Shown piece by piece: positions 1 to 64,000 of a stretch of DNA of 64,000 bases. The stretch is taken from contig NZ_BSTF01000021.1 of assembly GCF_030269365.1 (NCBI RefSeq), forward strand, positions 62,001 through 126,000. Reading direction: 5' to 3'. Numbering within the stretch: position 1 is the stretch's first letter; each line of letters opens with the position of its first letter. Under the pieces are notes generated by a model, which saw nothing but the letters and a program-made list of their open reading frames with translations, searched no databases and was not told the DNA's origin. The stretch is from Lentzea sp. NBRC 102530 (GTDB lineage Bacteria > Actinomycetota > Actinomycetes > Mycobacteriales > Pseudonocardiaceae). Position numbers and translations under genes: made by a program.

Positions 1-105
1 TACTCCAGTTGTCGTCCCGAAAACTGCTCCGGTTAGCGGCCGAACGGGTGAAAAAGGTGTATCCAGACCGCCTTCGAAGCCTCTACTGAGCAAGGAGGCC
101 CCACC

Positions 106-1983
106 ATGACCGCAACCGCTCACCCGAACGTCGCAAACTCCGTCGGCCTGGCCGAGTTCCTCGCCACCGCGGGCACGCTCACGCTGGCGCAGCGCAAGCT
201 CATCGTCGACCAGGCGCTGGTCCTGCTCGAGCAGAACTACGCGCACCTGCCTCTGAAAGTCGCCATGCACGCCGTGAACCCGGTGCAGAGACTCAGAGTG
301 CTCAGAGCCAGACTCGAACGGCAGACCGACGCCTCGGCCGAACCCGAGTGGCAGTTCCACCGCGAGCTGTCGAGCACCTTCCACTCGGTGCGCGACCTGC
401 ACACGAACTACCTGCTGCCCGCGCCGTTCGCGGGCAGGATCGCCTTCCTGCCGTTCCAGCTGGAGCGCTGCTTCGCCGCCGACGGCACGGAGCAGTACGT
501 CGTCGCCCGCACGGTCGCGGACTTCGACGGGCTTGCGGTCGGCGCCGAGGTGACGCACTGGAACGGCACCCCGATCGCGCGCGCGGTCGCGCTGAACGGC
601 GCGATCTTCGCGGGCAGCAACACGGCGGCCAACCTCGCCCGCGGCCTGGAGTCGCTCACGTTGCGCCCCTTGGTGATCCAGCTCCCGCCCGACGAGGACT
701 GGGTCGTCGTCAGCTACCGCGACGAGACCGGTGCGGCAGAGGAGATCCGGGTCGACTGGCAGGTCACCGAGAACCTGCCGCCGATGACGGACGTCGACTC
801 GCTCAGCCCGGCGGCGGCCGCGCAGGGCGTCGACCTCGACTCCGACGAGAAGGCCCGCGCGAAGAAGTTGTTGCACGCGCCCAAGGTCGTGCAGGCGGAG
901 GCCGCCGGGGGAGCGGTCGCGATGGCCGCGCAGGACGTGCCGACGACGATGCCCGGCGTGTTCCGCGCCCGTCCCGTCGTGACGCCGTCCGGCACGTTCG
1001 GGCACCTGCGGATCTTCACGTTCAGCGTCGACGACCCGGACGCGTTCCTCGCGGAGTTCGTCCGCCTCGCGTCCCTGTTGCCGCAGAACGGACTCATCGT
1101 CGACGTGCGGGACAACGGCGGCGGCCACATCTTCGCGTCGGAGTTCCTGCTCCAGACGATGACGCCGCGCCCGATCCAGCCCGAACCCGTGCAGTTCCTC
1201 AGCACGCCGCTGAACCTGCGCATCTGCCGCCGGCACGCGGAGGACCCGACCGGCCAGATCGACCTGGGCCCGTGGTTCCCGTCCCTCGACAGCTCGACGG
1301 AGACGGGCCAGGCGTTCTCCTGCTCGCACACGATCACGCCGGTCGACGGCGCGAACGCGGTGGGCCAGACCTACCACGGCCCGGTCGTGCTGATCACCGA
1401 CGCGCGCTGCTACTCGGCCACCGACATCTTCGCCGCGGGCTGGGCCGACCACGAGCTGGGCCCGATCCTCGGCGTGGACGACAACACCGGCGCGGGCGGC
1501 GCGAACGTGTGGACGCACGGGCTTCTGATGACCCTGCTGAGGCTCCCGGCGCCGATCGACGCCGAGTCGCCGTACAAACCGTTGCCCAACAAGGCGAACA
1601 TGCGCGTGTCGATCCGCCGCACGTTGCGCGTCGGCAAGCTCGCCGGCACGCCGGTGGAGGACCTGGGCGTGCGCCCGACGCACCAGCACAAGGTGACGCG
1701 CACGGACCTGTTGGAGGGCAACAAGGACCTGCTCGCCCGCGCGGGCGAGCTGCTGGGAGAGCTGCCGGTGCGGAGGCTCGGCGTGGCGGTCGCGGGCACG
1801 ACCGTCTCCCTGGACACCGTGAACCTCGACCGGGTGGACGTCTACGTCGACGGCCGCCCGATGACCTCGCTGGACGTGACCGACGGCGCGCACACCGCGA
1901 CGTTGACCGCGACCGGGCAGGAGGTGCGCGTCGAGGGCTTCGCGGACGGACGGCTGGTGGCCGCGCGCAAGGTCGCCAGCTGA
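106..1983 (+). CDS. S41 (C-terminal-processing-like) serine peptidase
   Basis: This 625-aa protein resembles S41 peptidases, which cut proteins or peptides with a Ser-Lys type active site. The motif GLIVDVRDNGGGH lies near residue 335-350, and CYSATDIFAAG carries the likely nucleophile Ser437; both are typical of the S41 core. The long N-terminal part of about 230 residues is helical and then beta-rich, and may form the PDZ-like or tricorn-like cap. There is no signal peptide, so it is probably cytoplasmic. The start is firm: AAGGAGG sits 7 bases before ATG. A strong hairpin terminator follows, so the gene is probably monocistronic. The family call is secure; the substrate is unknown. Confidence 0.85.
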   Translation: MTATAHPNVANSVGLAEFLATAGTLTLAQRKLIVDQALVLLEQNYAHLPLKVAMHAVNPVQRLRVLRARLERQTDASAEPEWQFHRELSSTFHSVRDLHTNYLLPAPFAGRIAFLPFQLERCFAADGTEQYVVARTVADFDGLAVGAEVTHWNGTPIARAVALNGAIFAGSNTAANLARGLESLTLRPLVIQLPPDEDWVVVSYRDETGAAEEIRVDWQVTENLPPMTDVDSLSPAAAAQGVDLDSDEKARAKKLLHAPKVVQAEAAGGAVAMAAQDVPTTMPGVFRARPVVTPSGTFGHLRIFTFSVDDPDAFLAEFVRLASLLPQNGLIVDVRDNGGGHIFASEFLLQTMTPRPIQPEPVQFLSTPLNLRICRRHAEDPTGQIDLGPWFPSLDSSTETGQAFSCSHTITPVDGANAVGQTYHGPVVLITDARCYSATDIFAAGWADHELGPILGVDDNTGAGGANVWTHGLLMTLLRLPAPIDAESPYKPLPNKANMRVSIRRTLRVGKLAGTPVEDLGVRPTHQHKVTRTDLLEGNKDLLARAGELLGELPVRRLGVAVAGTTVSLDTVNLDRVDVYVDGRPMTSLDVTDGAHTATLTATGQEVRVEGFADGRLVAARKVAS

Positions 1984-1985
1984 CC

Positions 1986-2029
1986 GAGCGGGCGCTTCCG
2001 GTAGCTTCCACGACCGGAAGCGCCCGCTC
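1986..2029. terminator. hairpin terminator after the S41 peptidase
   Basis: A perfect 17-bp inverted repeat (arms 1986-2002 and 2013-2029, beginning GAGCGGGCGC) encloses a 10-base loop, three bases after the peptidase stop codon. It lacks a long T run, which is common for actinobacterial terminators. It lies between convergent genes and could serve both. Confidence 0.8.
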
Positions 2030-2093
2030 TCTGGTCACCGGCCGGGCCGCCCGCCGGGCGGCGCCGCGGTGGAGGTCAGCTGACCCGCACCCG

Positions 2094-2663
2094 CTACCGG
2101 GTGAAGGAGTAGGCGCGGTCGGAGGCCACGGCCGCCACCTGCGCCTTCGAGTCCTGAGCCCAGCTCTGCGCCCACACGACCTCACCGTTGCGGCGGTAGT
2201 TCCACGCGATCGTGATGCCGTGCACGGTGTTCTCGGTGAACACGGTCAGCCCACCCCGGCCGTCCCGCACCTGGCCGGTGCAGGCGTTGCGCTCGCACAG
2301 CTGCTCCGGCGACGTCTGGAAGAAGCCCGGCGCGTTGACCTGGACGAACACCTGGGTCTGGACACCCTTGCGCTCGTAGGAGCCGCTGCTGGTCAGGTAC
2401 TGCTGCCCGTCGCTGATGGAGCCGGGCGACTCGCCGCCCCACGGCGACAGCGTGACGTTCGAGGAGCGGAAGATCCGCGGGTAGGTCTCCTGCTGGCGGG
2501 CGGTGAACCCGGCCGCCAGCTGCTCCAGCTCCGCCTTGGTCTTGACGACCGGCGTGACGTCCTTCGGCGGCCACGTCGACTCCTGCGACGCCGTCGCCGT
2601 TCCCGCGAGCCCGATCAACGCGAGGCCCGTCAGGGCAGCCGCCATCACCTTGCGCATGCGCAT
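2094..2663 (-). CDS. secreted protein of unknown function
   Basis: I do not recognise this 189-aa protein. It begins with a clear Sec signal peptide: MRMRK, a hydrophobic run of about 16 residues, then a likely cut after ATAS near residue 26. The mature part has two cysteines close together (SPEQLCERNACTGQV), likely one disulfide, and several aromatic-rich beta-strand-like stretches, suggesting a small extracellular beta protein. GGGGGA seven bases upstream supports this ATG rather than the in-frame ATG two codons later. It points toward the S41 gene and shares the terminator there. The upstream neighbour on the same strand is an HTH regulator that ends 74 bp away, so the two could be co-transcribed. 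Confidence 0.7.
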   Translation of the reverse strand: MRMRKVMAAALTGLALIGLAGTATASQESTWPPKDVTPVVKTKAELEQLAAGFTARQQETYPRIFRSSNVTLSPWGGESPGSISDGQQYLTSSGSYERKGVQTQVFVQVNAPGFFQTSPEQLCERNACTGQVRDGRGGLTVFTENTVHGITIAWNYRRNGEVVWAQSWAQDSKAQVAAVASDRAYSFTR

Positions 2664-2736
2664 TTTGAATCCCCCTGGTGAGTACCTGCTTGCACACAGT
2701 GAGACGCCGCAAGATCACCGGAGGTTGCCTCTTGAT

Positions 2737-3681
2737 CTACAACCAGCCCCGCCGCATCGCCTGCACCCCCGCCTGGAACCGCGTCTGCGCCCCGCACCGG
2801 TCCATCAGCTGCCGCACCCGCCGCTGCACGGTCCGCGGCGCCAGCCCGAGCTGCCGCGCGATCGACTCGTCGGTCAGCCCCGCCGCGAGCAACCCCAGCA
2901 GGTTCGGGTCCACGTCGGCCGCCGCCGCGTAGATCCCGCCGGGGCTGAACGGGATCCCCTTGTCCCAGTACAGCTCGAACGTCGACCGCAGCACGTCGAG
3001 CAACGCCGACGGGCGGATCAGCAGCACCTTGTCCACCACGTCGCCGTTCACCACGGGCAGCACGGCGGCGTGCGCGTCGATCACGGCGAGCTTGAACGGC
3101 AGCGTCGGCGTGACGCGCGCGCGTTCGCCGGCCGCGACCAGTTCGATGATCTCCGTGACGCGGCCGGGGAGGTCGACGGCCGAGCGGTCGTAGACGACGC
3201 GCCACTGCACGTCCCGCGACCGCGTCTCGTCCTCCAGCGCGACGTGCTGGCCCAGCGGCGTCACGTAGGGCGGCTGGTCGAGGACGCAGACCTCCTCGCG
3301 GGCGCCACGCAGCAACGTGTGCCACAGCTCGCGGACCGCGTCCACGCCGGAGATCACCTCGACGAACGCGTTGTCCGCCAGTTCCTCGTCGCGGTTGCGC
3401 AGGTACAGCTCCATCATCGGGCCGACGTCCGCGCGTGCCCGGCGGTGGGCCTCGTCCCGTGCCGCGATCAGCGCCTCCACGGCGAGGTCGGGTGCCACGG
3501 CCTGCCAGACGTCGCCGGGCAGGTGCCGCACGAGCCCGAGCTCCCGCATCTGCTCCAGCAGCGCACCGGAAACGCCGATTTCCTCCGTCGTGCGGCTTCC
3601 GCCCGTTACCAGAAGCTCGTAAACGACGGTCAGCTCCGGCGGAACGCCCAGGTGTCCGAACACGGCCATATTGTGCGCCAT
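2737..3681 (-). CDS. TrmB/LuxR-type helix-turn-helix regulator
   Basis: This 314-aa cytoplasmic protein ends in a LuxR/GerE-like winged HTH (residues about 250-305), including ADVDPNLLGLLAAGLTDESI and RQLGLAPRTVQRRVRQLMDR. The N-terminal 70 residues look like a second winged helix, of the TrmB type that reads out sugar-binding domains. The middle (about 110-240) resembles the phospholipase-D-like sensor half of such actinobacterial regulators, with DQPPYVTPL and WRVVYDRSAVD. It is a probable one-component transcription factor whose ligand is unknown. It is divergent from the subtilisin gene, with 164 bp between start codons, which makes that gene a possible target. Confidence 0.75.
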   Translation of the reverse strand: MAHNMAVFGHLGVPPELTVVYELLVTGGSRTTEEIGVSGALLEQMRELGLVRHLPGDVWQAVAPDLAVEALIAARDEAHRRARADVGPMMELYLRNRDEELADNAFVEVISGVDAVRELWHTLLRGAREEVCVLDQPPYVTPLGQHVALEDETRSRDVQWRVVYDRSAVDLPGRVTEIIELVAAGERARVTPTLPFKLAVIDAHAAVLPVVNGDVVDKVLLIRPSALLDVLRSTFELYWDKGIPFSPGGIYAAAADVDPNLLGLLAAGLTDESIARQLGLAPRTVQRRVRQLMDRCGAQTRFQAGVQAMRRGWL

Positions 3682-3845
3682 TCAGCGCAGTACCCCTGTC
3701 GTGAACACGCCAGTGTCGTTTATCGGACTCGGCTAGACCTGTTTTCGCAGGTGTGACGCGACTTACGGTCCCTCCACCTCCGCAGCCGGTTCAGAACCCT
3801 GACGCCCTCAACGGCACGCGAAGGCCCTGCGTGGAAGGACCTCAC

Positions 3846-5642
3846 GTGAACAAGATGCGACGCACGAGTGTGTGCGCCGCGGCAGTTTCCGCCGCCGTGC
3901 TCAGCGTTGTCGCCCCATCGGCGACCGCTGCCCCCGCCCAGATCCAGTCCCAGCCGGACTCGACCCAGGTGAACCGTCCCTTCGAGCGACTGATCGTCGG
4001 CTACAAGCCGGGCACCGCCGAAGCCTCGTCCGACTCCGCTGCCACGGACGACGCCCGCAAGAAGGGCAAGTCCGTGCACCGCCGCATGTCGAGCGGCGCG
4101 GTCGTCGTCGACCTCGGGTCGAAGACCACGAACGCGGACAACACGATCCAGGCGTTCAAGAACGACCCGAAGGTCGCCTACGTCGAGCCGGACCTGCTGA
4201 TGCAGCCGTTCGCCGACCCGAACGACACCGAGTACTCCCGGCAGTGGGACCTGTTCGAGGCCACCGCGGGCATGAACGTGCCCGGTGCGTGGTCCAGCTC
4301 CACCGGTGCGGGCGTGACCGTCGCGGTCATCGACACCGGCTACGTCGCGCACAGCGATCTGGCGTCCAAGGTCGTCGCGGGGTACGACTTCGTCTCCGAC
4401 TCGGCTCGTGCCCGCGACAACAACGGCCGCGACTCCAACCCGGCCGACGAGGGTGACTGGACCGCGCGCGGTGAGTGCGGCACGGACGCCAACGGCCAGC
4501 CGGTCCCGCCGTCCGACCAGGGGTCGTCCTGGCACGGCACGCACGTCGCGGGCACCATCGCCGCGGCCACCAACAACGGCAAGGGCATCGCGGGCATCGC
4601 CTACGACGCCAAGATCCAGCCGTTGCGCGTGCTCGCCAAGTGCGGTGGCGCCACCTCGGACATCGCCGACGCGATCACCTGGGCGTCCGGCGGAACGGTG
4701 AGCGGCGTGCCCGCGAACCAGAACGTCGCCAAGGTCATCAACATGTCGCTGGGCGGTCAGTCGTCCTGCTCCACGACCTACCAGAACGCGATCAACGGCG
4801 CCATCAACCGCGGCACCACGGTCGTCGTCGCGGCGGGCAACTCGAACATGAACGTCGCCAACTTCACCCCGGCGAACTGCAACGGCGTCATCACCGTCGC
4901 GGCCTCCTCCCGTGAGGGCAACAAGGCGTTCTACTCGAACTTCGGCACCCGCATCGACATCGCCGCCCCCGGTGGCGAGACCCGGCGCGGCACCGACACC
5001 CCCGGCACCATCACCACGCCGGAGAACGGCATCTGGTCCACGCTGAACGCGGGCACCACCACCCCCGGTGCCGAGAACTACAAGCCCTACCAGGGCACCT
5101 CGATGGCGGCCCCGCACATCGCGGGCCTCGCGGCGCTGCTCGTCGCCAAGAAGCCCTCGCTGACGCCGGCCCAGATCAAGGACCTGATCAAGACGAACTC
5201 CCGTCCGCTGCCGGGCACCTGCTCCGGCGGGTGTGGCGCGGGCCTCGCGGACGCGGCCAAGACCGTCGCGGCCGTCGACACCACGCCGCCGCCCTCCGGT
5301 GGCCTGGAGAACACGACCGACGTGGCCATCCCGGACCGCGGCGCGGCCGTGACGTCGTCGATCACCTCGACGCTGTCGGGCAACGCCTCCTCCACCACCA
5401 AGGTCGGCGTGGACATCGTCCACACCTACCGCGGTGACCTGGTGATCGACCTGGTCGCGCCGGACGGCACCGCCTACCGGCTGAAGAACTCGTCCACTTC
5501 GGACAGTGCCGACAACGTGGTGGCGACCTACACGGTCAACGCCTCGTCCGAGGTCGCGGCGGGCACGTGGAAGCTGCGGGTCCAGGACGTGTACTCCGGT
5601 GACACCGGGTACATCAACTCCTGGAACCTGACCCTGCGATAG
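3846..5642 (+). CDS. secreted subtilisin-like serine protease (S8) with C-terminal P-domain
   Basis: This 598-aa preproenzyme has a signal peptide ending near ATAAPAQ, an I9-type propeptide (about 45-130, RLIVGYKPGTAEA and AYVEPDLLMQ), the S8 catalytic domain and a proprotein-convertase P-domain (about 486-598). The triad is visible: Asp163 in VAVIDTGY, His230 in WHGTHVAG and Ser419 in YQGTSMAAPH. The enzyme should mature by autocleavage and act outside the cell. I chose GTG at 3846 because AAGGA lies 6 bases upstream and the signal peptide then begins properly (MNKMRR); an in-frame ATG at 3753 would add 31 residues with no secretory character. Cysteine pairs in the catalytic domain suggest disulfides. 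A terminator follows. Confidence 0.93.
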   Translation: MNKMRRTSVCAAAVSAAVLSVVAPSATAAPAQIQSQPDSTQVNRPFERLIVGYKPGTAEASSDSAATDDARKKGKSVHRRMSSGAVVVDLGSKTTNADNTIQAFKNDPKVAYVEPDLLMQPFADPNDTEYSRQWDLFEATAGMNVPGAWSSSTGAGVTVAVIDTGYVAHSDLASKVVAGYDFVSDSARARDNNGRDSNPADEGDWTARGECGTDANGQPVPPSDQGSSWHGTHVAGTIAAATNNGKGIAGIAYDAKIQPLRVLAKCGGATSDIADAITWASGGTVSGVPANQNVAKVINMSLGGQSSCSTTYQNAINGAINRGTTVVVAAGNSNMNVANFTPANCNGVITVAASSREGNKAFYSNFGTRIDIAAPGGETRRGTDTPGTITTPENGIWSTLNAGTTTPGAENYKPYQGTSMAAPHIAGLAALLVAKKPSLTPAQIKDLIKTNSRPLPGTCSGGCGAGLADAAKTVAAVDTTPPPSGGLENTTDVAIPDRGAAVTSSITSTLSGNASSTTKVGVDIVHTYRGDLVIDLVAPDGTAYRLKNSSTSDSADNVVATYTVNASSEVAAGTWKLRVQDVYSGDTGYINSWNLTLR

Positions 5643-5660
5643 CTCCACGAGTTCGCCGAG

Positions 5661-5691
5661 GGGCGGCGCCTTCCCTGCGGGGGCGCCGCCC
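5661..5691. terminator. hairpin terminator between subtilisin and glycosyltransferase genes
   Basis: Arms GGGCGGCGCC (5661-5670) and GGCGCCGCCC (5682-5691) pair perfectly over 10 bp, followed by TTT. The element sits between two convergent stop codons and probably works in both directions. Confidence 0.75.
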
Positions 5692-5693
5692 TT

Positions 5694-6926
5694 TCACGTG
5701 CTGACCCTCTTGCGGTTGCGGTGCACGATCCGTTCGAGGTAGCCCGCGACGTCCCGCAGCGACGGCAGACCGAGCACGTGCCGTTGCGCGCGCCGCACCC
5801 CGGCCCGGACGTCGTCGCTGCCCAACGCGTGTTCGCACGCCCTGGCGACGGCCGCGGCCTGGAAGTCCTGAACCCTGACACCGAGTTTGAGGTCGTTGAC
5901 GCGATGAGCGTTGTGCATCTGGTCGTGCAGCACGGGCAGCACCGCGATGGGCACGCCCGCCCGCATGGCCTCGCGCACCGAGCTGTACCCGCCGTGCGAC
6001 ACCAGCAGGTCCGCGCCCTGCAACAGCAACGCCTGCGGGAGCTCGTCCACCAGGTGGACGTTCGGCGCCGCCGACTCCACCGGCAGGCCGCCCGTGAGCA
6101 CCACCGCCTCGCAGTCCACAGCGGACAGACCACGCGCGATCGCCTCCAGGTGCGCGAGCGGCGAGCGTTCCAGGGCCTGGACGGGCAACGCGTCGAAGTC
6201 GAACAGGCCCAGCGCCGACTCGGACTCGAACACCCCGCCCGACGCGACGGTCGAGGCCACCACCAGCGGCCGCGCCGGGTCGAGGTCGGCGAGCCACTGC
6301 GGCAGCCGTTCGCCAGGGCTGTGCTGGGCGGGCTGCTGGAACGCGAACGCGGGCGGCATCGGCTGGCGGGCGAACGAGTAGCCCGGCGGCACCGAGTCGA
6401 GCCGCCCGTACCGGTGCGCCGAGTCGAGGGACTCGTGCAGCGGCTGCCGCAGTTCCGCTCGGCGTTCGTTCAGGGCGTTCAGCAACGTCAGCCGGTCCAC
6501 GTACTGCCCGACGCCCGTCGGCGCCGTCACGTGCGGGATGCCGAGCCGTTCGGCGACGAGCAGTCCCGCGAACTCGATGCCCTCCCGCAACACCAGGTGC
6601 GGCCGGAACTCCGCGGCCACCGGCAGCAACGCCTCCACGGCCGCCGCGATGTGCGGGCCCGCCGCCAGCTCGACGATCATCTCGTCGGAGAACGGGTCGT
6701 AGTCCGCCGGGAGCGTCAGGACCTCGCCCTGCAGCAGGTCGGCGAGCTGGTCGACGACCTCGGGGAACACCGGCGCGGTGGCGACCGGCTCGTCGGCGAG
6801 GCCGCGCAGCACCGACCCGGGACCCGCCACCAGGACCTCGTGGCCGAGCGAGGCGAGCATGGCGGTGAGGGGCAGTGACGTGTGCGCGTGGGCGGCCGAG
6901 AACGCGACGGTGCACAACACGCGCAC
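5694..6926 (-). CDS. GT1-family (macrolide-type) glycosyltransferase
   Basis: This 410-aa protein has the UDP/dNDP-glycosyltransferase fold. The N-terminal half has the usual opening strand with a Gly-His-Glu turn (LASLGHEVLVAGPG). The C-terminal nucleotide-sugar site is visible as LLVSHGGYSSVREAMRAGVP followed by PVLHDQMHNAHRV. It should transfer an activated sugar to a small hydrophobic acceptor such as a polyketide or lipid. GGAGGA upstream supports the GTG start at 6926. It is divergently arranged with a PIG-L deacetylase (96-bp gap). That pair could modify an amino sugar, but this is inference and no biosynthetic cluster surrounds them. Confidence 0.88.
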   Translation of the reverse strand: MRVLCTVAFSAAHAHTSLPLTAMLASLGHEVLVAGPGSVLRGLADEPVATAPVFPEVVDQLADLLQGEVLTLPADYDPFSDEMIVELAAGPHIAAAVEALLPVAAEFRPHLVLREGIEFAGLLVAERLGIPHVTAPTGVGQYVDRLTLLNALNERRAELRQPLHESLDSAHRYGRLDSVPPGYSFARQPMPPAFAFQQPAQHSPGERLPQWLADLDPARPLVVASTVASGGVFESESALGLFDFDALPVQALERSPLAHLEAIARGLSAVDCEAVVLTGGLPVESAAPNVHLVDELPQALLLQGADLLVSHGGYSSVREAMRAGVPIAVLPVLHDQMHNAHRVNDLKLGVRVQDFQAAAVARACEHALGSDDVRAGVRRAQRHVLGLPSLRDVAGYLERIVHRNRKRVST

Positions 6927-7022
6927 TACTTCCTCCCCGCGTCCTAGGTTTCATTCCGACCCTAGGGAACCGCGGGAGCGCGGGCGACTGGCGAGATTCC
7001 ACCGCCGGGTAACGTCGAGGCC

Positions 7023-7772
7023 ATGGCCACACTGGTGACGTTCCACGCCCATCCCGACGACGAGTGCATCGTGACCGGCGGCGTGATGCGCAAGGCGCAC
7101 GACGAGGGGCACCGGGTCGTGCTCGTCGTCGCGACGCGCGGCGAGGCCGGAGAGGTACCGGACGACCTGGCCGAGGGCGAGGAGCTCTGGCAGCGGCGCG
7201 TCGTGGAGACGCACGCCGCGGCGGACCTGCTGGGCGTCGCGCGCGTGGAGTTCCTGGGCTACCGCGACTCCGGGATGATGGGCGACGAGCTGAACGCCCG
7301 TCCCGGCTCGTTCTGGACCGCGGACGTCGAGGAAGCGGCCGAGAAGCTGGCGGCGATCCTGCGCGAGGAGGACGCGCGCGTGCTCACGACGTACGACAGC
7401 TTCGGCGGCTACGGCCACCCGGACCACATCCAGGTGCACCGCGTCGGCATGCGCGCGGCGGAGATCGCCGGCACCCCCGTCGTCTACCAGGCGATGGTGC
7501 GGGAGTCGGAGTTCCGCGAGGCGTTCCGGATGGCGGGCATCGAGGAACCGCCGCCGCTCGGCGAGGGCGCGGTGCCGGAGTCGGAGATCAACGTCAGCGT
7601 CGACGTCACCGAATACCTCGGGCTCAAGCGGAAGGCGATGCGCGCGCACGCCTCGCAGATCACCGAGGACTCGTTCTTCCTGTCGCTCGACGAGCCGACG
7701 TTCGCGCACGCGTTCGGCACCGAGTCGTTCATCCGCGCGGGCCACGGACCGGCGAACGCCCTGGATCTCTAG
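7023..7772 (+). CDS. PIG-L/LmbE-family N-acetyl deacetylase
   Basis: A 249-aa zinc-dependent deacetylase of the MshB/LmbE type. The metal motif HPDDE is at residues 10-14 and the third ligand region is GYGHPDHIQVHR near residue 140. Such enzymes remove acetyl groups from N-acetylglucosamine conjugates such as mycothiol precursors or glycosylated natural products. There is no signal peptide, so it is cytoplasmic. It is much more similar to canonical members than the degenerate copy at 48653-49060. A strong terminator follows. Confidence 0.88.
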   Translation: MATLVTFHAHPDDECIVTGGVMRKAHDEGHRVVLVVATRGEAGEVPDDLAEGEELWQRRVVETHAAADLLGVARVEFLGYRDSGMMGDELNARPGSFWTADVEEAAEKLAAILREEDARVLTTYDSFGGYGHPDHIQVHRVGMRAAEIAGTPVVYQAMVRESEFREAFRMAGIEEPPPLGEGAVPESEINVSVDVTEYLGLKRKAMRAHASQITEDSFFLSLDEPTFAHAFGTESFIRAGHGPANALDL

Positions 7773-7788
7773 TCCTTCGGGGACCGGA

Positions 7789-7821
7789 AAGGGGGACGGT
7801 CCACTTCGGACCGTCCCCCTT
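7789..7821. terminator. bidirectional hairpin terminator
   Basis: A perfect 14-bp stem (7789-7802 with 7808-7821, core GGGGGACGGTCC) with loop ACTTC. On the plus strand it is followed by CTGTCTTT, and on the minus strand it is preceded by A residues, so it can terminate both the deacetylase and the convergent surface-protein gene. Confidence 0.88.
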
Positions 7822-7837
7822 CTGTCTTTCGGCTACT

Positions 7838-8458
7838 TCACGCGCTGCGGCGGCGGCGCAGGAACAGCAGGGTGCCGGCACCGGCGCCCACCAGGCCGAG
7901 GCCCGAGAGCAGCAGCCACAGCGGGGACGCGCCGGTCGCCGCGAGGGGCGGTTCCGGAGCGCTGCCGCCGGGGGCGACCGGGGTGGTGGTGGTCGGCGGG
8001 ACCGCGGAGGACGAGGGCACCTCCGGAGACGTGGCGGGCGGCGTCGTGGTGGTCGTCGCCGGCTTCGTCGTCGTGGTCGGCGGCGTCTTCTTCACGCACG
8101 CCTCGGTCGTGCGGCTCGCCTTGAAGCTCCAGTTCTTCTCGAAGTTCGGGTCGTCCCAAGCCGTGACCTTGACCTCGTACGTGTGCTTGGCGCTACCGTC
8201 TTCCTCGTACTTCTTCGTGTCGAGGTTCTGCCTGAAGGGGACCTTCGGCTGTGCCTTGCCATCGATCCAGACCTCGAGGAAGTTGTCCTTCTCACCGCGG
8301 TAGTCCTTCAGGGACACCGTGAACCAGGACTTCCCGGACTTCTCGTCACAACCCTTGTTCAGGGTGGGACTGTGAGCCTGCGCCGTGCCCGTCAGCGCCA
8401 GCGTCGTCAACGCCGCGGTGACGGTCACCGCGAACGCGCCCAGAACTCTCCTTGCCAA
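7838..8458 (-). CDS. LAxTG-anchored surface protein, class E sortase substrate
   Basis: This 206-aa protein has a signal peptide (cut after TAQA), a folded extracellular part of about 110 residues with two cysteines, a Thr/Pro-rich stalk (TTTTKPATTTTTPP), the sorting motif LAATG, a membrane segment and the basic tail RRRRSA. LAxTG is the class E sortase signal, so it should be linked to the cell wall. I chose TTG at 8458 because AGGAGAG lies 6 bases upstream and the signal peptide then begins with MARR; in-frame ATGs at 8479 and 8509 lack a ribosome-binding site and would add an unusual extension. The role of the folded domain is unknown. Confidence 0.8.
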   Translation of the reverse strand: MARRVLGAFAVTVTAALTTLALTGTAQAHSPTLNKGCDEKSGKSWFTVSLKDYRGEKDNFLEVWIDGKAQPKVPFRQNLDTKKYEEDGSAKHTYEVKVTAWDDPNFEKNWSFKASRTTEACVKKTPPTTTTKPATTTTTPPATSPEVPSSSAVPPTTTTPVAPGGSAPEPPLAATGASPLWLLLSGLGLVGAGAGTLLFLRRRRSA

Positions 8459-8593
8459 CGAATCTCTCCTGCTCTGCATTGATGCGTGGCGGATCGAGCG
8501 ATCATTCATGATCTGAATCACCCGACTGGGTGAACCGCGTCACGCTAACAACACAGAGGGTTCAGAAGGTCACTGTATGACAACGCCTTGGTG

Positions 8594-11464
8594 TCACCAC
8601 GGAAAGATCCTCATGTTTTCTGTTAGGCCGATCGTGCCCGCGACCAACCTCATCTGCTCCACTCCGCGTACGTCCGCGTCCAGCAAACGGGGGGAGCAGA
8701 TCATCACGGCGAGCACCTGGGCGCGCGACAACGCCACGTTCAACCTGTTGCGCGACAGGAGGAAGTCCAGGCCACGGGGCAGGTCCACGGTGGACGACGA
8801 CGTCATGGACATGATGACCGCCGGTGCCTCCTGCCCTTGGAACCGGTCCACGGTGCCCACCCGAGTTTCGCTGAACCCCGCATCAGCCAGTCGGCGCCGG
8901 ATCACCCGCACCTGCAGGTTGTACGGCGCCACAACGAGAATGTCCGCATCGGTCAGTTCGCGCGTTTTGCCGTTGTCCGTCCACGTGCGACCGACGATCT
9001 GCCTGACCGTGTCCACGACGGCGTCCGCTTCCTCGGTGGACGACGTGATGTTGTGCCGGTGGTCGACCTCGCGCAGGTAGATCCCGGGCTCGACGCCGGA
9101 GATCGACCGGTTGGCGGCCGATTCGTGCGAATGGAGCAGCCCGGCATAGGAGAGTTCGGACACGGGCCTGCACACGGCCGGGTGCATTCGCCGCGTCTCC
9201 GCCAGGAAATAGCCCAGATGCGGCGGGATCACGTCGGCGTCCCCCAGCAAATGGCCCAGCGCCGACGCGTCGGACCCCGGCGGGTGCACACCCTGAACGA
9301 CCTGGGGGAGTTGCTGGGGGTCGCCCAGCAACACGAGGTTCCGCGCGGCCGTGGCCACCGCCACCGCGTCCGCGAGGGCGAACTGCCCGGCCTCATCGAT
9401 GATCATCACGTCGAACGGCTGCGCCTTGATGACGTTGTTGGAGAACGTCCAGGCGGTGCCGCCGACCAGGTGCCCCTGCGGGTGCTCCTCGCGCCACCGC
9501 GCCAGCGCCCCGTTGTCCTTGGGCTGGTCCCAGGCGAGGCCCTCCTCGGGTTTGCGCTCCTTGGACCGCTTGGCCATCGGCACGTCCGGATCGACGCTCG
9601 ACAGCACGTTCTCGACGGCCTTGTGTGACGTCGAGGTGACCGCGACCGTCTTGCCCTGGTCGATGAGGTGCCGGATGAGCTTGGTGGCGAGGTAGGTCTT
9701 GCCGGCGCCGGGCGGGCCCTGCACGGCGAGAGTCCCGCCGTCGAGCTGGTCGACGGCCTTGATCACCGCCTGCACCACGTCGTCGTGCTGCGGCAACGGC
9801 TGCGCGGGCGGTGTGCGCAGCAACAGGTCGATACCGGGGTTGCGCGGCAGCAACGGCAGGATCCGCACCGCCTGCTCGGCCAGTTCCGCCACGGCCTCGT
9901 CCTTGGGCGACGCCGGCACCGGGCTCCCCGGCAGCACCGCGATCGGCACGTCCCCGTGCTCGACGGCGTTGCTCTCGGTCAGCACCAGTTCGTACGGGTT
10001 GTCGTCGGACACCGCGGCGTTGCGCGTGACGTTGCCGGGGTAGAGCAGCCGGACCTGTTCCCCCGCGCCGAACGGGTGGGGCCGCTCGGGGTCGATCCGC
10101 GCGTGCACCTGCCGCTTGTGCGTCCGGACCCGCCCCGACGGCGGCACCCAGTCCTCGGCCCGCACCGTGATGGGCACCGCGCAGTTGGAATCCGTCTCCA
10201 GGTCGGAGATCGGCGCCAGCGCCTGCCGGAAGAAGTCACCCCAGGCCGGACTCGCCTCCCGCCGGTGGTACCCGACGGTCGCCGCGAACAACGCATGTCC
10301 CTCCGCCAGCAACGGCTCGGTCAGCGCCGCCATCCGCCGGGCCCGCTCGGCGGCCTTCTCCAGCGCCGCCTCGTCCCGTTCCTCCCGCACCGCGGTCTCG
10401 ATCTCGCGCTCGACCTTGACGCGGTGCAACAGGTCCCGCACCCCGCGCGTCAGGTTCTCGTCCTGCACCAACGGCTTCAGCGCGGGCAGCGTGTACTCCC
10501 GCGTGGACACCCGCAACACCCGCCGCGTCAGCGCGCCGAGGTCGACCGTCCGCCGCACGAGCTCGTCCACTTCGGACTCCAGCGTGGCGCTCCTGGCGGC
10601 CCGCCCGGCCAGGTCGTGCGGCGTGAAGTGGTAGACGGTGCCCTCCGGCGTGCGCGCGACGAACTCCGCGAACGTCCCCGACCACCCCGGCGTGCGGAAC
10701 GTGTCGCCGTCGACCTCCAGGAACACGTCGTCCTCGGCGGGTTCCGGCAGGTTCGCCAGCGCCTCGGGCGCCACCACCTCGTACCGCACGACGCCGGTGC
10801 GTTCCTGCTCCACCTGGAGCCGGGCCTGCGCGGTCAGCGCCGTGAACGACGCCGGCGACAACGTGACCGGCCGTTCCTCGGTCGCTGCAAGCGCGTCGAT
10901 GGTGTCAATGCCGGCCGAAACGAGCTTCCGCCGCTGGTCCGCCCGCAACCCGGCCACCAGCGACAGGTCCCGCGCCTCCTCGCGTCCGGAAGCGCAATGA
11001 CGGGCGAACCGGCAGCCGGCACAGGCCGCCCGCACATCACCCCACGACCGCGCAGGCGCGGGTCCGGGCTTCGCGAGCCGCGTCCGCAACCGCGCCACCA
11101 ACGGCAGGAAGTCGGCCACCCGGAACGAACCGCGCCGCCCGTCCACGACCAGGTGCGCCCGCTCGGCACCCACCGCCGCTGCCACGCTCACCAGCGACAA
11201 CACCGCCAGGGGAGTGGCGTCGGCAGCCTCGTCGCACGGCTCGTACCCGTCGGCGGTGCGCACGAGGGTCTGGGCGGAGCAGTGGAACACGCCGTCGAAG
11301 AACACGGCGTTCTCGACCAGGTCGGCCCCGGACCGCATCGACGCCGCGGTGCTTTCGGCGGCCCGCGCCAGCTCGGCGGGATCACCTCGCCGCTCGTCCC
11401 GCGCCAGGTAGCTGCGGTGCTCGCACTCGAGCAGGTCGACGAGATCGGACGGGCTGGCGAGCAT
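8594..11464 (-). CDS. TM0106-type RecB-like nuclease fused to SF1 DNA helicase
   Basis: This 956-aa protein has an N-terminal nuclease-like half with a cysteine cluster (AACAGCRFARHC, about residue 150) typical of iron-sulfur RecB-like nucleases, and an RNase H-like segment FLEVDGDTF. The C-terminal half is a UPF1/DNA2-like SF1 helicase: Walker A GPPGAGKT near residue 582, Walker B VMIIDEAGQFAL near 685, and late motifs TVDRFQGQEAPAVIMS and NVALSRAQ. It probably processes DNA or RNA ends in repair. ATG at 11464 begins MLASPSDLVDLLECEH, where homology starts; an upstream in-frame ATG at 11515 would place the start inside the 11478-11593 inverted-repeat element. It lies downstream of Ku on the same strand, which fits an end-processing role. 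Confidence 0.85.
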   Translation of the reverse strand: MLASPSDLVDLLECEHRSYLARDERRGDPAELARAAESTAASMRSGADLVENAVFFDGVFHCSAQTLVRTADGYEPCDEAADATPLAVLSLVSVAAAVGAERAHLVVDGRRGSFRVADFLPLVARLRTRLAKPGPAPARSWGDVRAACAGCRFARHCASGREEARDLSLVAGLRADQRRKLVSAGIDTIDALAATEERPVTLSPASFTALTAQARLQVEQERTGVVRYEVVAPEALANLPEPAEDDVFLEVDGDTFRTPGWSGTFAEFVARTPEGTVYHFTPHDLAGRAARSATLESEVDELVRRTVDLGALTRRVLRVSTREYTLPALKPLVQDENLTRGVRDLLHRVKVEREIETAVREERDEAALEKAAERARRMAALTEPLLAEGHALFAATVGYHRREASPAWGDFFRQALAPISDLETDSNCAVPITVRAEDWVPPSGRVRTHKRQVHARIDPERPHPFGAGEQVRLLYPGNVTRNAAVSDDNPYELVLTESNAVEHGDVPIAVLPGSPVPASPKDEAVAELAEQAVRILPLLPRNPGIDLLLRTPPAQPLPQHDDVVQAVIKAVDQLDGGTLAVQGPPGAGKTYLATKLIRHLIDQGKTVAVTSTSHKAVENVLSSVDPDVPMAKRSKERKPEEGLAWDQPKDNGALARWREEHPQGHLVGGTAWTFSNNVIKAQPFDVMIIDEAGQFALADAVAVATAARNLVLLGDPQQLPQVVQGVHPPGSDASALGHLLGDADVIPPHLGYFLAETRRMHPAVCRPVSELSYAGLLHSHESAANRSISGVEPGIYLREVDHRHNITSSTEEADAVVDTVRQIVGRTWTDNGKTRELTDADILVVAPYNLQVRVIRRRLADAGFSETRVGTVDRFQGQEAPAVIMSMTSSSTVDLPRGLDFLLSRNRLNVALSRAQVLAVMICSPRLLDADVRGVEQMRLVAGTIGLTENMRIFPW

Positions 11465-11477
11465 GGGACCTGATGCT

Positions 11478-11593
11478 AGTGGTGTGACTCGGAACGTTGG
11501 CGAGGTAATCGGCATTCAGCAGGGCGCCTCGCGGTGCCGCGACGCACCCGTCTGACCGCGAACTTCCCCGGCAACGTTCCGAGCCACACCACT
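11478..11593. repeat. 116-bp element with 22-bp terminal inverted repeats (MITE-like or regulatory)
   Basis: Arm 11478-11499 (AGTGGTGTGACTCGGAACGT plus TG) is the reverse complement of 11572-11593 with one mismatch. The 72 bases between the arms show no gene. It fills most of the gap between Ku and the helicase and begins 14 bp upstream of the helicase start. Size and ends resemble a miniature inverted-repeat element, but I see no convincing target-site duplication. It could instead fold as a long RNA hairpin. Confidence 0.6.
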
Positions 11594-11639
11594 GGTCAGC
11601 CACACCGACAGTCCCGGGAACCCAGGCCTCGGCGAGCCG

Positions 11640-12302
11640 CTATACGTTCGCCTCCACCAGGTGCAGCAAGGCCTCGTGCCGCGTGTTCGGGTAGTCGTGC
11701 GGCCGGAACGGACGCGTCTGCGCCCGCACCAGGGCGGCCGCGGCCGCCAACTCACCGGTGCGCACCTCGGTGTCCCGGTGCAGGAACGCGAAGTGCGGCT
11801 CCCGCACCTCGTCCGGCCACAGCAACGTGTGCAGCACCAGCACCCCGGCCTGCGGCCGCAAGGCCGCCAAGGTCTCCTTGCCCCGCAGGGCGAACTTCAC
11901 GATCGCGGCGGTCTTCGTGCGTTCCAGGGTCTCCCGCAGCAGCACGTACGAGCGCACGGCCAGGTCGTCGGGCTCCACGTAGTAGCTGCGGTGCAACGCG
12001 ACCGGGTCCACGTCGGTCTGCGGCGCGAACTGCTGCACGTCGATCACGCCGTCCTCGGGTGCCGGCAGGTCGCCGGGGTCGATCTGCACGATGCGGCCGT
12101 CGTCGAGCTCGTAGCCGCGGCCGATGTCCTCCGGGGTCAGTCGGAGCGAGCATTCACCGCACACCTGTTGATGGCGCACGCGGCCGCTGTCCTCGCGGTG
12201 CACGAGGTGCACCTTGCTGCGGTGCTCGGTGGCCGCCGAGACCAGCCGCACCGTCATGGTCGTCATCCCGAACCGGAGTGCTCCCCGCCACACAGTTCTC
12301 AT
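11640..12302 (-). CDS. ku: Ku-family DNA end-binding protein (NHEJ)
   Basis: Bacterial Ku forms a ring-shaped homodimer that binds double-strand break ends and recruits LigD. The start MRTVWRGALRFGMTTMTVRL matches the first strand of the Ku core, and later segments such as SYYVEPDD and FALRGKETLAALRPQ are family-typical. At 220 aa it contains the core but little or no basic C-terminal extension, so it is a minimal Ku. No LigD gene is nearby. Its start codon follows an SOS-box-like palindrome by about 14 bp and has no obvious Shine-Dalgarno sequence, so the transcript may have a very short leader. The helicase/nuclease gene follows on the same strand across the inverted-repeat element. Confidence 0.92.
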   Translation of the reverse strand: MRTVWRGALRFGMTTMTVRLVSAATEHRSKVHLVHREDSGRVRHQQVCGECSLRLTPEDIGRGYELDDGRIVQIDPGDLPAPEDGVIDVQQFAPQTDVDPVALHRSYYVEPDDLAVRSYVLLRETLERTKTAAIVKFALRGKETLAALRPQAGVLVLHTLLWPDEVREPHFAFLHRDTEVRTGELAAAAALVRAQTRPFRPHDYPNTRHEALLHLVEANV

Positions 12303-12307
12303 GACAA

Positions 12308-12339
12308 ATGACTACTCGAACAGATGTTCTAGTAGTCAT
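12308..12339. promoter_or_regulatory. LexA/SOS-type operator in an extended palindrome upstream of ku
   Basis: The core TCGAACAGATGTTCTA (12316-12331) fits the actinobacterial SOS box GAAC-N4-GTTC. It lies inside a 32-bp near-perfect palindrome (12308-12339) whose outer 9-bp arms ATGACTACT and AGTAGTCAT match exactly. The palindrome ends 6 bp before the ku start codon, where a bound repressor would block transcription. LexA as the ligand is inferred from the motif only. Confidence 0.7.
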
Positions 12340-12444
12340 CGTGGCTGGTGAAAGGCCTCGTTCGGACGCGTCCGAGAGGTGTCACGGACGCGTGTATCCG
12401 ACGAAAGTCACCCGGAAGGCCTTACTGCGACACTTCTGGGAGCC

Positions 12445-13830
12445 TCACCACGGGGAAGGCGCGTAGTCCTTCAGGAAGCACCCGTACAGGTCCTCGCCCG
12501 CCTCGCCGCGCACGATCGGGTCGTACACCCGGGCCGCGCCGTCGACCAGGTCCAACGGGGCGTGGAAGCCCTCCTCGGCCAGCCGCAGCTTCATCGGGTG
12601 CGGACGCTCGTCGGTGATCCAGCCGGTGTCGACGGCCGTCATCAGGATGCCGTCGGCCTGCAGCATCTCCTCGGCGCTGGTGCGCGTCAACATGTTCAGG
12701 GCGGCCTTGGCCATGTTGGTGTGCGGGTGTCCCGAACCCTTGTAGGCGCGCGAGAACTGCCCCTCCATCGCCGACACGTTCACCACGTACTTGCGGCGGT
12801 ACGACGACTTCGCCATCGACGCGCGCAGGCGGGAGATCAGCAGGAACGGCGCGGTCGAGTTGCAGAGCTGCACTTCCAGCAGTTCGACCGGGTCGACCTC
12901 GTCGACGTTCTGGATCCACGAGTTCGATGACGCCGTGTCCGGCACCAGGCCACCGGCGTCGATGTCCTTCGAGCCCGCCATCAGCGCCAGCGTCGTCACC
13001 GAGTGCGCCTCGGGCACGGCGGTCCCCGGCAACGCGAGCTGGCCGTGGCCGCCGAACGAGATCAGCTCGGGGCGCCGGGCGTCGCCGGTCAGTTCGGAGT
13101 GCTCGGCGTGGGCGAGGGGCGCGTAGGCACCGGCGGAGCGGCGCACGGTCTGCGCGGCGTTGTTGATCAGGACGTCCAGCGGCCCGCGCGAGGCGACCTC
13201 GTCGGCCAGTGCGAGCACCTGGGACGGGTCGCGCAGGTCGATGCCCACGATCTTGAGCCGGTCGATCCACTCGTCGGCGTCCGGCATCGTGGCGAAGCGC
13301 CGGGCCGCGTCCTTGGGGAACCGGGTGGTGATCGTGGTGTGCGCGCCGTCGCGGAGCAGGCGCAGCGCGATGTACATGCCGATCTTCGCGCGGCCACCGG
13401 TCAGCAGGGCGTTGCGGCCGGTCAGGTCGGTGCGGGCGTCGCGCTTGCTGTGGTTGAACGCGGCGCAGTCCGGGCAGAGGTTGTGGTAGAACGCGTCCAC
13501 CTCGACGAACCTCTTGCGGCAGGTGTAGCAGGAACGCGCGCGCAGGAGGGTCCCGGCGGTGGCGCCCTGAGCGGTGGACACCAGCGGGAGGCCCTGGGTC
13601 TCGTCGTCGATGCGGTCGGGCGAGCCGGTGGCGGTCAGCGCGGTCACGGCGCGGTCGTTGGCCACGATGGCGGCCTTGCGCTCGGACTTCCGGAACTTCT
13701 TCGCGGCCTTGAAGATCTTCGCGGTGGCCCGGCGGACGCGCACGGCGTCGTCGTGTTCGGCCGGCAGGTCCTCGACCTGGGCAAGCACGCGCAGGCAGAC
13801 TTCCAGCTCTGCGGGGTCGATCGAGGTCAT
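12445..13830 (-). CDS. SDR-family oxidoreductase with N-terminal zinc ribbon
   Basis: This 461-aa protein has a helical N-terminal region (1-95), a zinc-ribbon-like pair of CxxC motifs (SCYTCRKRF and NLCPDCAAF, about 100-130) and a Rossmann short-chain dehydrogenase domain. The cofactor motif is LLTGGRAKIGMYIA, followed by VLINNAAQT. The usual YxxxK is replaced by the TNMAK-type sequence in HPHTNMAKAALNM, so the lysine remains but the tyrosine is absent; I recall the same pattern in related actinobacterial proteins, so this is probably a subfamily trait rather than decay. The substrate is unknown. A HAD hydrolase is divergent 35 bp upstream. Confidence 0.8.
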   Translation of the reverse strand: MTSIDPAELEVCLRVLAQVEDLPAEHDDAVRVRRATAKIFKAAKKFRKSERKAAIVANDRAVTALTATGSPDRIDDETQGLPLVSTAQGATAGTLLRARSCYTCRKRFVEVDAFYHNLCPDCAAFNHSKRDARTDLTGRNALLTGGRAKIGMYIALRLLRDGAHTTITTRFPKDAARRFATMPDADEWIDRLKIVGIDLRDPSQVLALADEVASRGPLDVLINNAAQTVRRSAGAYAPLAHAEHSELTGDARRPELISFGGHGQLALPGTAVPEAHSVTTLALMAGSKDIDAGGLVPDTASSNSWIQNVDEVDPVELLEVQLCNSTAPFLLISRLRASMAKSSYRRKYVVNVSAMEGQFSRAYKGSGHPHTNMAKAALNMLTRTSAEEMLQADGILMTAVDTGWITDERPHPMKLRLAEEGFHAPLDLVDGAARVYDPIVRGEAGEDLYGCFLKDYAPSPW

Positions 13831-13865
13831 GAACAGGCATTTTACGGGGAGTGGGGGGTGGTCCG

Positions 13866-14561
13866 GTGACCGGGCCGGAGCTGCTGGTGCTGTGGGACAT
13901 CGACAACACGCTGATCTCGGCGCGCGGGTTCGGCGGGCTGATGTACGGCCACGCGTTCCACAGCGCGTTCGGCAGGCCGCTCGAAGGACGCGTCGACCTC
14001 GGTGGGCGCACCGAGCGGGACGTGATCGAGGAGGTCCTGCGCCGGAACGGCATCGAGACCACGGCCGAAGCGCGCGAGCTGCTCGGCAACGCCCTCAGCA
14101 CGTCGTTCGAGCACCGCCGCGCCGAGCTGCCGGGCCACGGCGAGGTGCTGCCGGGGGCGCTGGAGGCGCTCGAGCACTTCGCGCACGACCCGCGCGTGCA
14201 CCAGGCCGTGCTGACCGCGAACCTCGCGAGCGTCGCGCTGGTCAAGCTGGAGGAGTTCGGCCTCGCGCACCTCGTCGACTGGGACGTCAGCGCGTTCGGC
14301 GACGACCACCTGGACCGCGCCGACCTCGTCACCGTCGCCCGCGAACGCGCCGGGCACATCCGCGAGTTCGCGGACCACGAGATCGTCATCATCGGCGACA
14401 CGCCGCACGACGTGCACGCCGCGACCAAGGCGGGCGTGCGGCTCGTCGCCGTCGCCACCGGCCGCAGTTCGAGGCAGGACCTCCGCCGAGCTGGAGCCCA
14501 GATCGTGATCGACGACCTCAGCGACCTGGAACTGCTGATCAGGAGCGTGCACGCGGTCTGA
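13866..14561 (+). CDS. HAD-family hydrolase
   Basis: A 231-aa haloacid-dehalogenase-type phosphatase. Motif I is LWDIDNTLIS (DxDxT, nucleophile plus acid), the cap region follows, and motif IV is IIGDTPHDVHAA, close to phosphoglycolate-phosphatase or pyrophosphatase relatives. It should hydrolyse a small phosphate ester in the cytoplasm; the substrate cannot be read from sequence. GTG at 13866 has a G-rich stretch 7 bases upstream; GTG at 13851 in the same frame is an alternative adding five residues. Confidence 0.82.
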   Translation: MTGPELLVLWDIDNTLISARGFGGLMYGHAFHSAFGRPLEGRVDLGGRTERDVIEEVLRRNGIETTAEARELLGNALSTSFEHRRAELPGHGEVLPGALEALEHFAHDPRVHQAVLTANLASVALVKLEEFGLAHLVDWDVSAFGDDHLDRADLVTVARERAGHIREFADHEIVIIGDTPHDVHAATKAGVRLVAVATGRSSRQDLRRAGAQIVIDDLSDLELLIRSVHAV

Positions 14562-14603
14562 CACGCCGCTGTTCGGCCCTGGTCAGGCCTCGATCACACC
14601 GTT

Positions 14604-15818
14604 ATGGTGCCCCGCATGCCCACTGCAGGCGGCCCGACAGTCAAACGGCTGTCCCAGCCGGACGCCGACATCAAACCCAAAGCCCTCGGCCTGCCCCGGG
14701 GCCGGACGGTGATCTCGGTCTTCGGCTCCACCCAAGACATCGAGACGGATCTCGCCGCGAAGTTGTTGCCGGTGCTCAGATCCGTCGTCGTGACCGCGGC
14801 GCGCAACGGCGCCGTGTTCGTCACGGAAGGCACCGACCGAGGCGTGGTCCACTTGCTGGGCATGGCTTTGCAGGCGTGCGAACAGCGCTGGCCCGTCGTG
14901 ATCGGCGTAGCGCCGAGCAGCAAGGTCCACGACCTCACCGAGACCTCCAGCAACGGTCAGGTGGCGCTGGAACCCAACCACAGCGTCGCCGTCATCGTCC
15001 CCGGTTCGGAGTGGACGGACGCGACCCCGGTGCTGTTCCGCACGATCGACGCCGTGCGCCACAAGAAACCCGTCGTCGCCCTCGTCGTTGGAGGCGAGAA
15101 CGAACGGGAGGTCGTCGACCACCTCAGCGGCGACAACCCGTTGCTGGTGCTCGCCGGCACGGGCGGGCTCGCGGACCGCATCGCGACCGGTGACCTCACC
15201 GGCGACCTCGCGGTGCTGGTGCGCAGCGGCAAGATCTTCATCGTCCACGTGGACGAGGGCGCCGGCAAGGCCGTCACCGCCCTGGAACGGCTGCTGGGCA
15301 AGGAGAAGCCCGTCAGGCCGCCGAGGATCTGGCCCAAGGTGCGCTACAAGGCACCGGACGCGCGGCCGCTGGTCGACCCCGGCTTCGTCGTCGCGTACCC
15401 GACGCTCGCCGACGCCATCCACGACGCGAACCAGGTCGTCGCGCCCGTCTTCCAGGAACTCGACGCCGAGGCCGACGTCGAGCAGAACCGCTACCGGCTC
15501 ACGGCCGTGCTCGCCATCGCGGGCGGTCTGACGACGACGGTGTTCGCCGCGTTGCAGATCTGGCTGAAGGACACGCCGTGGCCCGGTGTGCTCGTCGTGG
15601 CGGGTGGCGCGTTCGCGGCGGCCATCACGATCGTGGCGCGCAAGCGCGAGTCGCTCGACAAGTACCTCACCGCGCGCTCGCGAGCGGAACGGTTGCGCGC
15701 CTTGTACTTCGCGCATCTGGCGTCCGTCGCGCCGGCGTCCGAAGAGGAGCGTCAGGACAAGGTCGCCGATCTGGAAGCCGCGGTCAGCAACCGCAAGCAC
15801 GAGGTGGTCAGGACATGA
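14604..15818 (+). CDS. TRPM-like SLOG (LSDAT) sensor fused to SLATT two-TM domain
   Basis: This 404-aa protein has an N-terminal Rossmann-like SLOG domain of the LSDAT class (about 30-230), the cytosolic fold also found in TRPM channels. Matching landmarks are TVISVFGSTQDIE, NGAVFVTEGTDRGVVHL, WPVVIGVAPSSKV, KPVVALVVGGENE and LLVLAGTGGLADRIATG, in the order seen in TRPM proteins. After a linker come two membrane helices (about 299-319 and 325-345) and a helical tail, the SLATT arrangement of predicted pore-forming effectors. SLOG domains are thought to bind nucleotide-derived ligands, so a ligand-gated membrane effector is plausible. There is no Shine-Dalgarno sequence at ATG 14604; ATG 14616 is an alternative. 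The stop overlaps the next SLATT gene by 4 bp (ATGA). Confidence 0.8.
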   Translation: MVPRMPTAGGPTVKRLSQPDADIKPKALGLPRGRTVISVFGSTQDIETDLAAKLLPVLRSVVVTAARNGAVFVTEGTDRGVVHLLGMALQACEQRWPVVIGVAPSSKVHDLTETSSNGQVALEPNHSVAVIVPGSEWTDATPVLFRTIDAVRHKKPVVALVVGGENEREVVDHLSGDNPLLVLAGTGGLADRIATGDLTGDLAVLVRSGKIFIVHVDEGAGKAVTALERLLGKEKPVRPPRIWPKVRYKAPDARPLVDPGFVVAYPTLADAIHDANQVVAPVFQELDAEADVEQNRYRLTAVLAIAGGLTTTVFAALQIWLKDTPWPGVLVVAGGAFAAAITIVARKRESLDKYLTARSRAERLRALYFAHLASVAPASEEERQDKVADLEAAVSNRKHEVVRT

Positions 15819-16231
15819 GCGACAAGCTGCGCCAAGCCCAGTTCGTGGAAGCCTATCTGCGCCACCGCTTCCAGGACCGGCTCGACCACTACGAACGCGC
15901 CCGCAAGCGCTACTCCCGCGCTCGCACGTGGACGGTCGCGATCGCCGCCGCGCTCTTCATCGCCGCCGCGGCCGCCGCCGCCGTGGGGATGGCGGACGGG
16001 CCGCGCCGGGCCATGTGGGGTTTCGTGGCAACGGTTCTGGCCGCCGCGGCCACCGCCGTGTCGCTCTACGAGGCCACGTTCGGCTTCCGCCGCCTGGCGC
16101 GGGAGAGCGCCACCACTTCCGTTGCGCTGCAACGGCTCGCGGTGGACGGTCCCACGCCCGACGACGTGGACGACGAAAGGCTGGTCGCATTCGTGACCGA
16201 AGTGGAGTCGGTGCTGAGGTACGGCCGGTAG
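15815..16231 (+). CDS. SLATT-domain two-TM protein, partner of the LSDAT-SLATT protein
   Basis: A 138-aa protein with an N-terminal helix (FVEAYLRHRFQDRLDHYERA), two hydrophobic segments (about 40-60 and 66-88) and a C-terminal helix containing RRLARESATTSVALQRLA. This layout is the SLATT fold, which resembles the 2-TM half of the preceding protein. The ATGA overlap at 15815-15818 indicates translational coupling and co-function, possibly as a mixed membrane oligomer. SLATT proteins are predicted effectors in nucleotide-dependent conflict or stress systems; for this pair that is inference. No cyclase or nuclease is encoded beside it. Confidence 0.78.
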   Translation: MSDKLRQAQFVEAYLRHRFQDRLDHYERARKRYSRARTWTVAIAAALFIAAAAAAAVGMADGPRRAMWGFVATVLAAAATAVSLYEATFGFRRLARESATTSVALQRLAVDGPTPDDVDDERLVAFVTEVESVLRYGR

Positions 16232-16391
16232 CGCGAAAAACTGGCGGCAAACGCGCGAAGTTCGTTCCAGGAAAACGCTTCCACGGTTTGTACGCTGCGT
16301 GGATGGTCGATTACGGTAAGCACGGGTTCTGGTGTTTTGGTCACCCAGAGGTCATGATGGCCACATCCCCCGATGCGGAAGCAGGCACGAC

Positions 16392-16592
16392 ATGACTTGG
16401 GCGCGTCCCGCGATCGCCGAGCCCGAAACCGGCACGTTTGCCGAGGCCAAGGCTCTGGAGAAGGAGCACAGCACGATTCAGAACAGCAAGGCGGCACGCA
16501 CCGTGGCCTGTCACGCCACGGACGCGCTCGACTGCGCCGACCTGCTGGAGATGCTGGGCCTCAGCGCCACGGAGGGCAAGGTCCGGGTGTAA
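16392..16592 (+). CDS. small conserved-looking protein of unknown function
   Basis: A 66-aa soluble protein, MTWARPAIAEPETGTFAEAK onward, ending in a segment HATDALDCADLLEMLGL that looks like a folded helix. I believe similar short proteins occur in other actinobacteria, but I cannot name a family. ATG at 16392 is preceded by GGAAGCAGG. A frame upstream of this start is open to 16332 but has no support. Its last 82 bp overlap the convergent DUF2306 gene, so either stop region could be mis-assigned. Confidence 0.55.
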   Translation: MTWARPAIAEPETGTFAEAKALEKEHSTIQNSKAARTVACHATDALDCADLLEMLGLSATEGKVRV

Positions 16593-17194
16593 CCCCTGGA
16601 CTGGATCCACCACTCGGCGACCAGCAGGTTCACCACGAACGACAGCCAGTTCGCGGTGGCGAAGACCAGCAGCCCGTCCCCGTCGGGCACGAGAGCGCCG
16701 AGTGCGAGGCCCCAGAGGCGACCCATCACGGCGGCGCCGGTGAGTGCGAAACCGCGGATCATCCAGATGCGGTGTTCGCCGAACTGGCGCCGCCGTGCTG
16801 TTTTCAGGCCGTAGACGGCCGACATGAACCACAGCACCGACAACACCGTCAGTGGTGCCGAAGAAGCCAGGCCGGCCAGTGACAGCTGCGCGCACACGAC
16901 GCCGAGGACCGACGACGGCAGCACGGCCCCGAAGTAGACCCGCCCCATGACCCGGTGCACCTTCGGGTGACGGGAGCGCAGCCGCGGCCAGAACTGCGAG
17001 ACACCCGCCAGGACGGCGACCGTTCCGGTGAAGATGTGCGCGACGAGAAGGCCGTAGTGCACCGCGCCGTGCAGCGGCGGCCGCGCCTGCTCCATGTCCA
17101 GAGTGACGTACGCGCTGGCCGCGAAGATCGTTATCGCGACGCAGACGAATCCCGACACCGCCAACCAGGCGGCGTACCCCCACGAAGTTTTCAT
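16511..17194 (-). CDS. DUF2306-type integral membrane protein
   Basis: A 227-aa protein with about six to seven membrane segments, starting MKTSWGYAAWLAVSGFVCVA. Histidines in helix-proximal positions (HGAVHYGLLVAHIF and RHPKVHRVMGRVYFG) are typical of DUF2306 proteins, which look like small heme- or quinone-associated membrane proteins, though the function is unknown. The start at 17194 removes a 71-codon upstream extension with no protein-like character that would overlap the divergent S4 gene. The C-terminal tail after TLPS is low in character and overlaps the 66-aa gene. Confidence 0.72.
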   Translation of the reverse strand: MKTSWGYAAWLAVSGFVCVAITIFAASAYVTLDMEQARPPLHGAVHYGLLVAHIFTGTVAVLAGVSQFWPRLRSRHPKVHRVMGRVYFGAVLPSSVLGVVCAQLSLAGLASSAPLTVLSVLWFMSAVYGLKTARRRQFGEHRIWMIRGFALTGAAVMGRLWGLALGALVPDGDGLLVFATANWLSFVVNLLVAEWWIQSRGYTRTLPSVALRPSISSRSAQSSASVA

Positions 17195-17285
17195 AGTCGT
17201 AAGGCTGTCAACGGTTTCACTCGAACGCGCTGGTGTGCTCCCCCGAGCAAGCGGTGGGGTGCGCCCTACTGGGATGATGTGACTC

Positions 17286-17501
17286 ATGCGGACGGTCGAG
17301 ATCTCCGAAGAGCCGATCAGGCTAGGGCAGTTCCTCAAGCTGGCGCAGCTGGCCGAGGACGGCGGGCACGCCAAAGAGCTCGTGGAGGACGGGGAAGTCC
17401 ACGTCAACGGCTCTGTGGAGCTGCGGCGCGGGGCTCAGCTGAGGCACGGTGACGTAGTGGTCGTCAACGGTGACGAAGTGCGCATTTCCGTTCGGCCGTA
17501 G
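17286..17501 (+). CDS. S4-domain RNA-binding protein (YbcJ-like)
   Basis: A 71-aa stand-alone S4 domain. The fold is seen as IRLGQFLKLAQLAEDGGHAK, LVEDGEVHVNGS and RRGAQLRHGDVVVVNG, the alpha-L loop-beta pattern that binds structured RNA. Relatives assist ribosomes or stalled translation, but no specific partner is evident. It is divergent from the DUF2306 gene and is the last gene before the exopolysaccharide locus. Confidence 0.85.
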   Translation: MRTVEISEEPIRLGQFLKLAQLAEDGGHAKELVEDGEVHVNGSVELRRGAQLRHGDVVVVNGDEVRISVRP

Positions 17502-17877
17502 CTCATTACTCCGTTCAGCGGTAAGTGCATGCACAATGGCAGTCGATCAGACTAGGGCCTGAAGGCCTGTTCTGAACGAACACCTCGCGACATACGTAAC
17601 CATTATGTCCCTTGTGGACATCTGGAAACGCGTTACGTCGCTTTGGTTTCCAGGTGGTGAGACGCGCGTCACGTCCGGTATTCGGACTTCGGGGAAACTT
17701 TTTTCCAGGGTCTGTAACGCCGATCCCGGTACGCGCGAATCACCGGTTGCGAGCTTCGGCTGCCGATCTAGTTCTGCGGCGTCCACGAAGATCGCGGAGT
17801 CCGAAGAATCAAGGTCCTCGGGGTGACCTGTGCACGTGCACGTCCGGAATCGCCGCTGAGCCGGGGAGATCAGAACG
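17502..17877. promoter_or_regulatory. 376-bp leader and promoter region of the exopolysaccharide locus
   Basis: No gene is seen here. The stretch is clearly less GC-rich than its surroundings. It contains small symmetric elements: GTGCATGCAC (17525-17534), ATGTCC/GGACAT (17605-17621), GGAAA/TTTCC (17693-17706) and the 12-bp palindrome GTGCACGTGCAC (17830-17841), 37 bp before the first EPS start. GGGGAGA precedes that ATG. I recognise no known riboswitch or JUMPStart element. Confidence 0.45.
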
Positions 17878-19371
17878 ATGAGTGAGCAGGTCCGCGCTAC
17901 CCGTGACGTCGACGGGCTGCGCTCCACGCTCAACACGCTGTCGGAACGCAGACAGACCCACCCACCCGTAGCGCGTTGGGAAAGTCGTTACCGCTATGCC
18001 GTGATCACCGCCGATGTGCTGACCGTTGCCCTGGTCGTCATCGCCGTCGGTGCCGTCATGAGCATGCGGCACACCGCTTTCGGTCCGCTTTCCCTCGCCT
18101 TGCTGGACATACTCACAGTAGTGCTCGTCGTCGGCTCGCTCGCGATCAACCGCGTGTGGCAGCCGGCGGTTCTCGGTCAGGGGGCCGAGGAGTTCCGAAG
18201 ACTCGGCCGGGGCTTGTTCGGTGCCGTCGTGGCGCTCGGCCTCGGAGCGCTCGCCGTCGACATCCCCGGCGCCCGCCTGTGGATCTTCGTCGTAGTACCC
18301 GCGATCGCCCTGGTCGCGTTCCCCATGCGCTACCTCCTGCGCCGCCCGCTGCACCGCGGCCGAAGTGAAGGACGTTTCCTGCTCTCGGTCCTCGCCGCGG
18401 GAAACCTGGACACCGTCGAGGACCTCATCCACCGCACCAAGCGCGTCGCCCACCTCGGCTGGCGCGTGGACGCGATCTGCACGATCGACGGCCGCGGCCG
18501 CTCCGGCACCGACGTCGACGGCGTGCCCGTCGTCGGCCAGCTGCGCGAGCTCGCCGAGCACGTCCGCCGCGGTGGGTACCGCATCGTCGCCGTCACGCCC
18601 GACGCCTACTGGACACCTCGCCGTCTCCAGCAGCTCGCGTGGGCACTCGAAGGCACCGGTGCCGAAATGGTCGTTTCGCCCGGACTCATGGAGGTCGCCG
18701 GCCCGCGACTGCACATGAGCGCCGTGCTCGGCATGCCACTGCTCCGCGTGAGCGAACCGGCACTGAGCGGATTCCGCCGACTGGTCAAGGAAGTCGTCGA
18801 CCGTGTGGGAGCGTTCCTCCTCCTCGTCCTGTTGGCACCGCTCATGTTCGCCGTCGCCGCGTTCGTCATGATCGACAGCCGGGGACCCGTGTTCTACCGC
18901 CAGAAGCGGGTCGGCAAGACCGGTGTGCCGTTCACGATCATCAAGTTCCGCACGATGGTGACCAACGCCGACGCGTTGCGCGCCAGGCTCGCCGCCGTCG
19001 ACGAAGGCAACGGCGTGCTGTTCAAGATGAAGAAGGACCCGCGCATCACCAAGGTCGGCACGTTCCTGCGCCGCTACTCGATCGACGAGCTGCCCCAGCT
19101 GTTCAACGTCCTCGCGGGCAGCATGTCGCTCGTCGGGCCGCGCCCACCGCTGCCGGAGGAGACGGCGAAGTACTCCTCGGACGTGCGGCGCCGGCTGCTG
19201 GTGAAGCCCGGGCTGACGGGTCTGTGGCAGGTGAGCGGACGCAGCGATCTCTCGTGGGAGGAGTCGGTGCGCCTCGACCTGCGCTACGTCGAGGACTGGT
19301 CGCTCGCCCTCGACCTCGTGATCATGTGGAAGACCTTCCGCGCCGTCTTCGGCGGCCAGGGGGCTTACTGA
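17878..19371 (+). CDS. initiating sugar-phosphate transferase (WbaP/WcaJ-type polyprenyl phosphoglycosyltransferase)
   Basis: This 497-aa membrane enzyme should start repeat-unit synthesis by moving a sugar-1-phosphate from a nucleotide sugar to undecaprenyl phosphate. It has four N-terminal membrane helices (about 38-150), a Rossmann-like CoA-binding fold (about 165-290), a hydrophobic hairpin (about 300-330) and the catalytic domain: GPVFYRQKRVGKTGVPF, IIKFRTM, RRYSIDELPQLFNVL, MSLVGPRPPLPEE and KPGLTGLWQVSGRSDLSWEE. These are the hallmark motifs of monotopic phosphoglycosyltransferases. Its stop shares a base with the next start (TGATG), so three genes form a tight operon. The sugar is not readable from sequence. 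Confidence 0.93.
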   Translation: MSEQVRATRDVDGLRSTLNTLSERRQTHPPVARWESRYRYAVITADVLTVALVVIAVGAVMSMRHTAFGPLSLALLDILTVVLVVGSLAINRVWQPAVLGQGAEEFRRLGRGLFGAVVALGLGALAVDIPGARLWIFVVVPAIALVAFPMRYLLRRPLHRGRSEGRFLLSVLAAGNLDTVEDLIHRTKRVAHLGWRVDAICTIDGRGRSGTDVDGVPVVGQLRELAEHVRRGGYRIVAVTPDAYWTPRRLQQLAWALEGTGAEMVVSPGLMEVAGPRLHMSAVLGMPLLRVSEPALSGFRRLVKEVVDRVGAFLLLVLLAPLMFAVAAFVMIDSRGPVFYRQKRVGKTGVPFTIIKFRTMVTNADALRARLAAVDEGNGVLFKMKKDPRITKVGTFLRRYSIDELPQLFNVLAGSMSLVGPRPPLPEETAKYSSDVRRRLLVKPGLTGLWQVSGRSDLSWEESVRLDLRYVEDWSLALDLVIMWKTFRAVFGGQGAY

Positions 19372-20408
19372 TGGGGAACCAAGACGTGATTGGCCTTGCT
19401 GTCATCGGAGCCGGGTACTGGGGGCCGAACCTCGTTCGCAACGCCCAGGCCACCCCGGCGCTGCGCCTGCGTTACCTGTGCGACCTCGACGTCGAGAAGG
19501 CTCAGCGGGTGCTGGGGGAGTACTCGACCGTCCGCGCGACCGCCTCGCTCGACGAGGTGCTCGCCGACCCCGAGGTGCACGCCGTCGCGATCGCCACGCC
19601 CGCGGCGACGCACCTGCCGGTCGCCCTGGCGGCGCTCGAAGCCGGCAAGCACGTGCTCGTGGAGAAGCCGCTCGCGGCCAACTTCGAGGACGGCCGCAAG
19701 CTCGTCGAGACCGCCGAGCAGCGCGGCCTCACGCTGATGCTGGACCACACCTTCGCGTACACGTCGTCGGTGCAGCACCTGCGCAAGATCATCCGCGGTG
19801 GCGAGATCGGTGACATCCAGTACATCGACTCGGTGCGCATCAATCTCGGTCTGGTGCAGCCCGACGTCGACGTGCTGTGGGACCTCGCCCCGCACGACCT
19901 GTCGATCTTCGAGGCGATCCTGCCCGACGACGTCGTCCCGGTGGAGGTCGCGGCCCACGGCTCCGACCCGATCGGCGCGGGCGTCGCGTGCGTCGGTCAC
20001 CTCACCGTGCGCCTGTCCAACGGGGCGATCACGCACGTGCACGTGAACTGGCTGTCGCCCACCAAGATCCGCACGATGGTCATCGGCGGTTCGCAGCGCA
20101 CGGTCGTGTGGGACGACAACAACCCGGCGCAGCGACTGTCCATTTACGACCGCGGCGTCGAGCACTCGAAGGAACAGCAGACGATCTCCTACCGCACCGG
20201 CGACATGGTCGCGCCGGCGTTGCTGGAGCGCGAGGCGCTGCGCACGATGATGGCGGAGTTCGCCGCGTCCATCACCGAGAAGCGCCCCCCGCTGACCGAC
20301 GGCCGCGCGGGTCTGCGCGTGCTCGCCGTCCTGGAGGCCGCGTCGGAGTCACTGCGCTCCGGCGGGCTCTTCGTTCCCGTTCAACAAGTTGAAGGCAGGG
20401 TTTCCTGA
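19371..20408 (+). CDS. Gfo/Idh/MocA oxidoreductase (WbpB/WlbA-like)
   Basis: A 345-aa NAD(P)-dependent sugar dehydrogenase. The Rossmann motif is LAVIGAGYWGPNLVRN, the family motif is LVEKPLAANF near residue 100, and the substrate-binding half contains WDLAPHDLSIFEAIL. WbpB/WlbA members oxidise UDP-GlcNAcA to the 3-keto sugar, which a DegT aminotransferase then aminates; homologues for both later steps are in this locus (28401 and 29480). The specific assignment rests on gene context. It overlaps the genes on both sides by one base. Confidence 0.85.
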   Translation: MGNQDVIGLAVIGAGYWGPNLVRNAQATPALRLRYLCDLDVEKAQRVLGEYSTVRATASLDEVLADPEVHAVAIATPAATHLPVALAALEAGKHVLVEKPLAANFEDGRKLVETAEQRGLTLMLDHTFAYTSSVQHLRKIIRGGEIGDIQYIDSVRINLGLVQPDVDVLWDLAPHDLSIFEAILPDDVVPVEVAAHGSDPIGAGVACVGHLTVRLSNGAITHVHVNWLSPTKIRTMVIGGSQRTVVWDDNNPAQRLSIYDRGVEHSKEQQTISYRTGDMVAPALLEREALRTMMAEFAASITEKRPPLTDGRAGLRVLAVLEAASESLRSGGLFVPVQQVEGRVS

Positions 20409-21403
20409 TGTCGGCACAACCGATTGCCGGACAGCGCGCGCTCGTCACGGGCGGCGCTGGCACGATCGGCTCCTCGGTGGTGGACCAGCTCGTCGAGGCC
20501 GGCGCGGCCGAGGTCGTCGTGCTCGACAACTTCGTGCGCGGCCGCCGGGAGAACCTGGCCTCCGCGCTGGAGTCCGGTGTCGTCCGCATCGTCGAGGGCG
20601 ACATCAACGACAAGGCGCTGGTGCGCGAGCTGACCGAGGGCAAGGACCTCGTCTTCCACCTCGCGGCCATCCGCATCACCCAGTGCGCCGAGGAACCGCG
20701 GCTCGCGCTGGAGTGCCTGGTCGACGGCACGTTCACGATCCTGGAGGCCGCCGCGGCCGCCGGCGTGAAGAAGGTCATCGCGTCGTCGTCGGCCTCGGTC
20801 TACGGCCTCGCGGAGTCGTTCCCCACGAACGAACGGCACCACCCGTACAACAACGACACCTTCTACGGCGCCGCGAAGGCGTTCAACGAAGGCATGTTGC
20901 GCAGCTTCAAGGCCATGTACGACCTCGACTACGTGGCGCTGCGCTACTTCAACGTGTACGGACCGCGGATGGACGTCCACGGCCTGTACACCGAGGTGCT
21001 CATCCGCTGGATGGAGCGCATCGTCGACGGCAAGTCGCCGCTCATCTTCGGCGACGGCGCCCAGACGATGGACTTCGTGCACGTGCACGACATCGCGCGC
21101 GCCAACATCCTCGCGGCCAAGGCGCCGGTCACGGACACGGTGTACAACATCGCGTCCTCGAAGGAGACCTCGCTCAAGGAACTCGCCCTCGCGTTGCTCG
21201 CGGCGATGGACTCCGACCTGCCCCTGGAGCACGGCCCCGAGCGGAAGGTGAACGGCGTGACGCGCCGGCTCGCCGACATCAGCCTCGCGGCCACCGAGCT
21301 CGGGTGGAAGCCCGAGATCGAGATGGACGGCGGGCTGCGCGACCTCGTCGCGTGGTGGCGGGCCGAGAAGGCCGCCGCCGACAAGGCCGCCGAGAACGCC
21401 TGA
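20408..21403 (+). CDS. NAD-dependent nucleotide-sugar epimerase/dehydratase
   Basis: A 331-aa extended-SDR protein. It has TGGAGTIG for NAD binding, an SSSASVYG strand with the catalytic Ser, and FYGAAKAFNE with the YxxxK pair; FNVYGPRMDV is typical of UDP-GlcNAc or UDP-glucose 4-epimerases. It probably epimerises a UDP-sugar for the polysaccharide. It is translationally coupled to the oxidoreductase. A strong hairpin follows 25 bp after the stop. Confidence 0.85.
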   Translation: MSAQPIAGQRALVTGGAGTIGSSVVDQLVEAGAAEVVVLDNFVRGRRENLASALESGVVRIVEGDINDKALVRELTEGKDLVFHLAAIRITQCAEEPRLALECLVDGTFTILEAAAAAGVKKVIASSSASVYGLAESFPTNERHHPYNNDTFYGAAKAFNEGMLRSFKAMYDLDYVALRYFNVYGPRMDVHGLYTEVLIRWMERIVDGKSPLIFGDGAQTMDFVHVHDIARANILAAKAPVTDTVYNIASSKETSLKELALALLAAMDSDLPLEHGPERKVNGVTRRLADISLAATELGWKPEIEMDGGLRDLVAWWRAEKAAADKAAENA

Positions 21404-21428
21404 ACCAGCGACAACAACACGCACGACC

Positions 21429-21465
21429 GCGATCGCGGTGGCCTTTCGCAGGCCGCCGCGATCGC
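21429..21465. terminator. long hairpin after the epimerase
   Basis: A 16-bp stem (GCGATCGCGGTGGCCT at 21429-21444 with 21450-21465) contains one G-T wobble and a 5-base loop. It has no T run. It may stop or attenuate the three-gene operon. The rest of the 282-bp gap to the aminotransferase contains a direct repeat GCACGCTCGT (two copies about 30 bp apart) and no gene. Confidence 0.65.
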
Positions 21466-21685
21466 ACCGCAAGATCCGCACGCTCGTAAGGCCCGCAGAA
21501 CCCCGCACGCTCGTTGGCGTGCAGCGAGTAGCCGCACGTCCGTTCGTGCGCCCAGACCGCGGGCGCGGCCGACACCCCCAGGTCCGCCGCGTCCGCACCC
21601 CCTTCGCGGTCGCCGCTCTGCTCCACCCGCCGTCGAGCAGAGCGGCGGCCGCGGACACCCATTCCGCTGACGAAGAGGTAGAGCT

Positions 21686-22825
21686 TTGATCCCGGTGATG
21701 CGGCCGTTGCTCGGCGAAGAAGAGGCGCTCGCCGCCGCCGAGGCCGTCCGGTCCGGCTGGGTGGCGCAGGGCCCCCGAGTCCGCGAGTTCGAAGAAGCCT
21801 TCGCCGCGTCCGTCGGCGCGCGGCACGGTGTCGCGGTGTCGTCGTGCACCACGGGCCTGCACCTCGCCGTGCACCTGCTCGGCATCGGCGCCGGCGACGA
21901 GGTCGTCGTGCCGTCGCTGAGCTTCATCGCCACGGCCAACTCCGTGCGCTACACCGGCGCGACCCCGGTCTTCGCCGACGTCGAGGTCGAGACCGGCAAC
22001 CTCAGCGCGTCCACGGTGGAGTCCGTGCTGACCGGCCGGACCCGCGCGGTCATGGTCGTGCACCAGGCCGGCGTGCCCGCCGACGTCGACGCCATCAAGG
22101 CGTTGTGCGAACCGCGCGGCATCGCGGTCATCGAGGACGCGGCCTGCGCCGCGGGTTCGACCTACAAGGGCAAACCCGTCGGCACGAACGCCACGGTCGC
22201 CGCCTGGTCGTTCCACCCCCGCAAGCTCCTCACCACCGGTGAGGGCGGCATGGTCACCGTCGACGACGCCGAGTGGGCCACGCGGCTCAAGCGCCTGCGC
22301 GAGCATGGCATGAGCGTCTCGGCGGCCGACCGCCACCACGGTGGTAGCGCCGTCATCGAGCAGTACCTGGAGACGGCGTTCAACTACCGCATGACGGACA
22401 TCCAGGCCGCGGTCGGGCTGGTGCAGCTGTCCAAACTGGACGCGATCATCGCCCGTCGCCGTGAGTTGGCCGCCCGCTACCACGAGCTGCTCGCCGAGAC
22501 GGGCATCGAGACCGTTCGTGACCCTGAGTACGGGACGACCAACTACCAGTCGTTCTGGGTCTGGCTGCCGGAAGGCGCGTACCGCCAGGAAGTGCTTGCG
22601 GGCCTTGCGGAACGCGGCGTGAGCGCACGGCGCGGAATCATGGCGTCACACCTCGAACCCGCCTACGAGGGACATCCCGCCGCGAACCTCCCGGTGACGG
22701 AGGCGTTCACCAGCCGGACGCTGATCCTGCCGCTGTTCCACGACATGACCGAGTCCGAACAGGACACCGTCGTGTCAGCGTTGTCGGAAACTCTCCACAC
22801 ATCCCAACTGACCGTGCGTGGTTGA
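21686..22825 (+). CDS. DegT/DnrJ/EryC1/StrS-family sugar aminotransferase (first copy)
   Basis: A 379-aa PLP enzyme that should aminate a keto-sugar nucleotide. Family landmarks are SSCTTGLHLAVHLLGIGAGD, VVVPSLSFIATANSV, VIEDAACAAGS and the PLP lysine Lys180 in SFHPRKLLTTGEGGM. It resembles the PseC/ArnB-like branch more than the WbpE-like copy at 28401, so the locus probably makes two amino sugars. Start is TTG at 21686 (MIPVMRPLLG) with AAGAGG nearby. It is followed by a weak hairpin (22820-22842) and the giant secreted protein. Confidence 0.87.
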   Translation: MIPVMRPLLGEEEALAAAEAVRSGWVAQGPRVREFEEAFAASVGARHGVAVSSCTTGLHLAVHLLGIGAGDEVVVPSLSFIATANSVRYTGATPVFADVEVETGNLSASTVESVLTGRTRAVMVVHQAGVPADVDAIKALCEPRGIAVIEDAACAAGSTYKGKPVGTNATVAAWSFHPRKLLTTGEGGMVTVDDAEWATRLKRLREHGMSVSAADRHHGGSAVIEQYLETAFNYRMTDIQAAVGLVQLSKLDAIIARRRELAARYHELLAETGIETVRDPEYGTTNYQSFWVWLPEGAYRQEVLAGLAERGVSARRGIMASHLEPAYEGHPAANLPVTEAFTSRTLILPLFHDMTESEQDTVVSALSETLHTSQLTVRG

Positions 22826-22842
22826 AAGATAAAGATTCAACC
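22820..22842. terminator. weak hairpin after the aminotransferase
   Basis: GGTTGAA (22820-22826) and TTCAACC (22836-22842) form a 7-bp stem overlapping the stop codon. It is short and has no T run directly after it. A TTGACA at 22863 lies just downstream and may be part of a promoter for the next gene, but no convincing -10 was found. Confidence 0.35.
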
Positions 22843-22973
22843 CTCACTGGAACATTTTTGTGTTGACACGTAACAGTTATAACCAGATCGCCGACGTTCG
22901 GAGTAGCAGCCCTGTGCTGTCCAGCGTAGTGCGCGGATCACACACGGTAACTCCGTCCGAGAGGTGAAACCCA

Positions 22974-25900
22974 ATGGTGGCTCAGCAGTCGCGTCTCGTG
23001 CGGGTGCTTGTGATCACGGCATTAATCGCATCCACGATGTTCGTGCTCGGGGTCTTCAACCCCGGCAAGGCCAACGCCGCCCCGTGTGACTTCCCCGTCA
23101 CCAACAAGGTCGCGTGTGAGAACACGCAGACGGGCGCGGACGACTGGCAGGCGCAGTACCGGGACGACACGATCCTCGGGTACACGACGGACATCAGCTA
23201 CAACGTGGGTCAGACCGTCAGCTTCAAGATGCTGACGTCGGCCTCGTCGTACAAGCTCGACATCTACCGGATGGGTTGGTACAACGGCAAGGGCGCCCGC
23301 TACATGGGCACGGTCCAGCGCAACACCCCGCAGAACCAGCCACCATGCCTGCGGGAAGAAGCGAGCGCGCTGATCGACTGCGGCAACTGGGCCGTCTCCC
23401 TCACCTGGAACATCCCGTCGACCGCGGTGTCCGGCATCTACTACGTGCGCATGACGCGCAACGACACCGGCGCCGAGAACGAGATGGCGTTCGTCGTCCG
23501 CGACGACAGCTCGCAGTCGAAGATCTTCTTCCAGACCTCCGACGCCACCTGGGTCGCCTACAACCGCTACGGCGGCAACAGCCTCTACTTCGGTGACGGC
23601 CCCGGCCAGGGCGGTTCCTCGTACAAGGTCAGCTACAACCGCCCGTACACCGGCGGCGACGGCGACGAGAACTTCATCTTCAACGCCGAGTACCCGATGC
23701 TCAGGTTCCTGGAGCGCAACGGGTACGACATGAGCTACACGACCGACGTCGACTCCGCGCGCCGCGGGCACCTCATCAAGAACCACAAGGTGTTCATGGC
23801 GGTCGGCCACGACGAGTACTGGTCGAACGAGCAGTGGAACAACGTGATGGCCGCCCGTGACGCGGGTGTGCACATGGCGTTCCTGACCGGCAACGAGATC
23901 TTCTGGAAGACCCGGTACGACAAGAGCATGGACTCCTCCCAGACGGACTGGCGCACCATCGTCTGCTACAAGGAGACCAAGGGCGCCCAGAACGACGGCA
24001 CGAACACGTGGACCGGCACCTGGAGAGACCCGAGGTACAGCCCGCCGCAGGACGGCGGCAGACCCGAGAACGCCCTGCTCGGCAACATGTTCACCGTCAA
24101 CGGCAGGCGGGACGACTCGCTCCAGGTCCCGGCCGCGTACGGCAAGATGCGGCTCTGGCGCAACACCGACCTGGTGAACCTCGCCGCCGGCACCACGTAC
24201 ACGTTCCAGCCCGGCACGCTGGGCTACGAGTGGAACACCGTCTACGACAACGGCTTCCAGCCCGCCGGCGTCGCGCAGATGTCGCGCACGACGGTGAACC
24301 TCGACGGCTACTACGCGCTGAAGAACTACGGCGACGAGTACGGCTCCAGCACCGAGACGCACGCCATCACCTACTACCGCGCACCCTCGGGCGCGCTGGT
24401 GTTCGGCGCGGGCACGGTGCAGTGGGCGTGGGGCGTGGACGACGAGCACGCGTTCCTCACCAACACGCCGACGTCGGACAAGCGGATCAAGCAGGCCACG
24501 GTCAACTTCCTCGCGGACATGGGCGTGCAGCCCTACCAGCTGTGGGCGGCCGACCAGCTGACGATCTCCGGCGCCATCAACGACAACGCGGCGCCGGGCG
24601 TGCAGATCACGACCCTGCCGGCGCAGTCGACGGTCGGCCAGCCCTACACCTTCGGCGGCACCGTCATCGACGCCGCGGGCAGGGTGGCGGGCGTCGAGGT
24701 CTCGACCGACGGCGGCACCCGCTGGCACTACGCCACCTGGCAGGCCGGGCAGACGTCGTGGAGCTACACGTACACGCCGAACCAGTCCGGCACGGCACAG
24801 CTGCGGGTCCGCGCGGTCGACGATTCGCTGAACCTGTCGGCTCCCGTCAGCGCGACCCCGAACGTCACCGCGAAGACCTGCCCGTGCGGCATGTTCGCGG
24901 GCAACGAGGTCCCGAAGGTCACCTCCGCCGACGACAGCTCGCAGCTCGAGCTCGGTGTGAAGTGGCGGGCCGCGAGCAACGGTTACGTCCGCGGCGTCAA
25001 GTTCTACAAGGGCACCGGCAACACCGGCACGCACACCGGCAGCCTCTGGTCGAGCAACGGTGACCTCCTGGCCACCGGCACGTTCACCAACGAGAGCCCG
25101 ACGGGGTGGCAGACGCTGCTCTTCCCGCAGCCGGTCGCGGTGAACGCCAACACCACCTACATCGTCAGCTACTACACGCCGACCGGGCACTTCGCGTACG
25201 ACACCGGCGGCTTCTACCAGCAGCAGGCGTACATGCAGCCGATCACCGGCCTGCAGTCCGGTGTGGACGGACCGAACGGCGTCTTCCGCTTCGGCGCCGG
25301 CTTCCCGAACCAGACGTTCGACCACACCAACTACTGGGTCGACGTGGTGTGGGCGACGGACCCCGGTCCCGACACCCGCGCGCCGATCCAGAGCGCGATG
25401 TCCCCGGTGGCCAACGCCGGTTCCGTCGCGCTGAACACCACGGTGTCCGGCACGTTCGACGAGAACGTGACCCTCTCCTCGGCCCAGGTCACGGTGACGG
25501 GCCCGAGCGGTGCGGTCACGGGCACCAAGGCGATCTCCAACGACGCCCGCACGATCACGTTCACGCCGTCGGCGCCTCTGGCGGCGGCCACGTCCTACAC
25601 CGTCGCGATGAGGGCGGCGGACGCGGCGGGGAACCTGTCCACACAGTCGAACTGGACGTTCACGACAGGCTCGCCGCGCCCGGCGACCTGCCCGTGCACC
25701 GTCTGGGACGACTTCGCGGCACCGGCCGTGATCGACTCCGGTGACACCACCGCGGTCGAGCTCGGCACCAAGGTGCGGTTCGACGGCAAGGGCGAGGTCC
25801 TCGGCGTCCGCTTCTACAAGGGCACCGGCAACACCGGCACGCACACCGGCAGCCTCTGGACCTCCACGGGCCTGCTGCTCGCGACCGGCACGTTCACGGC

Positions 25901-27749
25901 CGAGACCACGTCCGGCTGGCAGAAGCTGATGTTCAGCTCGCCGGTCCAGGTCCAGGCCAACACGACGTACGTGGTGTCCTACAACGCACCCGGCGGCCGG
26001 TACTCGGTCACCTCCGGCTACTTCAACGGCCAGGAGGCGAGCTACCAGTCCCTGCACGCGCTGCAGAACGGCGTGGACGGCGGCAACGGCGTCTACAAGT
26101 ACGGCAACGGTTTCCCGAACAACTCGTACAACGCCACGAACTACTGGGTCGACGTCATCTACCGCAACGGCCTCAACGGCGACACCACACCGCCGACGAT
26201 CACGAACCGCACGCCGGCCGTGAACGCGACGAACGTGGGTCTCCAGAGCGCCATCACGGCGACGTTCAGCGAGCCGGTCGACCCCGCGTCGGCGCAGATC
26301 TGGCTGAAGGACCCCAAGGGCGCCAAGCTCTCCGGCACGATCTCGCTCTCGGGTGACCAGAAGACGGTCACCTGGACGCCGACCGGCAAGCTCGTCTCCG
26401 GCACGCAGTACCAGGCGCACGTGGGCATCGCGGACGTCAACGGCATCGCGATGACGACGGCCGCGGAGTGGAACTTCACGACCACGACGACACCGACCTG
26501 CCCGTGCTCGCTGTTCAGCACGGCGACGGTGCCGGACGAGACGTCCGCGGACGACTCGGGCGCCTACGAGCTCGGCGTGCGGATCACCCCGACCCAGTCG
26601 GGCCAGATCACCGGCGTCCGCTTCTACAAGGGCACCGGCAACACCGGCACGCACACGGGTTCGCTGTGGAACGCGGGCGGCCAGCGCCTCGCCACGGGCA
26701 CCTTCACGGGTGAGTCCGCGACCGGCTGGCAGACCCTGACGTTCGCCCAGCCGGTGATCGTCAGCGCCGGCCAGACCTACACCGCCTCGTACACGACGAC
26801 CACCGGGCACTACGCGGTGAACGCCGGGTACTTCGGCACGGGGCCGGTCACCAGCGGTCCGCTGTCGGCGCCGCAGGAGACCAACGGCGTGTTCGTGCCC
26901 GGCAGCGGGTTCCCGACCATGACCTACGGCTCCGGCAACTACTGGGTCGACGTGGTCTACCAGCCCAACGCCGACAACACGGCCCCGGTGGCGCAGTCGC
27001 ACACGCCGCTGAGCGGTGCGACCGACGTGGCGCTCAACTCCACGGTCACCGTGTCGTTCGACGAGCCGGTGGACCTCAACTCGGCGCAGTTCGACGTCAC
27101 CGACCCCGGTGGCGCGAAGATCGCCGGCACGAGGTCGTTGTCGCCGGACAGCCGGATGATCACGTTCACCCCGGCGGCGAGGTTCGCGGCGTCCACTGTG
27201 TACTCGGTGAGCGTCAAGGCGGCGGACAACTTCGGCAACATGATGGCCAACGCGGTCACGTGGTCGTTCACCACGGCGACGACGCAGACCTGCCCGTGCT
27301 CGCTGTTCAGCGCGGCCACCGTTCCGACGGTAACTTCGGCTGATGACAACGGCGCGTACGAGCTGGGCGTCAAGTTCACGTCCGCCACCAACGGCCAGAT
27401 CACGGGCGTGAAGTTCTACAAGGGAGCGGGCAACACCGGTACGCACACCGGTTCGCTCTGGTCCGCGGACGGGCAACGCCTCGCCACCGGCACGTTCTCG
27501 AACGAGACCGAGTCCGGCTGGCAGACGCTGACCTTCAGCTCGCCGGTGACGATCACGGCGAACACCGAGTACACGGCCTCGTACACGACCACCACGGGGC
27601 ACTACGCGGTCAACGCGGGCTACTTCGGCACGGTGACCTCACCGCCGCTGACCGCCTCGCCGTCGGCCGGTGTGTTCACCGCCGGGTCCGGGTTCCCGAC
27701 CTCGACCTACAACGGTGGCAACTACTGGGTGGATGTGGTTTTCCAGTGA
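22974..27749 (+). CDS. giant secreted protein: dimethylformamidase-beta-like domain plus four DUF4082 modules
   Basis: This 1591-aa exported protein has a signal peptide (cut near KANA-APCDF), a large domain (about 40-520) resembling the N,N-dimethylformamidase beta-subunit C-terminal fold, with LDIYRMGWYNGKGARYMG, MAVGHDEYWSNEQWNNV and AFLTGNEIFWKTR, then an Ig-like domain (about 535-630). Four DUF4082 modules follow (about 636-797, 905-1065, 1176-1330 and 1440-1591), separated by three Big_5-type Ig domains. Each module starts near CPC and contains FYKG(T/A)GNTGTHTGSLW. It ends in YWVDVVFQ with no anchor. It may bind or modify the polymer made by the surrounding locus; the catalytic activity is not established. 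It sits among EPS genes in the same orientation. Confidence 0.85.
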   Translation: MVAQQSRLVRVLVITALIASTMFVLGVFNPGKANAAPCDFPVTNKVACENTQTGADDWQAQYRDDTILGYTTDISYNVGQTVSFKMLTSASSYKLDIYRMGWYNGKGARYMGTVQRNTPQNQPPCLREEASALIDCGNWAVSLTWNIPSTAVSGIYYVRMTRNDTGAENEMAFVVRDDSSQSKIFFQTSDATWVAYNRYGGNSLYFGDGPGQGGSSYKVSYNRPYTGGDGDENFIFNAEYPMLRFLERNGYDMSYTTDVDSARRGHLIKNHKVFMAVGHDEYWSNEQWNNVMAARDAGVHMAFLTGNEIFWKTRYDKSMDSSQTDWRTIVCYKETKGAQNDGTNTWTGTWRDPRYSPPQDGGRPENALLGNMFTVNGRRDDSLQVPAAYGKMRLWRNTDLVNLAAGTTYTFQPGTLGYEWNTVYDNGFQPAGVAQMSRTTVNLDGYYALKNYGDEYGSSTETHAITYYRAPSGALVFGAGTVQWAWGVDDEHAFLTNTPTSDKRIKQATVNFLADMGVQPYQLWAADQLTISGAINDNAAPGVQITTLPAQSTVGQPYTFGGTVIDAAGRVAGVEVSTDGGTRWHYATWQAGQTSWSYTYTPNQSGTAQLRVRAVDDSLNLSAPVSATPNVTAKTCPCGMFAGNEVPKVTSADDSSQLELGVKWRAASNGYVRGVKFYKGTGNTGTHTGSLWSSNGDLLATGTFTNESPTGWQTLLFPQPVAVNANTTYIVSYYTPTGHFAYDTGGFYQQQAYMQPITGLQSGVDGPNGVFRFGAGFPNQTFDHTNYWVDVVWATDPGPDTRAPIQSAMSPVANAGSVALNTTVSGTFDENVTLSSAQVTVTGPSGAVTGTKAISNDARTITFTPSAPLAAATSYTVAMRAADAAGNLSTQSNWTFTTGSPRPATCPCTVWDDFAAPAVIDSGDTTAVELGTKVRFDGKGEVLGVRFYKGTGNTGTHTGSLWTSTGLLLATGTFTAETTSGWQKLMFSSPVQVQANTTYVVSYNAPGGRYSVTSGYFNGQEASYQSLHALQNGVDGGNGVYKYGNGFPNNSYNATNYWVDVIYRNGLNGDTTPPTITNRTPAVNATNVGLQSAITATFSEPVDPASAQIWLKDPKGAKLSGTISLSGDQKTVTWTPTGKLVSGTQYQAHVGIADVNGIAMTTAAEWNFTTTTTPTCPCSLFSTATVPDETSADDSGAYELGVRITPTQSGQITGVRFYKGTGNTGTHTGSLWNAGGQRLATGTFTGESATGWQTLTFAQPVIVSAGQTYTASYTTTTGHYAVNAGYFGTGPVTSGPLSAPQETNGVFVPGSGFPTMTYGSGNYWVDVVYQPNADNTAPVAQSHTPLSGATDVALNSTVTVSFDEPVDLNSAQFDVTDPGGAKIAGTRSLSPDSRMITFTPAARFAASTVYSVSVKAADNFGNMMANAVTWSFTTATTQTCPCSLFSAATVPTVTSADDNGAYELGVKFTSATNGQITGVKFYKGAGNTGTHTGSLWSADGQRLATGTFSNETESGWQTLTFSSPVTITANTEYTASYTTTTGHYAVNAGYFGTVTSPPLTASPSAGVFTAGSGFPTSTYNGGNYWVDVVFQ
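24880..27746 (+). repeat. four DUF4082-encoding repeats with conserved DNA core
   Basis: The four modules share a near-identical DNA core beginning TTCTACAAGG at 25002, 25812, 26622 and 27414, so the unit is about 800 bp (one DUF4082 plus one Ig-like domain). Similarity at the DNA level suggests duplication or ongoing gene conversion. Confidence 0.8.
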
Positions 27750-27756
27750 TGCAGAA

Positions 27757-28404
27757 GTGACCGCACGGCCACTGCTGTTCGTCGGAGCAGGTGGACTCGC
27801 CCGCGAAACCCTCGCGGCGGTCCGCCTCCTCCCGGAGACGTGGAACCCCGTCGGGGCCCTCGACGACTCCACCGCCCTGCACGGCACCCTGATCGACGGG
27901 GTGCCCGTGCTGGGCGGGCTCGCCACCCTGGCTGATCACCCGGACGCGGCCGTCGTGATGTGCATCGCGAACGCACGGCGGCCGTTGTCCCGGCTGGCAC
28001 TGGCGCGCAAGCTCGACCTGCCGCAGGAGCGGTGGGCGACCATCGTCCACCCGGCGGCCGTCACGTCCGGTGCCTCTCTCGGCGCCGGAACGGTTCTGCT
28101 CGCGGGCGTCGTGATCACGACCCCGCTTTCTGTTGGCGCGCACGTGGTGGCCATGCCCCACGTGCTGATCACCCACGACGACGAGGTGTCGGACGGCGTC
28201 ACGTTCGCCGGCCGCGCCTCGCTCGCGGGGTCCGTGCACGTCGGGGAGGCCGCGTACCTGGGACAGGGAGCCATGGTGCGCGAGGGGTTGAAGATCGGCG
28301 CCGGTGCCGTGATCGGCATGGGAGCCGTTGTCCTGCAGGACGTTCCGGCAGGAGAGACGTGGGCCGGCGTGCCGGCCCGCCCGTTGCGTGGGGAGAGCGC
28401 GTGA
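27757..28404 (+). CDS. NeuD/PglD-type sugar O/N-acyltransferase
   Basis: A 215-aa left-handed beta-helix acetyltransferase. The N-terminal Rossmann-like part holds LLFVGAGGLARETLA and the hexapeptide-repeat half runs from ATIVHPAAVTSGASLGAGT to GMGAVVLQDVPAGETWAGVP. Such enzymes acetylate an amino or hydroxyl group of a nucleotide sugar, here perhaps the product of the first aminotransferase. GTG at 27757 is chosen because homology begins there; ATG at 27733 is an alternative overlapping the giant gene. Its stop overlaps the next start (GTGA). Confidence 0.85.
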   Translation: MTARPLLFVGAGGLARETLAAVRLLPETWNPVGALDDSTALHGTLIDGVPVLGGLATLADHPDAAVVMCIANARRPLSRLALARKLDLPQERWATIVHPAAVTSGASLGAGTVLLAGVVITTPLSVGAHVVAMPHVLITHDDEVSDGVTFAGRASLAGSVHVGEAAYLGQGAMVREGLKIGAGAVIGMGAVVLQDVPAGETWAGVPARPLRGESA

Positions 28405-29480
28405 TCGAGATTCCGCTGGTGGACCTGCGTGCCCAGCACGAGCAGGTGGCCGACGAGGTCGCCGACGGCTGGGCAGAGGTGCTCAAGACGACGGCCTTCA
28501 TCGGTGGCCCCCAGGTCGCCAGGTTCGAGTCGGAATTCGCTGCCTACCAGGAGGTGCCGCACGTCATCGGCGTCGGCAACGGCACCGACGCGATCGAACT
28601 GGCGTTGCGCGCGCTGGGCGTCGGCCACGGCGACGAGGTCGTGCTGCCCGCCAACACCTTCATCGCCACGGCCGAGGCCGTCGCCCGCTGCGGCGCGACG
28701 CCCGTGCTCGTGGACTGCGTGGACGACACGCTGCTGATCGACACCTCGCAAGTGTCCTCTGTGGTCACTTCACGCACCAAGGCCGTCGTGCCGGTGCACC
28801 TGTACGGCCAGGCCGCGCCGGTCGAGCTGCTGCCCGCGGGCCTGCCGGTCGTCGAGGACGCCGCCCAGGCCCAGGGCGCCCGCCGCAACGGCGTGGCCGT
28901 CGGTGGCCTCGGCGTCGCGGCCGCGACCTCGTTCTACCCCGGCAAGAACCTCGGCGCGTACGGCGACGGTGGTGCCGTGCTGACCACTTCGGACGCGGTG
29001 GCGGAGTCCGTGCGGCTGCTGCGCGAGCACGGTTCGCCGCGCAAGTACGAGCACCCGGTGCTCGGCTTCAACAGCCGCCTCGACACCCTGCAGGCCGTCG
29101 TCCTGTCGGCGAAGCTGCGCCGGCTGGAGGCCTGGAACCAGGCCCGCCGCGCCGCCGCCTCCCGCTACACCGAGATGCTCGCGGACGTTCCCGGCGTGCG
29201 GACGCCGGTCGTGCTCGACGGCAACCTGCCCGTCTGGCACCTCTACGTCATCCGCGTCGCCGAGCGCGACCGGGTGCTGAAGGCGTTGCACGAGGCCGGA
29301 ATCGGCGCCGGCATCCACTACCCGACGCCGCTGCACAAGACCGGCGCGTTCGCGGGGCTGGCCGGTTCGTTCCCGGTGGCCGAGGCGTCGGCCGCGGAGA
29401 TCCTGTCGCTGCCGCTGTTCCCGGAGATCACCGAGGCGCAGCAGGCCCGCGTGGTCGAGGCGCTGAAGGCGGCGCTCTGA
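28401..29480 (+). CDS. DegT-family aminotransferase (WbpE/WlbC-like, second copy)
   Basis: A 359-aa PLP enzyme. Key features are VGNGTDAIELALRALGVGHG, VLPANTFIATAEAV, VVEDAAQAQGAR and Lys182 in SFYPGKNLGAYGDGG; HYPTPLHKTGAF near the C-terminus is typical of WbpE/FdtB-like enzymes. It should add the 3-amino group to the keto sugar made by the WbpB-like oxidoreductase. The WbpE-then-WbpD order and the one-base overlap with the next gene support this. Confidence 0.88.
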   Translation: MIEIPLVDLRAQHEQVADEVADGWAEVLKTTAFIGGPQVARFESEFAAYQEVPHVIGVGNGTDAIELALRALGVGHGDEVVLPANTFIATAEAVARCGATPVLVDCVDDTLLIDTSQVSSVVTSRTKAVVPVHLYGQAAPVELLPAGLPVVEDAAQAQGARRNGVAVGGLGVAAATSFYPGKNLGAYGDGGAVLTTSDAVAESVRLLREHGSPRKYEHPVLGFNSRLDTLQAVVLSAKLRRLEAWNQARRAAASRYTEMLADVPGVRTPVVLDGNLPVWHLYVIRVAERDRVLKALHEAGIGAGIHYPTPLHKTGAFAGLAGSFPVAEASAAEILSLPLFPEITEAQQARVVEALKAAL

Positions 29481-30040
29481 TGACCGGCGTCCGCGTGCAC
29501 CCCCACGGCCTCTGCGAATCGGAGGACGTGGGCGACGGCACGCGCGTGTGGGCGTTCGCGCACGTGCTGCCGGGCGCGCGCATCGGCCGTGACTGCAACA
29601 TCTGCGACGGCGCGTTCGTCGAGTCACGAGCCGTGCTGGGCAACAACGTGACGGTCAAGAACGGCACGCTCGTCTTCGACGGCGTCACGTGCGAGGACGA
29701 CGTGTTCCTCGGCCCGAACGTCCTGTTCACCAACGACCTGCGCCCGCGCGCCCACGTCAAGAAGACCGGCGACGCCCTGGAGACCACTCTGGTGCGGCGT
29801 GGCGCCACGCTGGGCGCGGGCACGGTCGTGGTGTGCGGCACGGAGATCGGCGAGCACGCGTTCGCCGCGGCCGGCTCGGTCGTGACGCGCTCGGTGCCCG
29901 CGCACGCGTTCGTGGCGGGCAACCCTGCCGTGGTCAAGGGCTGGGTCTGCGCGTGCGGCGCGAGGCTCTCAGATGATCTCTCCTGCCCCGAGTGCGCGAC
30001 CCGGCACGAGGAGACCCCGGACGGCCTGAAAGCCGTCTGA
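29480..30040 (+). CDS. WbpD/WlbB-like sugar N-acetyltransferase
   Basis: A 186-aa hexapeptide acetyltransferase with a beta-helix core (IGRDCNICDGAFVESRAVLG, VFLGPNVLFTND, LGAGTVVVCGTEIGEHAFAA). It probably acetylates the 3-amino group, giving a 2,3-diacetamido-uronate. The C-terminal segment WVCACGARLSDDLSCPECAT is a small zinc-ribbon-like tail, also found in some WbpD-family proteins. This is the last gene before a terminator and the intervening block. Confidence 0.88.
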   Translation: MTGVRVHPHGLCESEDVGDGTRVWAFAHVLPGARIGRDCNICDGAFVESRAVLGNNVTVKNGTLVFDGVTCEDDVFLGPNVLFTNDLRPRAHVKKTGDALETTLVRRGATLGAGTVVVCGTEIGEHAFAAAGSVVTRSVPAHAFVAGNPAVVKGWVCACGARLSDDLSCPECATRHEETPDGLKAV

Positions 30041-30046
30041 GCACCC

Positions 30047-30078
30047 ACCGAGGCCCCCGGAATCCGGGGGGCCTCGGT
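30047..30078. terminator. terminator after the WbpD-like gene
   Basis: ACCGAGGCCCCCGG and CCGGGGGGCCTCGGT pair around a 3-base loop with one bulged G. It lies between convergent genes and can act both ways. Confidence 0.82.
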
Positions 30079-30082
30079 CGTG

Positions 30083-30373
30083 TCAGGGGCGGTCCTGATC
30101 CCTCCAAGCGGCCGCCAGCACGAGCAACCGTTCGGCGAACGCGTCGGTGCCGCACAGCTCGGGATCGAGGCCGAAGTGGTCCTGGACCTCGAACCAGAGG
30201 AACTCCGACAGCGATGTGCGGGTGGCGCCGTGAGTGAGCTCGTCCCAGAGCGGGGCGAGCAGGCAGTCGTACTCGTCGTCGACGACATCGGCGACCCCGA
30301 TCGGGTCCCATTGGTTGAGCAGATGACGCAGGTTGGCCTGGCGGAGGCCGTCGGCCTCGTGGGTGTCGATCAC
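30083..30373 (-). CDS. small soluble protein, DUF1871-like by eye
   Basis: A 96-aa acidic protein (VIDTHEADGLRQANLRHLLN at the start, with NQWDPIGVADVVDDEYDCLL shortly after). The DPIGV...DEYD pattern recalls DUF1871-type proteins of unknown role; I am not certain of the family. GTG at 30373 overlaps the upstream stop by 4 bp, so it is translated with the mycothiol-type enzyme. A longer reading frame toward 30802 lacks protein character and overlaps that gene. Confidence 0.6.
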   Translation of the reverse strand: MIDTHEADGLRQANLRHLLNQWDPIGVADVVDDEYDCLLAPLWDELTHGATRTSLSEFLWFEVQDHFGLDPELCGTDAFAERLLVLAAAWRDQDRP

Positions 30374-31104
30374 TCCGGCACCCATTCGCCGAGCTGCTCG
30401 AGCACCCGCACATCCCCGTCCACCTTCAACGGCTCCAACGAGCCGCGCCCGTAGAACACCATCAGGAAGTCGTGGGCGGCGCCCTCGGCCGTCGCGTCCG
30501 GCGCGGTGCCGTCCAGCTCGACGACGCGCGCGCCCTCCGCGGACAGCTTGATCCGCCACTGACCGCCCTCGGTCAGGTGGTAGTCGACGACGGCGGGGGC
30601 GTGCGGCCACGGGCTCGACGTCGAGAAGCAGGTCATCAGGAACTCGTCGACGCCGTCCACCGCGATCTCGGCCGGGATCGGCTGCGGGGCGCCCACCGCG
30701 AGCTGGGCGTCGTAGGTGTGGGCGGCGACCTCGTGCAGCTGGCGGCGGGCTGCGGTGGCGACGGTCAGCGACGACTGCGACTCGCCCCACCAGCCCCAGC
30801 ACTCCTGGTCAGGGCCCGCCTTCTCGAGTGCGGTCACGAGCAGCCGCGTCGACTCCGTCATCCACTCCAGCAGGCCCTCGCGGGGAGCCTCGACCGGCGT
30901 CCGCTCGGTGAGGCCGTGGGTGACGATGCCCGCCCACTTGCGGCGGCCGTCGCCCAGGTGCCCGACCAGGTCGAACAGCGTCCAGTCGGGGCAGGTGGGG
31001 ACCTGGGCGCCGAGGTCGGGCGCGGTGGCGATCGTGGCGCAGAACGCGGCGGTCCGTTCCTCGATCAGGCGGAGCAGGTCGGGGAACGGCATGGGGGTGT
31101 GCAC
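30370..31104 (-). CDS. maleylpyruvate-isomerase-like mycothiol-dependent enzyme
   Basis: A 244-aa DinB/MDMPI-fold protein: the N-terminal four-helix bundle contains VPTCPDWTLFDLVGHLGD, the site that in relatives supports mycothiol-dependent chemistry, and HEVAAHTYDAQLAVG supplies later metal-ligand-type residues. The second half resembles the MDMPI C-terminal domain. The substrate is unknown. GTG at 31104 and ATG at 31092 are equally weak starts. Confidence 0.8.
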   Translation of the reverse strand: MHTPMPFPDLLRLIEERTAAFCATIATAPDLGAQVPTCPDWTLFDLVGHLGDGRRKWAGIVTHGLTERTPVEAPREGLLEWMTESTRLLVTALEKAGPDQECWGWWGESQSSLTVATAARRQLHEVAAHTYDAQLAVGAPQPIPAEIAVDGVDEFLMTCFSTSSPWPHAPAVVDYHLTEGGQWRIKLSAEGARVVELDGTAPDATAEGAAHDFLMVFYGRGSLEPLKVDGDVRVLEQLGEWVPE

Positions 31105-31355
31105 GTTTGCTGTCTATCACCCGCGTTCATCGGGCTGCCAACGGTTTTAGCGCCCGTTTCGCCCGTACGAGCTGTTCGGTGGAGGTCTTCCGGCAGTTGG
31201 CGCCCGGCGTCCGGCGATGACTGCCATCACTTCCCCCGCGTGCAGGCGCGACCTGCGCGACGAACTCCGCAGCTTGAGGGATGTCGGCGGGCTGAGTCGC
31301 ACCGCGCGACCCGCAAAGAGCGGGGTCGGTCCACGCCACGGGTGAAAACGGCGAG

Positions 31356-31392
31356 CCCTATGGCGCCGTGTGTCGCGCACGGCGCCATAGGG
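31356..31392. repeat. perfect 15-bp stem-loop upstream of the HNH gene
   Basis: CCCTATGGCGCCGTG (31356-31370) and CACGGCGCCATAGGG (31378-31392) flank a 7-base loop. No gene ends here, because the neighbours are divergent, so this is not an ordinary gene-end terminator. It may mark the edge of a mobile 13E12-like unit or insulate the HNH promoter. Confidence 0.75.
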
Positions 31393-31413
31393 TCTGACCT
31401 GCGGCTTCATCCG

Positions 31414-31452
31414 ATCGTGGCATGGAATTCGAACACGTGTTCATGCCACGAT
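31414..31452. promoter_or_regulatory. SOS-type operator within an 11-bp inverted repeat, upstream of the HNH gene
   Basis: The 12-bp perfect palindrome GAACACGTGTTC (31431-31442), in context TCGAACACGTGTTCAT, fits the GAAC-N4-GTTC LexA box. It is partly enclosed by an exact 11-bp inverted repeat, ATCGTGGCATG (31414-31424) and CATGCCACGAT (31442-31452), ending 6 bp before the start codon. LexA control of 13E12-family genes is known in Mycobacterium tuberculosis; here it is inferred. Confidence 0.72.
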
Positions 31453-31458
31453 GAACGC

Positions 31459-32640
31459 ATGACAGCACTCGGACTCTCCACGCCGCTCGAGCTCCTCGAC
31501 GAGCTCAAGCGGAAGGTCCGCGCGGTCAACCAGCTCCAGTTCCAGGTCCTGCAGCTCATCGGCGCGCTCGATCAGCAGGGCGCGGCGCAAGCGCTGGGCT
31601 ACAAGGACCTGGTCGAGGTCTTCAAGCACGCGCTGCGCTGGGACCCCAAGGTCTCGCGCCGCAGGGTGAAGCAGGCGCGGGCCCTGTGCCCCTCGATCAC
31701 GCCGACGGGCTCGCTGCTCGCCCCGGCGCTGCCCGGGGTGGCGGACGCGATGGCCGCGGGAGAGTTGTCCGAGGACCACGTCGAGGTGCTGGCCGAGGCG
31801 ATGGCGGGGTTGCCCTCCGTCGCGGAGGAGCACGTCGTCGCCTACGCGCTCCAGCACGAACCTCGTTCGGCGAGGGCGTTCTGCACGGAGCTGGCGTACC
31901 GGCTGGACCAGGACGGTCCGGAACCTCGTGAGCCGGAGCCGGTCCAGCCGAGGAACTCCCTGCGGCGTCAGTGGAAGGCAGGCCGGTACCTGCTGTCCGC
32001 CGATCTGGACGCCGAGACGGGGGCGAAGCTGGACGCGTTGATCGACCCGCTGGCCAAGCCGGAGCCCGGTGACCTGAGGTTCGCGCCGGAGCGCGAGGGC
32101 GATGCCCTGTGCGAGGTGGCCGACCTGGCGCTGCGCGGAAGCGGCGACCGGATCCACGGCGGCGACCGGGTCCAGCTGACCGTCACCGTCGACTACGACA
32201 AGCTCCGCGAGGGCATCGGCACCGCTCTGCTGGACAACGGCGACCGCCTCCCGATGAGCCGGGTCCGCAGGATCGCCTGCGACGCGGCCGTCATCCCGGC
32301 CGTGCTGGGCAGCAGCCGCTCCCAGATCTACGACGTGGGCCGCAAGACCCGCACGATCAACGCCGGCCTGCGGCGAGTCCTGGTGGCGCGCGACAAGGGC
32401 TGCGCCTTCCCCGGCTGCACCAGGCCACCGAAGCACTGCGAAGCACACCACATCAGGTTCTGGGCCGACGGCGGCGAGACCAACGCGGCCAACCTCGTCC
32501 TGCTCTGCCGCCGCCACCATGACCTGGCACACCACTCGCAGTGGCAGATCCAGATGCTCGAAGGCCGCCCCGCCTTCCGCCCTCCGGCGTTCATCGACCC
32601 GCTCCGAAGGCCGAGAACCAACGAGATCCGCGCCGCCTGA
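31459..32640 (+). CDS. DUF222 / HNH endonuclease (13E12-repeat family)
   Basis: This 393-aa protein has the helical DUF222 region (about 25-300) and a C-terminal HNH nuclease: CAFPGCTRPPKHCEAHHIRF, then GGETNAANLVLLCRRHHDLAHH, with two CxxC-type ligands and the HH/N/H catalytic pattern intact. The family is multicopy in actinobacteria and related to REP13E12 elements of mycobacteria; its biological role is not settled. ATG at 31459 starts the conserved part (MTALGLSTPLELLDELKRK). It interrupts the polysaccharide locus, points opposite to its left neighbours, and carries its own operator-like sequences, consistent with an inserted unit. Confidence 0.88.
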   Translation: MTALGLSTPLELLDELKRKVRAVNQLQFQVLQLIGALDQQGAAQALGYKDLVEVFKHALRWDPKVSRRRVKQARALCPSITPTGSLLAPALPGVADAMAAGELSEDHVEVLAEAMAGLPSVAEEHVVAYALQHEPRSARAFCTELAYRLDQDGPEPREPEPVQPRNSLRRQWKAGRYLLSADLDAETGAKLDALIDPLAKPEPGDLRFAPEREGDALCEVADLALRGSGDRIHGGDRVQLTVTVDYDKLREGIGTALLDNGDRLPMSRVRRIACDAAVIPAVLGSSRSQIYDVGRKTRTINAGLRRVLVARDKGCAFPGCTRPPKHCEAHHIRFWADGGETNAANLVLLCRRHHDLAHHSQWQIQMLEGRPAFRPPAFIDPLRRPRTNEIRAA

Positions 32641-32715
32641 ACCTCAGAAGACGCTGCCGCGCACCGCGAACACGTCAGAGGCCGCGCTGCCCGAACCGAG
32701 GACGAGACGCAGCCT

Positions 32716-32736
32716 GGTCAGCTGGCTGAGCTGACC
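32716..32736. terminator. short hairpin between HNH and Wzy-like genes
   Basis: GGTCAGCT (32716-32723) and AGCTGACC (32729-32736) form a perfect 8-bp stem overlapping the stop codon of the minus-strand polymerase gene. It is a modest terminator candidate. Confidence 0.4.
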
Positions 32737-34046
32737 TCCGCCGCCTTCCGGTCGTCCGCCTCCCGCTTGGCTATTCGCAGCAACGCCCCGGACACCCCGA
32801 TCAGCATGAACGTCATCCCGGTAGCGACGCTGAACGCGAGCTCGTCGAACGTCGCGGCACCCAGCGCCGACGTGAGCAAAGCCGCCACCAGGCACATCGC
32901 GATGCCCCGCACGTCCTCGTCACGGGACAGTGCGCGGGCCCTCAAAGCAGCGAAGATGCCGCCCAGGAACAGCAGCACGAACGCGATCAGGCCGAGGTAG
33001 CCGTTCTCGATCATCGTGAGCAGGTACTGGTTGTCGAGGATCGTGTACTTCGACGGCAGGAACGTGCCGAAGCCCCGGCCGAGCCACGGGTGTTTGGCGA
33101 TCTCCAGCCACGCGCCGTCGTAGTCCTTGGTGCGGCCCTGGAACGACGGGTCGTCCTCGATGTTCGAGAACATCGAGGTGACCGTGCCGAACAGGCCTGG
33201 CACGACGACCGAGGCGCCGCCGAGGAACACCGCGCCCACGCCGAGCAGGGGCAGGCCGCGTTCGCGGGGGAGCAGGATCGCCATCACGATGCCGGTGATC
33301 ACGAGGCCGAGGATGGCGGTGCGCGAGAGCGACAGGATCGACATCAGCGCCAGCAACGACAGCGCGAGCCACCAGCGGCCGACCGGTTCGCCCTTGTCCT
33401 TGGCGCGGAACACCATGTGCGCGGCGAACGGGACGCCGAGCACGCAGACCAGGCCGAACTCGATCGGGTGGTTCACGGTGCCGGCCGGTCTGAAGAAGAT
33501 GGAGCGGGACTCCAGCGCCGAGTAGCCGTTGTCCTGCACGCGCAGGCCCGGCAGCGTGATGTACGAGGCGAGGTCCAGGCCCAGACCGAACTGGAACAGG
33601 CCGACGAACGCGCTGACCGTCAGGCACGCCACCATCACCCGCAGCGCGCGGCTCAGTCGTTCACCGCTGCGGACGCCGTCGCAGATGAACACGGCGAGCG
33701 CGGACATCGACACGATCCTGATCAGCGCCGAGTCCGACACCGACAGCTCGTCGATCGGCAGGTAGCGCCGCGTCGCCAGCGCGTAGGTGGCGAGGTGCAG
33801 CATCACGTAGACCGCGAGGATCGTGCGGACGGCGTTGCGACCCTTGGCCATGCCGAGGTGGTCGACCAGGTGCGCGGCGAACCACACGACCGCGAGGCAC
33901 ATCGCCACGAACAACGCGGGCGGCAGCGTGATCGGGACGAACGCGATCGTGAACCTGGCCGGGACGACCAGCAGCGCCACCATGTAGAAGATGAGCAGGG
34001 TGGCGCCGTCGGCGCGCTGGGCGGTCAGTCGTCTTTCGTCGGCCAT
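32718..34046 (-). CDS. O-antigen-ligase/polymerase-type membrane protein (Wzy-like)
   Basis: A 442-aa protein with about 11-12 hydrophobic segments and a large outer loop (about 300-350) containing DDPSFQGRTKDYDGAWLEIA and HPWLGRGFG, the pattern of the Wzy/WaaL/RfaL superfamily. It probably polymerises lipid-linked repeat units at the outer face of the membrane. Its start overlaps the end of the Wzz-like gene by 22 bp, so polymerase and chain-length regulator are coupled. The pairing favours a Wzy role over ligase. Confidence 0.85.
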   Translation of the reverse strand: MADERRLTAQRADGATLLIFYMVALLVVPARFTIAFVPITLPPALFVAMCLAVVWFAAHLVDHLGMAKGRNAVRTILAVYVMLHLATYALATRRYLPIDELSVSDSALIRIVSMSALAVFICDGVRSGERLSRALRVMVACLTVSAFVGLFQFGLGLDLASYITLPGLRVQDNGYSALESRSIFFRPAGTVNHPIEFGLVCVLGVPFAAHMVFRAKDKGEPVGRWWLALSLLALMSILSLSRTAILGLVITGIVMAILLPRERGLPLLGVGAVFLGGASVVVPGLFGTVTSMFSNIEDDPSFQGRTKDYDGAWLEIAKHPWLGRGFGTFLPSKYTILDNQYLLTMIENGYLGLIAFVLLFLGGIFAALRARALSRDEDVRGIAMCLVAALLTSALGAATFDELAFSVATGMTFMLIGVSGALLRIAKREADDRKAAEVSSAS

Positions 34047-34915
34047 GCCGGGTCAGGTTTGGGAGCGGCGATGATGACGGTCTTCTGGTGCGCGTTCGGC
34101 ATGCCCTGGGGCATCGGGCGCTGAGGCTGGTTCGGCGGCGGGCCGCCGTTGCCGTTGCCGTGCGGCTGGGGTTGCGGCTGCGGGCGGACCGGAGGCAGGG
34201 GAGCCGGCGTGGTGTCCTTCTCGGACGGTGCCGGACCGGTGTCGTCCTTGTCCTCTTTGCCCTTCGCGTCCTTGCCGTCCTTGCGGCGCTTCGCCCTGAG
34301 CATGATCGAGTCGGCGGCGAACGTCGACGCGAGCGTCAACAGCAGCAGCACGACCGTGGCAGCGCCGACGTACCGGACCTTGCCGCCGATCTTGGCCGAC
34401 GCCGTCGTCGGCTTCACCAGGACCTGCGCCGTGATGAACGTCTGCTCGGGCGCGCTCAACGCCTTCTGCTGCGCCGCGAGCTCCGCGACGGTCTTGTCGA
34501 GCACCTTGCCGACGAGGGCCTCCGCCGACTCGGCCGAGTCCGACTCGGTCGTGATGAACAGCAGCGGGCCGCCCACCGGGCCGGTGTTCGCGGTGTAGAC
34601 GGACGTGGAGCCCTTGCCCGCCAGCTCTTCCGCGGTCTTCGGGTCGCCGAGGATCTGGGTGAGGATCTGCGCCGTCGTCGTGAGGCTGCCGTCGAACTGC
34701 AGCAGCGGGTTGACCTTGACGACGTCCTCGGGCTTGGTGTTGGCCGTGTAGCGGCCGCCCGCCGCGGGGGAGGTGAGGACCAGCACGCCGCTCGACTCGT
34801 ACCGCGTGGGCACGGTGATGTAGACGTACAGCGCGAGGATCCCCGTGAGCAGCACTGCGGGCAGGGCGATGTACCACCGCCGCCGCAGCACTCGTACGGT
34901 TCCCCAGAAGTCCAT
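34025..34915 (-). CDS. Wzz-like chain-length determinant (polysaccharide co-polymerase)
   Basis: A 296-aa membrane protein: an inner-membrane helix near 15-35 (MDFWGTVRVLRRRWYIALPA), an outer domain (about 36-170), a second helix (about 178-200) and a long charged, Pro/Gln-rich cytoplasmic tail (RPQPQPQPHGNGNGGPPPNQ). There is no Walker kinase domain, so it is not a BY-kinase. It should set polymer length with the Wzy-like protein. ATG at 34915 follows GGGGATTTTG; the upstream extension is not protein-like. The tail is longer than in many relatives. Confidence 0.85.
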   Translation of the reverse strand: MDFWGTVRVLRRRWYIALPAVLLTGILALYVYITVPTRYESSGVLVLTSPAAGGRYTANTKPEDVVKVNPLLQFDGSLTTTAQILTQILGDPKTAEELAGKGSTSVYTANTGPVGGPLLFITTESDSAESAEALVGKVLDKTVAELAAQQKALSAPEQTFITAQVLVKPTTASAKIGGKVRYVGAATVVLLLLTLASTFAADSIMLRAKRRKDGKDAKGKEDKDDTGPAPSEKDTTPAPLPPVRPQPQPQPHGNGNGGPPPNQPQRPMPQGMPNAHQKTVIIAAPKPDPAWPTKDD

Positions 34916-35052
34916 CAAAATCCCCGATCCGCGGCTCGGTCTTGCGAACGCACTGTTCGTAGGGTATCGCCTGCTAGGAAAATCGGGGTGAGCTGCCAAC
35001 TGTTACAGGCCGTAGCTGACGAGCGATGAAGGAGGAGAATCCAGGAGGCAGC

Positions 35053-36018
35053 ATGCGTGCAGGACGTCTGACCGTGACCGTCGCGGCCATTCTCGTGGTC
35101 ATCGGTGGCACAACGGCTTACGTCGTGACAGCGGCCACTGACGCGAAGCAGCCTGCGGGCGCCGAACAGGTGTCGCAGGCCAAGACCGGCGATCTCCTCT
35201 TCGTCGACCTCGCGGGTGGCCAGAGCCGGGTCGAGAAGCTCGCCGAAGGCGGCACCCGCACCCCGACCGAGCTGGCCTGCCAGCGGTTTTACGCCGCCGG
35301 CGGCACCAGCGTGTGCCTCAAGCTCTCCGGGCCCGGGCCGACCTACGCCGCCGAGGTGAGCCGCGGTGGCAAGGTCGTGAAGTCCATCGGGCTGCCGGGC
35401 ATCCCGAGCCGCGCGAAGGTCTCGCAGTCCGGGAACGTGGTGTCGTGGACCAGTTTCGTCACCGGCGACTCGTACTCGGTGCCCGGCGGGTTCTCCACCC
35501 GGACGGGCTTCTACGACCTGCGCACGGGGGAGACGGCCGAGTCGCTCGAGCACTTCGCCGCCACTGTGGAGGGTGCACCGCTCACGGCCAGTGACACCAA
35601 CTACTGGGGCCTGACCGTCGGTTCGGACGACAGGACGTTCTACGCGACGCTCGCCAGCGGCGGCTTCACCTGGCTGGTGAAGGGCGACCTGGCGGCCAAG
35701 GCCGTGACGTCGTTGCGCCGTGACGCGGAATGCCCGTCGCTGTCGCCGGACGGCACGAAGGTCGCCTACAAAAAGCGCATCGGCCGCCTCGGGCCGTGGG
35801 ACCTCGCGGTGCTCGACCTCGCCACCGGCGAGGAGAAGCGCCTGCCGGGCACCGCGGGCGTCGACGACCAGGCCACGTGGCTGAACGCCTCCGAACTCGC
35901 GTTCGCCGCCGTGCCGAAGGACGCCAAGCTGCCCGCGGTTCACGTCGCGCCCGCCGACGGGTCGCAGCCCGCGCGGGTGCTGATCCCCGAGGCCACGTCG
36001 CCCTCGCCCGTCATGTAG
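35053..36018 (+). CDS. membrane-anchored TolB-like beta-propeller protein
   Basis: A 321-aa protein with an N-terminal signal anchor (MRAGRLTVTVAAILVVIGGT) and repeated beta-strand units; the TolB-like repeat CPSLSPDGTKVAYKKRIG followed by WDLAVLDLATGEEKRLPG is clear. Two cysteines (LACQRF and TSVCLKL) may form a disulfide. It is probably extracytoplasmic and could bind the polymer or a partner. AGGAGG lies 5 bases before ATG 35053. It is divergent from the Wzz-like gene and ends one base from a convergent glycosyltransferase. Confidence 0.75.
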   Translation: MRAGRLTVTVAAILVVIGGTTAYVVTAATDAKQPAGAEQVSQAKTGDLLFVDLAGGQSRVEKLAEGGTRTPTELACQRFYAAGGTSVCLKLSGPGPTYAAEVSRGGKVVKSIGLPGIPSRAKVSQSGNVVSWTSFVTGDSYSVPGGFSTRTGFYDLRTGETAESLEHFAATVEGAPLTASDTNYWGLTVGSDDRTFYATLASGGFTWLVKGDLAAKAVTSLRRDAECPSLSPDGTKVAYKKRIGRLGPWDLAVLDLATGEEKRLPGTAGVDDQATWLNASELAFAAVPKDAKLPAVHVAPADGSQPARVLIPEATSPSPVM

Positions 36019-36019
36019 G

Positions 36020-37213
36020 TCACGTGGCGAGTTCGCGGCGGAGCACCTTCTCGAGTTCATGGCCTGCCGCATCCCAGGACCGTCCCTCCACACTGGACGC
36101 GGCCGCGCGGGCGGTCGCGTCGAAGTCGGGCGTGGTGACCACTTCGGACAACGCACGCGCCAGTGAGTGCGGGGTGGGCGTCGCGTACCGGACGTGGTCG
36201 TTGTCCAGGACTACGCGGTTGAAGTGCGCGTCGTTCACCACGGGGATGCATCCGGCCGCGAGCATCTCGTGCGGCACCAGGGACACGTTGGTCATCGACA
36301 GCGACAACCCGGCGAAACAACGGTTGTAGATGGCGTTCAGCTCGTCCGGTGTGACGAGGCCGTGGTCGACGAACTGCGGTCCGATCCGGCCGATCTTCTC
36401 GCCGTACACGTGGATCTTGAGGTCCGGATGCCGCTGGGCGAACACCTCGAGCGCGAGCAGGCCGAGTTCGAACGCCCGGCGCGGGGCCTTCCTTCGGGCG
36501 TAGAAGACGATGCCGTCGCGCCGGTCGTCGCCGAGCTTGTACCGGTCGGCGTCGCAACCGAAGTCGAAGTGGTCGGCGGGCATGCCGTGCTCGTCGCGCA
36601 CCTTGTCGGCGAGGAACCGCCCGGCGGTGAAGCCGTGCATGCCCATCCGGTAGGTGTTCTCCGCCAGCGCGTACAGGCCGCCCTGCGGGTAGAACCACGG
36701 TTCGTAGTCCTGCACGAGGTAGAACCTCTTGCCGGCGCACGGGTCGTTGAACGCCGGGTAAGCGGTGATCCACGCCGTGCTGAACACCGCGTGCGCGTCC
36801 GCCATGCCGTCCGTGACGTCGTGGATCTCGCCCTGGAAGAACGGGAACGCCGCTCTGATGCCGGGTTCGAGGTCGGCGACGGTGTTGCCGAAGGTGTCGT
36901 AGAGGTAGAGCTTGCAGTCGTGGCCGATCGACTCCAGGTGCCGGATGAGCCGGAACATGGTGGTGTGGCCGCCGGACCCCTTGGACGGGGGCGTGGTGAC
37001 CCAGTTGACCGTGAGCCTGCCGTCGTGCGGGATCGGCGGGACGACGAGGGGTTTGCGCTGCTCCACGTCGGCCCTGCGCACGTCCTCCAGCCGGACGGGC
37101 AACTCCTCGCCCTCGACGCCGAGCCGGCGGGACGCGGCCGTGAGCAACCGAGCACCGAGCTGCTTCGCGCCCTGCTCGCGGACGATCTTCGTGACCTGCC
37201 TGAGCCGCTTCAC
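36020..37213 (-). CDS. GT4-type glycosyltransferase (WsaF-like)
   Basis: A 397-aa cytoplasmic glycosyltransferase. SKGSGGHTTMFRLIRHLESI near residue 75-95 and FYLVQDYEPWFYPQGGLYAL are typical of WsaF-like rhamnosyltransferases; the donor half contains IVFYARRKAPRRAFELG, KIHVYGEKIG and SLVPHEMLAAGCIPVVND, the GT-B pattern. The sugar assignment is tentative. It is coupled by a 4-bp overlap (GTGA) to the flippase gene upstream. Confidence 0.83.
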   Translation of the reverse strand: MKRLRQVTKIVREQGAKQLGARLLTAASRRLGVEGEELPVRLEDVRRADVEQRKPLVVPPIPHDGRLTVNWVTTPPSKGSGGHTTMFRLIRHLESIGHDCKLYLYDTFGNTVADLEPGIRAAFPFFQGEIHDVTDGMADAHAVFSTAWITAYPAFNDPCAGKRFYLVQDYEPWFYPQGGLYALAENTYRMGMHGFTAGRFLADKVRDEHGMPADHFDFGCDADRYKLGDDRRDGIVFYARRKAPRRAFELGLLALEVFAQRHPDLKIHVYGEKIGRIGPQFVDHGLVTPDELNAIYNRCFAGLSLSMTNVSLVPHEMLAAGCIPVVNDAHFNRVVLDNDHVRYATPTPHSLARALSEVVTTPDFDATARAAASSVEGRSWDAAGHELEKVLRRELAT

Positions 37214-38661
37214 GCGCCTGCTCTCTTCTTCAGCACCGCAATGACTTCGTGCCGCATCGGGAACACCACGGCCGCGTACGCGAGACACGCCGCCGCTCCG
37301 CCGACGAGGATCTGGAGGAGTTCGCTGTCGATCACGTTCCGGACCGCCAGCACCACCGCGACCATCACCACGCCACCGAGGAACGGCCGCAGCAGCCGGA
37401 CGCCGAGCGCCCCCGCCCTGATCCCGTACGGCCTGAACGTGATCAGGTACGCGGGCGTGATGATCAGCACCGCCACGACGACGTGCGCCGCCGCCACCCC
37501 GCGGATGCCGTCGAGGTGCGCGCCGAGCGCCAGCAACGGCACGAGCGCCCCGAGCCACACGAGGTGGATCACGAGGATCGCCTTGGACCGCCCGGCCGAC
37601 GCGAGGAAGTCGTACCCGAGCTCCAGCGCGACCCGCACCGCGCCGAGCAGCACCAGCAGCGCCAGCGCGGCCGCCGCGGGCGCCCACCGCTCGCCGTACA
37701 CGACGCGGATCAGCGGTTCGGCCAGCGCCGCGAGCAGCACGCAGGCGGGAACGGTGACGAGTGCCAGCAGCCCGAGCGCGCGCCCGAACGCCTTCTGGAA
37801 CAGCTCGGGGTCTTCGCGCACCTTGGAGAACGCGGCCAGCGACACGCTGCGGACCGGGGCGCTGAACGCCGCCACCGGCCAGCTCGCGAGGTTGAACGCC
37901 AGCAGGTAGAAACCGAGCGGCACCGTCCCGAGGACGGCGCCGACGACGATGTAGTCGACGTTCATCACGCCGAAGATGAGCAGGCTCGACCCCGCGAGCG
38001 GTAAGCCGAACGCGAGGAGTTCCTTCGCCTGCCCGGAATTCCAGCCCGGCCGGAACCGGTCCTTGGTGAGCCAGAACATGATGACGGCGGCGGACAGGTT
38101 CTGCGCGATCCGCTGCCACGCGAGGCTCCACGCCCCGAAGCCCATGATCGCCAGCACCACGGCCACCGCCGTGCCGCAGACGAACGCGGCCGTGTCGGCG
38201 TAGAACTTGTGGTCCTGCCGGAAGTTGCGCTGCATCATCGCGCCGGGCACCGCGGTCGCGCCGGCGATCACGAGCGCGACGGACATGAGCTGGATGACGC
38301 CGGTGGCCTCGGGGGCGTCCATGGCGTTCGAGAACCAGGGCGCGCCGACCACGCAGATCAACGCCAGCAGACCGCCCGACGCCAGCGAGAGCGTCGTGAC
38401 GGTCGGGGCCATCTCCTCGACGGGGCCGTTGTGGCGGACCAGGGCCGCGCTGACGCCGAGTTCGGAGACGCTGAGCACGATGTTGAGCACGACCAGGGCG
38501 ACCGCGAACACGCCGAACTGCTCGGGGGCGATCAGGCGGGCCAGCAGGATGCTGATGCCGACGGCGGCGAGGCGTTGCAGGAGCGAGTTGACGGCGCTCC
38601 AGCGGATGGCCGAGGAGACCCGGCCTTCGAGCTGACCGGTGTCCTGCTCGACGGTGCTCAC
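37210..38661 (-). CDS. Wzx-type lipid-linked oligosaccharide flippase (MOP family)
   Basis: A 483-aa protein with about 12-14 membrane segments, starting near VSTVEQDTGQLEGRVSSAIR and including SILLARLIAPEQFGVFAVAL, typical of polysaccharide-export MOP flippases. It should turn undecaprenyl-linked repeat units across the membrane for the Wzy-like polymerase. I chose GTG 38661 because it overlaps the upstream stop by 4 bp, matching the style of this operon; GTG 38664 is one codon earlier. Confidence 0.88.
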   Translation of the reverse strand: MSTVEQDTGQLEGRVSSAIRWSAVNSLLQRLAAVGISILLARLIAPEQFGVFAVALVVLNIVLSVSELGVSAALVRHNGPVEEMAPTVTTLSLASGGLLALICVVGAPWFSNAMDAPEATGVIQLMSVALVIAGATAVPGAMMQRNFRQDHKFYADTAAFVCGTAVAVVLAIMGFGAWSLAWQRIAQNLSAAVIMFWLTKDRFRPGWNSGQAKELLAFGLPLAGSSLLIFGVMNVDYIVVGAVLGTVPLGFYLLAFNLASWPVAAFSAPVRSVSLAAFSKVREDPELFQKAFGRALGLLALVTVPACVLLAALAEPLIRVVYGERWAPAAAALALLVLLGAVRVALELGYDFLASAGRSKAILVIHLVWLGALVPLLALGAHLDGIRGVAAAHVVVAVLIITPAYLITFRPYGIRAGALGVRLLRPFLGGVVMVAVVLAVRNVIDSELLQILVGGAAACLAYAAVVFPMRHEVIAVLKKRAGA

Positions 38662-39701
38662 CACTCGCCCCGCCACTTCCACTTTTGCGTGCCCACCCAC
38701 AACTTCGCCCTCTTGAGGGCGTGCGGGGCCAGGAAGAGTTGCGTCTTGTTGAGGAACTCGGGGCTGAACTTCTTGCGCCGCCGCAACGCCCGGTACTCCG
38801 GCAGCGTCTCCAGCTCCGGGTAGGTCTCGCGGGCGAACTCCAGCAACTCGGTCTCGGTGCCGTCGAGCTGGTTGCGGTCGTGCAGCCGCACCGCGCGCCA
38901 CAACGCGTCCGCGGCGATCGCCCTGCGCGCCATCGAGCGCAACCGGCCCGGCAGCCCGGGGTTCTCGGCCAGCACCAGGTCGAACACGTCACGGCGCTGC
39001 TCCAGGTCGGCGAACACCGACTTGAACGTCGTGCGCATCATCGAGTTCTCGTGCACCCGGTAGTACGCGCCCGGCTTGCCCGACACGTACCCGATGTCGG
39101 ACACGGCCGCGATCCGCAGCCACATCTCCAGGTCACCCGCGTGGGGGAGGTCGGCGCGGTAGCCGCCCACCTTCTGCTGCACCTTCGTGCGCACCACGAC
39201 CTCGGGCGAGGAGATCACGTTGCGGCTGCTGCGGAAGCGGTTCTCGATCCACTCCTCGCCGCGCCACACCTTCGACGTGACCGGCAGCTGGGTGATCTTC
39301 GGCAACGCGTCGTGGTCGCTGTAGTAGACGACCCGGCCGTAGACCATGCCCACCTCGGGGTTCTGCTCGAACACCGCGGCGGCGCGCTGCAACGCTCCCG
39401 GCGCCAGCAGGTCGTCCGCGGACAGCAGGACCGTGTAGTCGGCGGTCGCCCAGTCCAGCAGGCCCTCGTTGTAGGTGGCGATGTGGCCCTTGTTCACCTC
39501 GTGCCGGTAGCCCTCGACGCGCTTGTCGGCGGCCATCAGCTCGGCCATCACCTCTGGGGTGTTGTCCGAGGACGTGTCGTCGATCACGAGCACGCGCACG
39601 TCCACGCCCGGCTGGTCGAGGACGCTGCGGACGCAGGTCGGCAGGAAGTGGGCGTAGTTGTAACAGGGGATCACGACGTCCACTGTGGGAAGCGTTGGCA
39701 C
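38658..39701 (-). CDS. GT2-family glycosyltransferase
   Basis: A 347-aa GT-A enzyme. VDVVIPCYNYAHFLPTCVRS opens the nucleotide-sugar domain, VLVIDDTSSDNTPEV follows, and LLSADDLLAPGALQRA contains the metal-binding DxD-like element. GDLEMWLRIAAVSDIGYVSG holds the likely catalytic ED-type residues. It should add one sugar to the lipid-linked unit. Start is GTG at 39701. It leads an operon with the flippase and the WsaF-like enzyme. Confidence 0.87.
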   Translation of the reverse strand: MPTLPTVDVVIPCYNYAHFLPTCVRSVLDQPGVDVRVLVIDDTSSDNTPEVMAELMAADKRVEGYRHEVNKGHIATYNEGLLDWATADYTVLLSADDLLAPGALQRAAAVFEQNPEVGMVYGRVVYYSDHDALPKITQLPVTSKVWRGEEWIENRFRSSRNVISSPEVVVRTKVQQKVGGYRADLPHAGDLEMWLRIAAVSDIGYVSGKPGAYYRVHENSMMRTTFKSVFADLEQRRDVFDLVLAENPGLPGRLRSMARRAIAADALWRAVRLHDRNQLDGTETELLEFARETYPELETLPEYRALRRRKKFSPEFLNKTQLFLAPHALKRAKLWVGTQKWKWRGEW

Positions 39702-39792
39702 AACCTAGCTATCGGTATCCCCGCGCATTCGTTAGCGCCGCAACGTTTCGGGTCCGACGCACGATGTAGGGGTGACCGGAGTAAGGGGAGTC

Positions 39793-40638
39793 ATGGCCGA
39801 CCACGTCATCCTGACGCGCTTCAACCTGCCGTCGAAGGGCGCCGAAAGTTACGTCCGGGCAAAGGAAGGATGGCTGACCGAGCGCGTTGCGCTGTTCGAG
39901 CGCTACTGCCTGCCATCGGTGCTCGCGCAGACGGACAAACGGACGCGTTGGCTCATCTATTTCGACCCCGAATCACCGCAATGGCTCAAGGACAAAATCG
40001 CCTCACACGGTGACGCGTACACGCCCGTTTACCGTCCGGAAGTGTCGCGGGAAGAGCTCAGATCGGACATCCGCTCGCTTTTCGGTCAGGTCGGCGACGA
40101 GCTCATCACCACGAACCTCGACAACGACGACGGCCTCGCGGTCGACTTCGTGGAACGCCTCTGCGCCGCCCCGCGCCCGACCACGACCGCGGCGTACTAC
40201 CTGGTCAACGGTCTGATCAAGTCGCCGGGTGGGCTCTACCACCGGGTCGACCGGCACAACGCGTTCGTCTCCGTCCGCGAGTCCTGGGACGAGCCGGTGA
40301 CCTGCTGGGCGCACTGGCACAACCACATGCACCTGCACTTCCCGGTGGTCGAGCTCGAGGGCGCGCCCGGCTGGCTGCAGGTCGTGCACGGCGGCAACGT
40401 GTCGAACCGCACGCGCGGCCGGCTCGTCTCGCCCGAGCCCTACAAGGCCTCGTTCGGCGACGCGCTCGACGACGTGCCGGAGCCCGGCACGCTGGCCGTG
40501 GCCCAGGACCGGCTGGTCGACCAGCCGATCCGGTTCGTGCGCGACTCCGGGCGCGTCGCCGCCAAGAACGCGGCCATGAAGGTCCTCGGCAAGGGCGGCT
40601 TCGAGAAGATCAAGCAGAAGCTGGCGTCTCGCGGTTGA
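39793..40638 (+). CDS. putative rhamnosyltransferase-type glycosyltransferase
   Basis: A 281-aa protein that resembles the 'putative rhamnosyl transferase' family: MADHVILTRFNLPSKGAESY, ERYCLPSVLAQTDKRTRWLI, and the DxD-type metal motif TTNLDNDDGLAVDFVER. It is probably a GT-A enzyme using a dNDP-sugar. AGGGGAG before ATG 39793 decides the start. Its 3' end overlaps the convergent MFS gene by 29 bp. It is divergent from the GT2 gene (91-bp gap). Confidence 0.78.
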   Translation: MADHVILTRFNLPSKGAESYVRAKEGWLTERVALFERYCLPSVLAQTDKRTRWLIYFDPESPQWLKDKIASHGDAYTPVYRPEVSREELRSDIRSLFGQVGDELITTNLDNDDGLAVDFVERLCAAPRPTTTAAYYLVNGLIKSPGGLYHRVDRHNAFVSVRESWDEPVTCWAHWHNHMHLHFPVVELEGAPGWLQVVHGGNVSNRTRGRLVSPEPYKASFGDALDDVPEPGTLAVAQDRLVDQPIRFVRDSGRVAAKNAAMKVLGKGGFEKIKQKLASRG

Positions 40639-41860
40639 TCCCGGTTTCGCGGTTGAGTCCGTAAGCAGCGATCAGCGTCACGGTGAGCGCGCAGAGCGCC
40701 ACCGTGACGCTCAGCGAGAAGTTCGAGTACTGCAACAGCAGTCCGAAAGCGACGGACGAAACGAGACGCCCCAGCGCCTGCCCGGTCTGCACGACCGAGA
40801 GCCCCGAGGCGCGCAACGACTCCGGCGCCGTCTCGCTCACCTTGGCCGACAGCACGCCGTCCGTCGCCGCGTAGAACAGCCCGTGCAGCAGCAGTGCGAC
40901 GATCGCCACACCCATCCCGCCCTCCGGGATGAACAGCAGCGCGTACACGCCCAGCAGCAACGCGTGCCCGGCGAGGAACATCCGCCAGCGCCCCACCCGG
41001 TCCGCGAGCTTCCCGAGCGGCGCGGCGGCCGCGAGGAAGACGACCGCCGTGCCGAGCGGGAGCAGGGGCAGGTAGCCCAGTGGGATGTTCGTGGCCTTCT
41101 GCACCAGCACGTAGACGAACGCGTCCGAGACCGTCGCGAGCCCGAGCAGGCCGGCGCTCAGCGTGGTCCGCCGGAAGTGCTTGTCGGTGAGCAGGTTGAG
41201 ACCCGCGCGGAACGACGGCCGCGGCCCCTTCGGCACCTTGCCCGTGGGCGTGTCCCGCACGAACGCGATCAGCACGATCAACCCGATGACTGCGAACGCC
41301 GCCGACACCGCGAAGATCGGCCCCGGCACCGTGCCGATCTGGAAGAGCAGCAGGAACGTGATCAGCGGGCCGAGCAGCGCGCCGACCGTGTCCATGCTGC
41401 GGTGCACGCCGAACGCCGCCCCGAGCCGGTCCTCCGGCGTCGCGAGCGAGATCATCGCGTCGCGCGGCGCCGTCCGGATGCCCTTGCCCGCCCGGTCCGC
41501 CGCCATCAGCGCGCCGATGCCGAACGGCGACGCCCCGACCAGCGGGAACAACACCTTGGTGACGGCCGACAGCCCGTACCCCGCGGCCGCGACGGCCTTG
41601 GGCTTGCGGAACTTGTCCGACACACCACCGCCGACCAGTCGCAGCACGGCCGTGGCACCGGTGTAGATGCCGTCCAGCAGGCCGAACTGCGCGTAGCCCA
41701 GGTTCAGCGTGAACAGCAGGTACACCGGCAGGAACGCGGTGATCATCTCGGCCGAGACGTCGGTCAGCAGGCTGACCGTGCCGAGCGCGAACACCGTGCC
41801 GGGCAACCGCTTGCGGAAGTCCGTCTTGGACGGTCGGGAGGACGCGACGTACATGGACAC
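40610..41860 (-). CDS. MFS transporter
   Basis: A 416-aa protein with 12 predicted membrane helices. Family features are DGIYTGATAVLRLVGGGVSD-KFRKPKAVA in loop 2-3, typical of major facilitator proteins, and a central cytoplasmic loop RDTPTGKVPKGPRPSFRAGL. The substrate is unknown; its place after AsnB (stop TAG abuts GTG) suggests it moves a precursor, a product or a toxic by-product of the polysaccharide pathway. Confidence 0.82.
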   Translation of the reverse strand: MSMYVASSRPSKTDFRKRLPGTVFALGTVSLLTDVSAEMITAFLPVYLLFTLNLGYAQFGLLDGIYTGATAVLRLVGGGVSDKFRKPKAVAAAGYGLSAVTKVLFPLVGASPFGIGALMAADRAGKGIRTAPRDAMISLATPEDRLGAAFGVHRSMDTVGALLGPLITFLLLFQIGTVPGPIFAVSAAFAVIGLIVLIAFVRDTPTGKVPKGPRPSFRAGLNLLTDKHFRRTTLSAGLLGLATVSDAFVYVLVQKATNIPLGYLPLLPLGTAVVFLAAAAPLGKLADRVGRWRMFLAGHALLLGVYALLFIPEGGMGVAIVALLLHGLFYAATDGVLSAKVSETAPESLRASGLSVVQTGQALGRLVSSVAFGLLLQYSNFSLSVTVALCALTVTLIAAYGLNRETGINRETPASA

Positions 41861-43684
41861 CTACCAGCTGAGCGTTTGGTGCCACACCTCGAGGGACAGC
41901 AGCGTCCAGATGCGCGGCTGCTCGTTGCGGTCACCCGAGTCGTGGTCGTCGAGCAGCGATCGCACCGCGGCCCGGTCGAAGGACTTGCTCACGAACGACG
42001 TGGGGCCGGTGAGCAGGTCGTAGGCCATGTCCCGCAGGCCGTCGCGGAACCAGGCGTCGAGAGGCACCTTGAAGCCGGACTTCGGCCGGTCGACGATGTC
42101 GGCCGGCAGGTGCTGGCGCGCGACCTCCTTGACCACCCACTTGGTCGTGCCGCCGCGCACCTTCACGTTGCTGGGCAACGAGAACGCGAGCTCGGCCACC
42201 CGGTGGTCGAGGAACGGAGGGCGCAGTTCCAGCGACGCCGCCATCGACATCCGGTCGCCGCGTTCGAGCAGGTTGTCGGCGAGCCAGGTGTGCGAGTCGG
42301 CGTAGAGCATGCGCCGCAACGCGTCCCCGCGGCCGTTCTCGTACGGCGCGAGCACCGAGCGTGTGGCGGGCCCGCCGAGCAGCGTCGCCCGTTCGGACAC
42401 CGTGAACGGGGCGAACCAGCCGCGCATGCGTTCGGCGTAGGACGGCTCGGCGATGGCCCGCAGCGCGATGCCCAGCCGTGCCTTCGACGCCGGCAGCGCC
42501 TTCTCGATGCGCTTCAACGCCGCCGACGGCGCGAACCCGGCGAGGCGGGTGGCCTGGGCGAAGCGGTACTTGGGGTAGCCGCCGAACAGCTCGTCGCTGC
42601 CCTCGCCGGACAGCACGACCTTGACGTCCTTGCGCGCGAGTTCGGCGAGCCGGAACACGGCCACGTCGGCCGGTTCGGACAGCGGCGCGTCGCGGTGCCA
42701 GGAGAGCTTGGCCCAGCTGTCGCGGAAGTCGTCGGCCGTCACGATCACGTTGTGGTGGTTGCTGCCGACGAGCTTCGCGACCTTCTCGGCGTGGTGGATC
42801 TCGTCCACCCGCGGGTCGCCGAAGCCGGCGGAGAACGTGTGCAGCTCCGCGTCACCGCGTTCCCGGGCCACCAGGGCCGTGATGAGCGACGAGTCGACGC
42901 CGCCGGACAGGTAGGCGCCGACCGGTACGTCCGCGACCAGGGCGTCGCGGACGGAGGCCGTCAGGGCCTCGTCCACGAGCCGCACGGCCTCCTCGGGCGT
43001 CACGGACCGGATCTCCGACTCGCGCGGCAGCTCCCAGTACGGCTCGGTCCGCACGGCACCCTTGGCCGTGACGACCAGGTGGTGGCCCTGCGGCACCTTC
43101 CGCACGCCGCGGACCAGCGTGTACGGCGCGGGCACCGAGCGGTGCGCCAGGTAGTCGTGCAACGACTCGTGGTCGACCTCGGCCGCGCCGATCGCCGGCA
43201 GCAGCGCCTTGATCTCCGACGCGAACGCGAACATCTTGGCGTCGGCGTAGTAGTAGAGCGGCAGGATGCCGAGCCGGTCGCGGAACAGGTGCGTGTCACC
43301 CGTGTGCGAGTCGTGGACGGCGTAGGCGAACTGGCCGCGCAGCTTGGCGACGGCGGACGGCCCGTGCTGTTCGAACAGCGCCAGCAGGACCTCGGTGTCG
43401 CCGTTCGTGCGGAACGGGTACGACAGCTCCTCGCGCAGCTGCCGGTAGTTCAGGATCTCGCCGTTGAACGCGATCTGCGTCGTGCCGGACGCGCCCGCCA
43501 TCGGCTGCGGCGACCCGGCCAGGTCGATGATCGAGAGCCGGGTGTGCGCGAAGCCGATCGAGCCGTCGCTCCAGAACCCGCTGTCGTCCGGGCCGCGGTG
43601 GTGCAGCCGCTTCGCCATCTCGGCGAGGACCTCGCGCGAGACGGGCGCGCCGTCGAACCGTCTGATGCCTGCGATGCCGCACAT
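41861..43684 (-). CDS. AsnB-type glutamine-hydrolysing amidotransferase
   Basis: A 607-aa two-domain enzyme. The class-II glutaminase half starts MCGIAGIRRF with catalytic Cys2; the synthetase half has the PP-loop YLSGGVDSSLITALVA and VVLSGEGSDELFGGYPKYR. True asparagine synthetases are one option. In polysaccharide loci, AsnB homologues such as WbpS-like enzymes convert sugar carboxylates to amides, which would suit the acetamido-uronate predicted here. ATG 43684 is fixed by Cys2 and lies one base after the upstream stop. Confidence 0.87.
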   Translation of the reverse strand: MCGIAGIRRFDGAPVSREVLAEMAKRLHHRGPDDSGFWSDGSIGFAHTRLSIIDLAGSPQPMAGASGTTQIAFNGEILNYRQLREELSYPFRTNGDTEVLLALFEQHGPSAVAKLRGQFAYAVHDSHTGDTHLFRDRLGILPLYYYADAKMFAFASEIKALLPAIGAAEVDHESLHDYLAHRSVPAPYTLVRGVRKVPQGHHLVVTAKGAVRTEPYWELPRESEIRSVTPEEAVRLVDEALTASVRDALVADVPVGAYLSGGVDSSLITALVARERGDAELHTFSAGFGDPRVDEIHHAEKVAKLVGSNHHNVIVTADDFRDSWAKLSWHRDAPLSEPADVAVFRLAELARKDVKVVLSGEGSDELFGGYPKYRFAQATRLAGFAPSAALKRIEKALPASKARLGIALRAIAEPSYAERMRGWFAPFTVSERATLLGGPATRSVLAPYENGRGDALRRMLYADSHTWLADNLLERGDRMSMAASLELRPPFLDHRVAELAFSLPSNVKVRGGTTKWVVKEVARQHLPADIVDRPKSGFKVPLDAWFRDGLRDMAYDLLTGPTSFVSKSFDRAAVRSLLDDHDSGDRNEQPRIWTLLSLEVWHQTLSW

Positions 43685-43685
43685 G

Positions 43686-45686
43686 TCAGCGGTCCTCCGC
43701 GATCTGCATGAGCTCACGGGCGCGGGAGTCCCAGGAGGCGGCGAGCACGGCGTTGCGGCGCTCGGCCGGGGTCTTCAGGCCGCCGTCCTTGAGCGTGAGG
43801 CGGATCTGGTCGATGAAGTCGGCGTCGCCCCTGGCGATCCGGATGACGTCCCCGTACCGCTCGACCTCGGGGAAGTCCGTCGACACGACGGCCAGGCCCA
43901 GGGCCAGGTACTCCTTCATCTTGATCGGGTTGGCGTGCTTGATCCAGTCGTTGTCGAGCCACGGCATCAGCGCCACGTCGAACCCGCTGCCGTAGCCGGG
44001 GATCTGCTCGTAGCTGCGGAAGTCGAGCCAGTGCACGTTGGGGTACTTGGCGTAGCGCTCCATCGAGCACGTGGCGTCACCGATCAGCACCACGGACGCC
44101 TCGGGGAACTCCTGCGCGACCTTCTCGATCAGGTCGAAGTCGACGAGGTAGTCGTCGAGGCTGCCGAAGAAGCCGATGCGCGGGCCGGGGATGCTCGCGA
44201 TGTCCGCGGGCAGTTCGGTGCGGCGGGTGAAGTGGTCGACGTCCACGCCGTGGTCGAGGAAGTGCGCCCGGTCGCCGGTGAGCGCGGACTCCTCTTCCTG
44301 GAGAGCGCGGCTCACGTACAGCACGGTGTCCGAATTGGACAGCAGCTGGTTCTCCAGCGCGGCGATCGTGCCCTGGTCGGCCTCGGGGAACGCCGAGTGC
44401 CGGTCGGAGCGGTTGAAGATCAGGCCCTTGGTCTTCATCGGTGCCACGACGTCCCACGCGGTGGGGATCGTGGCGACGACGACGGGCGTGCCCATGCGCA
44501 GGAAGAAGCACACGGCCTTGACCTGCGCGCGGACCAGCACGGAGTTCAGCTTGCGCAGCCACGGCTTGCCGTAGAACGGCAGGGGAGCGGGCGTCATCAC
44601 GTAGAAGTTCGGCGTGTCCTCGATCGGCCGGCGGACCAGCTTCGCGACGCTCGCCGCCTTGCGGAGGATGCGGCGCAGGAACTGCGTGCTCTTGCCGGGC
44701 GACGGCATCCGCAGACCGATGCTGTTGACCAGCAAGACCTTGCGGTGCTTGGCGACCCGGCGCAGCAGCTGGAAGTCGGAGTGGGCGCGGTTGTGGTACC
44801 ACCAGTCCTGCGCGGAGAAGCACAGGTAGCTCGGTCCCTCGGAGGCGACTTCCTCCGGCCAGCGGCGCATGCTGAACAGCCCTTTCAACGCGGTGCGGTG
44901 CTTCGGCGACCGCGCGCGAAGCCCTTCGTTCACGACCATGGCGAGCCACATGAGGGCGGCGGCGAACCCGCCGTGCAGCTCGCGGTGCAGGCGGACCTTG
45001 TTCGAGGTGAGCATCGACCACAGCCGGGCGTTCGTGGAGACCTCGCCGCCGATGTGCGTGACCACCGCGCGCGGCTCGAACCAGACGCCGCCGGCCCGGA
45101 TCATGTACTCGGTTTCCTCCGAATAGAGGAAGTAGCGTTCGTCCAAAAGGCCGTGCCGCTCGATGACCTCGCGCTTGACCAGCCACGCGCAGCCCGTGGC
45201 CCAGTCGGCGTGGTGGGCGCCCTGGTAGGCCTTGGCGTCCGTGACGGTCTCGCCGAGGCCGATGGCGCCTGCCCGGCCACCGCCGACGAGGGCTTCGGCG
45301 AGAGCGCCCGGTGCGGTCGGCTTGCGGCGCAGCGAGAGCGACAGCGCGCCGGTTTCGTCCACGAGCTTGGGCGCGACGATCGGTTTGTCCGCGGCGCGCA
45401 GTGATTCCACGGCTCCTGGGTGCAACCGGATGTCGGCGTTCAGGACGAGGACGTCGTGTCCTTCCGCCGCTTTGATGCCCAAATTCACACCGGCGGCGTA
45501 ACCGCCGTTGACCGGACTGCGCACTATTTCCACGCCGGGGCGAGTGGCGGCCGCCACAGTTCCGTCGGTGGAAGCGTTGTCTACGACGATCACTTTCACG
45601 TCATCCGGCAGCGAGTCGAGACAACCGCCGATGACCTGTTCGCTCTGGTAAGTGACGATGACCACCGCGACAGGTGACCGCTCCAC
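43686..45686 (-). CDS. two-domain glycosyltransferase (GT2 plus GT4-like)
   Basis: A 666-aa protein. The N-terminal GT2 domain has VAVVIVTYQSEQVIGGCLDS, VIVVDNASTDGT, DVLVLNADIRLHPGAVESL and WATGCAWLVKREVIERHG. After a linker (about 240-320) comes a GT-B domain with RIGFFGSLDDYLVDFDLIEK and IKMKEYLALGLAVVSTDFPE. It could add two successive sugars. GTG 45686 is chosen because AGGAG lies 6 bases upstream and homology begins there; an open extension to 45806 is not protein-like and would overlap the divergent gene. Confidence 0.86.
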   Translation of the reverse strand: MERSPVAVVIVTYQSEQVIGGCLDSLPDDVKVIVVDNASTDGTVAAATRPGVEIVRSPVNGGYAAGVNLGIKAAEGHDVLVLNADIRLHPGAVESLRAADKPIVAPKLVDETGALSLSLRRKPTAPGALAEALVGGGRAGAIGLGETVTDAKAYQGAHHADWATGCAWLVKREVIERHGLLDERYFLYSEETEYMIRAGGVWFEPRAVVTHIGGEVSTNARLWSMLTSNKVRLHRELHGGFAAALMWLAMVVNEGLRARSPKHRTALKGLFSMRRWPEEVASEGPSYLCFSAQDWWYHNRAHSDFQLLRRVAKHRKVLLVNSIGLRMPSPGKSTQFLRRILRKAASVAKLVRRPIEDTPNFYVMTPAPLPFYGKPWLRKLNSVLVRAQVKAVCFFLRMGTPVVVATIPTAWDVVAPMKTKGLIFNRSDRHSAFPEADQGTIAALENQLLSNSDTVLYVSRALQEEESALTGDRAHFLDHGVDVDHFTRRTELPADIASIPGPRIGFFGSLDDYLVDFDLIEKVAQEFPEASVVLIGDATCSMERYAKYPNVHWLDFRSYEQIPGYGSGFDVALMPWLDNDWIKHANPIKMKEYLALGLAVVSTDFPEVERYGDVIRIARGDADFIDQIRLTLKDGGLKTPAERRNAVLAASWDSRARELMQIAEDR

Positions 45687-45796
45687 AACCGCTCCTCGCT
45701 TTGGGGCCTCTGCGCGTACATCGAGTGTTTTGCAACCTCCGTTACGAGATTCGCGCCAGGTGTAACCGTTTTGCCCTCCGGAACGAGAACCAGAGC

Positions 45797-47128
45797 GTGA
45801 CGTCATCGCCTCACGTGTTGATCATCGTGCAGAACCTCCCCGTCCCGTTGGACCGCCGGGTGTGGCTGGAATGCCGCGCCCTGACCAACGCCGGGTACGA
45901 GGTTTCGGTGATCTGCCCCAAGGGTCCGGGTGATCCCGCCTACCAACTCCTCGACGGAGTGCACATCTACAAGTACGCTCCGCCGCCCCAGGCCGAGGGT
46001 GCGCTGGGCTACGCCTGGGAGTTCCTGTACTGCTGGGTGCGCACGGCGTTGCTGAGCGTGAAGGTGCGGGGCCGCAGGCGGTTCGACGTCATGCAGGCGT
46101 GCAACCCGCCGGACACCTACTGGGCGCTCGCGCTGCTGTGGCGGCTCGGTGGCGTGAAGTTCGTCTTCGACCACCACGACCTCAACCCCGAGGTGTTCCT
46201 GTCGCGCTTCGGTGAGCCCAAGGGGTTCGCGGGCAAGGTGCAGTACCGGATCTTGAAGTGGCTGGAGCGGCGGACGTTCCGCACGGCCAACCGGGTGACG
46301 TCGACCAACACCTCGTACCAGAAGATCGCGTGGACGCGGGGTTCCGTGCCGCCCGAGCACACCACCGTCGTGCGCTCCGGTCCCGACACCACCGTGATGA
46401 GGCCTGTCGAGGGCGTGGACGAACTCCGACGCGGCGGCAAACACTTGGTGGCCTATCTCGGAATCATGGGACCGCAGGACGGCGTCGACGGGGTCCTCGA
46501 AGTCGCACGGAGAGTTGTTTTCGACCGCGGGCGCACCGATGTGAGGTTCGCGCTGCTGGGCTTCGGCGACTGCCTGGAAGACCTGAAGAAGCAGGCCACG
46601 GCCTGGGGGCTCGATCCGTACGTCGAGTTCACCGGACGGGTTGGGCCCGAACAGATCACCCGCTACCTGTCGACTTCCTCCGTCGGACTGGGCCCGGATC
46701 CGTTGTCGCCTTTGAACGACGTGTCCACTATGAACAAGACCATGGAGTACATGGCCTACGCGCTGCCGGTCGTCACGTACCGGTTGCAGGAGACCGTGGT
46801 GTCCGCGGGCGAGTGCGCCGTGCTGGTCGAACCGGGTGACGTCGAGGGCTTCACGACGGCGTTGCTCGACCTGCTCGACGACGCGGAACGCCGGGCGCGC
46901 CTGGGCTTCGAGGGCCGCCGCCGGTGCGAGTCGGTGCTCGACTGGCGCCCGCAGGCCGAGAACTACGTGGGTGTGTTCGACGGGCTCACCGGCTTCGTCT
47001 CGCGCGGCCCGTTCCCCGACGGCCGTCCCGAACTCGTGGCCGGCGTCGACCAGTGGGGCAACAAGATGATCGACGTGAGCGACGACGCCGTGCTCCGCGC
47101 GTTCGCCGTGAACCGAACGGGAGAATGA
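45797..47128 (+). CDS. GT4-family glycosyltransferase
   Basis: A 443-aa GT-B enzyme. VLIIVQNLPVPLDRRVWLEC opens the acceptor domain; the donor domain includes VAYLGIMGPQDGVDGVLEVA, RFALLGFGDCLEDLKKQA and STMNKTMEYMAYALPVVTYR, with the conserved glutamate. It resembles WcaI- or TuaC-like polysaccharide transferases. GTG 45797 is used because MTSSPHV-like homology starts here. It overlaps the dehydrogenase start by 1-4 bp, so the two form an operon. Confidence 0.87.
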   Translation: MTSSPHVLIIVQNLPVPLDRRVWLECRALTNAGYEVSVICPKGPGDPAYQLLDGVHIYKYAPPPQAEGALGYAWEFLYCWVRTALLSVKVRGRRRFDVMQACNPPDTYWALALLWRLGGVKFVFDHHDLNPEVFLSRFGEPKGFAGKVQYRILKWLERRTFRTANRVTSTNTSYQKIAWTRGSVPPEHTTVVRSGPDTTVMRPVEGVDELRRGGKHLVAYLGIMGPQDGVDGVLEVARRVVFDRGRTDVRFALLGFGDCLEDLKKQATAWGLDPYVEFTGRVGPEQITRYLSTSSVGLGPDPLSPLNDVSTMNKTMEYMAYALPVVTYRLQETVVSAGECAVLVEPGDVEGFTTALLDLLDDAERRARLGFEGRRRCESVLDWRPQAENYVGVFDGLTGFVSRGPFPDGRPELVAGVDQWGNKMIDVSDDAVLRAFAVNRTGE

Positions 47129-48423
47129 TGTTCGTCAGAAGGATCGCTGTCGTCGGCACCGGCTACGTCGGTCTGACCACCGGTGCCTGCCTCGCCTCGC
47201 TGGGCCACCGCGTGGTGTGCGCGGACGTCGACGCGACGAAGGTCGAGCGGCTCTCGCGCGGCGAGGTCGACATCCTCGAACCGCGTCTCGCCGAACTCGT
47301 CGCCGAGGGTTTGGCCTCCGGTCGCCTGTCGTTCGTGCTGGGCGCCTCCGCGGCCGTCTCCGACGCCGAGGTCGTGTTCCTGTGCGTGCCGACCCCGATG
47401 GGTGTCGGTGGCATCGCGGACCTGCAGGCCGTCGAGTCCGTTGTGGACGAGACGCGCGACCTGCTGCCGTCGGGCTGCGTGATCGTCAACAAGTCGACCG
47501 TGCCGGTGGGCACCTCGCTGCGGACGGCCGAGCTGTTGCGCCGCGACGACGTGGCCGTCGTGTCGAACCCCGAGTTCCTGCGCGAGGGCTCGGCCGTGCA
47601 CGACTTCCTCAACCCCGACCGCATCGTCGTCGGCTGCGACCAGCAGGACGCGGCCGAGCGCGTGGCGGCGTTGTACGCGCGTCTGGGCGCGCCGACGGTG
47701 CTGACCGACGCGGCCTCGGCCGAGATGGTCAAGTACGCGGCGAACTGCTTCCTCGCGATGAAGCTCTCGTACGTCAACGCGGTCGCCGAACTGTGCGAGC
47801 GCCTCGGTGCGAACATCACCGACGTCACCGAGGGCATGGGCTACGACAAGCGCATCGGTCAGGCGTTCCTCAACCCCGGCCCGGGCTGGGGTGGCTCGTG
47901 CCTGCCCAAGGACACGCACGCGATGCTCCAGGTCGCGGACGCCGCCGACTTCGAGTTCCGCCTGCTGCGCGCCACGATCGACACCAACGAGCGCCAGCGC
48001 CAGCGGATGGTCGAGAAGGTCCGCCTGGCCGTGACCGGCAAGCGCGGCGGCTCGCTGTCGCACGTGCGTCTGGGCCTGCTGGGCCTGACGTTCAAGGCCG
48101 GTACGGACGACCTGCGCGACTCGCCGGCTCTCGCGGTGGCGGCGTTGCTGAAGCAGGCGGGTGCCGAGCTGGTCGGCTACGACCCGGCGCTGACGGGCGG
48201 CTCGGACCTGGGTGCGGTGTCCGTTGTGGACGATCCGTACGTGGCCGCGAAGGACGTCGACGCGCTGGTGGTCCTGACCGAGTGGCCCGAGTTCAGGTCG
48301 TTGGACTGGGCGCGCCTCGCGGAGACCGTGCGGCAGCCCGTTGTCGTTGACACGCGCAACCTTTTGGACCCGGACGTGCTGCGCCGCGCGGGTCTGACGT
48401 GCACGTCGCTCGGGCGTCGCTGA
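47128..48423 (+). CDS. UDP-glucose/UDP-GlcNAc 6-dehydrogenase family (Ugd/WbpA-like)
   Basis: A 431-aa NAD-dependent nucleotide-sugar dehydrogenase that turns C6 into a carboxylate. IAVVGTGYVGLTTGACLASL binds NAD, VNKSTVPVGTSL and NPEFLREGSAVHDF are family motifs, and the catalytic Cys258 is in GWGGSCLPKDTHAM. The product could be UDP-glucuronate or, with the WbpB/E/D-like set, UDP-GlcNAcA. ATG 47128 has GGGAG 4 bases upstream; ATG 47125 would overlap the previous gene by 4 bp. Confidence 0.9.
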   Translation: MFVRRIAVVGTGYVGLTTGACLASLGHRVVCADVDATKVERLSRGEVDILEPRLAELVAEGLASGRLSFVLGASAAVSDAEVVFLCVPTPMGVGGIADLQAVESVVDETRDLLPSGCVIVNKSTVPVGTSLRTAELLRRDDVAVVSNPEFLREGSAVHDFLNPDRIVVGCDQQDAAERVAALYARLGAPTVLTDAASAEMVKYAANCFLAMKLSYVNAVAELCERLGANITDVTEGMGYDKRIGQAFLNPGPGWGGSCLPKDTHAMLQVADAADFEFRLLRATIDTNERQRQRMVEKVRLAVTGKRGGSLSHVRLGLLGLTFKAGTDDLRDSPALAVAALLKQAGAELVGYDPALTGGSDLGAVSVVDDPYVAAKDVDALVVLTEWPEFRSLDWARLAETVRQPVVVDTRNLLDPDVLRRAGLTCTSLGRR

Positions 48424-48463
48424 GTCCTTTTGCGACTGTCCATTTAGCTCAATTGGGTGACTG

Positions 48464-48492
48464 GGCGCGCGCATCCCGTGCGCCGGCGTTTT
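48464..48492 (+). terminator. hairpin plus T run after the 6-dehydrogenase gene
   Basis: An 8-bp stem (GGCGCGCG with CGTGCGCC, one G-T pair) has a 5-base loop and is followed by GGCGTTTT. It lies 41 bp after the stop and probably ends the operon. Confidence 0.5.
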
Positions 48493-48548
48493 GATTCCCG
48501 GCATCACCCGGTGGGACTGGCCCGCCGGGTCTTGTCGGGGAGGTTCCC

Positions 48549-48656
48549 GTGGCTGGACTCATGGACATGGTTCACGGTCTCGTGCACCAGGCTTCTGGTC
48601 TGCTGGCTCAGGCGTCCGAACTGGCCGCCGGCCTGCTGTCCGCGCTGCCGCTCTAG
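48549..48656 (+). CDS. 35-residue amphipathic peptide ORF
   Basis: GTG at 48549 is preceded at 5 bases by GGGGAGG, one of the best ribosome-binding sites in the window. The peptide starts MAGLMDMVHGLVHQASGLLA and ends ELAAGLLSALPL. It has no cysteine or arginine, few charges, and Leu/Ala/Met spaced as in one long amphipathic helix. There is no typical signal peptide. It could be a membrane-active or small regulatory peptide; no known family is recognised. Its stop overlaps the convergent degenerate PIG-L stop. Confidence 0.5.
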   Translation: MAGLMDMVHGLVHQASGLLAQASELAAGLLSALPL

Positions 48657-49060
48657 AGACCCGCGAACAGGTCTGTCTCCGGCAACGGGGCGTTCGTCCG
48701 GTCCAGGTCTCGGAAGTAGTGGTCGTGCTGCTTCTGGTCGGCGGACGCCCCCACGCTGGTCGTTCCTCCGGTGGCGGTGAGGTAGAGCTTGGCCGGGATG
48801 CCCGTCCGGTAGACCGCCAGCTTGGTTTCCCTGAGCGGTCCGTTGTGGTCGCAGACGACGACCTGGGGTTCGTATTGTTCTATTAGGTCGTACGGGTCTT
48901 TCGTCTCCACGTGCGTGACGCCGAGTTCTTTCGCTTGGCGTCGAATGTTCTCGTTCTCGCTGCGGACCACGGTCCTGACGCCCAGGGCGGTGTAGTGGGC
49001 GAGCGTTGCGGCGGTGGTGGACAGGTCGTCGGCGAGCACGACCAGCAGCGTTCTCACCAT
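48653..49060 (-). CDS. shrunken PIG-L-like paralog lacking the metal site
   Basis: This 135-aa protein aligns with the adjacent upstream PIG-L protein: RTLLVVLADD against RTLLAVHAHPDDE, IEQYEPQVVVCDHNG against IEHYRPQVVVTHDHHN, TGIPAKLYL in both, and PETDLFAGL at the end. The zinc motif HPDD is lost, the middle is deleted to about half length, and the HDHH segment is replaced. It is therefore not a deacetylase. The frame is intact and the start overlaps the upstream gene by 7 bp (ATGGTGA), so it may be translated, either as a decaying duplicate or a repurposed partner. Confidence 0.72.
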   Translation of the reverse strand: MVRTLLVVLADDLSTTAATLAHYTALGVRTVVRSENENIRRQAKELGVTHVETKDPYDLIEQYEPQVVVCDHNGPLRETKLAVYRTGIPAKLYLTATGGTTSVGASADQKQHDHYFRDLDRTNAPLPETDLFAGL

Positions 49061-49782
49061 CGCGGCAGATCCGGTCCGTGGTGCGTGATGCCCGCGAAGA
49101 GATCGGTCTCCGGCACGCTCGCGCCGGTGGTGTCGATCGCGCGGATGTACGACTCGGCCGCGAACCGCTGCTGCGCCGTCAGCTTCCCGATGAGCGACTG
49201 GCTCTCGTAGCAGTACAAAGCCTTTCGCTTCACGTCGGCCACGCTGGACGTGTCCACGGTGGTCGTCGCGAGGCTGTCGTGCGCCTCCAGGTACAGCTTC
49301 GCCGGGATCCCGGTCTCCTTGACCGCGAGGTGCGCCACCCGTGCCGCGTGCACGTGGTCGCGGTGCTGGTGCGGGTTGTGGTGGTCGTGCGTGACGACGA
49401 CCTGGGGCCGGTAGTGCTCGATCAACGCCGCCACGCGCCCCGCCGCGGTCTCCACGGGGATGGAGCAGAACGCGCCCTGCGGGAGCTGGCCGGTCTCGCC
49501 GGAGTCGTGGTACCCCAACAGTTCCAGGTCCGTGATGCCGAGCACGTCGCACGCCGCGTTGAGCTGCGCCCTGCGCCGTGCGGCGACGGCCTGCGGGTGG
49601 TGGTTGAGGTCGCCGGGCTTCGACCCGTCCGGCATGTCACCCAACTCGCCGCTGGTGCACGTCACGAGCACGATCCGGACGCCTTGGCGGGCGTAGTGGG
49701 CCAGGATTCCTCCGGTCGACCGCGACTCGTCGTCGGGGTGAGCGTGGACGGCCAGCAAGGTTCTCGGTCCATCGAACTGCAC
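49054..49782 (-). CDS. PIG-L/LmbE-family deacetylase (second intact copy)
   Basis: A 242-aa zinc deacetylase with VHAHPDDES at residues 13-20 and the third-ligand region THDHHNPHQHRDHVHAAR. The order YHDSGETGQLPQGAFCSIPV is also family-typical. It is cytoplasmic and acts on an N-acetylated sugar or conjugate. GTG 49782 has no clear Shine-Dalgarno sequence. It is divergent from a SLATT gene with a 35-bp gap, and is followed by its own degenerate duplicate. Confidence 0.87.
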   Translation of the reverse strand: MQFDGPRTLLAVHAHPDDESRSTGGILAHYARQGVRIVLVTCTSGELGDMPDGSKPGDLNHHPQAVAARRRAQLNAACDVLGITDLELLGYHDSGETGQLPQGAFCSIPVETAAGRVAALIEHYRPQVVVTHDHHNPHQHRDHVHAARVAHLAVKETGIPAKLYLEAHDSLATTTVDTSSVADVKRKALYCYESQSLIGKLTAQQRFAAESYIRAIDTTGASVPETDLFAGITHHGPDLPRW

Positions 49783-49817
49783 GCGGGGGAAGGTACCCCG
49801 AAACTATTGTCTTGCCG

Positions 49818-50273
49818 GTGACCGACTTGCCGTCCGGCCTGAAGCCGCTGGAACTCGCACAGCACCTGCAGTCGCAGATCTCCCGAGGGCATGCTTACGC
49901 GCGCTCGCGCAAGCAGCGGTTCAGGTGGAAGTCCGTAACTGTCCGACTGACCACTTTGGTGCTTTCGGCGGTGTCCACGATCATCCTGGGGCTCCAGAAC
50001 CTCAACCCCTGGACCGGTACGGCGTTCTCGCTGGTCGCGGTGGTGACCGTGGTGTCCGCTTTGGAGCCGTTCTTCGCCTGGCGGTCGTTGTGGGTGCTGA
50101 TGGAGGAGGCGAGCTATCGGTTCCACCGGCTGGAGGACGATCTCGCGTACTACGTCGCGTCCACTCCGGCCGATCAGATCGATGCCGGGAAGGTGGGGGA
50201 GATGTTCGCGCAGTACCAGGAGATCTGGGACTCGTTGAGCGGGCGGTGGTTGAAGTTCCGCGACAACGGGTGA
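49818..50273 (+). CDS. SLATT-domain two-TM protein (third copy in the window)
   Basis: A 151-aa protein with an N-terminal helix (LELAQHLQSQISRGHAYARS), two membrane helices (about 45-63 and 68-88, with LQNLNPWTG between) and a long C-terminal helix EEASYRFHRLEDDLAYYVAS. This is the SLATT/DUF4231-like layout also seen at 14604-16231, here without a linked SLOG sensor. GTG 49818 is chosen over TTG 49812. The closest neighbours are the PIG-L pair across a 35-bp divergent gap. Confidence 0.72.
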   Translation: MTDLPSGLKPLELAQHLQSQISRGHAYARSRKQRFRWKSVTVRLTTLVLSAVSTIILGLQNLNPWTGTAFSLVAVVTVVSALEPFFAWRSLWVLMEEASYRFHRLEDDLAYYVASTPADQIDAGKVGEMFAQYQEIWDSLSGRWLKFRDNG

Positions 50274-50507
50274 GGTGAGCAGGTCACCGGTGCAGTGGCC
50301 GCGTTGGGTGCGAAGACTCGAGACGAGCCCCGATCCCACGCGCACGTGGTCGGGTTGGGTGCGTACGTCACCACATCGGCTCGGCGGTTCAGCCAAGACT
50401 GAGGGCTCGCCTGCGGCCTTGCGTTGGTCTTGACTGTCCAGCGCTCCACCGCCCGGCGCTCGGCAACCTGGCGCTCGGCGACCCCGTCTGCGGGGCAGGA
50501 TGGGCGC

Positions 50508-50644
50508 ATGACCCGCGTCGCTCGCCGCATGTTCGAGCTGCTGGAACCCATCTGCCGAAGAAGCGGCTGGCCGCCGAACTGGACGAGCTCGCGACAGCGC
50601 TGGAGCCCCTCGCCGCGCGGTTGAGGGCAACCGGGTCGCGGTGA
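50508..50644 (+). pseudogene. remnant of a small helical protein or regulator
   Basis: ATG 50508 opens MTRVARRMFELLEPIC, a start typical of a helical SCO6745-type protein, after a GGGGCAGGA stretch. The frame then loses protein character, while another frame continues as KKRLAAELDELATALEPLAA to a stop at 50642. The two pieces look like the ends of one gene fused by an out-of-frame deletion. The rest of the 399-bp gap (50274-50672) contains short repeats (GTTGGGTGCG twice) and no other gene. Confidence 0.45.
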
Positions 50645-50672
50645 AGGGCTCCAGGGCGTTGCGAGGGGAGTA

Positions 50673-51773
50673 CTACGGGGTGCCGGCCGGCTTGCCCTTG
50701 CCGTCGGCCGCGTTCGGGTCGTGCAGGAAGTTGTCCTGCCAGACCGCCCACTTGCCGGTGGCGCCCTTCTGGCTCACGTAGGCCGCGCCCCAGCCGGTGC
50801 CGGTGAAGCGGTTGTTGATGGACTTCATGTTGCGGCCGTACACGTTGCCGAAGCCCGATTCGAGGCCGAGCTGGTAGCCGCCGCCCTCGAGGAGGTTGCC
50901 CTCGACGGTGACGTTGTCGATGTCGCCGCCGTAGGTCTGGATGAACAGGGCGCCGGTGTCGTTGCCGGTGGAGCAGTCGATGCGGTTGTTGCGGAACGTC
51001 AGGGTGCGGCCCGCGTTCTTGTCCAGCGGGAAGTCGCGGACGGTGGCGCCGTCGTTGTGGCTCTCGCCCTCGGAGCGCAGGCCCCGGACGTAGTTGCCCT
51101 CGGCGAGGCCGCTCAGGGAGCTGCCGGTGTTGTAGAAGCAGATGCCGGAACCCATGCCGCTGATGTAGTTGCGCTGCAGGGTGCCCACGCCGAGGAACGC
51201 GCAGGAGCCGGCGATGGTCTTGGCGGAGAGCTTCGAGCCGTCGATGTTCGAGTCGCGGATCGTCACGGGGGCGCCGGTGACCTGGCAGGAGTCGCTGCCG
51301 CACGGGCCGTTCGTGGTGATCAGCGGCTGGGTCTCGCCCGCACGGGTGGGGCGGACGCAGGACTTCTCGATGGTGATGTTGCCGGCGAAGAGCGTGAGGG
51401 GCTGCTCGATGCGCTTGCCGGAGATCACGGTGCCGGCCGCGGGGGAGCCGGAGCCGGTGTAGACCGGCAGGGAGTCGCAGTTGAGGCCGTGGGCGGCGAG
51501 GCCCGTGTTGGCCTGGGTGAGCTTCCAGCCGGGGGAACCCGCGGGGGCGGGGGTGTTGGCCGGTGGCTTCACGGGACCGTTCGTGGCGGTCTGGGTGGCG
51601 GAGCTGCTGGGTGCCGCCGAGCTGCTCGGGGCGGCGGAGGAACTGCTGGGGGTGCTGGTCGAGGTGGCGCTGGTGCTCTCCGGCACTGGTGTCGGTTGGG
51701 CCGCCTTGGTCGGGGTGCAGGCGGCCAACGCGATGACACCACCGGTCAGCAGTACGGCCAATCTCAGTCTCAC
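50673..51773 (-). CDS. secreted lipoprotein with right-handed beta-helix domain
   Basis: A 366-aa lipoprotein: the signal peptide ends in the lipobox IALAAC, followed by a Ser/Thr/Pro-rich linker (ATSTSTPSSSSAAPSSSAAP). The main domain has repeated short strands such as IEKSCVRP, VTIRDSNIDGSKL, LQRNYISGMGSGI and VTVEGNLLEGGG, a parallel beta-helix of the pectate-lyase-like class. Many such proteins bind or cut polysaccharide, so a link to the nearby EPS locus is possible. GTG 51773 has GGAGGT 10 bases upstream. Confidence 0.82.
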   Translation of the reverse strand: MRLRLAVLLTGGVIALAACTPTKAAQPTPVPESTSATSTSTPSSSSAAPSSSAAPSSSATQTATNGPVKPPANTPAPAGSPGWKLTQANTGLAAHGLNCDSLPVYTGSGSPAAGTVISGKRIEQPLTLFAGNITIEKSCVRPTRAGETQPLITTNGPCGSDSCQVTGAPVTIRDSNIDGSKLSAKTIAGSCAFLGVGTLQRNYISGMGSGICFYNTGSSLSGLAEGNYVRGLRSEGESHNDGATVRDFPLDKNAGRTLTFRNNRIDCSTGNDTGALFIQTYGGDIDNVTVEGNLLEGGGYQLGLESGFGNVYGRNMKSINNRFTGTGWGAAYVSQKGATGKWAVWQDNFLHDPNAADGKGKPAGTP

Positions 51774-52043
51774 GGCTGGTTCTACCTCCACGCGCGCTCA
51801 CGACGGGGGACCGTGAACTCGCTAATTGTGTCGTCGGCCGTTGCGGAATGTGTACAAAACTCGTGCGACGGAGTTCGTACGGGGCCTTTGAACGACCAGC
51901 ACGATGCACGGGACGAACGGAGGAGTCAAGCGGAACCCGTTGCGCCCCAACATCATCTTCCGTCCGGAGGGGAATGCTCCATCCGTGTGAGCAGGTAGAT
52001 CACGGTTTTATCACCGAGCCATATGATTCTTTGATGTGTGAGA

Positions 52044-52817
52044 TCAGCGACCCGTGAAAGTCGCCCGTCCGGGACCCTCCGTGAGGAAGCTGTGCACAGC
52101 GCGTGGCAGGTCCTCTGTCTCGTACAACGCCGCCGCGATCGTCGTGACGTGAGCGTCGGCCTCCGGGACGCCGCCGTTCTCGAAATGCGCGAGCACCTGT
52201 TTGGTCGCAAAGTGTGCCTGGGTCGGGCCGGTCGCCAGAGACAAAGCGAACTGCTCCGCCGCCAACGCGAAGCCCTCGTCGGGGAAGACCCGGTTGACGA
52301 CATTCCATCGTTCGAGGGTCGCCGCGTCGTAAAGGTCTCCGGTCATCACGAACTCCTTCGCCCGACCGACGCCCGCACGGGCCGCCAAACGCTGCGTGCC
52401 GCCCATCGTCGGCGTCAGTCCCACGACCTTCTCCACGAGCCCGAACCGCGCCGACGACGACGCCACGATCAGGTCGCACGCCACCGCCAGCTCGAAAGCC
52501 CAGGTCAGGCACAACGCGTGGGCGGCGAACACGGTCGGGATCGGCAACGCGGCGAGCCGCTGCGGCAGCACCAGCATCCGGTCGAACAGCTGCTGGGCCT
52601 CGGCGCGGTACTCCTGCTGCGCGAACAACGACACGTCGACGCCGCCCGACACGACCTTGCCCGTGGCGTTGACCAGCAACGCCCGCGCGTCCCCGAGCTC
52701 GTCCAGGGCCTCGTGGAACTCCGCGTCGAGGTCGAGGGAGTACAGGTTGAGCGGCGGCGCGTCGATCGTGATGATCGCGAGCTCGTCCCGGCGGGTCAGG
52801 TGGATCTTCAAAGTCAC
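52044..52817 (-). CDS. enoyl-CoA hydratase/isomerase family protein
   Basis: A 257-aa crotonase-fold enzyme. LLVNATGKVVSGGVDVSLFA and FELAVACDLIVASSSARFGL form the CoA-binding and oxyanion regions, and VEKVVGLTPTMGGTQRLAAR is family-typical. The usual catalytic glutamates are not obvious, so it may be an isomerase or divergent member acting on an acyl-CoA. The GTG start overlaps the upstream CorA stop by 4 bp. Confidence 0.83.
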   Translation of the reverse strand: MTLKIHLTRRDELAIITIDAPPLNLYSLDLDAEFHEALDELGDARALLVNATGKVVSGGVDVSLFAQQEYRAEAQQLFDRMLVLPQRLAALPIPTVFAAHALCLTWAFELAVACDLIVASSSARFGLVEKVVGLTPTMGGTQRLAARAGVGRAKEFVMTGDLYDAATLERWNVVNRVFPDEGFALAAEQFALSLATGPTQAHFATKQVLAHFENGGVPEADAHVTTIAAALYETEDLPRAVHSFLTEGPGRATFTGR

Positions 52818-53770
52818 AACCAATCGCGGCGCTTGAACATCAGGTACAGGACGTACGAGAGGGCGAAGATACCCAGCGTGGACACCCAGAAGCCCCATCT
52901 CTGCTCGAAGCCGGGGTAGGGGACGTTCATGCCGTAGTACCCGGAGATCGCCGTCGGCACCGCGAAGATCGCGGCCCAGCTGGTGACCTTCTTCATGATC
53001 GAGTTGAGGCGGTTGCCCTGCACGGCCACCTCGGCCTCGCGCAGGTTCGTCACGAGCTCCCGCATCGACTCGGTCAGCTCCGCCGTGAACAGCGCGTGGT
53101 CCTTCACGTCCAGGTAGTACGGCATCATCGCGTCGTCCACGAGGTCGTGCTCGCGGTGCAGCAACGACCCGAGCACCTCCCGCATCGGCAGCGCCACCCG
53201 CCGCAGTTGCACGAGGGCCCGGCGCAGCTGCAACGCCTTGCGCCCGACGTGCGGCTTCTCCTCGTAGATGCGGTCCTCGAGCGACTCGATGTCGTCGTCG
53301 AGCTGCTGGGCGGCGGCGTACTGGCCGTCCACGACGTCGTCGAGCACCCCGTGCAGCAGGAACCCGACCCCGGACGTCGCGAGCTGCGGCGCGCTGTCCC
53401 ACCGCCGCAACACGCCGGCGAGGTCGTAGTCCTCGCTCTCGCGCACGGTCACGAGGGCGTTCCTGGCGACGAAGACGTCGACCTCGCACGTCTTGACCTC
53501 GTGCTGCTCGTACCGGACGGCGTAGACGCTCAGGAACAGGTGGGTGGGGTAGCGGTCGACCTTCGGGCGCTGCCGTTCGGAGAAGGCGTCCTCGATCGCG
53601 AGCTCGTGCAACCCCAGTTCGTCGCGCAGCAGACCGGTCTCGGCTTCGGACGGCGCGCACAGGTCGAACCACACCACGGCGGAGTGATCTTGGAGATGCC
53701 AGGAGATCTCGCTGACCGGGAAGTCCCTGTCCACGAGTTCGCCGTTGCGGTACAAGCGGGTCCGACCCAT
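52814..53770 (-). CDS. corA: CorA-family divalent-cation transporter
   Basis: A 318-aa protein with a large N-terminal cytoplasmic domain and two C-terminal membrane helices; the GMN signature is in YYGMNVPYPG and the protein ends in a basic tail (MFKRRDWL). It should carry Mg2+ (or Co2+/Ni2+) inward as a pentamer. ATG 53770 is preferred over TTG 53779; neither has a good ribosome-binding site. It is divergent from the kinase gene. Confidence 0.9.
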   Translation of the reverse strand: MGRTRLYRNGELVDRDFPVSEISWHLQDHSAVVWFDLCAPSEAETGLLRDELGLHELAIEDAFSERQRPKVDRYPTHLFLSVYAVRYEQHEVKTCEVDVFVARNALVTVRESEDYDLAGVLRRWDSAPQLATSGVGFLLHGVLDDVVDGQYAAAQQLDDDIESLEDRIYEEKPHVGRKALQLRRALVQLRRVALPMREVLGSLLHREHDLVDDAMMPYYLDVKDHALFTAELTESMRELVTNLREAEVAVQGNRLNSIMKKVTSWAAIFAVPTAISGYYGMNVPYPGFEQRWGFWVSTLGIFALSYVLYLMFKRRDWL

Positions 53771-53839
53771 GGGTGACAACGATACGTAGATCTACTCAGA
53801 TGTGAGGTTTGAGCCCGAGTTCCCGCTACCCTCGATCCG

Positions 53840-55165
53840 GTGAAGGTGGACCAACCACAACGCATAGGCGACTACCTGCTTCTCGGCAGGCTCGGTCGTG
53901 GTGCCATGGGAACGGTCTACCTGGGGCAAGGCAGCGACGGACGCCAGGTCGCGGTCAAGGTCGCCCGCGCCGAGCTGGCCGACGACCCGCGGTTCCGGGA
54001 GCGGTTCCGCCGCGAGGTGCAGATGGCCCGCGCGGTCGGCAGCGCCGGCACGGCGGCCGTCGTGGACGCCGACACGCGCGCCGCCCGGCCGTGGATGGCC
54101 ACCGAGTACGTGCCCGGCCCGACGCTGCAGGAGGCGATCGAGCGGCACGGACCGTTGCCGGAGCACCATTTGAGACGACTCGCCGAAGGTCTGGCCGAGG
54201 CGCTCACCGCGATCCACCGCGCCGGTCTCGTGCACCGCGACCTCAAGCCGTCGAACGTCCTGCTGGGCGCTGACGGCCCGCGCGTCATCGACTTCGGCAT
54301 CTCGCGCGCGATGGAGCACACGGCGCTGACGGAGACCGGCATGGTCTTCGGCACGCCGGGTTTCCTCTCGCCCGAGCAGATCACCGGCCAGGAGGTCGCG
54401 GCCCCGTCGGACGTGTTCGCCCTGGGCGCCGTGCTGGTCTACGCGGCGACGGGCAAGGGCCCGTTCGGCGAGGGCCCCACGGCCACGTTGCTCTACAAGG
54501 CCGCGCACGGCGAGCCGGACATCGACGGCGTGCCCAAGGGGCTGCGGCCGCTGGTGCAGAAGTGCATGCACCGCGACCCGGCCAAGCGCCCGGAACCGGC
54601 CGAGGTGACGCGCCAGCTCGCGCAGGTCGTCACGCCGAAGCCGCCGACGACCAAGCTGCCCGCGCCGATGACGCCCGCCGCCGCGACGTTCTCGACGTCG
54701 CGGTTCGTGCCGATGGCGTGGGGCGGGCTGAACCTGGCCGCGGCGCTGCTGGCCGCCGCGATCGCCGACCCGGCCGCCAAGGCCAACGGCGCCACGCAGC
54801 TGCTGGCGCTGGCCGCGTTCTGCGTGCTCGTCGTGCGCGCGGTGCGCTACTTCAGCGCCGCCGCCCGTCGCAGGGTGGTCATCGAGATCAGCCGCGAGGG
54901 CATCGCCACGACCCGCAACGGCAAGTTCCACCAGTACTGGTGGTACGAGCTCGCACGGGTGCGCGTGGTGCCGCACAAGAAACGGCCGTGGGTCGTCGTG
55001 TGGCTGAAGGACCCGGCGCCGCGCCGCTTCTTCGGCGCGCACCACGGCGGTGTGCGGGTGTTCCCGATCGCCCACGAGCGCACCAGGAGGCGGCGCGAGC
55101 GCGACGTCGCCGAGCTGCGCGCCGCCCTGGCCTGGTACCTGCCCCGGTCCTACGACGGGCGCTGA
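53840..55165 (+). CDS. membrane-bound Ser/Thr protein kinase
   Basis: A 441-aa Hanks-type kinase. The G-loop is LGRGAMGTVYLG, catalytic Lys is in VAVKVARAEL, the loop is LVHRDLKPSNVLL, the metal motif is VIDFGIS and the APE-equivalent is FLSPEQITGQ. Two membrane helices (about 290-310 and 315-335) follow, then a C-terminal part of about 100 residues (VVIEISREGIATTRNGKF) with PH-like strand pattern. No PASTA repeats are present, so it is not a PknB orthologue. Its 3' end overlaps the convergent gene by 16 bp. Confidence 0.9.
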   Translation: MKVDQPQRIGDYLLLGRLGRGAMGTVYLGQGSDGRQVAVKVARAELADDPRFRERFRREVQMARAVGSAGTAAVVDADTRAARPWMATEYVPGPTLQEAIERHGPLPEHHLRRLAEGLAEALTAIHRAGLVHRDLKPSNVLLGADGPRVIDFGISRAMEHTALTETGMVFGTPGFLSPEQITGQEVAAPSDVFALGAVLVYAATGKGPFGEGPTATLLYKAAHGEPDIDGVPKGLRPLVQKCMHRDPAKRPEPAEVTRQLAQVVTPKPPTTKLPAPMTPAAATFSTSRFVPMAWGGLNLAAALLAAAIADPAAKANGATQLLALAAFCVLVVRAVRYFSAAARRRVVIEISREGIATTRNGKFHQYWWYELARVRVVPHKKRPWVVVWLKDPAPRRFFGAHHGGVRVFPIAHERTRRRRERDVAELRAALAWYLPRSYDGR

Positions 55166-56016
55166 TCGGTCCAGTCGCGGGCGACCGAGACGGACAGCAG
55201 CACCGTGCCGATCGGCATCCGGTTGTAGGGGACGGTCTCGCGCACCTCGTAGCCGACGGCCTCGCCGGTGGCGGGGTCGATGCGGAGCGAGGCCTTGCCT
55301 CCGCTCACGAACACCGAGCCGTCCACCCACTGCACCCCGTCCAGGGTGGCGAGCTCGCGGTAGACCTCGGCCTTGCGGTCGTTCGGGGTGAACGGCGAGA
55401 GCACCGCCGACGACACGGAACTGATCGTCTCGCCGGGGTCCCGGCTCACCGGGTAGAGCAGGCTCGTCTCGTTGCACGGCGTCACGGGGCAGTTGGTGGC
55501 CCACAGGGGCGGGCCCGAGTACTGCGCCTCCAGCCGCACCGGGGGCGACTCGGGGATGCCGGGCAGCGCGCGCTGGCGGCCGGTCGGCTTGCGCTCGACC
55601 CGCACCTTCTGGCCGTCCGCGACCGGCAACCAGACCTCGACGGAGAACTCCAGCTGCGCGGCGTGCCAGACGCCGTCGATCCGGTCGGTGAACGTCTCCC
55701 AGATCTCGTAGCGGACGTGCCGCACCTTGCCCCGCGGTTTCGCCATCTTGATCAGGTTCGAGGCCTCGACGAGGGACGTGGCGGGAGCGCCGGGCATCTC
55801 CGCGGGCTCCTCGACGAACGGTGCGGGCCGCAGGAACACCACCAGTCCGGCGATCACGACCACCGCCGCGGCCGCCGCCGCGATGCCGATCCAGCGCCGT
55901 GACCTCGGCTGGGGCTTCTCGGCGAAGAGCTGCTCGCGCAACCGGGCCAGGCGCACGTCGTCGGTGCCGCGTGCCGGGTACAGCTCGGCGAGGTCGTCGT
56001 CCAGCACGTCACGCAT
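55150..56016 (-). CDS. membrane-anchored CU044_5270-like partner of the sigma factor
   Basis: A 288-aa protein with a short cytoplasmic N-terminus (MRDVLDDDLAELYPARG), one membrane helix (about 45-63) and an outer domain. In actinobacteria such CU044_5270-type proteins follow a sigma-70 gene and are thought to influence its activity; the anti-sigma role is not proven. It overlaps the sigma gene by 8 bp, so the two are co-translated. Two cysteines in TNCPVTPCNETS may form a disulfide. Confidence 0.75.
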   Translation of the reverse strand: MRDVLDDDLAELYPARGTDDVRLARLREQLFAEKPQPRSRRWIGIAAAAAAVVVIAGLVVFLRPAPFVEEPAEMPGAPATSLVEASNLIKMAKPRGKVRHVRYEIWETFTDRIDGVWHAAQLEFSVEVWLPVADGQKVRVERKPTGRQRALPGIPESPPVRLEAQYSGPPLWATNCPVTPCNETSLLYPVSRDPGETISSVSSAVLSPFTPNDRKAEVYRELATLDGVQWVDGSVFVSGGKASLRIDPATGEAVGYEVRETVPYNRMPIGTVLLSVSVARDWTDQRPS

Positions 56017-56500
56017 GTTCCACTTCCTTCAGCTTCGCGCGCAGGCGGTGCAGCTTCGACCGGGCGGTGCCGGGGTTGAGGTCGAGGGCCTCCGCCGCCT
56101 CCTGCACGCTCAGCCCGGCGAGCGAGGTGAGCAGCAGCAGGTCGCGGTCGGCCTGCGGCATCCGCGCCAGCTCACGGGCGATGCGGCGCAGGTGCGAGCG
56201 GGCGTCGATGCGGGTCACCACCGTGTGTTCCAGGGACTCGGCGACCCCCAGGTCGACGCCGTAGCGTTCGGCGGTGCGCAGCAGGCGCACCTCGCGCTTG
56301 GCGTGGCCGCGCAACAGGTTCGTGGCGATGCCGTAGAGCCAGCCGACGGCACTGCCCTTGTCCGGGTCGTAGTTCTCCTCGCCGCGCATGGCCGCGAGGA
56401 AGGTCTCGCTCACCAGGTCGTCGGCCACGTCGACGCCCACCCGCCGCGCCAGGTACCGGTGCAGCGGGTGGGCGTGCTCGTCGAACAGCTCCGCGAACAT
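56009..56500 (-). CDS. ECF-type RNA polymerase sigma factor
   Basis: A 163-aa sigma-70 family protein with region 2 (FDEHAHPLHRYLARRVGVDV, then YDPDKGSAVGWLYGIATNLL) and region 4 (RMPQADRDLLLLTSLAGLSV, QEAAEALDLNPGTARSKLHR). It lacks regions 1 and 3, as in ECF sigma factors. It should direct a small regulon under control of the membrane partner just downstream. ATG 56500 has GGGGA 4 bases upstream; GTG 56503 is one codon earlier. Confidence 0.88.
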   Translation of the reverse strand: MFAELFDEHAHPLHRYLARRVGVDVADDLVSETFLAAMRGEENYDPDKGSAVGWLYGIATNLLRGHAKREVRLLRTAERYGVDLGVAESLEHTVVTRIDARSHLRRIARELARMPQADRDLLLLTSLAGLSVQEAAEALDLNPGTARSKLHRLRAKLKEVEHA

Positions 56501-56578
56501 CACGTCCCCACTTGGCTCCCCGCCGCTCCGTGTTGCAGTGATCTGAATCACAGTGGACGCGCTCCAGATGATGGTCGC

Positions 56579-57061
56579 ATGACCTGGACCGTGACCGCCG
56601 CCGACGCCGCGCTCTCCCCGCTCAACCGCGAGTACAACGCGGAGATGATCAGCCGTTACTGGGGGCGGCCGGCGGACGACGCCGAGATCGACGCCTACGA
56701 ACGGGACGAACAAGACCACGACGTGCCGGTGTTCCTCGTGATCTCCCGCGATGGCAACGATGTCGGCTGTCTGGGCATGCGCTTCCTCGACAACGGTGTC
56801 GGCGAGCTGACGCGGATGTTCGTGCGCACACCGTTCCGCGGGCAGGGCGCGGCGTCGGCGTTGCTCGTCGCGATGGAGACCGAGGCGCTGCGGCTCGGGC
56901 TCTCCGCGCTCCGGCTCGACACGCGCGAAGATCTCGTGGAGGCGCGGGGCCTGTACGCGAAGCACGGATTCGTGGAGATCGACGACTACAACGCCGCCGA
57001 GTACGCCGACCACTGGTTCGAGAAGAGGCTAACGTCCTCTCATCCTGCCGCGATGAGCTGA
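56579..57061 (+). CDS. GNAT-family N-acetyltransferase
   Basis: A 160-aa acetyl-CoA-dependent transferase. VGCLGMRFLDNGVGELTRMF and VRTPFRGQGAASALLVAMET give the core strands and the RGQGA acetyl-CoA loop; GLYAKHGFVEIDDYN is the C-terminal motif. The acceptor is unknown. It is divergent from the sigma factor (78-bp gap). Confidence 0.87.
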   Translation: MTWTVTAADAALSPLNREYNAEMISRYWGRPADDAEIDAYERDEQDHDVPVFLVISRDGNDVGCLGMRFLDNGVGELTRMFVRTPFRGQGAASALLVAMETEALRLGLSALRLDTREDLVEARGLYAKHGFVEIDDYNAAEYADHWFEKRLTSSHPAAMS

Positions 57062-57097
57062 GAAGGTCGGGGTGAATCGCGCCAGGAGGCAATGAAC

Positions 57098-58390
57098 ATG
57101 CGGTTGCGTCCACTGGTGACGGCTGCGGCCGTCACCGCGGCACTGGTGGTGACCCCGGCCCAGGCGGCTCCCGCCGGCCGGGTACTGGGTTACGTCGCCA
57201 ACAACGGCGGCGGGGTGTCGGTCATCGACACGGCCACGAACGCGGTGTCCACGACGATCGCCGACGGCGGGGGCAACTCCCCCTACATGGCGGCGGTCGC
57301 GTTCGACGGCACCCGCGGTTACGTCACCAACTCCGTGCAGAACACGCTCACGGTCATCGACACGCCGACCAACACGGTCGACAAGTCCATCCCCGTCGGA
57401 TCACATCCGGCCGGTGTGGCGGTGGCACCCGGTGGCGGCTTCGCCTACGTCACCAACTACCTCGACGGCACGGTGTCCGTCGTCGACACGGCCACGCTCA
57501 CGGTCACCGCGACCATCGCGGTCGGCTCGAACGCCGACGGGGTCGTCGTGACCAAGGACGGCTCGGCCGTCTACGTCACGCACGACCAGCCCGGCCCGAG
57601 CAAGGTCTCGGTCATCGACACGACGTCCAACACCGTCGCCGGCACCATCGCCGTCGGCAGCGCCGCGACGGCCATCGCGGCTTCTCCCGACGGCACCCGG
57701 ATGTACGTCGTCAACAAGGGTTCCGACAGCGTCTCCGCCATCGACGTCGCCACGCGCACCGTCGTCGGCACCGCGGCGGTCGGCTTCACGCCGCACGGCA
57801 TCGCGGTGATGCCGGACGGAACCCGCGCGTACGTGACGAACAGCGAGTTCGACCGGGTCTCCGTCGTGGACCTCGCGTCCATGACCGAGACCCAGAAGAT
57901 CCTCGTCGGCGACCGCCCGATCAGCGTGGCCCTCACGCCGGACGGCGCGTCCGCCTACGTGACGAACTACAACAGCAACACGGTGTCGATCATCGACACG
58001 GCGTCCAACACGGTCACCGGCACGGTCGCCGTCGGTGAGCGCCCGGTGGGCATCGCGATCAACTTCGTGCCGCCCGCGGCGTCGAAGCTGTCCTCCGGCA
58101 CGGCCCAGCTCCAGCTGCGGCTGCTCGGGTTCACGGTCCGCGGGCTCAACGCCACGCTGACCGACAAGCACACCGGGGCGCCGATCGCCGGTCAGCAGGT
58201 CGTCTTCCGCACGGTGAAGGGCAACCCGCTCTGCACCGCGACGACCAACTCCTCCGGCAAGGCCGTCTGCGACGCCAACGTGCCGCTGCTGGTCGGCCTG
58301 GCCACGCTGCTGCAGGGCTTCACGGTGTCGTACGCGGGCAACAACGAGCACGGCGGCGCCTCGGCGCACGGCTACATCCGCCTGCTCTAG
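57098..58390 (+). CDS. secreted YVTN beta-propeller protein with C-terminal Ig-like domain
   Basis: A 430-aa exported protein. After a signal peptide (cut near AQA-APAG) come about seven YVTN repeats, such as RGYVTNSVQNTLTVIDTPTN, FAYVTNYLDGTVSVVDTAT and AYVTNYNSNTVSIIDTASN, forming a propeller that usually mediates binding. The last 100 residues (VRGLNATLTDKHTGAPIAGQ) look like an Ig-like domain with two cysteines. ATG 57098 is preferred: AGGAGG is 8 bases away, against 2 for ATG 57092. A very strong terminator follows. Confidence 0.85.
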   Translation: MRLRPLVTAAAVTAALVVTPAQAAPAGRVLGYVANNGGGVSVIDTATNAVSTTIADGGGNSPYMAAVAFDGTRGYVTNSVQNTLTVIDTPTNTVDKSIPVGSHPAGVAVAPGGGFAYVTNYLDGTVSVVDTATLTVTATIAVGSNADGVVVTKDGSAVYVTHDQPGPSKVSVIDTTSNTVAGTIAVGSAATAIAASPDGTRMYVVNKGSDSVSAIDVATRTVVGTAAVGFTPHGIAVMPDGTRAYVTNSEFDRVSVVDLASMTETQKILVGDRPISVALTPDGASAYVTNYNSNTVSIIDTASNTVTGTVAVGERPVGIAINFVPPAASKLSSGTAQLQLRLLGFTVRGLNATLTDKHTGAPIAGQQVVFRTVKGNPLCTATTNSSGKAVCDANVPLLVGLATLLQGFTVSYAGNNEHGGASAHGYIRLL

Positions 58391-58398
58391 GAACCGGT

Positions 58399-58441
58399 CC
58401 TGATGCGTCTCCCGGCCGTCGCGGCCGGGAGACGCATCAGG
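58399..58441. terminator. perfect 20-bp bidirectional hairpin terminator
   Basis: Arms 58399-58418 (CCTGATGCGTCTCCCGGCCG) and 58422-58441 are exact reverse complements around a 3-base loop. It lies between convergent genes and even includes the stop codon of the MbtH gene, so it likely ends both transcripts. Confidence 0.9.
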
Positions 58442-58625
58442 CCGCGAGGGGGTAGTCGGTGCGGAGCGCCTCGATGCGGGCTTCGCAGGACTGGCGGCAG
58501 GCGACGCCGTGGACGACCTGCCAGCCTGCGGGCACCTGCAGCACCGCGGGCCAGATCGAGTACTGGCCCGTTGGGCTGACCAGCACCAGGAACATGGTGT
58601 GAGCCTGAGCGAACGGGGAAGTCAT
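58437..58625 (-). CDS. MbtH-family NRPS accessory protein (orphan)
   Basis: A 62-aa protein with the MbtH pattern TMFLVLVSPTGQYSIWPAVL, VPAGWQVVHGVACRQSCEAR and the terminal EALRTDYPL, including the conserved tryptophans. MbtH proteins bind NRPS adenylation domains and stabilise or activate them, and orphan copies can serve distant clusters. No NRPS is encoded here; the only NRPS-like sequence in the window is the condensation-like fragment at 63287. The terminator overlaps its stop codon. Confidence 0.9.
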   Translation of the reverse strand: MTSPFAQAHTMFLVLVSPTGQYSIWPAVLQVPAGWQVVHGVACRQSCEARIEALRTDYPLAA

Positions 58626-58730
58626 GCCACCAGAGTGACGGTCGACACCTATGGTGGCGCTATCTCCGCGCTCAAGCTCTCGTGAACACCTGGTTCCCGA
58701 TCTTGGTCCGCATGTGATTACGTGGTGCGC

Positions 58731-59312
58731 GTGACTGTGGAACAGGTGGTCCTGCTGGCCGAGGACGGAACGGCCGTCGGCGTCGAGGACAAGGCAGTGG
58801 TGCATCACGCGGACACACCGCTGCACCTGGCGTTTTCCAGCTACGTCTTCGACTCCTCCGGCAACACGATCCTGACGCGCCGGGCGTTGCACAAGAAGAC
58901 GTTCCCCGGCTTGTGGACCAACACCTGCTGCGGCCACCCGCTGCCGCGGGAGGACATGGCGCAGTCGGTGCTGCGGCGGTTGCGCGACGAGCTCGGCATG
59001 ACGACGCCCGCGCCCGAGCTGCTGCTGCCCGCGTTCCGCTACCGCGCGGTGATGGACGGCGTGGTGGAGAACGAGATGTGCCCGGTGTTCAGGGTGCTGT
59101 CCGACGCCGAGCCGGTGCCGAACCCGGACGAGGTCGACTCGACCGAACGGGTGCCGTGGAGCGAGTACGCGTCGAGCGTGCTGGACGGCACGCGCGCCGT
59201 GTCGCCGTGGTCCCGGTTGCAGGTGGCGGAGCTGGTGGAGCTGGGGCCCGACCCGCTGGCGTGGCCGGTCGCCGGGCCTGAGGGACTTCCCCCGGCCGTC
59301 GTGCTGAACTGA
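58731..59312 (+). CDS. idi: isopentenyl-diphosphate delta-isomerase (type 1)
   Basis: A 193-aa Nudix-fold enzyme that interconverts IPP and DMAPP for isoprenoids such as undecaprenyl phosphate and menaquinone. LHLAFSSYVFDSSGNTILTR, FPGLWTNTCCGHPLPREDMA (with the catalytic Cys) and RLRDELGM contain the family signature; ENEMCPVFRV carries the metal-site glutamates. GTG 58731 gives MTVEQVVLLAEDG; GTG 58722 is an alternative. It is divergent from MbtH. Confidence 0.92.
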   Translation: MTVEQVVLLAEDGTAVGVEDKAVVHHADTPLHLAFSSYVFDSSGNTILTRRALHKKTFPGLWTNTCCGHPLPREDMAQSVLRRLRDELGMTTPAPELLLPAFRYRAVMDGVVENEMCPVFRVLSDAEPVPNPDEVDSTERVPWSEYASSVLDGTRAVSPWSRLQVAELVELGPDPLAWPVAGPEGLPPAVVLN

Positions 59313-59313
59313 G

Positions 59314-59901
59314 TCACCACCCGGCGATCAGGGTCACGCCCAGCGTGATCATCACGGCCGCGATCAGCCCGTCCAGCACCCGCCACGAGCGCGGCTTCGC
59401 GAACAACGGGCTGAGCAGCCGCGCGCCGAACCCGAGCGCCACGAACCAGGTGATGCTCGCGGTGACCGCGCCGACGCCGAACAACCACCGGCCGGCCGCG
59501 ATCGAGCCGAGCAGCAGCACGGTGTCGAGGTAGACGTGCGGGTTCAGCCACGTCAGCGCCAGAGCCGTCAGCACCGGCCGTCCGGACGTCCCGGTGTCGA
59601 CGGTCATCGCCGACGGCGCGAACGCCCGGCGCGCGGCCAGGAAGCCGTAGCCCAGCAGGAAGACGCCGCCGACGACGGCCGCGACCGTGACGGCCCGCGG
59701 GAAGGCGTCGACGAGCGCGCCGAACCCGGCCACGCCCACGGCGACCAGGACCGCGTCCGAGATCGCGCACACGGCGACGACGCGGCCGACCGCGTGCCGC
59801 CGAAGTCCTTGGCGCAGCACGAAAGCGTTCTGCGCGCCGATCGCGACGATCAGGGTCATCATGGTGCCGAAGCCGAGGAACAGGTCTGTCACGCGGTCCA
59901 C
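59314..59901 (-). CDS. LysE/ArgO-type amino-acid exporter
   Basis: A 195-aa protein with six membrane helices and the family pattern GFGTMMTLIVAIGAQNAFVL, CAISDAVLVAVGVAGFGAL and TWLNPHVYLDTVLLLGSIA. It should export basic amino acids such as lysine or arginine when they accumulate. It is divergent from an ArgP/LysG-type regulator, the classical arrangement, with a 60-bp shared control region (59902-59961) that contains TGAT...ATCA-type partial symmetry. Confidence 0.9.
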   Translation of the reverse strand: MDRVTDLFLGFGTMMTLIVAIGAQNAFVLRQGLRRHAVGRVVAVCAISDAVLVAVGVAGFGALVDAFPRAVTVAAVVGGVFLLGYGFLAARRAFAPSAMTVDTGTSGRPVLTALALTWLNPHVYLDTVLLLGSIAAGRWLFGVGAVTASITWFVALGFGARLLSPLFAKPRSWRVLDGLIAAVMITLGVTLIAGW

Positions 59902-59961
59902 GGTATTGATGCGTTCCTGATGAGAACAGCTACAGATTCTTACGTATCATTAGCAGTCGTG

Positions 59962-60819
59962 ATGGACCTCGACCTGGTGCGGACGTTGCTCGCGGTCGTC
60001 GACGCCGGCACGTTCGACGCGGCAGCGGCGTCTCTGCACGTGACGCCTTCCGCTGTGTCGCAACGCATCAAGGCGTTGGAGCAGCGGACCGGCCGGGTGC
60101 TGCTGGTGCGGGCGCGGCCGGTGCGGCTCACCCCGTCCGGCGAGGTGCTGGTCCGGTACGGTCGGCAACTGATGGCGCTGGACCAGGACCTGGACGCGGC
60201 GCTGGGCGCCTCCGCGGTGGTGCGGGTGCCGATCGCGGTCAACGCCGACTCGCTCGCCACGTGGTTCCTGCCCGCGTTGCAACGGGTCCCGCGCGCGTTG
60301 CGCATCTCGTTCGACCTGCACCGCGAGGACCAGGACCACACGACGGCGTTGCTGCGGCAGGGTGTGGTGATGGCCGCCGTGACCTCCTCGCGCGAACCGG
60401 TGGCGGGCTGCTCGGTGACCAAGCTGGGCGAGATCCGGTACGCGGCGATGGCGTCCGAGTCCTACGTGGAGTCGGTCGCGGACGGCCCGCTGAAGTCGTG
60501 GCTGCCGGACGCGCCGGTCGTCGTGTTCGACCGCAACGACGACCTGCAGGACAGGTTCGTGCGCACGCTGACCCGTGGCCGTGGCGCGTCCGAGCACCGC
60601 CACTTCGTGCCGTCGTCCGAGGTGTACGTGCGGGCGATCGTGGCTGGCCTGGGCTGGGGAATGGTGCCGCCGCAACAGCTCCAGGCCGGGCTGGTCGATC
60701 TCGCGCCGGGCCGCACCATCTCCGTTCCGCTGTACTGGCAGCAGTGGAAGCTCGACTCGCCGGCGCTCACCGCGGTGGCCGAGGCCGTTGCTGCTGAGGC
60801 GCGCGAGGCGTTGCGTTAG
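59962..60819 (+). CDS. LysR-family regulator (ArgP/LysG-like)
   Basis: A 285-aa regulator with an N-terminal winged HTH (LDLVRTLLAVVDAGTFDAAA, LHVTPSAVSQRIKALEQRTG) and a periplasmic-binding-type co-inducer domain (about 90-285), ending with LYWQQWKLDSPALTAVAEAV, a pattern seen in ArgP/LysG. It probably activates the divergent exporter in response to lysine or arginine. Confidence 0.9.
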   Translation: MDLDLVRTLLAVVDAGTFDAAAASLHVTPSAVSQRIKALEQRTGRVLLVRARPVRLTPSGEVLVRYGRQLMALDQDLDAALGASAVVRVPIAVNADSLATWFLPALQRVPRALRISFDLHREDQDHTTALLRQGVVMAAVTSSREPVAGCSVTKLGEIRYAAMASESYVESVADGPLKSWLPDAPVVVFDRNDDLQDRFVRTLTRGRGASEHRHFVPSSEVYVRAIVAGLGWGMVPPQQLQAGLVDLAPGRTISVPLYWQQWKLDSPALTAVAEAVAAEAREALR

Positions 60820-60836
60820 GGCCTAGCCTCGTCGCC

Positions 60837-61577
60837 ATGACCGGCGAACCGATGAACCTCAACGGGAAGACCGCAGTCATCTACGGCGCGGGCACGATCG
60901 GTGGCGCGATCGCCGAGGCGTTCGTGGCCGCGGGTGCGGACGTGCACCTGGCCGCGCGCACCGAGGCGTCGCTGAAGGAGAAGGCCGCCGCGATCGGCGC
61001 GCGGTACGCCGTGGTCGACGCGCTGGACGAACGCGCGGTGGACGAGCACGCCGCCACGTTCGACCGCATCGACATCTCGGTCAACGTCATCTCCGACAAC
61101 GACGTCCAGGGCACACCGCTGCACGAGATGAGCGTCGACGACTACCTGGCCCCGGTCGTCACGAACGTCCGCTCGAAGTTCCTCACCGCCCGCGCCGCCG
61201 CCCGGCACATGATCCGGCAGGGCGGTGGCGTCCTCCTGTTCTTCGGCGGCACCGGTGACGGCCGGGTGCACCGGCGGTGGCACCTCGGCGGCCTGGTCAC
61301 GGCGTTCGACGCGGTCGAGGCGATGCGCCGCCAGCTCGCCGCCGAACTCGGCCCGCACGGCGTGCGCACGGTGACGTTGCAGACCGGCGGCGTGCCCGAG
61401 TCGATCCCGGCGGAGTTCCGCGACCAGGTCGAACCCGACATCGTCGGCCAGACGGTCCTGGGCAGGGCCGCCACGGTGCGGGACGTCGGCAGGGCGGCGG
61501 TGTTCGCGGCCTCGGACTGGGGCCGCACGATCACGGGAGCGCAGGTCAACGTGACCTGCGGCGCGATCCTGAGCTGA
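60837..61577 (+). CDS. SDR-fold protein without the catalytic Tyr-Lys
   Basis: A 246-aa Rossmann protein with NAD(P) motif AVIYGAGTIGGAIAEAFVA and a typical C-terminal RDVGRAAVFAASDWGRTITG. Where YxxxK is expected it reads WHLGGLVTAFDAVEAM, so both residues are missing, and the NNAG motif is NVIS. It may be a non-catalytic or different-mechanism SDR. Start ATG 60837 has no clear ribosome-binding site; ATG 60852 is possible. Confidence 0.8.
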   Translation: MTGEPMNLNGKTAVIYGAGTIGGAIAEAFVAAGADVHLAARTEASLKEKAAAIGARYAVVDALDERAVDEHAATFDRIDISVNVISDNDVQGTPLHEMSVDDYLAPVVTNVRSKFLTARAAARHMIRQGGGVLLFFGGTGDGRVHRRWHLGGLVTAFDAVEAMRRQLAAELGPHGVRTVTLQTGGVPESIPAEFRDQVEPDIVGQTVLGRAATVRDVGRAAVFAASDWGRTITGAQVNVTCGAILS

Positions 61578-61590
61578 AGCTGTCGGAACG

Positions 61591-61643
61591 CTGGGTGGAT
61601 CCTGTCGGGTTCCTGAACCCAGGAACCCCGCACGTTCACCCAG
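61591..61643. terminator. nested hairpins between the SDR and DUF998 genes
   Basis: Outer arms CTGGGTG (61591-61597) and CACCCAG (61637-61643) enclose an inner perfect 8-bp stem, GGGTTCCT (61607-61614) with AGGAACCC (61621-61628). It may be a terminator for the SDR gene or an attenuator. Confidence 0.45.
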
Positions 61644-61657
61644 GCGTTGTCCGATAT

Positions 61658-62365
61658 GTGCTGATACCTCGTCTAGCCGCCGCCGGCGGTTCACTCGCCG
61701 TCGTGGCGACGATCGCCATGGTCGGGCTGCTCGACCTGACCGTCGGCCCGTTGCGCCGCACGATCAGCGAGTACGCGCTGGGCGACTACCGCCCCGTCTT
61801 CGACGTCGCCGTGGTGCTGCTGGCCGCGGGCTCGCTCGCGATCCTGTACGTGCTCGTCCACAAGGGGCTGACGCGCTGGCGTTCGGTCGGCGCGATCGCG
61901 TTGACGCTCTGGTCGTTCGGGCTGTTCCTCGTGGTGATCTTCCCCAAGACCAACTGGGCGATGGGCACCAACGAGCTGAGCGGCAGCATCCACCGGTTCG
62001 GCAGCATGGTCGCGTTCGTCAGCCTGCCGGTCGCCATCATCGCGCTCGCCCTGCCGTGGTTGAGGCACGAGGTGTGGTCGCGACACGCCAGGTGGGTTCT
62101 CGCGTCCGGTTTGTTGAGCGTTGTCGCATTCATGCCGCTGCTCTACGCCGTTGTGCTGGGCGTGGTCTCCGACGTTCGGTGGTGGCGCGTGTTCCCGTTG
62201 GGGTACATCGAGAGGATCTTGCTCGCGGCCGAGGTGCTCGCCGTGCTCGTCGTCGGGCTGTGGGCCGTCGCGGCCAGTAGGGTTGCGCCATGGCGAGTTG
62301 GGGAGACCTCGCGGATTACGTCCGCGCCGAGTACGACGTCATCCACGACGACGGTGAAGAACTGA
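61658..62365 (+). CDS. DUF998-type integral membrane protein
   Basis: A 235-aa protein with six predicted membrane segments. VGLLDLTVGPLRRTISEYAL and NELSGSIHRFGSMVAFVSLP are typical of DUF998 proteins, whose function is unknown. GTG 61658 is used for lack of a better start. The last 76 bp overlap the next gene and read as low-complexity (SAPSTTSSTTTVKN), so the true stop may matter little. Confidence 0.7.
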   Translation: MLIPRLAAAGGSLAVVATIAMVGLLDLTVGPLRRTISEYALGDYRPVFDVAVVLLAAGSLAILYVLVHKGLTRWRSVGAIALTLWSFGLFLVVIFPKTNWAMGTNELSGSIHRFGSMVAFVSLPVAIIALALPWLRHEVWSRHARWVLASGLLSVVAFMPLLYAVVLGVVSDVRWWRVFPLGYIERILLAAEVLAVLVVGLWAVAASRVAPWRVGETSRITSAPSTTSSTTTVKN

Positions 62366-62700
62366 GGATCCTCTTCACCTTCGGGGACGAGGACGAGGAC
62401 GACGACCCGCGCACGCAGGTCGTGATCATCGTCCGCGAAGTCCTCGACAAGATGCACGAGTGGGTGCAGATCGCCTCCCCGTGCGGGCTGGCCTCGCAGG
62501 TGAACCTCCACGACGTGCTGGTGGAGGTGGGCAACTCCACCGTGGCGTGCGGTCTCGCGATCATGGGGGACCACGTGGTGGTGCGGCACTCGCTGCCGTT
62601 GTCCGACCTCGACATCCACGAGTTCACCGACCCGCTCCAGCTGCTCGCCGGCACCGCGGACACGTTGGAAGAGCAGTTCTGGGGAGGAGACGGCTACTGA
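62290..62700 (+). CDS. YbjN-like small acidic protein
   Basis: A 136-aa acidic protein (MASWGDLADYVRAEYDVIHD, with a DEDEDDDPRT stretch) whose strand-helix order and TQVVIIVREVLDKMHEWVQI resemble YbjN/type-III-chaperone-fold proteins. The role is unknown. Its stop shares a base with the next start. Confidence 0.72.
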   Translation: MASWGDLADYVRAEYDVIHDDGEELRILFTFGDEDEDDDPRTQVVIIVREVLDKMHEWVQIASPCGLASQVNLHDVLVEVGNSTVACGLAIMGDHVVVRHSLPLSDLDIHEFTDPLQLLAGTADTLEEQFWGGDGY

Positions 62701-63266
62701 TGTTCGACCTGACGCCCGCGGCCGACCAGCTGGCGGGCCTGGTGCGAGGGGTGACGGACGGCGCTCTGAAGGCGCCGACCCCCTGTCCCGACTACACGGT
62801 CGGCGACCTGCTGGACCACGTGAACGGCCTGTCGGTCGCGTTCACGATGGCGGCGTCGAAGACCCCGCTGGAGGGCGCCGCGTCGGGTGACTCAGCCCGG
62901 CTGCCGCTGGACTTCCGCGAGTCGATGCCCGCGCGGCTGGACGAGCTCGCCGCGGCCTGGCGTTCCCCGTCCGCCTGGGAGGGGATGACGCGGGCCGGTG
63001 GCGTCGACCTGCCCGGTGAGGTGGCGGCCGCCGTCGCGCTGGACGAGGTCGTGCTGCACGGCTGGGACCTCGCGCAGGCCACCGGCCAGCCGTTCTCCGT
63101 CGATCCGGAACTGCTCCAGGTCGTCCACGGCTTCGTGTCGTCGATCGGCCCGGACGACCGCGACGGCTCGCTCTTCGGAGCGGCGGTCGAGGTCGACTCG
63201 AACGCGCCCTTGCTGGACCGTGTCCTGGGACTCAGTGGGCGAGATCCCGCCTGGAGCATAGGTTAG
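62700..63266 (+). CDS. TIGR03086-family DinB/MDMPI-fold protein
   Basis: A 188-aa protein with APTPCPDYTVGDLLDHVNGL (metal-site and bundle start) and LDEVVLHGWDLAQATGQPFS, the hallmarks of TIGR03086 proteins, which are mycothiol-linked or metal-binding. The substrate is unknown. Its stop codon lies inside the iron box that precedes the next gene. Confidence 0.85.
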   Translation: MFDLTPAADQLAGLVRGVTDGALKAPTPCPDYTVGDLLDHVNGLSVAFTMAASKTPLEGAASGDSARLPLDFRESMPARLDELAAAWRSPSAWEGMTRAGGVDLPGEVAAAVALDEVVLHGWDLAQATGQPFSVDPELLQVVHGFVSSIGPDDRDGSLFGAAVEVDSNAPLLDRVLGLSGRDPAWSIG

Positions 63267-63276
63267 GCTCTCCTAA
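63258..63276 (+). promoter_or_regulatory. IdeR/DmdR-type iron box
   Basis: ATAGGTTAGGCTCTCCTAA matches the 19-bp actinobacterial iron box consensus TTAGGTTAGGCTAACCTAA at 16 positions. It overlaps the TIGR03086 stop codon and ends next to the first possible start codon of the condensation-like gene. Iron-dependent repression is inferred from the motif. Confidence 0.7.
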
Positions 63277-63286
63277 TGTGAGGACG

Positions 63287-63616
63287 ATGACGGTGCAGGT
63301 TCGGGCAGGGCTGGGCGTGGGACGCCTCGCCGCCGCCATGGATTCCCTGGTGGAACTGCATCCGGAACTGTGTCGCAGCGGCTTCGCGCACCACGTGGTC
63401 GAGGACCCCGCCGCCGCCACCCCCGCGGCCCTCGCGGAGGCGGAGGCGGGCCTCGACCTGCAGTCCGGCGTGCTGATGCACGTCGTGTGGCTCGACGCCG
63501 GACCCGACCGGACCGGCCGGATCGTGCTGGTGCTGCACGACATCGTGGCCGACCGGCTGCCGCGGGTCCTGCCGTGGCTGGTGCAGGCGTGGAAGCAACC
63601 CGCGCTGGTCAGCTGA
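63287..63616 (+). CDS. small protein resembling an NRPS condensation-domain fragment
   Basis: A 109-aa protein whose order AMDSLVELHPELCRSG, AEAGLDLQSGVLMHVVWLD and RIVLVLHDIVADRLPRVLPW follows the N-terminal lobe of condensation domains. The HHxxxDG motif is HDIVADR, so the second His and the Gly are lost and transfer activity is not expected. ATG 63287 is used; GTG 63278 and GTG 63293 (with GAGGA 8 bases upstream) are alternatives. The iron box upstream suggests expression under iron limitation. The convergent methyltransferase stop overlaps its 3' end. Confidence 0.6.
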   Translation: MTVQVRAGLGVGRLAAAMDSLVELHPELCRSGFAHHVVEDPAAATPAALAEAEAGLDLQSGVLMHVVWLDAGPDRTGRIVLVLHDIVADRLPRVLPWLVQAWKQPALVS

Positions 63617-64000
63617 GCTTCTTCGCGACGAAGACGTGCTCGAGGCCCGGACGGTCCGGTGCGTCGCGCACGTCGACGACCTCGAACCCGTGCGCCGTCA
63701 GGCTTTCCCCGAATTCTTCGCGGGTGCGGAACCGCAGCGTCGAGTCCGAGGCGATCTCACGGCCGTCCGGGAAGCGGTACGTGTGCCGGAAGGACACGAA
63801 CGGCAGGTCGGCGCTGAGGAAGTCACGTCGTTCGCGCACACCGTTCTTCTCGCGTTGCACGGGGACGCGCCAGCCCTCCCAGGCCCTGGCCTCCGGTCGT
63901 CGTGACTCGAACACCAGGTGCGCGCCGGGTTTCAGGGCGGCGTGGATGCCGCGCAGGGTGGCGTCCCAGTCGTCACCGAGGAACACCTGCGCGACGTTCG
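63609..64000 (-). CDS. class I SAM-dependent methyltransferase, C-terminal part (cut by window end)
   Basis: The visible part reads NVAQVFLGDDWDATLRGIHA, then ALKPGAHLVFESRRPEARAW and a C-terminal half ending VFVAKKLS. This fits the end of a Rossmann methyltransferase: the strand before NVAQVFL is the region after the SAM-binding glycine loop, which lies beyond base 64000. The frame is open to the window edge, so the start is missing. Confidence 0.72.
   Translation of the reverse strand, partial: NVAQVFLGDDWDATLRGIHAALKPGAHLVFESRRPEARAWEGWRVPVQREKNGVRERRDFLSADLPFVSFRHTYRFPDGREIASDSTLRFRTREEFGESLTAHGFEVVDVRDAPDRPGLEHVFVAKKLS

Follow-up and report, generated by a model that had tools for sequence, protein, structure and literature searches.

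The SLOG and SLATT families reportedly go back to Burroughs et al. in 2015. A role as membrane effectors in nucleotide-signalled immunity is predicted for SLATT domains. That SLATT forms pores is likewise a prediction, in passages of two papers (PMC9503650, PMC7159879). Thoeris, as outlined in parts of two other papers (PMC12948488, PMC11204291), has the TIR protein ThsB together with a ThsA of either the SIR2-SLOG or the TM-macro kind. For human TRPM2, a section of PMC6759353 states that Y295 clamps ADP-ribose (ADPR), that R358 contacts phosphates, and that closure of the clamshell is held to drive opening. In the literature that could be searched, we found no experiments on the bacterial LSDAT family, whose sensor is shared with TRPM.

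We analysed a pair of overlapping genes from Lentzea. The first encodes an LSDAT (SLOG) domain fused to a SLATT hairpin (type A), and the second encodes a stand-alone SLATT protein (type B). We propose that the pair has been domesticated and acts as a membrane effector of mixed SLATT types that is gated by a nucleotide, and we give this reading a probability of about 0.5. The domains, the predicted fold of the sensor, the pairing, the ancestry of A and B, the conservation and the residue differences are results; the class of ligand, the gating, the pore and the physiological role are inferred.

The gene pair, its start and its conservation

The pair lies in a window of 64,000 nt (the whole stretch of DNA that we analysed) from a 9.53-Mb genome (Table 1). 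A TA[TG][CG]GT hexamer is found exactly 7 nt 5' of an in-frame ATG in all 37 named loci; in the window this ATG is at 14616. Because the spacing is constant, gene 1 likely starts there, on a leaderless transcript. The ATG at 14604 sits within the hexamer, and at the matching position it is missing from several Lentzea species. (Residues of gene 1 are numbered from the ATG at 14604, so the likely start is residue 5.) Gene 2 could be read in a longer open frame that begins at 15578, but we rejected this and place its start at 15815, in the ATGA overlap.

Table 1. Features of the locus, with positions in the window.
Feature	Position	Strand	Remarks
Short-chain dehydrogenase, conserved divergent neighbour	12445..13830	-	Pfam adh_short, E = 8.4e-15
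HAD-like hydrolase between dehydrogenase and pair	13851..14561	+	Pfam HAD matches
Putative -10 element TATGGT, the pair's own promoter	14603..14608	+	7 nt 5' of the conserved ATG
Gene 1: LSDAT (SLOG)-SLATT type A fusion	14616..15818	+	400 aa; 404 aa counted from 14604
LSDAT / TRPM MHR1/2-like sensor domain of gene 1	14703..15272	+	Residues 34-223
SLATT type A (DUF4231-like) hairpin of gene 1	15399..15797	+	Pfam DUF4231, hydropathy, model
Gene 2: stand-alone SLATT type B (SLATT_1)	15815..16231	+	138 aa; shares 4 nt (ATGA) with gene 1

The preliminary description had coupled the two genes, and a survey of gene neighbourhoods agrees. A match to gene 2 follows gene 1 in 29 of 29 loci from other genomes (L003-L031) and in all 37 named loci, two sets that share genomes. 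The genes overlap by 4 nt in 35 of the 37 loci and by 1 nt in the other two. Among 20 Lentzea-group sequences, the median dN/dS was 0.128 for gene 1 and 0.113 for gene 2, close to the dehydrogenase (0.112); the HAD gene, at 0.290, was above the pair. These ratios indicate that the pair is under purifying selection. Together, the low dN/dS and the constant order of the genes argue that the pairing is not due to chance.

Gene 1 is present in all 23 other same-genus genomes that we searched. It was found in 36 of 199 genomes overall, including its own, with five of these found by partial matches only. The LSDAT domain is rare in the class: only 4 of 394 genomes, again including its own, have it at E = 0.001, and three of these are above the cut-off.

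One neighbour of the pair is kept across four genera. A dehydrogenase match is present at all 19 of the loci L032-L050 and at 15 of the 16 loci L073-L088 (the sets share genomes, and the miss is at a contig end). The dehydrogenase is also found in genomes that lack a match to gene 1, with matches at E = 1e-60 in 68 of 149 genomes, so we describe the linkage as positional. The HAD gene intervenes between the dehydrogenase and the pair in Lentzea; it has no match in L043 or in the non-Lentzea loci, and it is probably outside the system.

We also noticed a second DUF4231-type protein in the window (49818-50273 on the + strand, 151 amino acids, 25.2 bits against a cut-off of 24.7). Apart from gene 1, nothing else in the genome matches DUF4231. 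Of the 23 other genomes of the genus, 21 have this protein, and a search of 80 genomes found it in no other genus.

A TRPM-type sensor and its pocket

Gene 1 matches the Pfam family LSDAT_prok (PF18171) with E = 8.7e-57 and 192 bits, far above the curated cut-off of 25.4, and profile comparison relates its LSDAT domain to TRPM MHR1/2. The predicted fold is that of TRPM MHR1/2: TRPM chains account for 49 of the best 50 matches listed, and the only other one is a ciliary tip central-pair entry (9nw3). Neither gene 1 nor gene 2 has a Pfam match to a TRP ion-channel domain; they have two-helix hairpins instead.

We counted pocket positions on a profile alignment of 40 sequences, 25 of them fused actinomycete forms and 15 stand-alone. 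W137, which aligns with the position of Y295 of TRPM2, is Trp in all 40 sequences, and G76, G80, H126, P133 and D191 are invariant as well. The set of TRPM2 contacts for ADPR (Y295, R302, R358) is not conserved as a whole in gene 1. The R302 position is Arg in just one sequence (L067), while position 188, the equivalent of R358, is Arg in all 15 stand-alone relatives and in none of the 25 fused sequences, which have Gly, Ala or Glu. So the resemblance to the TRPM sensor that was first seen in short motifs extends to the profile and to the predicted fold, but one key contact with ADP-ribose has been replaced in this clade. Loss of the R358 equivalent suggests that the ligand of the Lentzea sensor differs from that of TRPM2 or of the cyanobacterial forms.

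The altered pocket could also mean that the sensor lost ligand binding in the Lentzea clade and that the pair now serves as a membrane complex with a structural or regulatory role. The replacements at position 188 are consistent with this, and so are three glycines: positions 42 and 75 are Gly in 15/15 stand-alone forms and 0/25 fused forms, and position 165 is Gly in 15/15 and 4/25. Some Saccharothrix forms also have variable low-complexity inserts near residue 198. However, a lost function seems hard to square with the dN/dS of the LSDAT domain (0.152), with the six invariant residues, and with R146, which is present in 25/25 fused sequences (and in 2/15 stand-alone ones). We think that loss of binding is quite unlikely.

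Another explanation would be that LSDAT is an enzyme that acts on a nucleotide, like the LOG-type SLOG proteins, and that the SLATT helices merely anchor it in the membrane. Other SLOG clades are enzymes, according to part of PMC9503650, and the pocket-type residues are conserved. But the nearest characterised relatives, the MHR1/2 regions of TRPM2, bind their ligand as sensors (in the cited section of PMC6759353), and for a simple anchor there is no obvious reason why two different hairpins should be kept together. This makes an anchored enzyme very unlikely in our view.

Two hairpin types in shifting arrangements

The C-terminal part of gene 1 matches Pfam's DUF4231 (residues 289-383, E = 5.8e-6, 27.1 bits, cut-off 24.7). 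Its scores against the SLATT_1 models are below the cut-offs, with 18.5 bits instead of 26.3 for Pfam and 39.7 instead of 41 for NCBIfam. Gene 2 is above both of these cut-offs (E = 8.2e-9 and 36 bits for Pfam; E = 2.8e-15 and 56.4 bits for NCBIfam). The SLOG assignment of the preliminary description is borne out, as is the SLATT assignment of gene 2; for the end of gene 1, the SLATT assignment is probable, by way of DUF4231. We rejected the idea that the two hairpins are copies of one thing, as the first is of the DUF4231 type and the second is of the SLATT_1 type.

The two-helix hairpins described earlier were recovered in both proteins. By hydropathy, each has two hydrophobic stretches (299-317 and 327-345 in gene 1; 41-59 and 66-84 in gene 2), and these are predicted to be helical. 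In the model of gene 1, long helices at 266-320 and 327-373 are followed by a helix at 380-398 (pLDDT about 59-80 there); with a pTM of 0.56, the placement of the sensor relative to the hairpin is uncertain. The model of gene 2 has a mean pLDDT of 86.2 and helices at 3-60, 65-89, 91-111 and 120-136. It has no match in the PDB at E = 0.001 or better (Foldseek). The highest VIA-align Z, to an arfaptin BAR domain, is 10.6, a value inside the span stated for helical models that are unrelated, so gene 2 has no support from a solved pore.

In a tree of 42 SLATT domains, the 19 of type B all fall on one side of a branch and the 23 of type A or DUF4231 on the other (SH-aLRT 83.9, UFBoot 89). The distances for A and B are correlated (r = 0.962 over 19 taxa, with none of 2000 shuffles as high; r = 0.885 for a spread set of 9 taxa, with one of 2000 as high), which shared descent alone can also explain. 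For the spread set, the LSDAT distances are more weakly correlated with A (r = 0.512) and with B (r = 0.642) than A is with B, and L092 and L136 take other positions in the LSDAT tree than in the A and B trees.

Across genomes the three modules are joined in different ways. Lentzea, Umezawaea, Saccharothrix and Actinosynnema have LSDAT-A followed by a separate B. A plasmid of Candidatus Chlorohelix encodes LSDAT-A-B as one chain of 625 amino acids (L136, 5884-7761; the sole protein from Chloroflexota), with a match to a TIR profile (E = 3e-13) about 4 kb away. LSDAT is followed by a fused A-B in Oculatella (L091) and Leptolyngbya (L096), and the order is A-B then LSDAT in L158. In a Pseudonocardia metagenome-assembled genome (L092), LSDAT is divergent from separate A and B genes, which overlap by 4 nt. 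Near cyanobacterial LSDAT genes, A precedes B wherever both are present. Because LSDAT, A and B co-occur in varied fusions in a few Cyanobacteria, in other Actinomycetota and in one protein from Chloroflexota, the best reading of the pair is that of a single machine.

Not all loci have type B. LSDAT was found in 17 survey cyanobacteria (of 194 genomes searched). Using in-house profiles on the fetched stretches, type A was near LSDAT in 14 of these 17 and type B in none; two further genomes that we added by hand (G578 and G579) have both. We counted A at 17 of the 23 named distant loci and B at four (L091, L092, L096, L097). In cyanobacteria, LSDAT is more commonly accompanied by A alone, and A can therefore act without B elsewhere.

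TIR genes, proposed mechanism and known systems

Among cyanobacterial genomes with LSDAT, 16 were evenly drawn, and five of these have a TIR_2 match within 10 kb of it, as against 0.39 expected under uniform placement (P = 1.7e-5, a statistic that would be inflated by the clustering of defence genes, such as TIR in defence islands, which uniform placement ignores). With three genomes that were not evenly drawn, the count is 7 of 19. Beyond the Lentzea-group layout, we considered eight actinomycete LSDAT loci (L051, L092, L156-L159, L161, L162), and, as a plain count, four have Pfam's TIR_2 in the fetched flank (L158, L161, L162 and, at 29.3 bits, just over the cut-off of 28, L156). In the 23 distant loci, our in-house TIR profile found TIR in only two (L091, L093), although elsewhere it missed two weaker TIRs, in L156 and L162, and many of the stretches are short. 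The pair's own genome has 11 TIR_2 matches.

So we also considered that the pair might be a TIR-dependent abortive-infection effector whose TIR enzyme is encoded elsewhere in the genome. The layout would then be a third Thoeris-like one, with a TIR signal, a SLOG sensor and a membrane effector. The TIR genes near relatives and the 11 matches in the genome argue for this, and part of PMC10799925 says that DUF4231 is reported to be enriched in anti-phage defence islands. However, none of the 11 TIR_2 matches is on the pair's contig, TIR is rare at the distant loci, and TIR genes cluster in defence islands anyway. Also, the pair is core to its clade, constant in its place and slowly evolving, and it has lost the arginine for the phosphate contact. 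PADLOC left nine of the ten neighbouring genes (8.6-22.8 kb of the window) without a match, and the tenth is a helicase that matched several models; phages gave no match, and a search of viral contigs for close relatives found none. Overall, we consider a TIR-dependent effector to be unlikely.

As the preliminary description had noted, no cyclase is nearby: there was no cyclase model among the PADLOC matches of the ten neighbours. It had also suggested that the pair could be self-contained. The absence of TIR_2 from the contig fits this suggestion, but the suggestion is questionable, since part of the relatives are near TIR genes and a diffusible ligand could come from a gene elsewhere.

Other genes near LSDAT in distant genomes are varied. 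In the actinomycete L113/L162, a patatin-like phospholipase gene is directly 5' of a stand-alone LSDAT, and a TIR_2-nSTAND1-WD40 protein is 3'. In two more actinomycetes (L156 and L161), LSDAT is near genes for a TPR-S/trypsin-like protease and for an alpha/beta hydrolase. Beside the A-B SLATT and LSDAT of L158 is a TIR protein with a C-terminal CD225 domain (interferon-induced transmembrane type; 5336-6670, - strand), and one open frame in L157 (6276-7295, - strand) combines LSDAT with a SprT-like domain. In the cyanobacterial L138, L139, L140 and L141, proteins near LSDAT have three TIR matches each; a CHASE2 domain is present as well in the triple-TIR protein of L138 (as seen at L093).

We return to the proposal of a nucleotide-gated mixed effector. 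The pair would make up one machine, whose three modules are an LSDAT sensor of the TRPM type in the cytosol, the SLATT-A hairpin, joined to it through a long helix, and the SLATT-B hairpin, made in step by translational coupling. A nucleotide-type ligand, with its adenine ring against W137, would close the LSDAT clamshell, and the long helix 266-320 would pass this movement to the membrane. There, the helices of SLATT-A and SLATT-B would form or open a mixed assembly, which would change permeability. The system keeps a fixed chromosomal place by inheritance in Lentzea and its sister genera, untied from any nearby signal-making gene. The pair is probably a ligand-gated membrane device that is retained as core genes.

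A broader version of this proposal is that LSDAT, SLATT-A and SLATT-B make up an old bacterial machine, in which the sensor gates a mixed pore. Some Cyanobacteria, Chloroflexota and Actinomycetota would use it with TIR signalling. In the Lentzea-Saccharothrix lineage it would have been domesticated as a core ligand-gated membrane device with a new ligand, a bacterial functional counterpart of TRPM2. This version is doubtful, because B is in 0 of 17 survey cyanobacteria and TIR is in 2 of 23 distant loci.

Specialists may not expect the pairing of two hairpin types with shifting gene fusions. They may also not expect that the TIR neighbourhood of some relatives is absent, and the pocket changed, in the lineage with the core pair. 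The compactness of two genes in a one-to-one layout, the TRPM-type pocket and the natural single-chain version make the ligand of a bacterial TRPM sensor and the opening of a SLATT pore directly testable.

Compared to TRPM channels (MHR1/2 of TRPM2), the Lentzea pair has two-helix hairpins and no match to the TRP ion-channel domain, and the R358 and R302 positions are not conserved. Unlike CBASS/SMODS, it has no CD-NTase cyclase among its ten neighbours. Thoeris is alike in outline, with an ADPR-type signal and a SLOG sensor or a membrane effector, and TIR genes are neighbours of LSDAT at some cyanobacterial loci, but in the Lentzea pair neither a SIR2 nor a macro domain was matched, and there is no adjacent TIR gene (ThsB). 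The cyanobacterial loci with LSDAT and DUF4231, a few of them also with SLATT_1 (such as L091, L096 and L102), have the same modules as the Lentzea pair. In those loci, however, LSDAT is stand-alone, most lack B, Arg is at position 188 in all that we compared, and TIR is nearby in part. The prokaryotic LSDAT-SLATT architecture (PF18171) is like the pair in having the same sensor family with a SLATT-type hairpin fused or adjacent. The Lentzea pair differs from it in being core to its clade, in having a changed pocket and no nearby TIR gene, and in adding a second, different SLATT type from a coupled gene.
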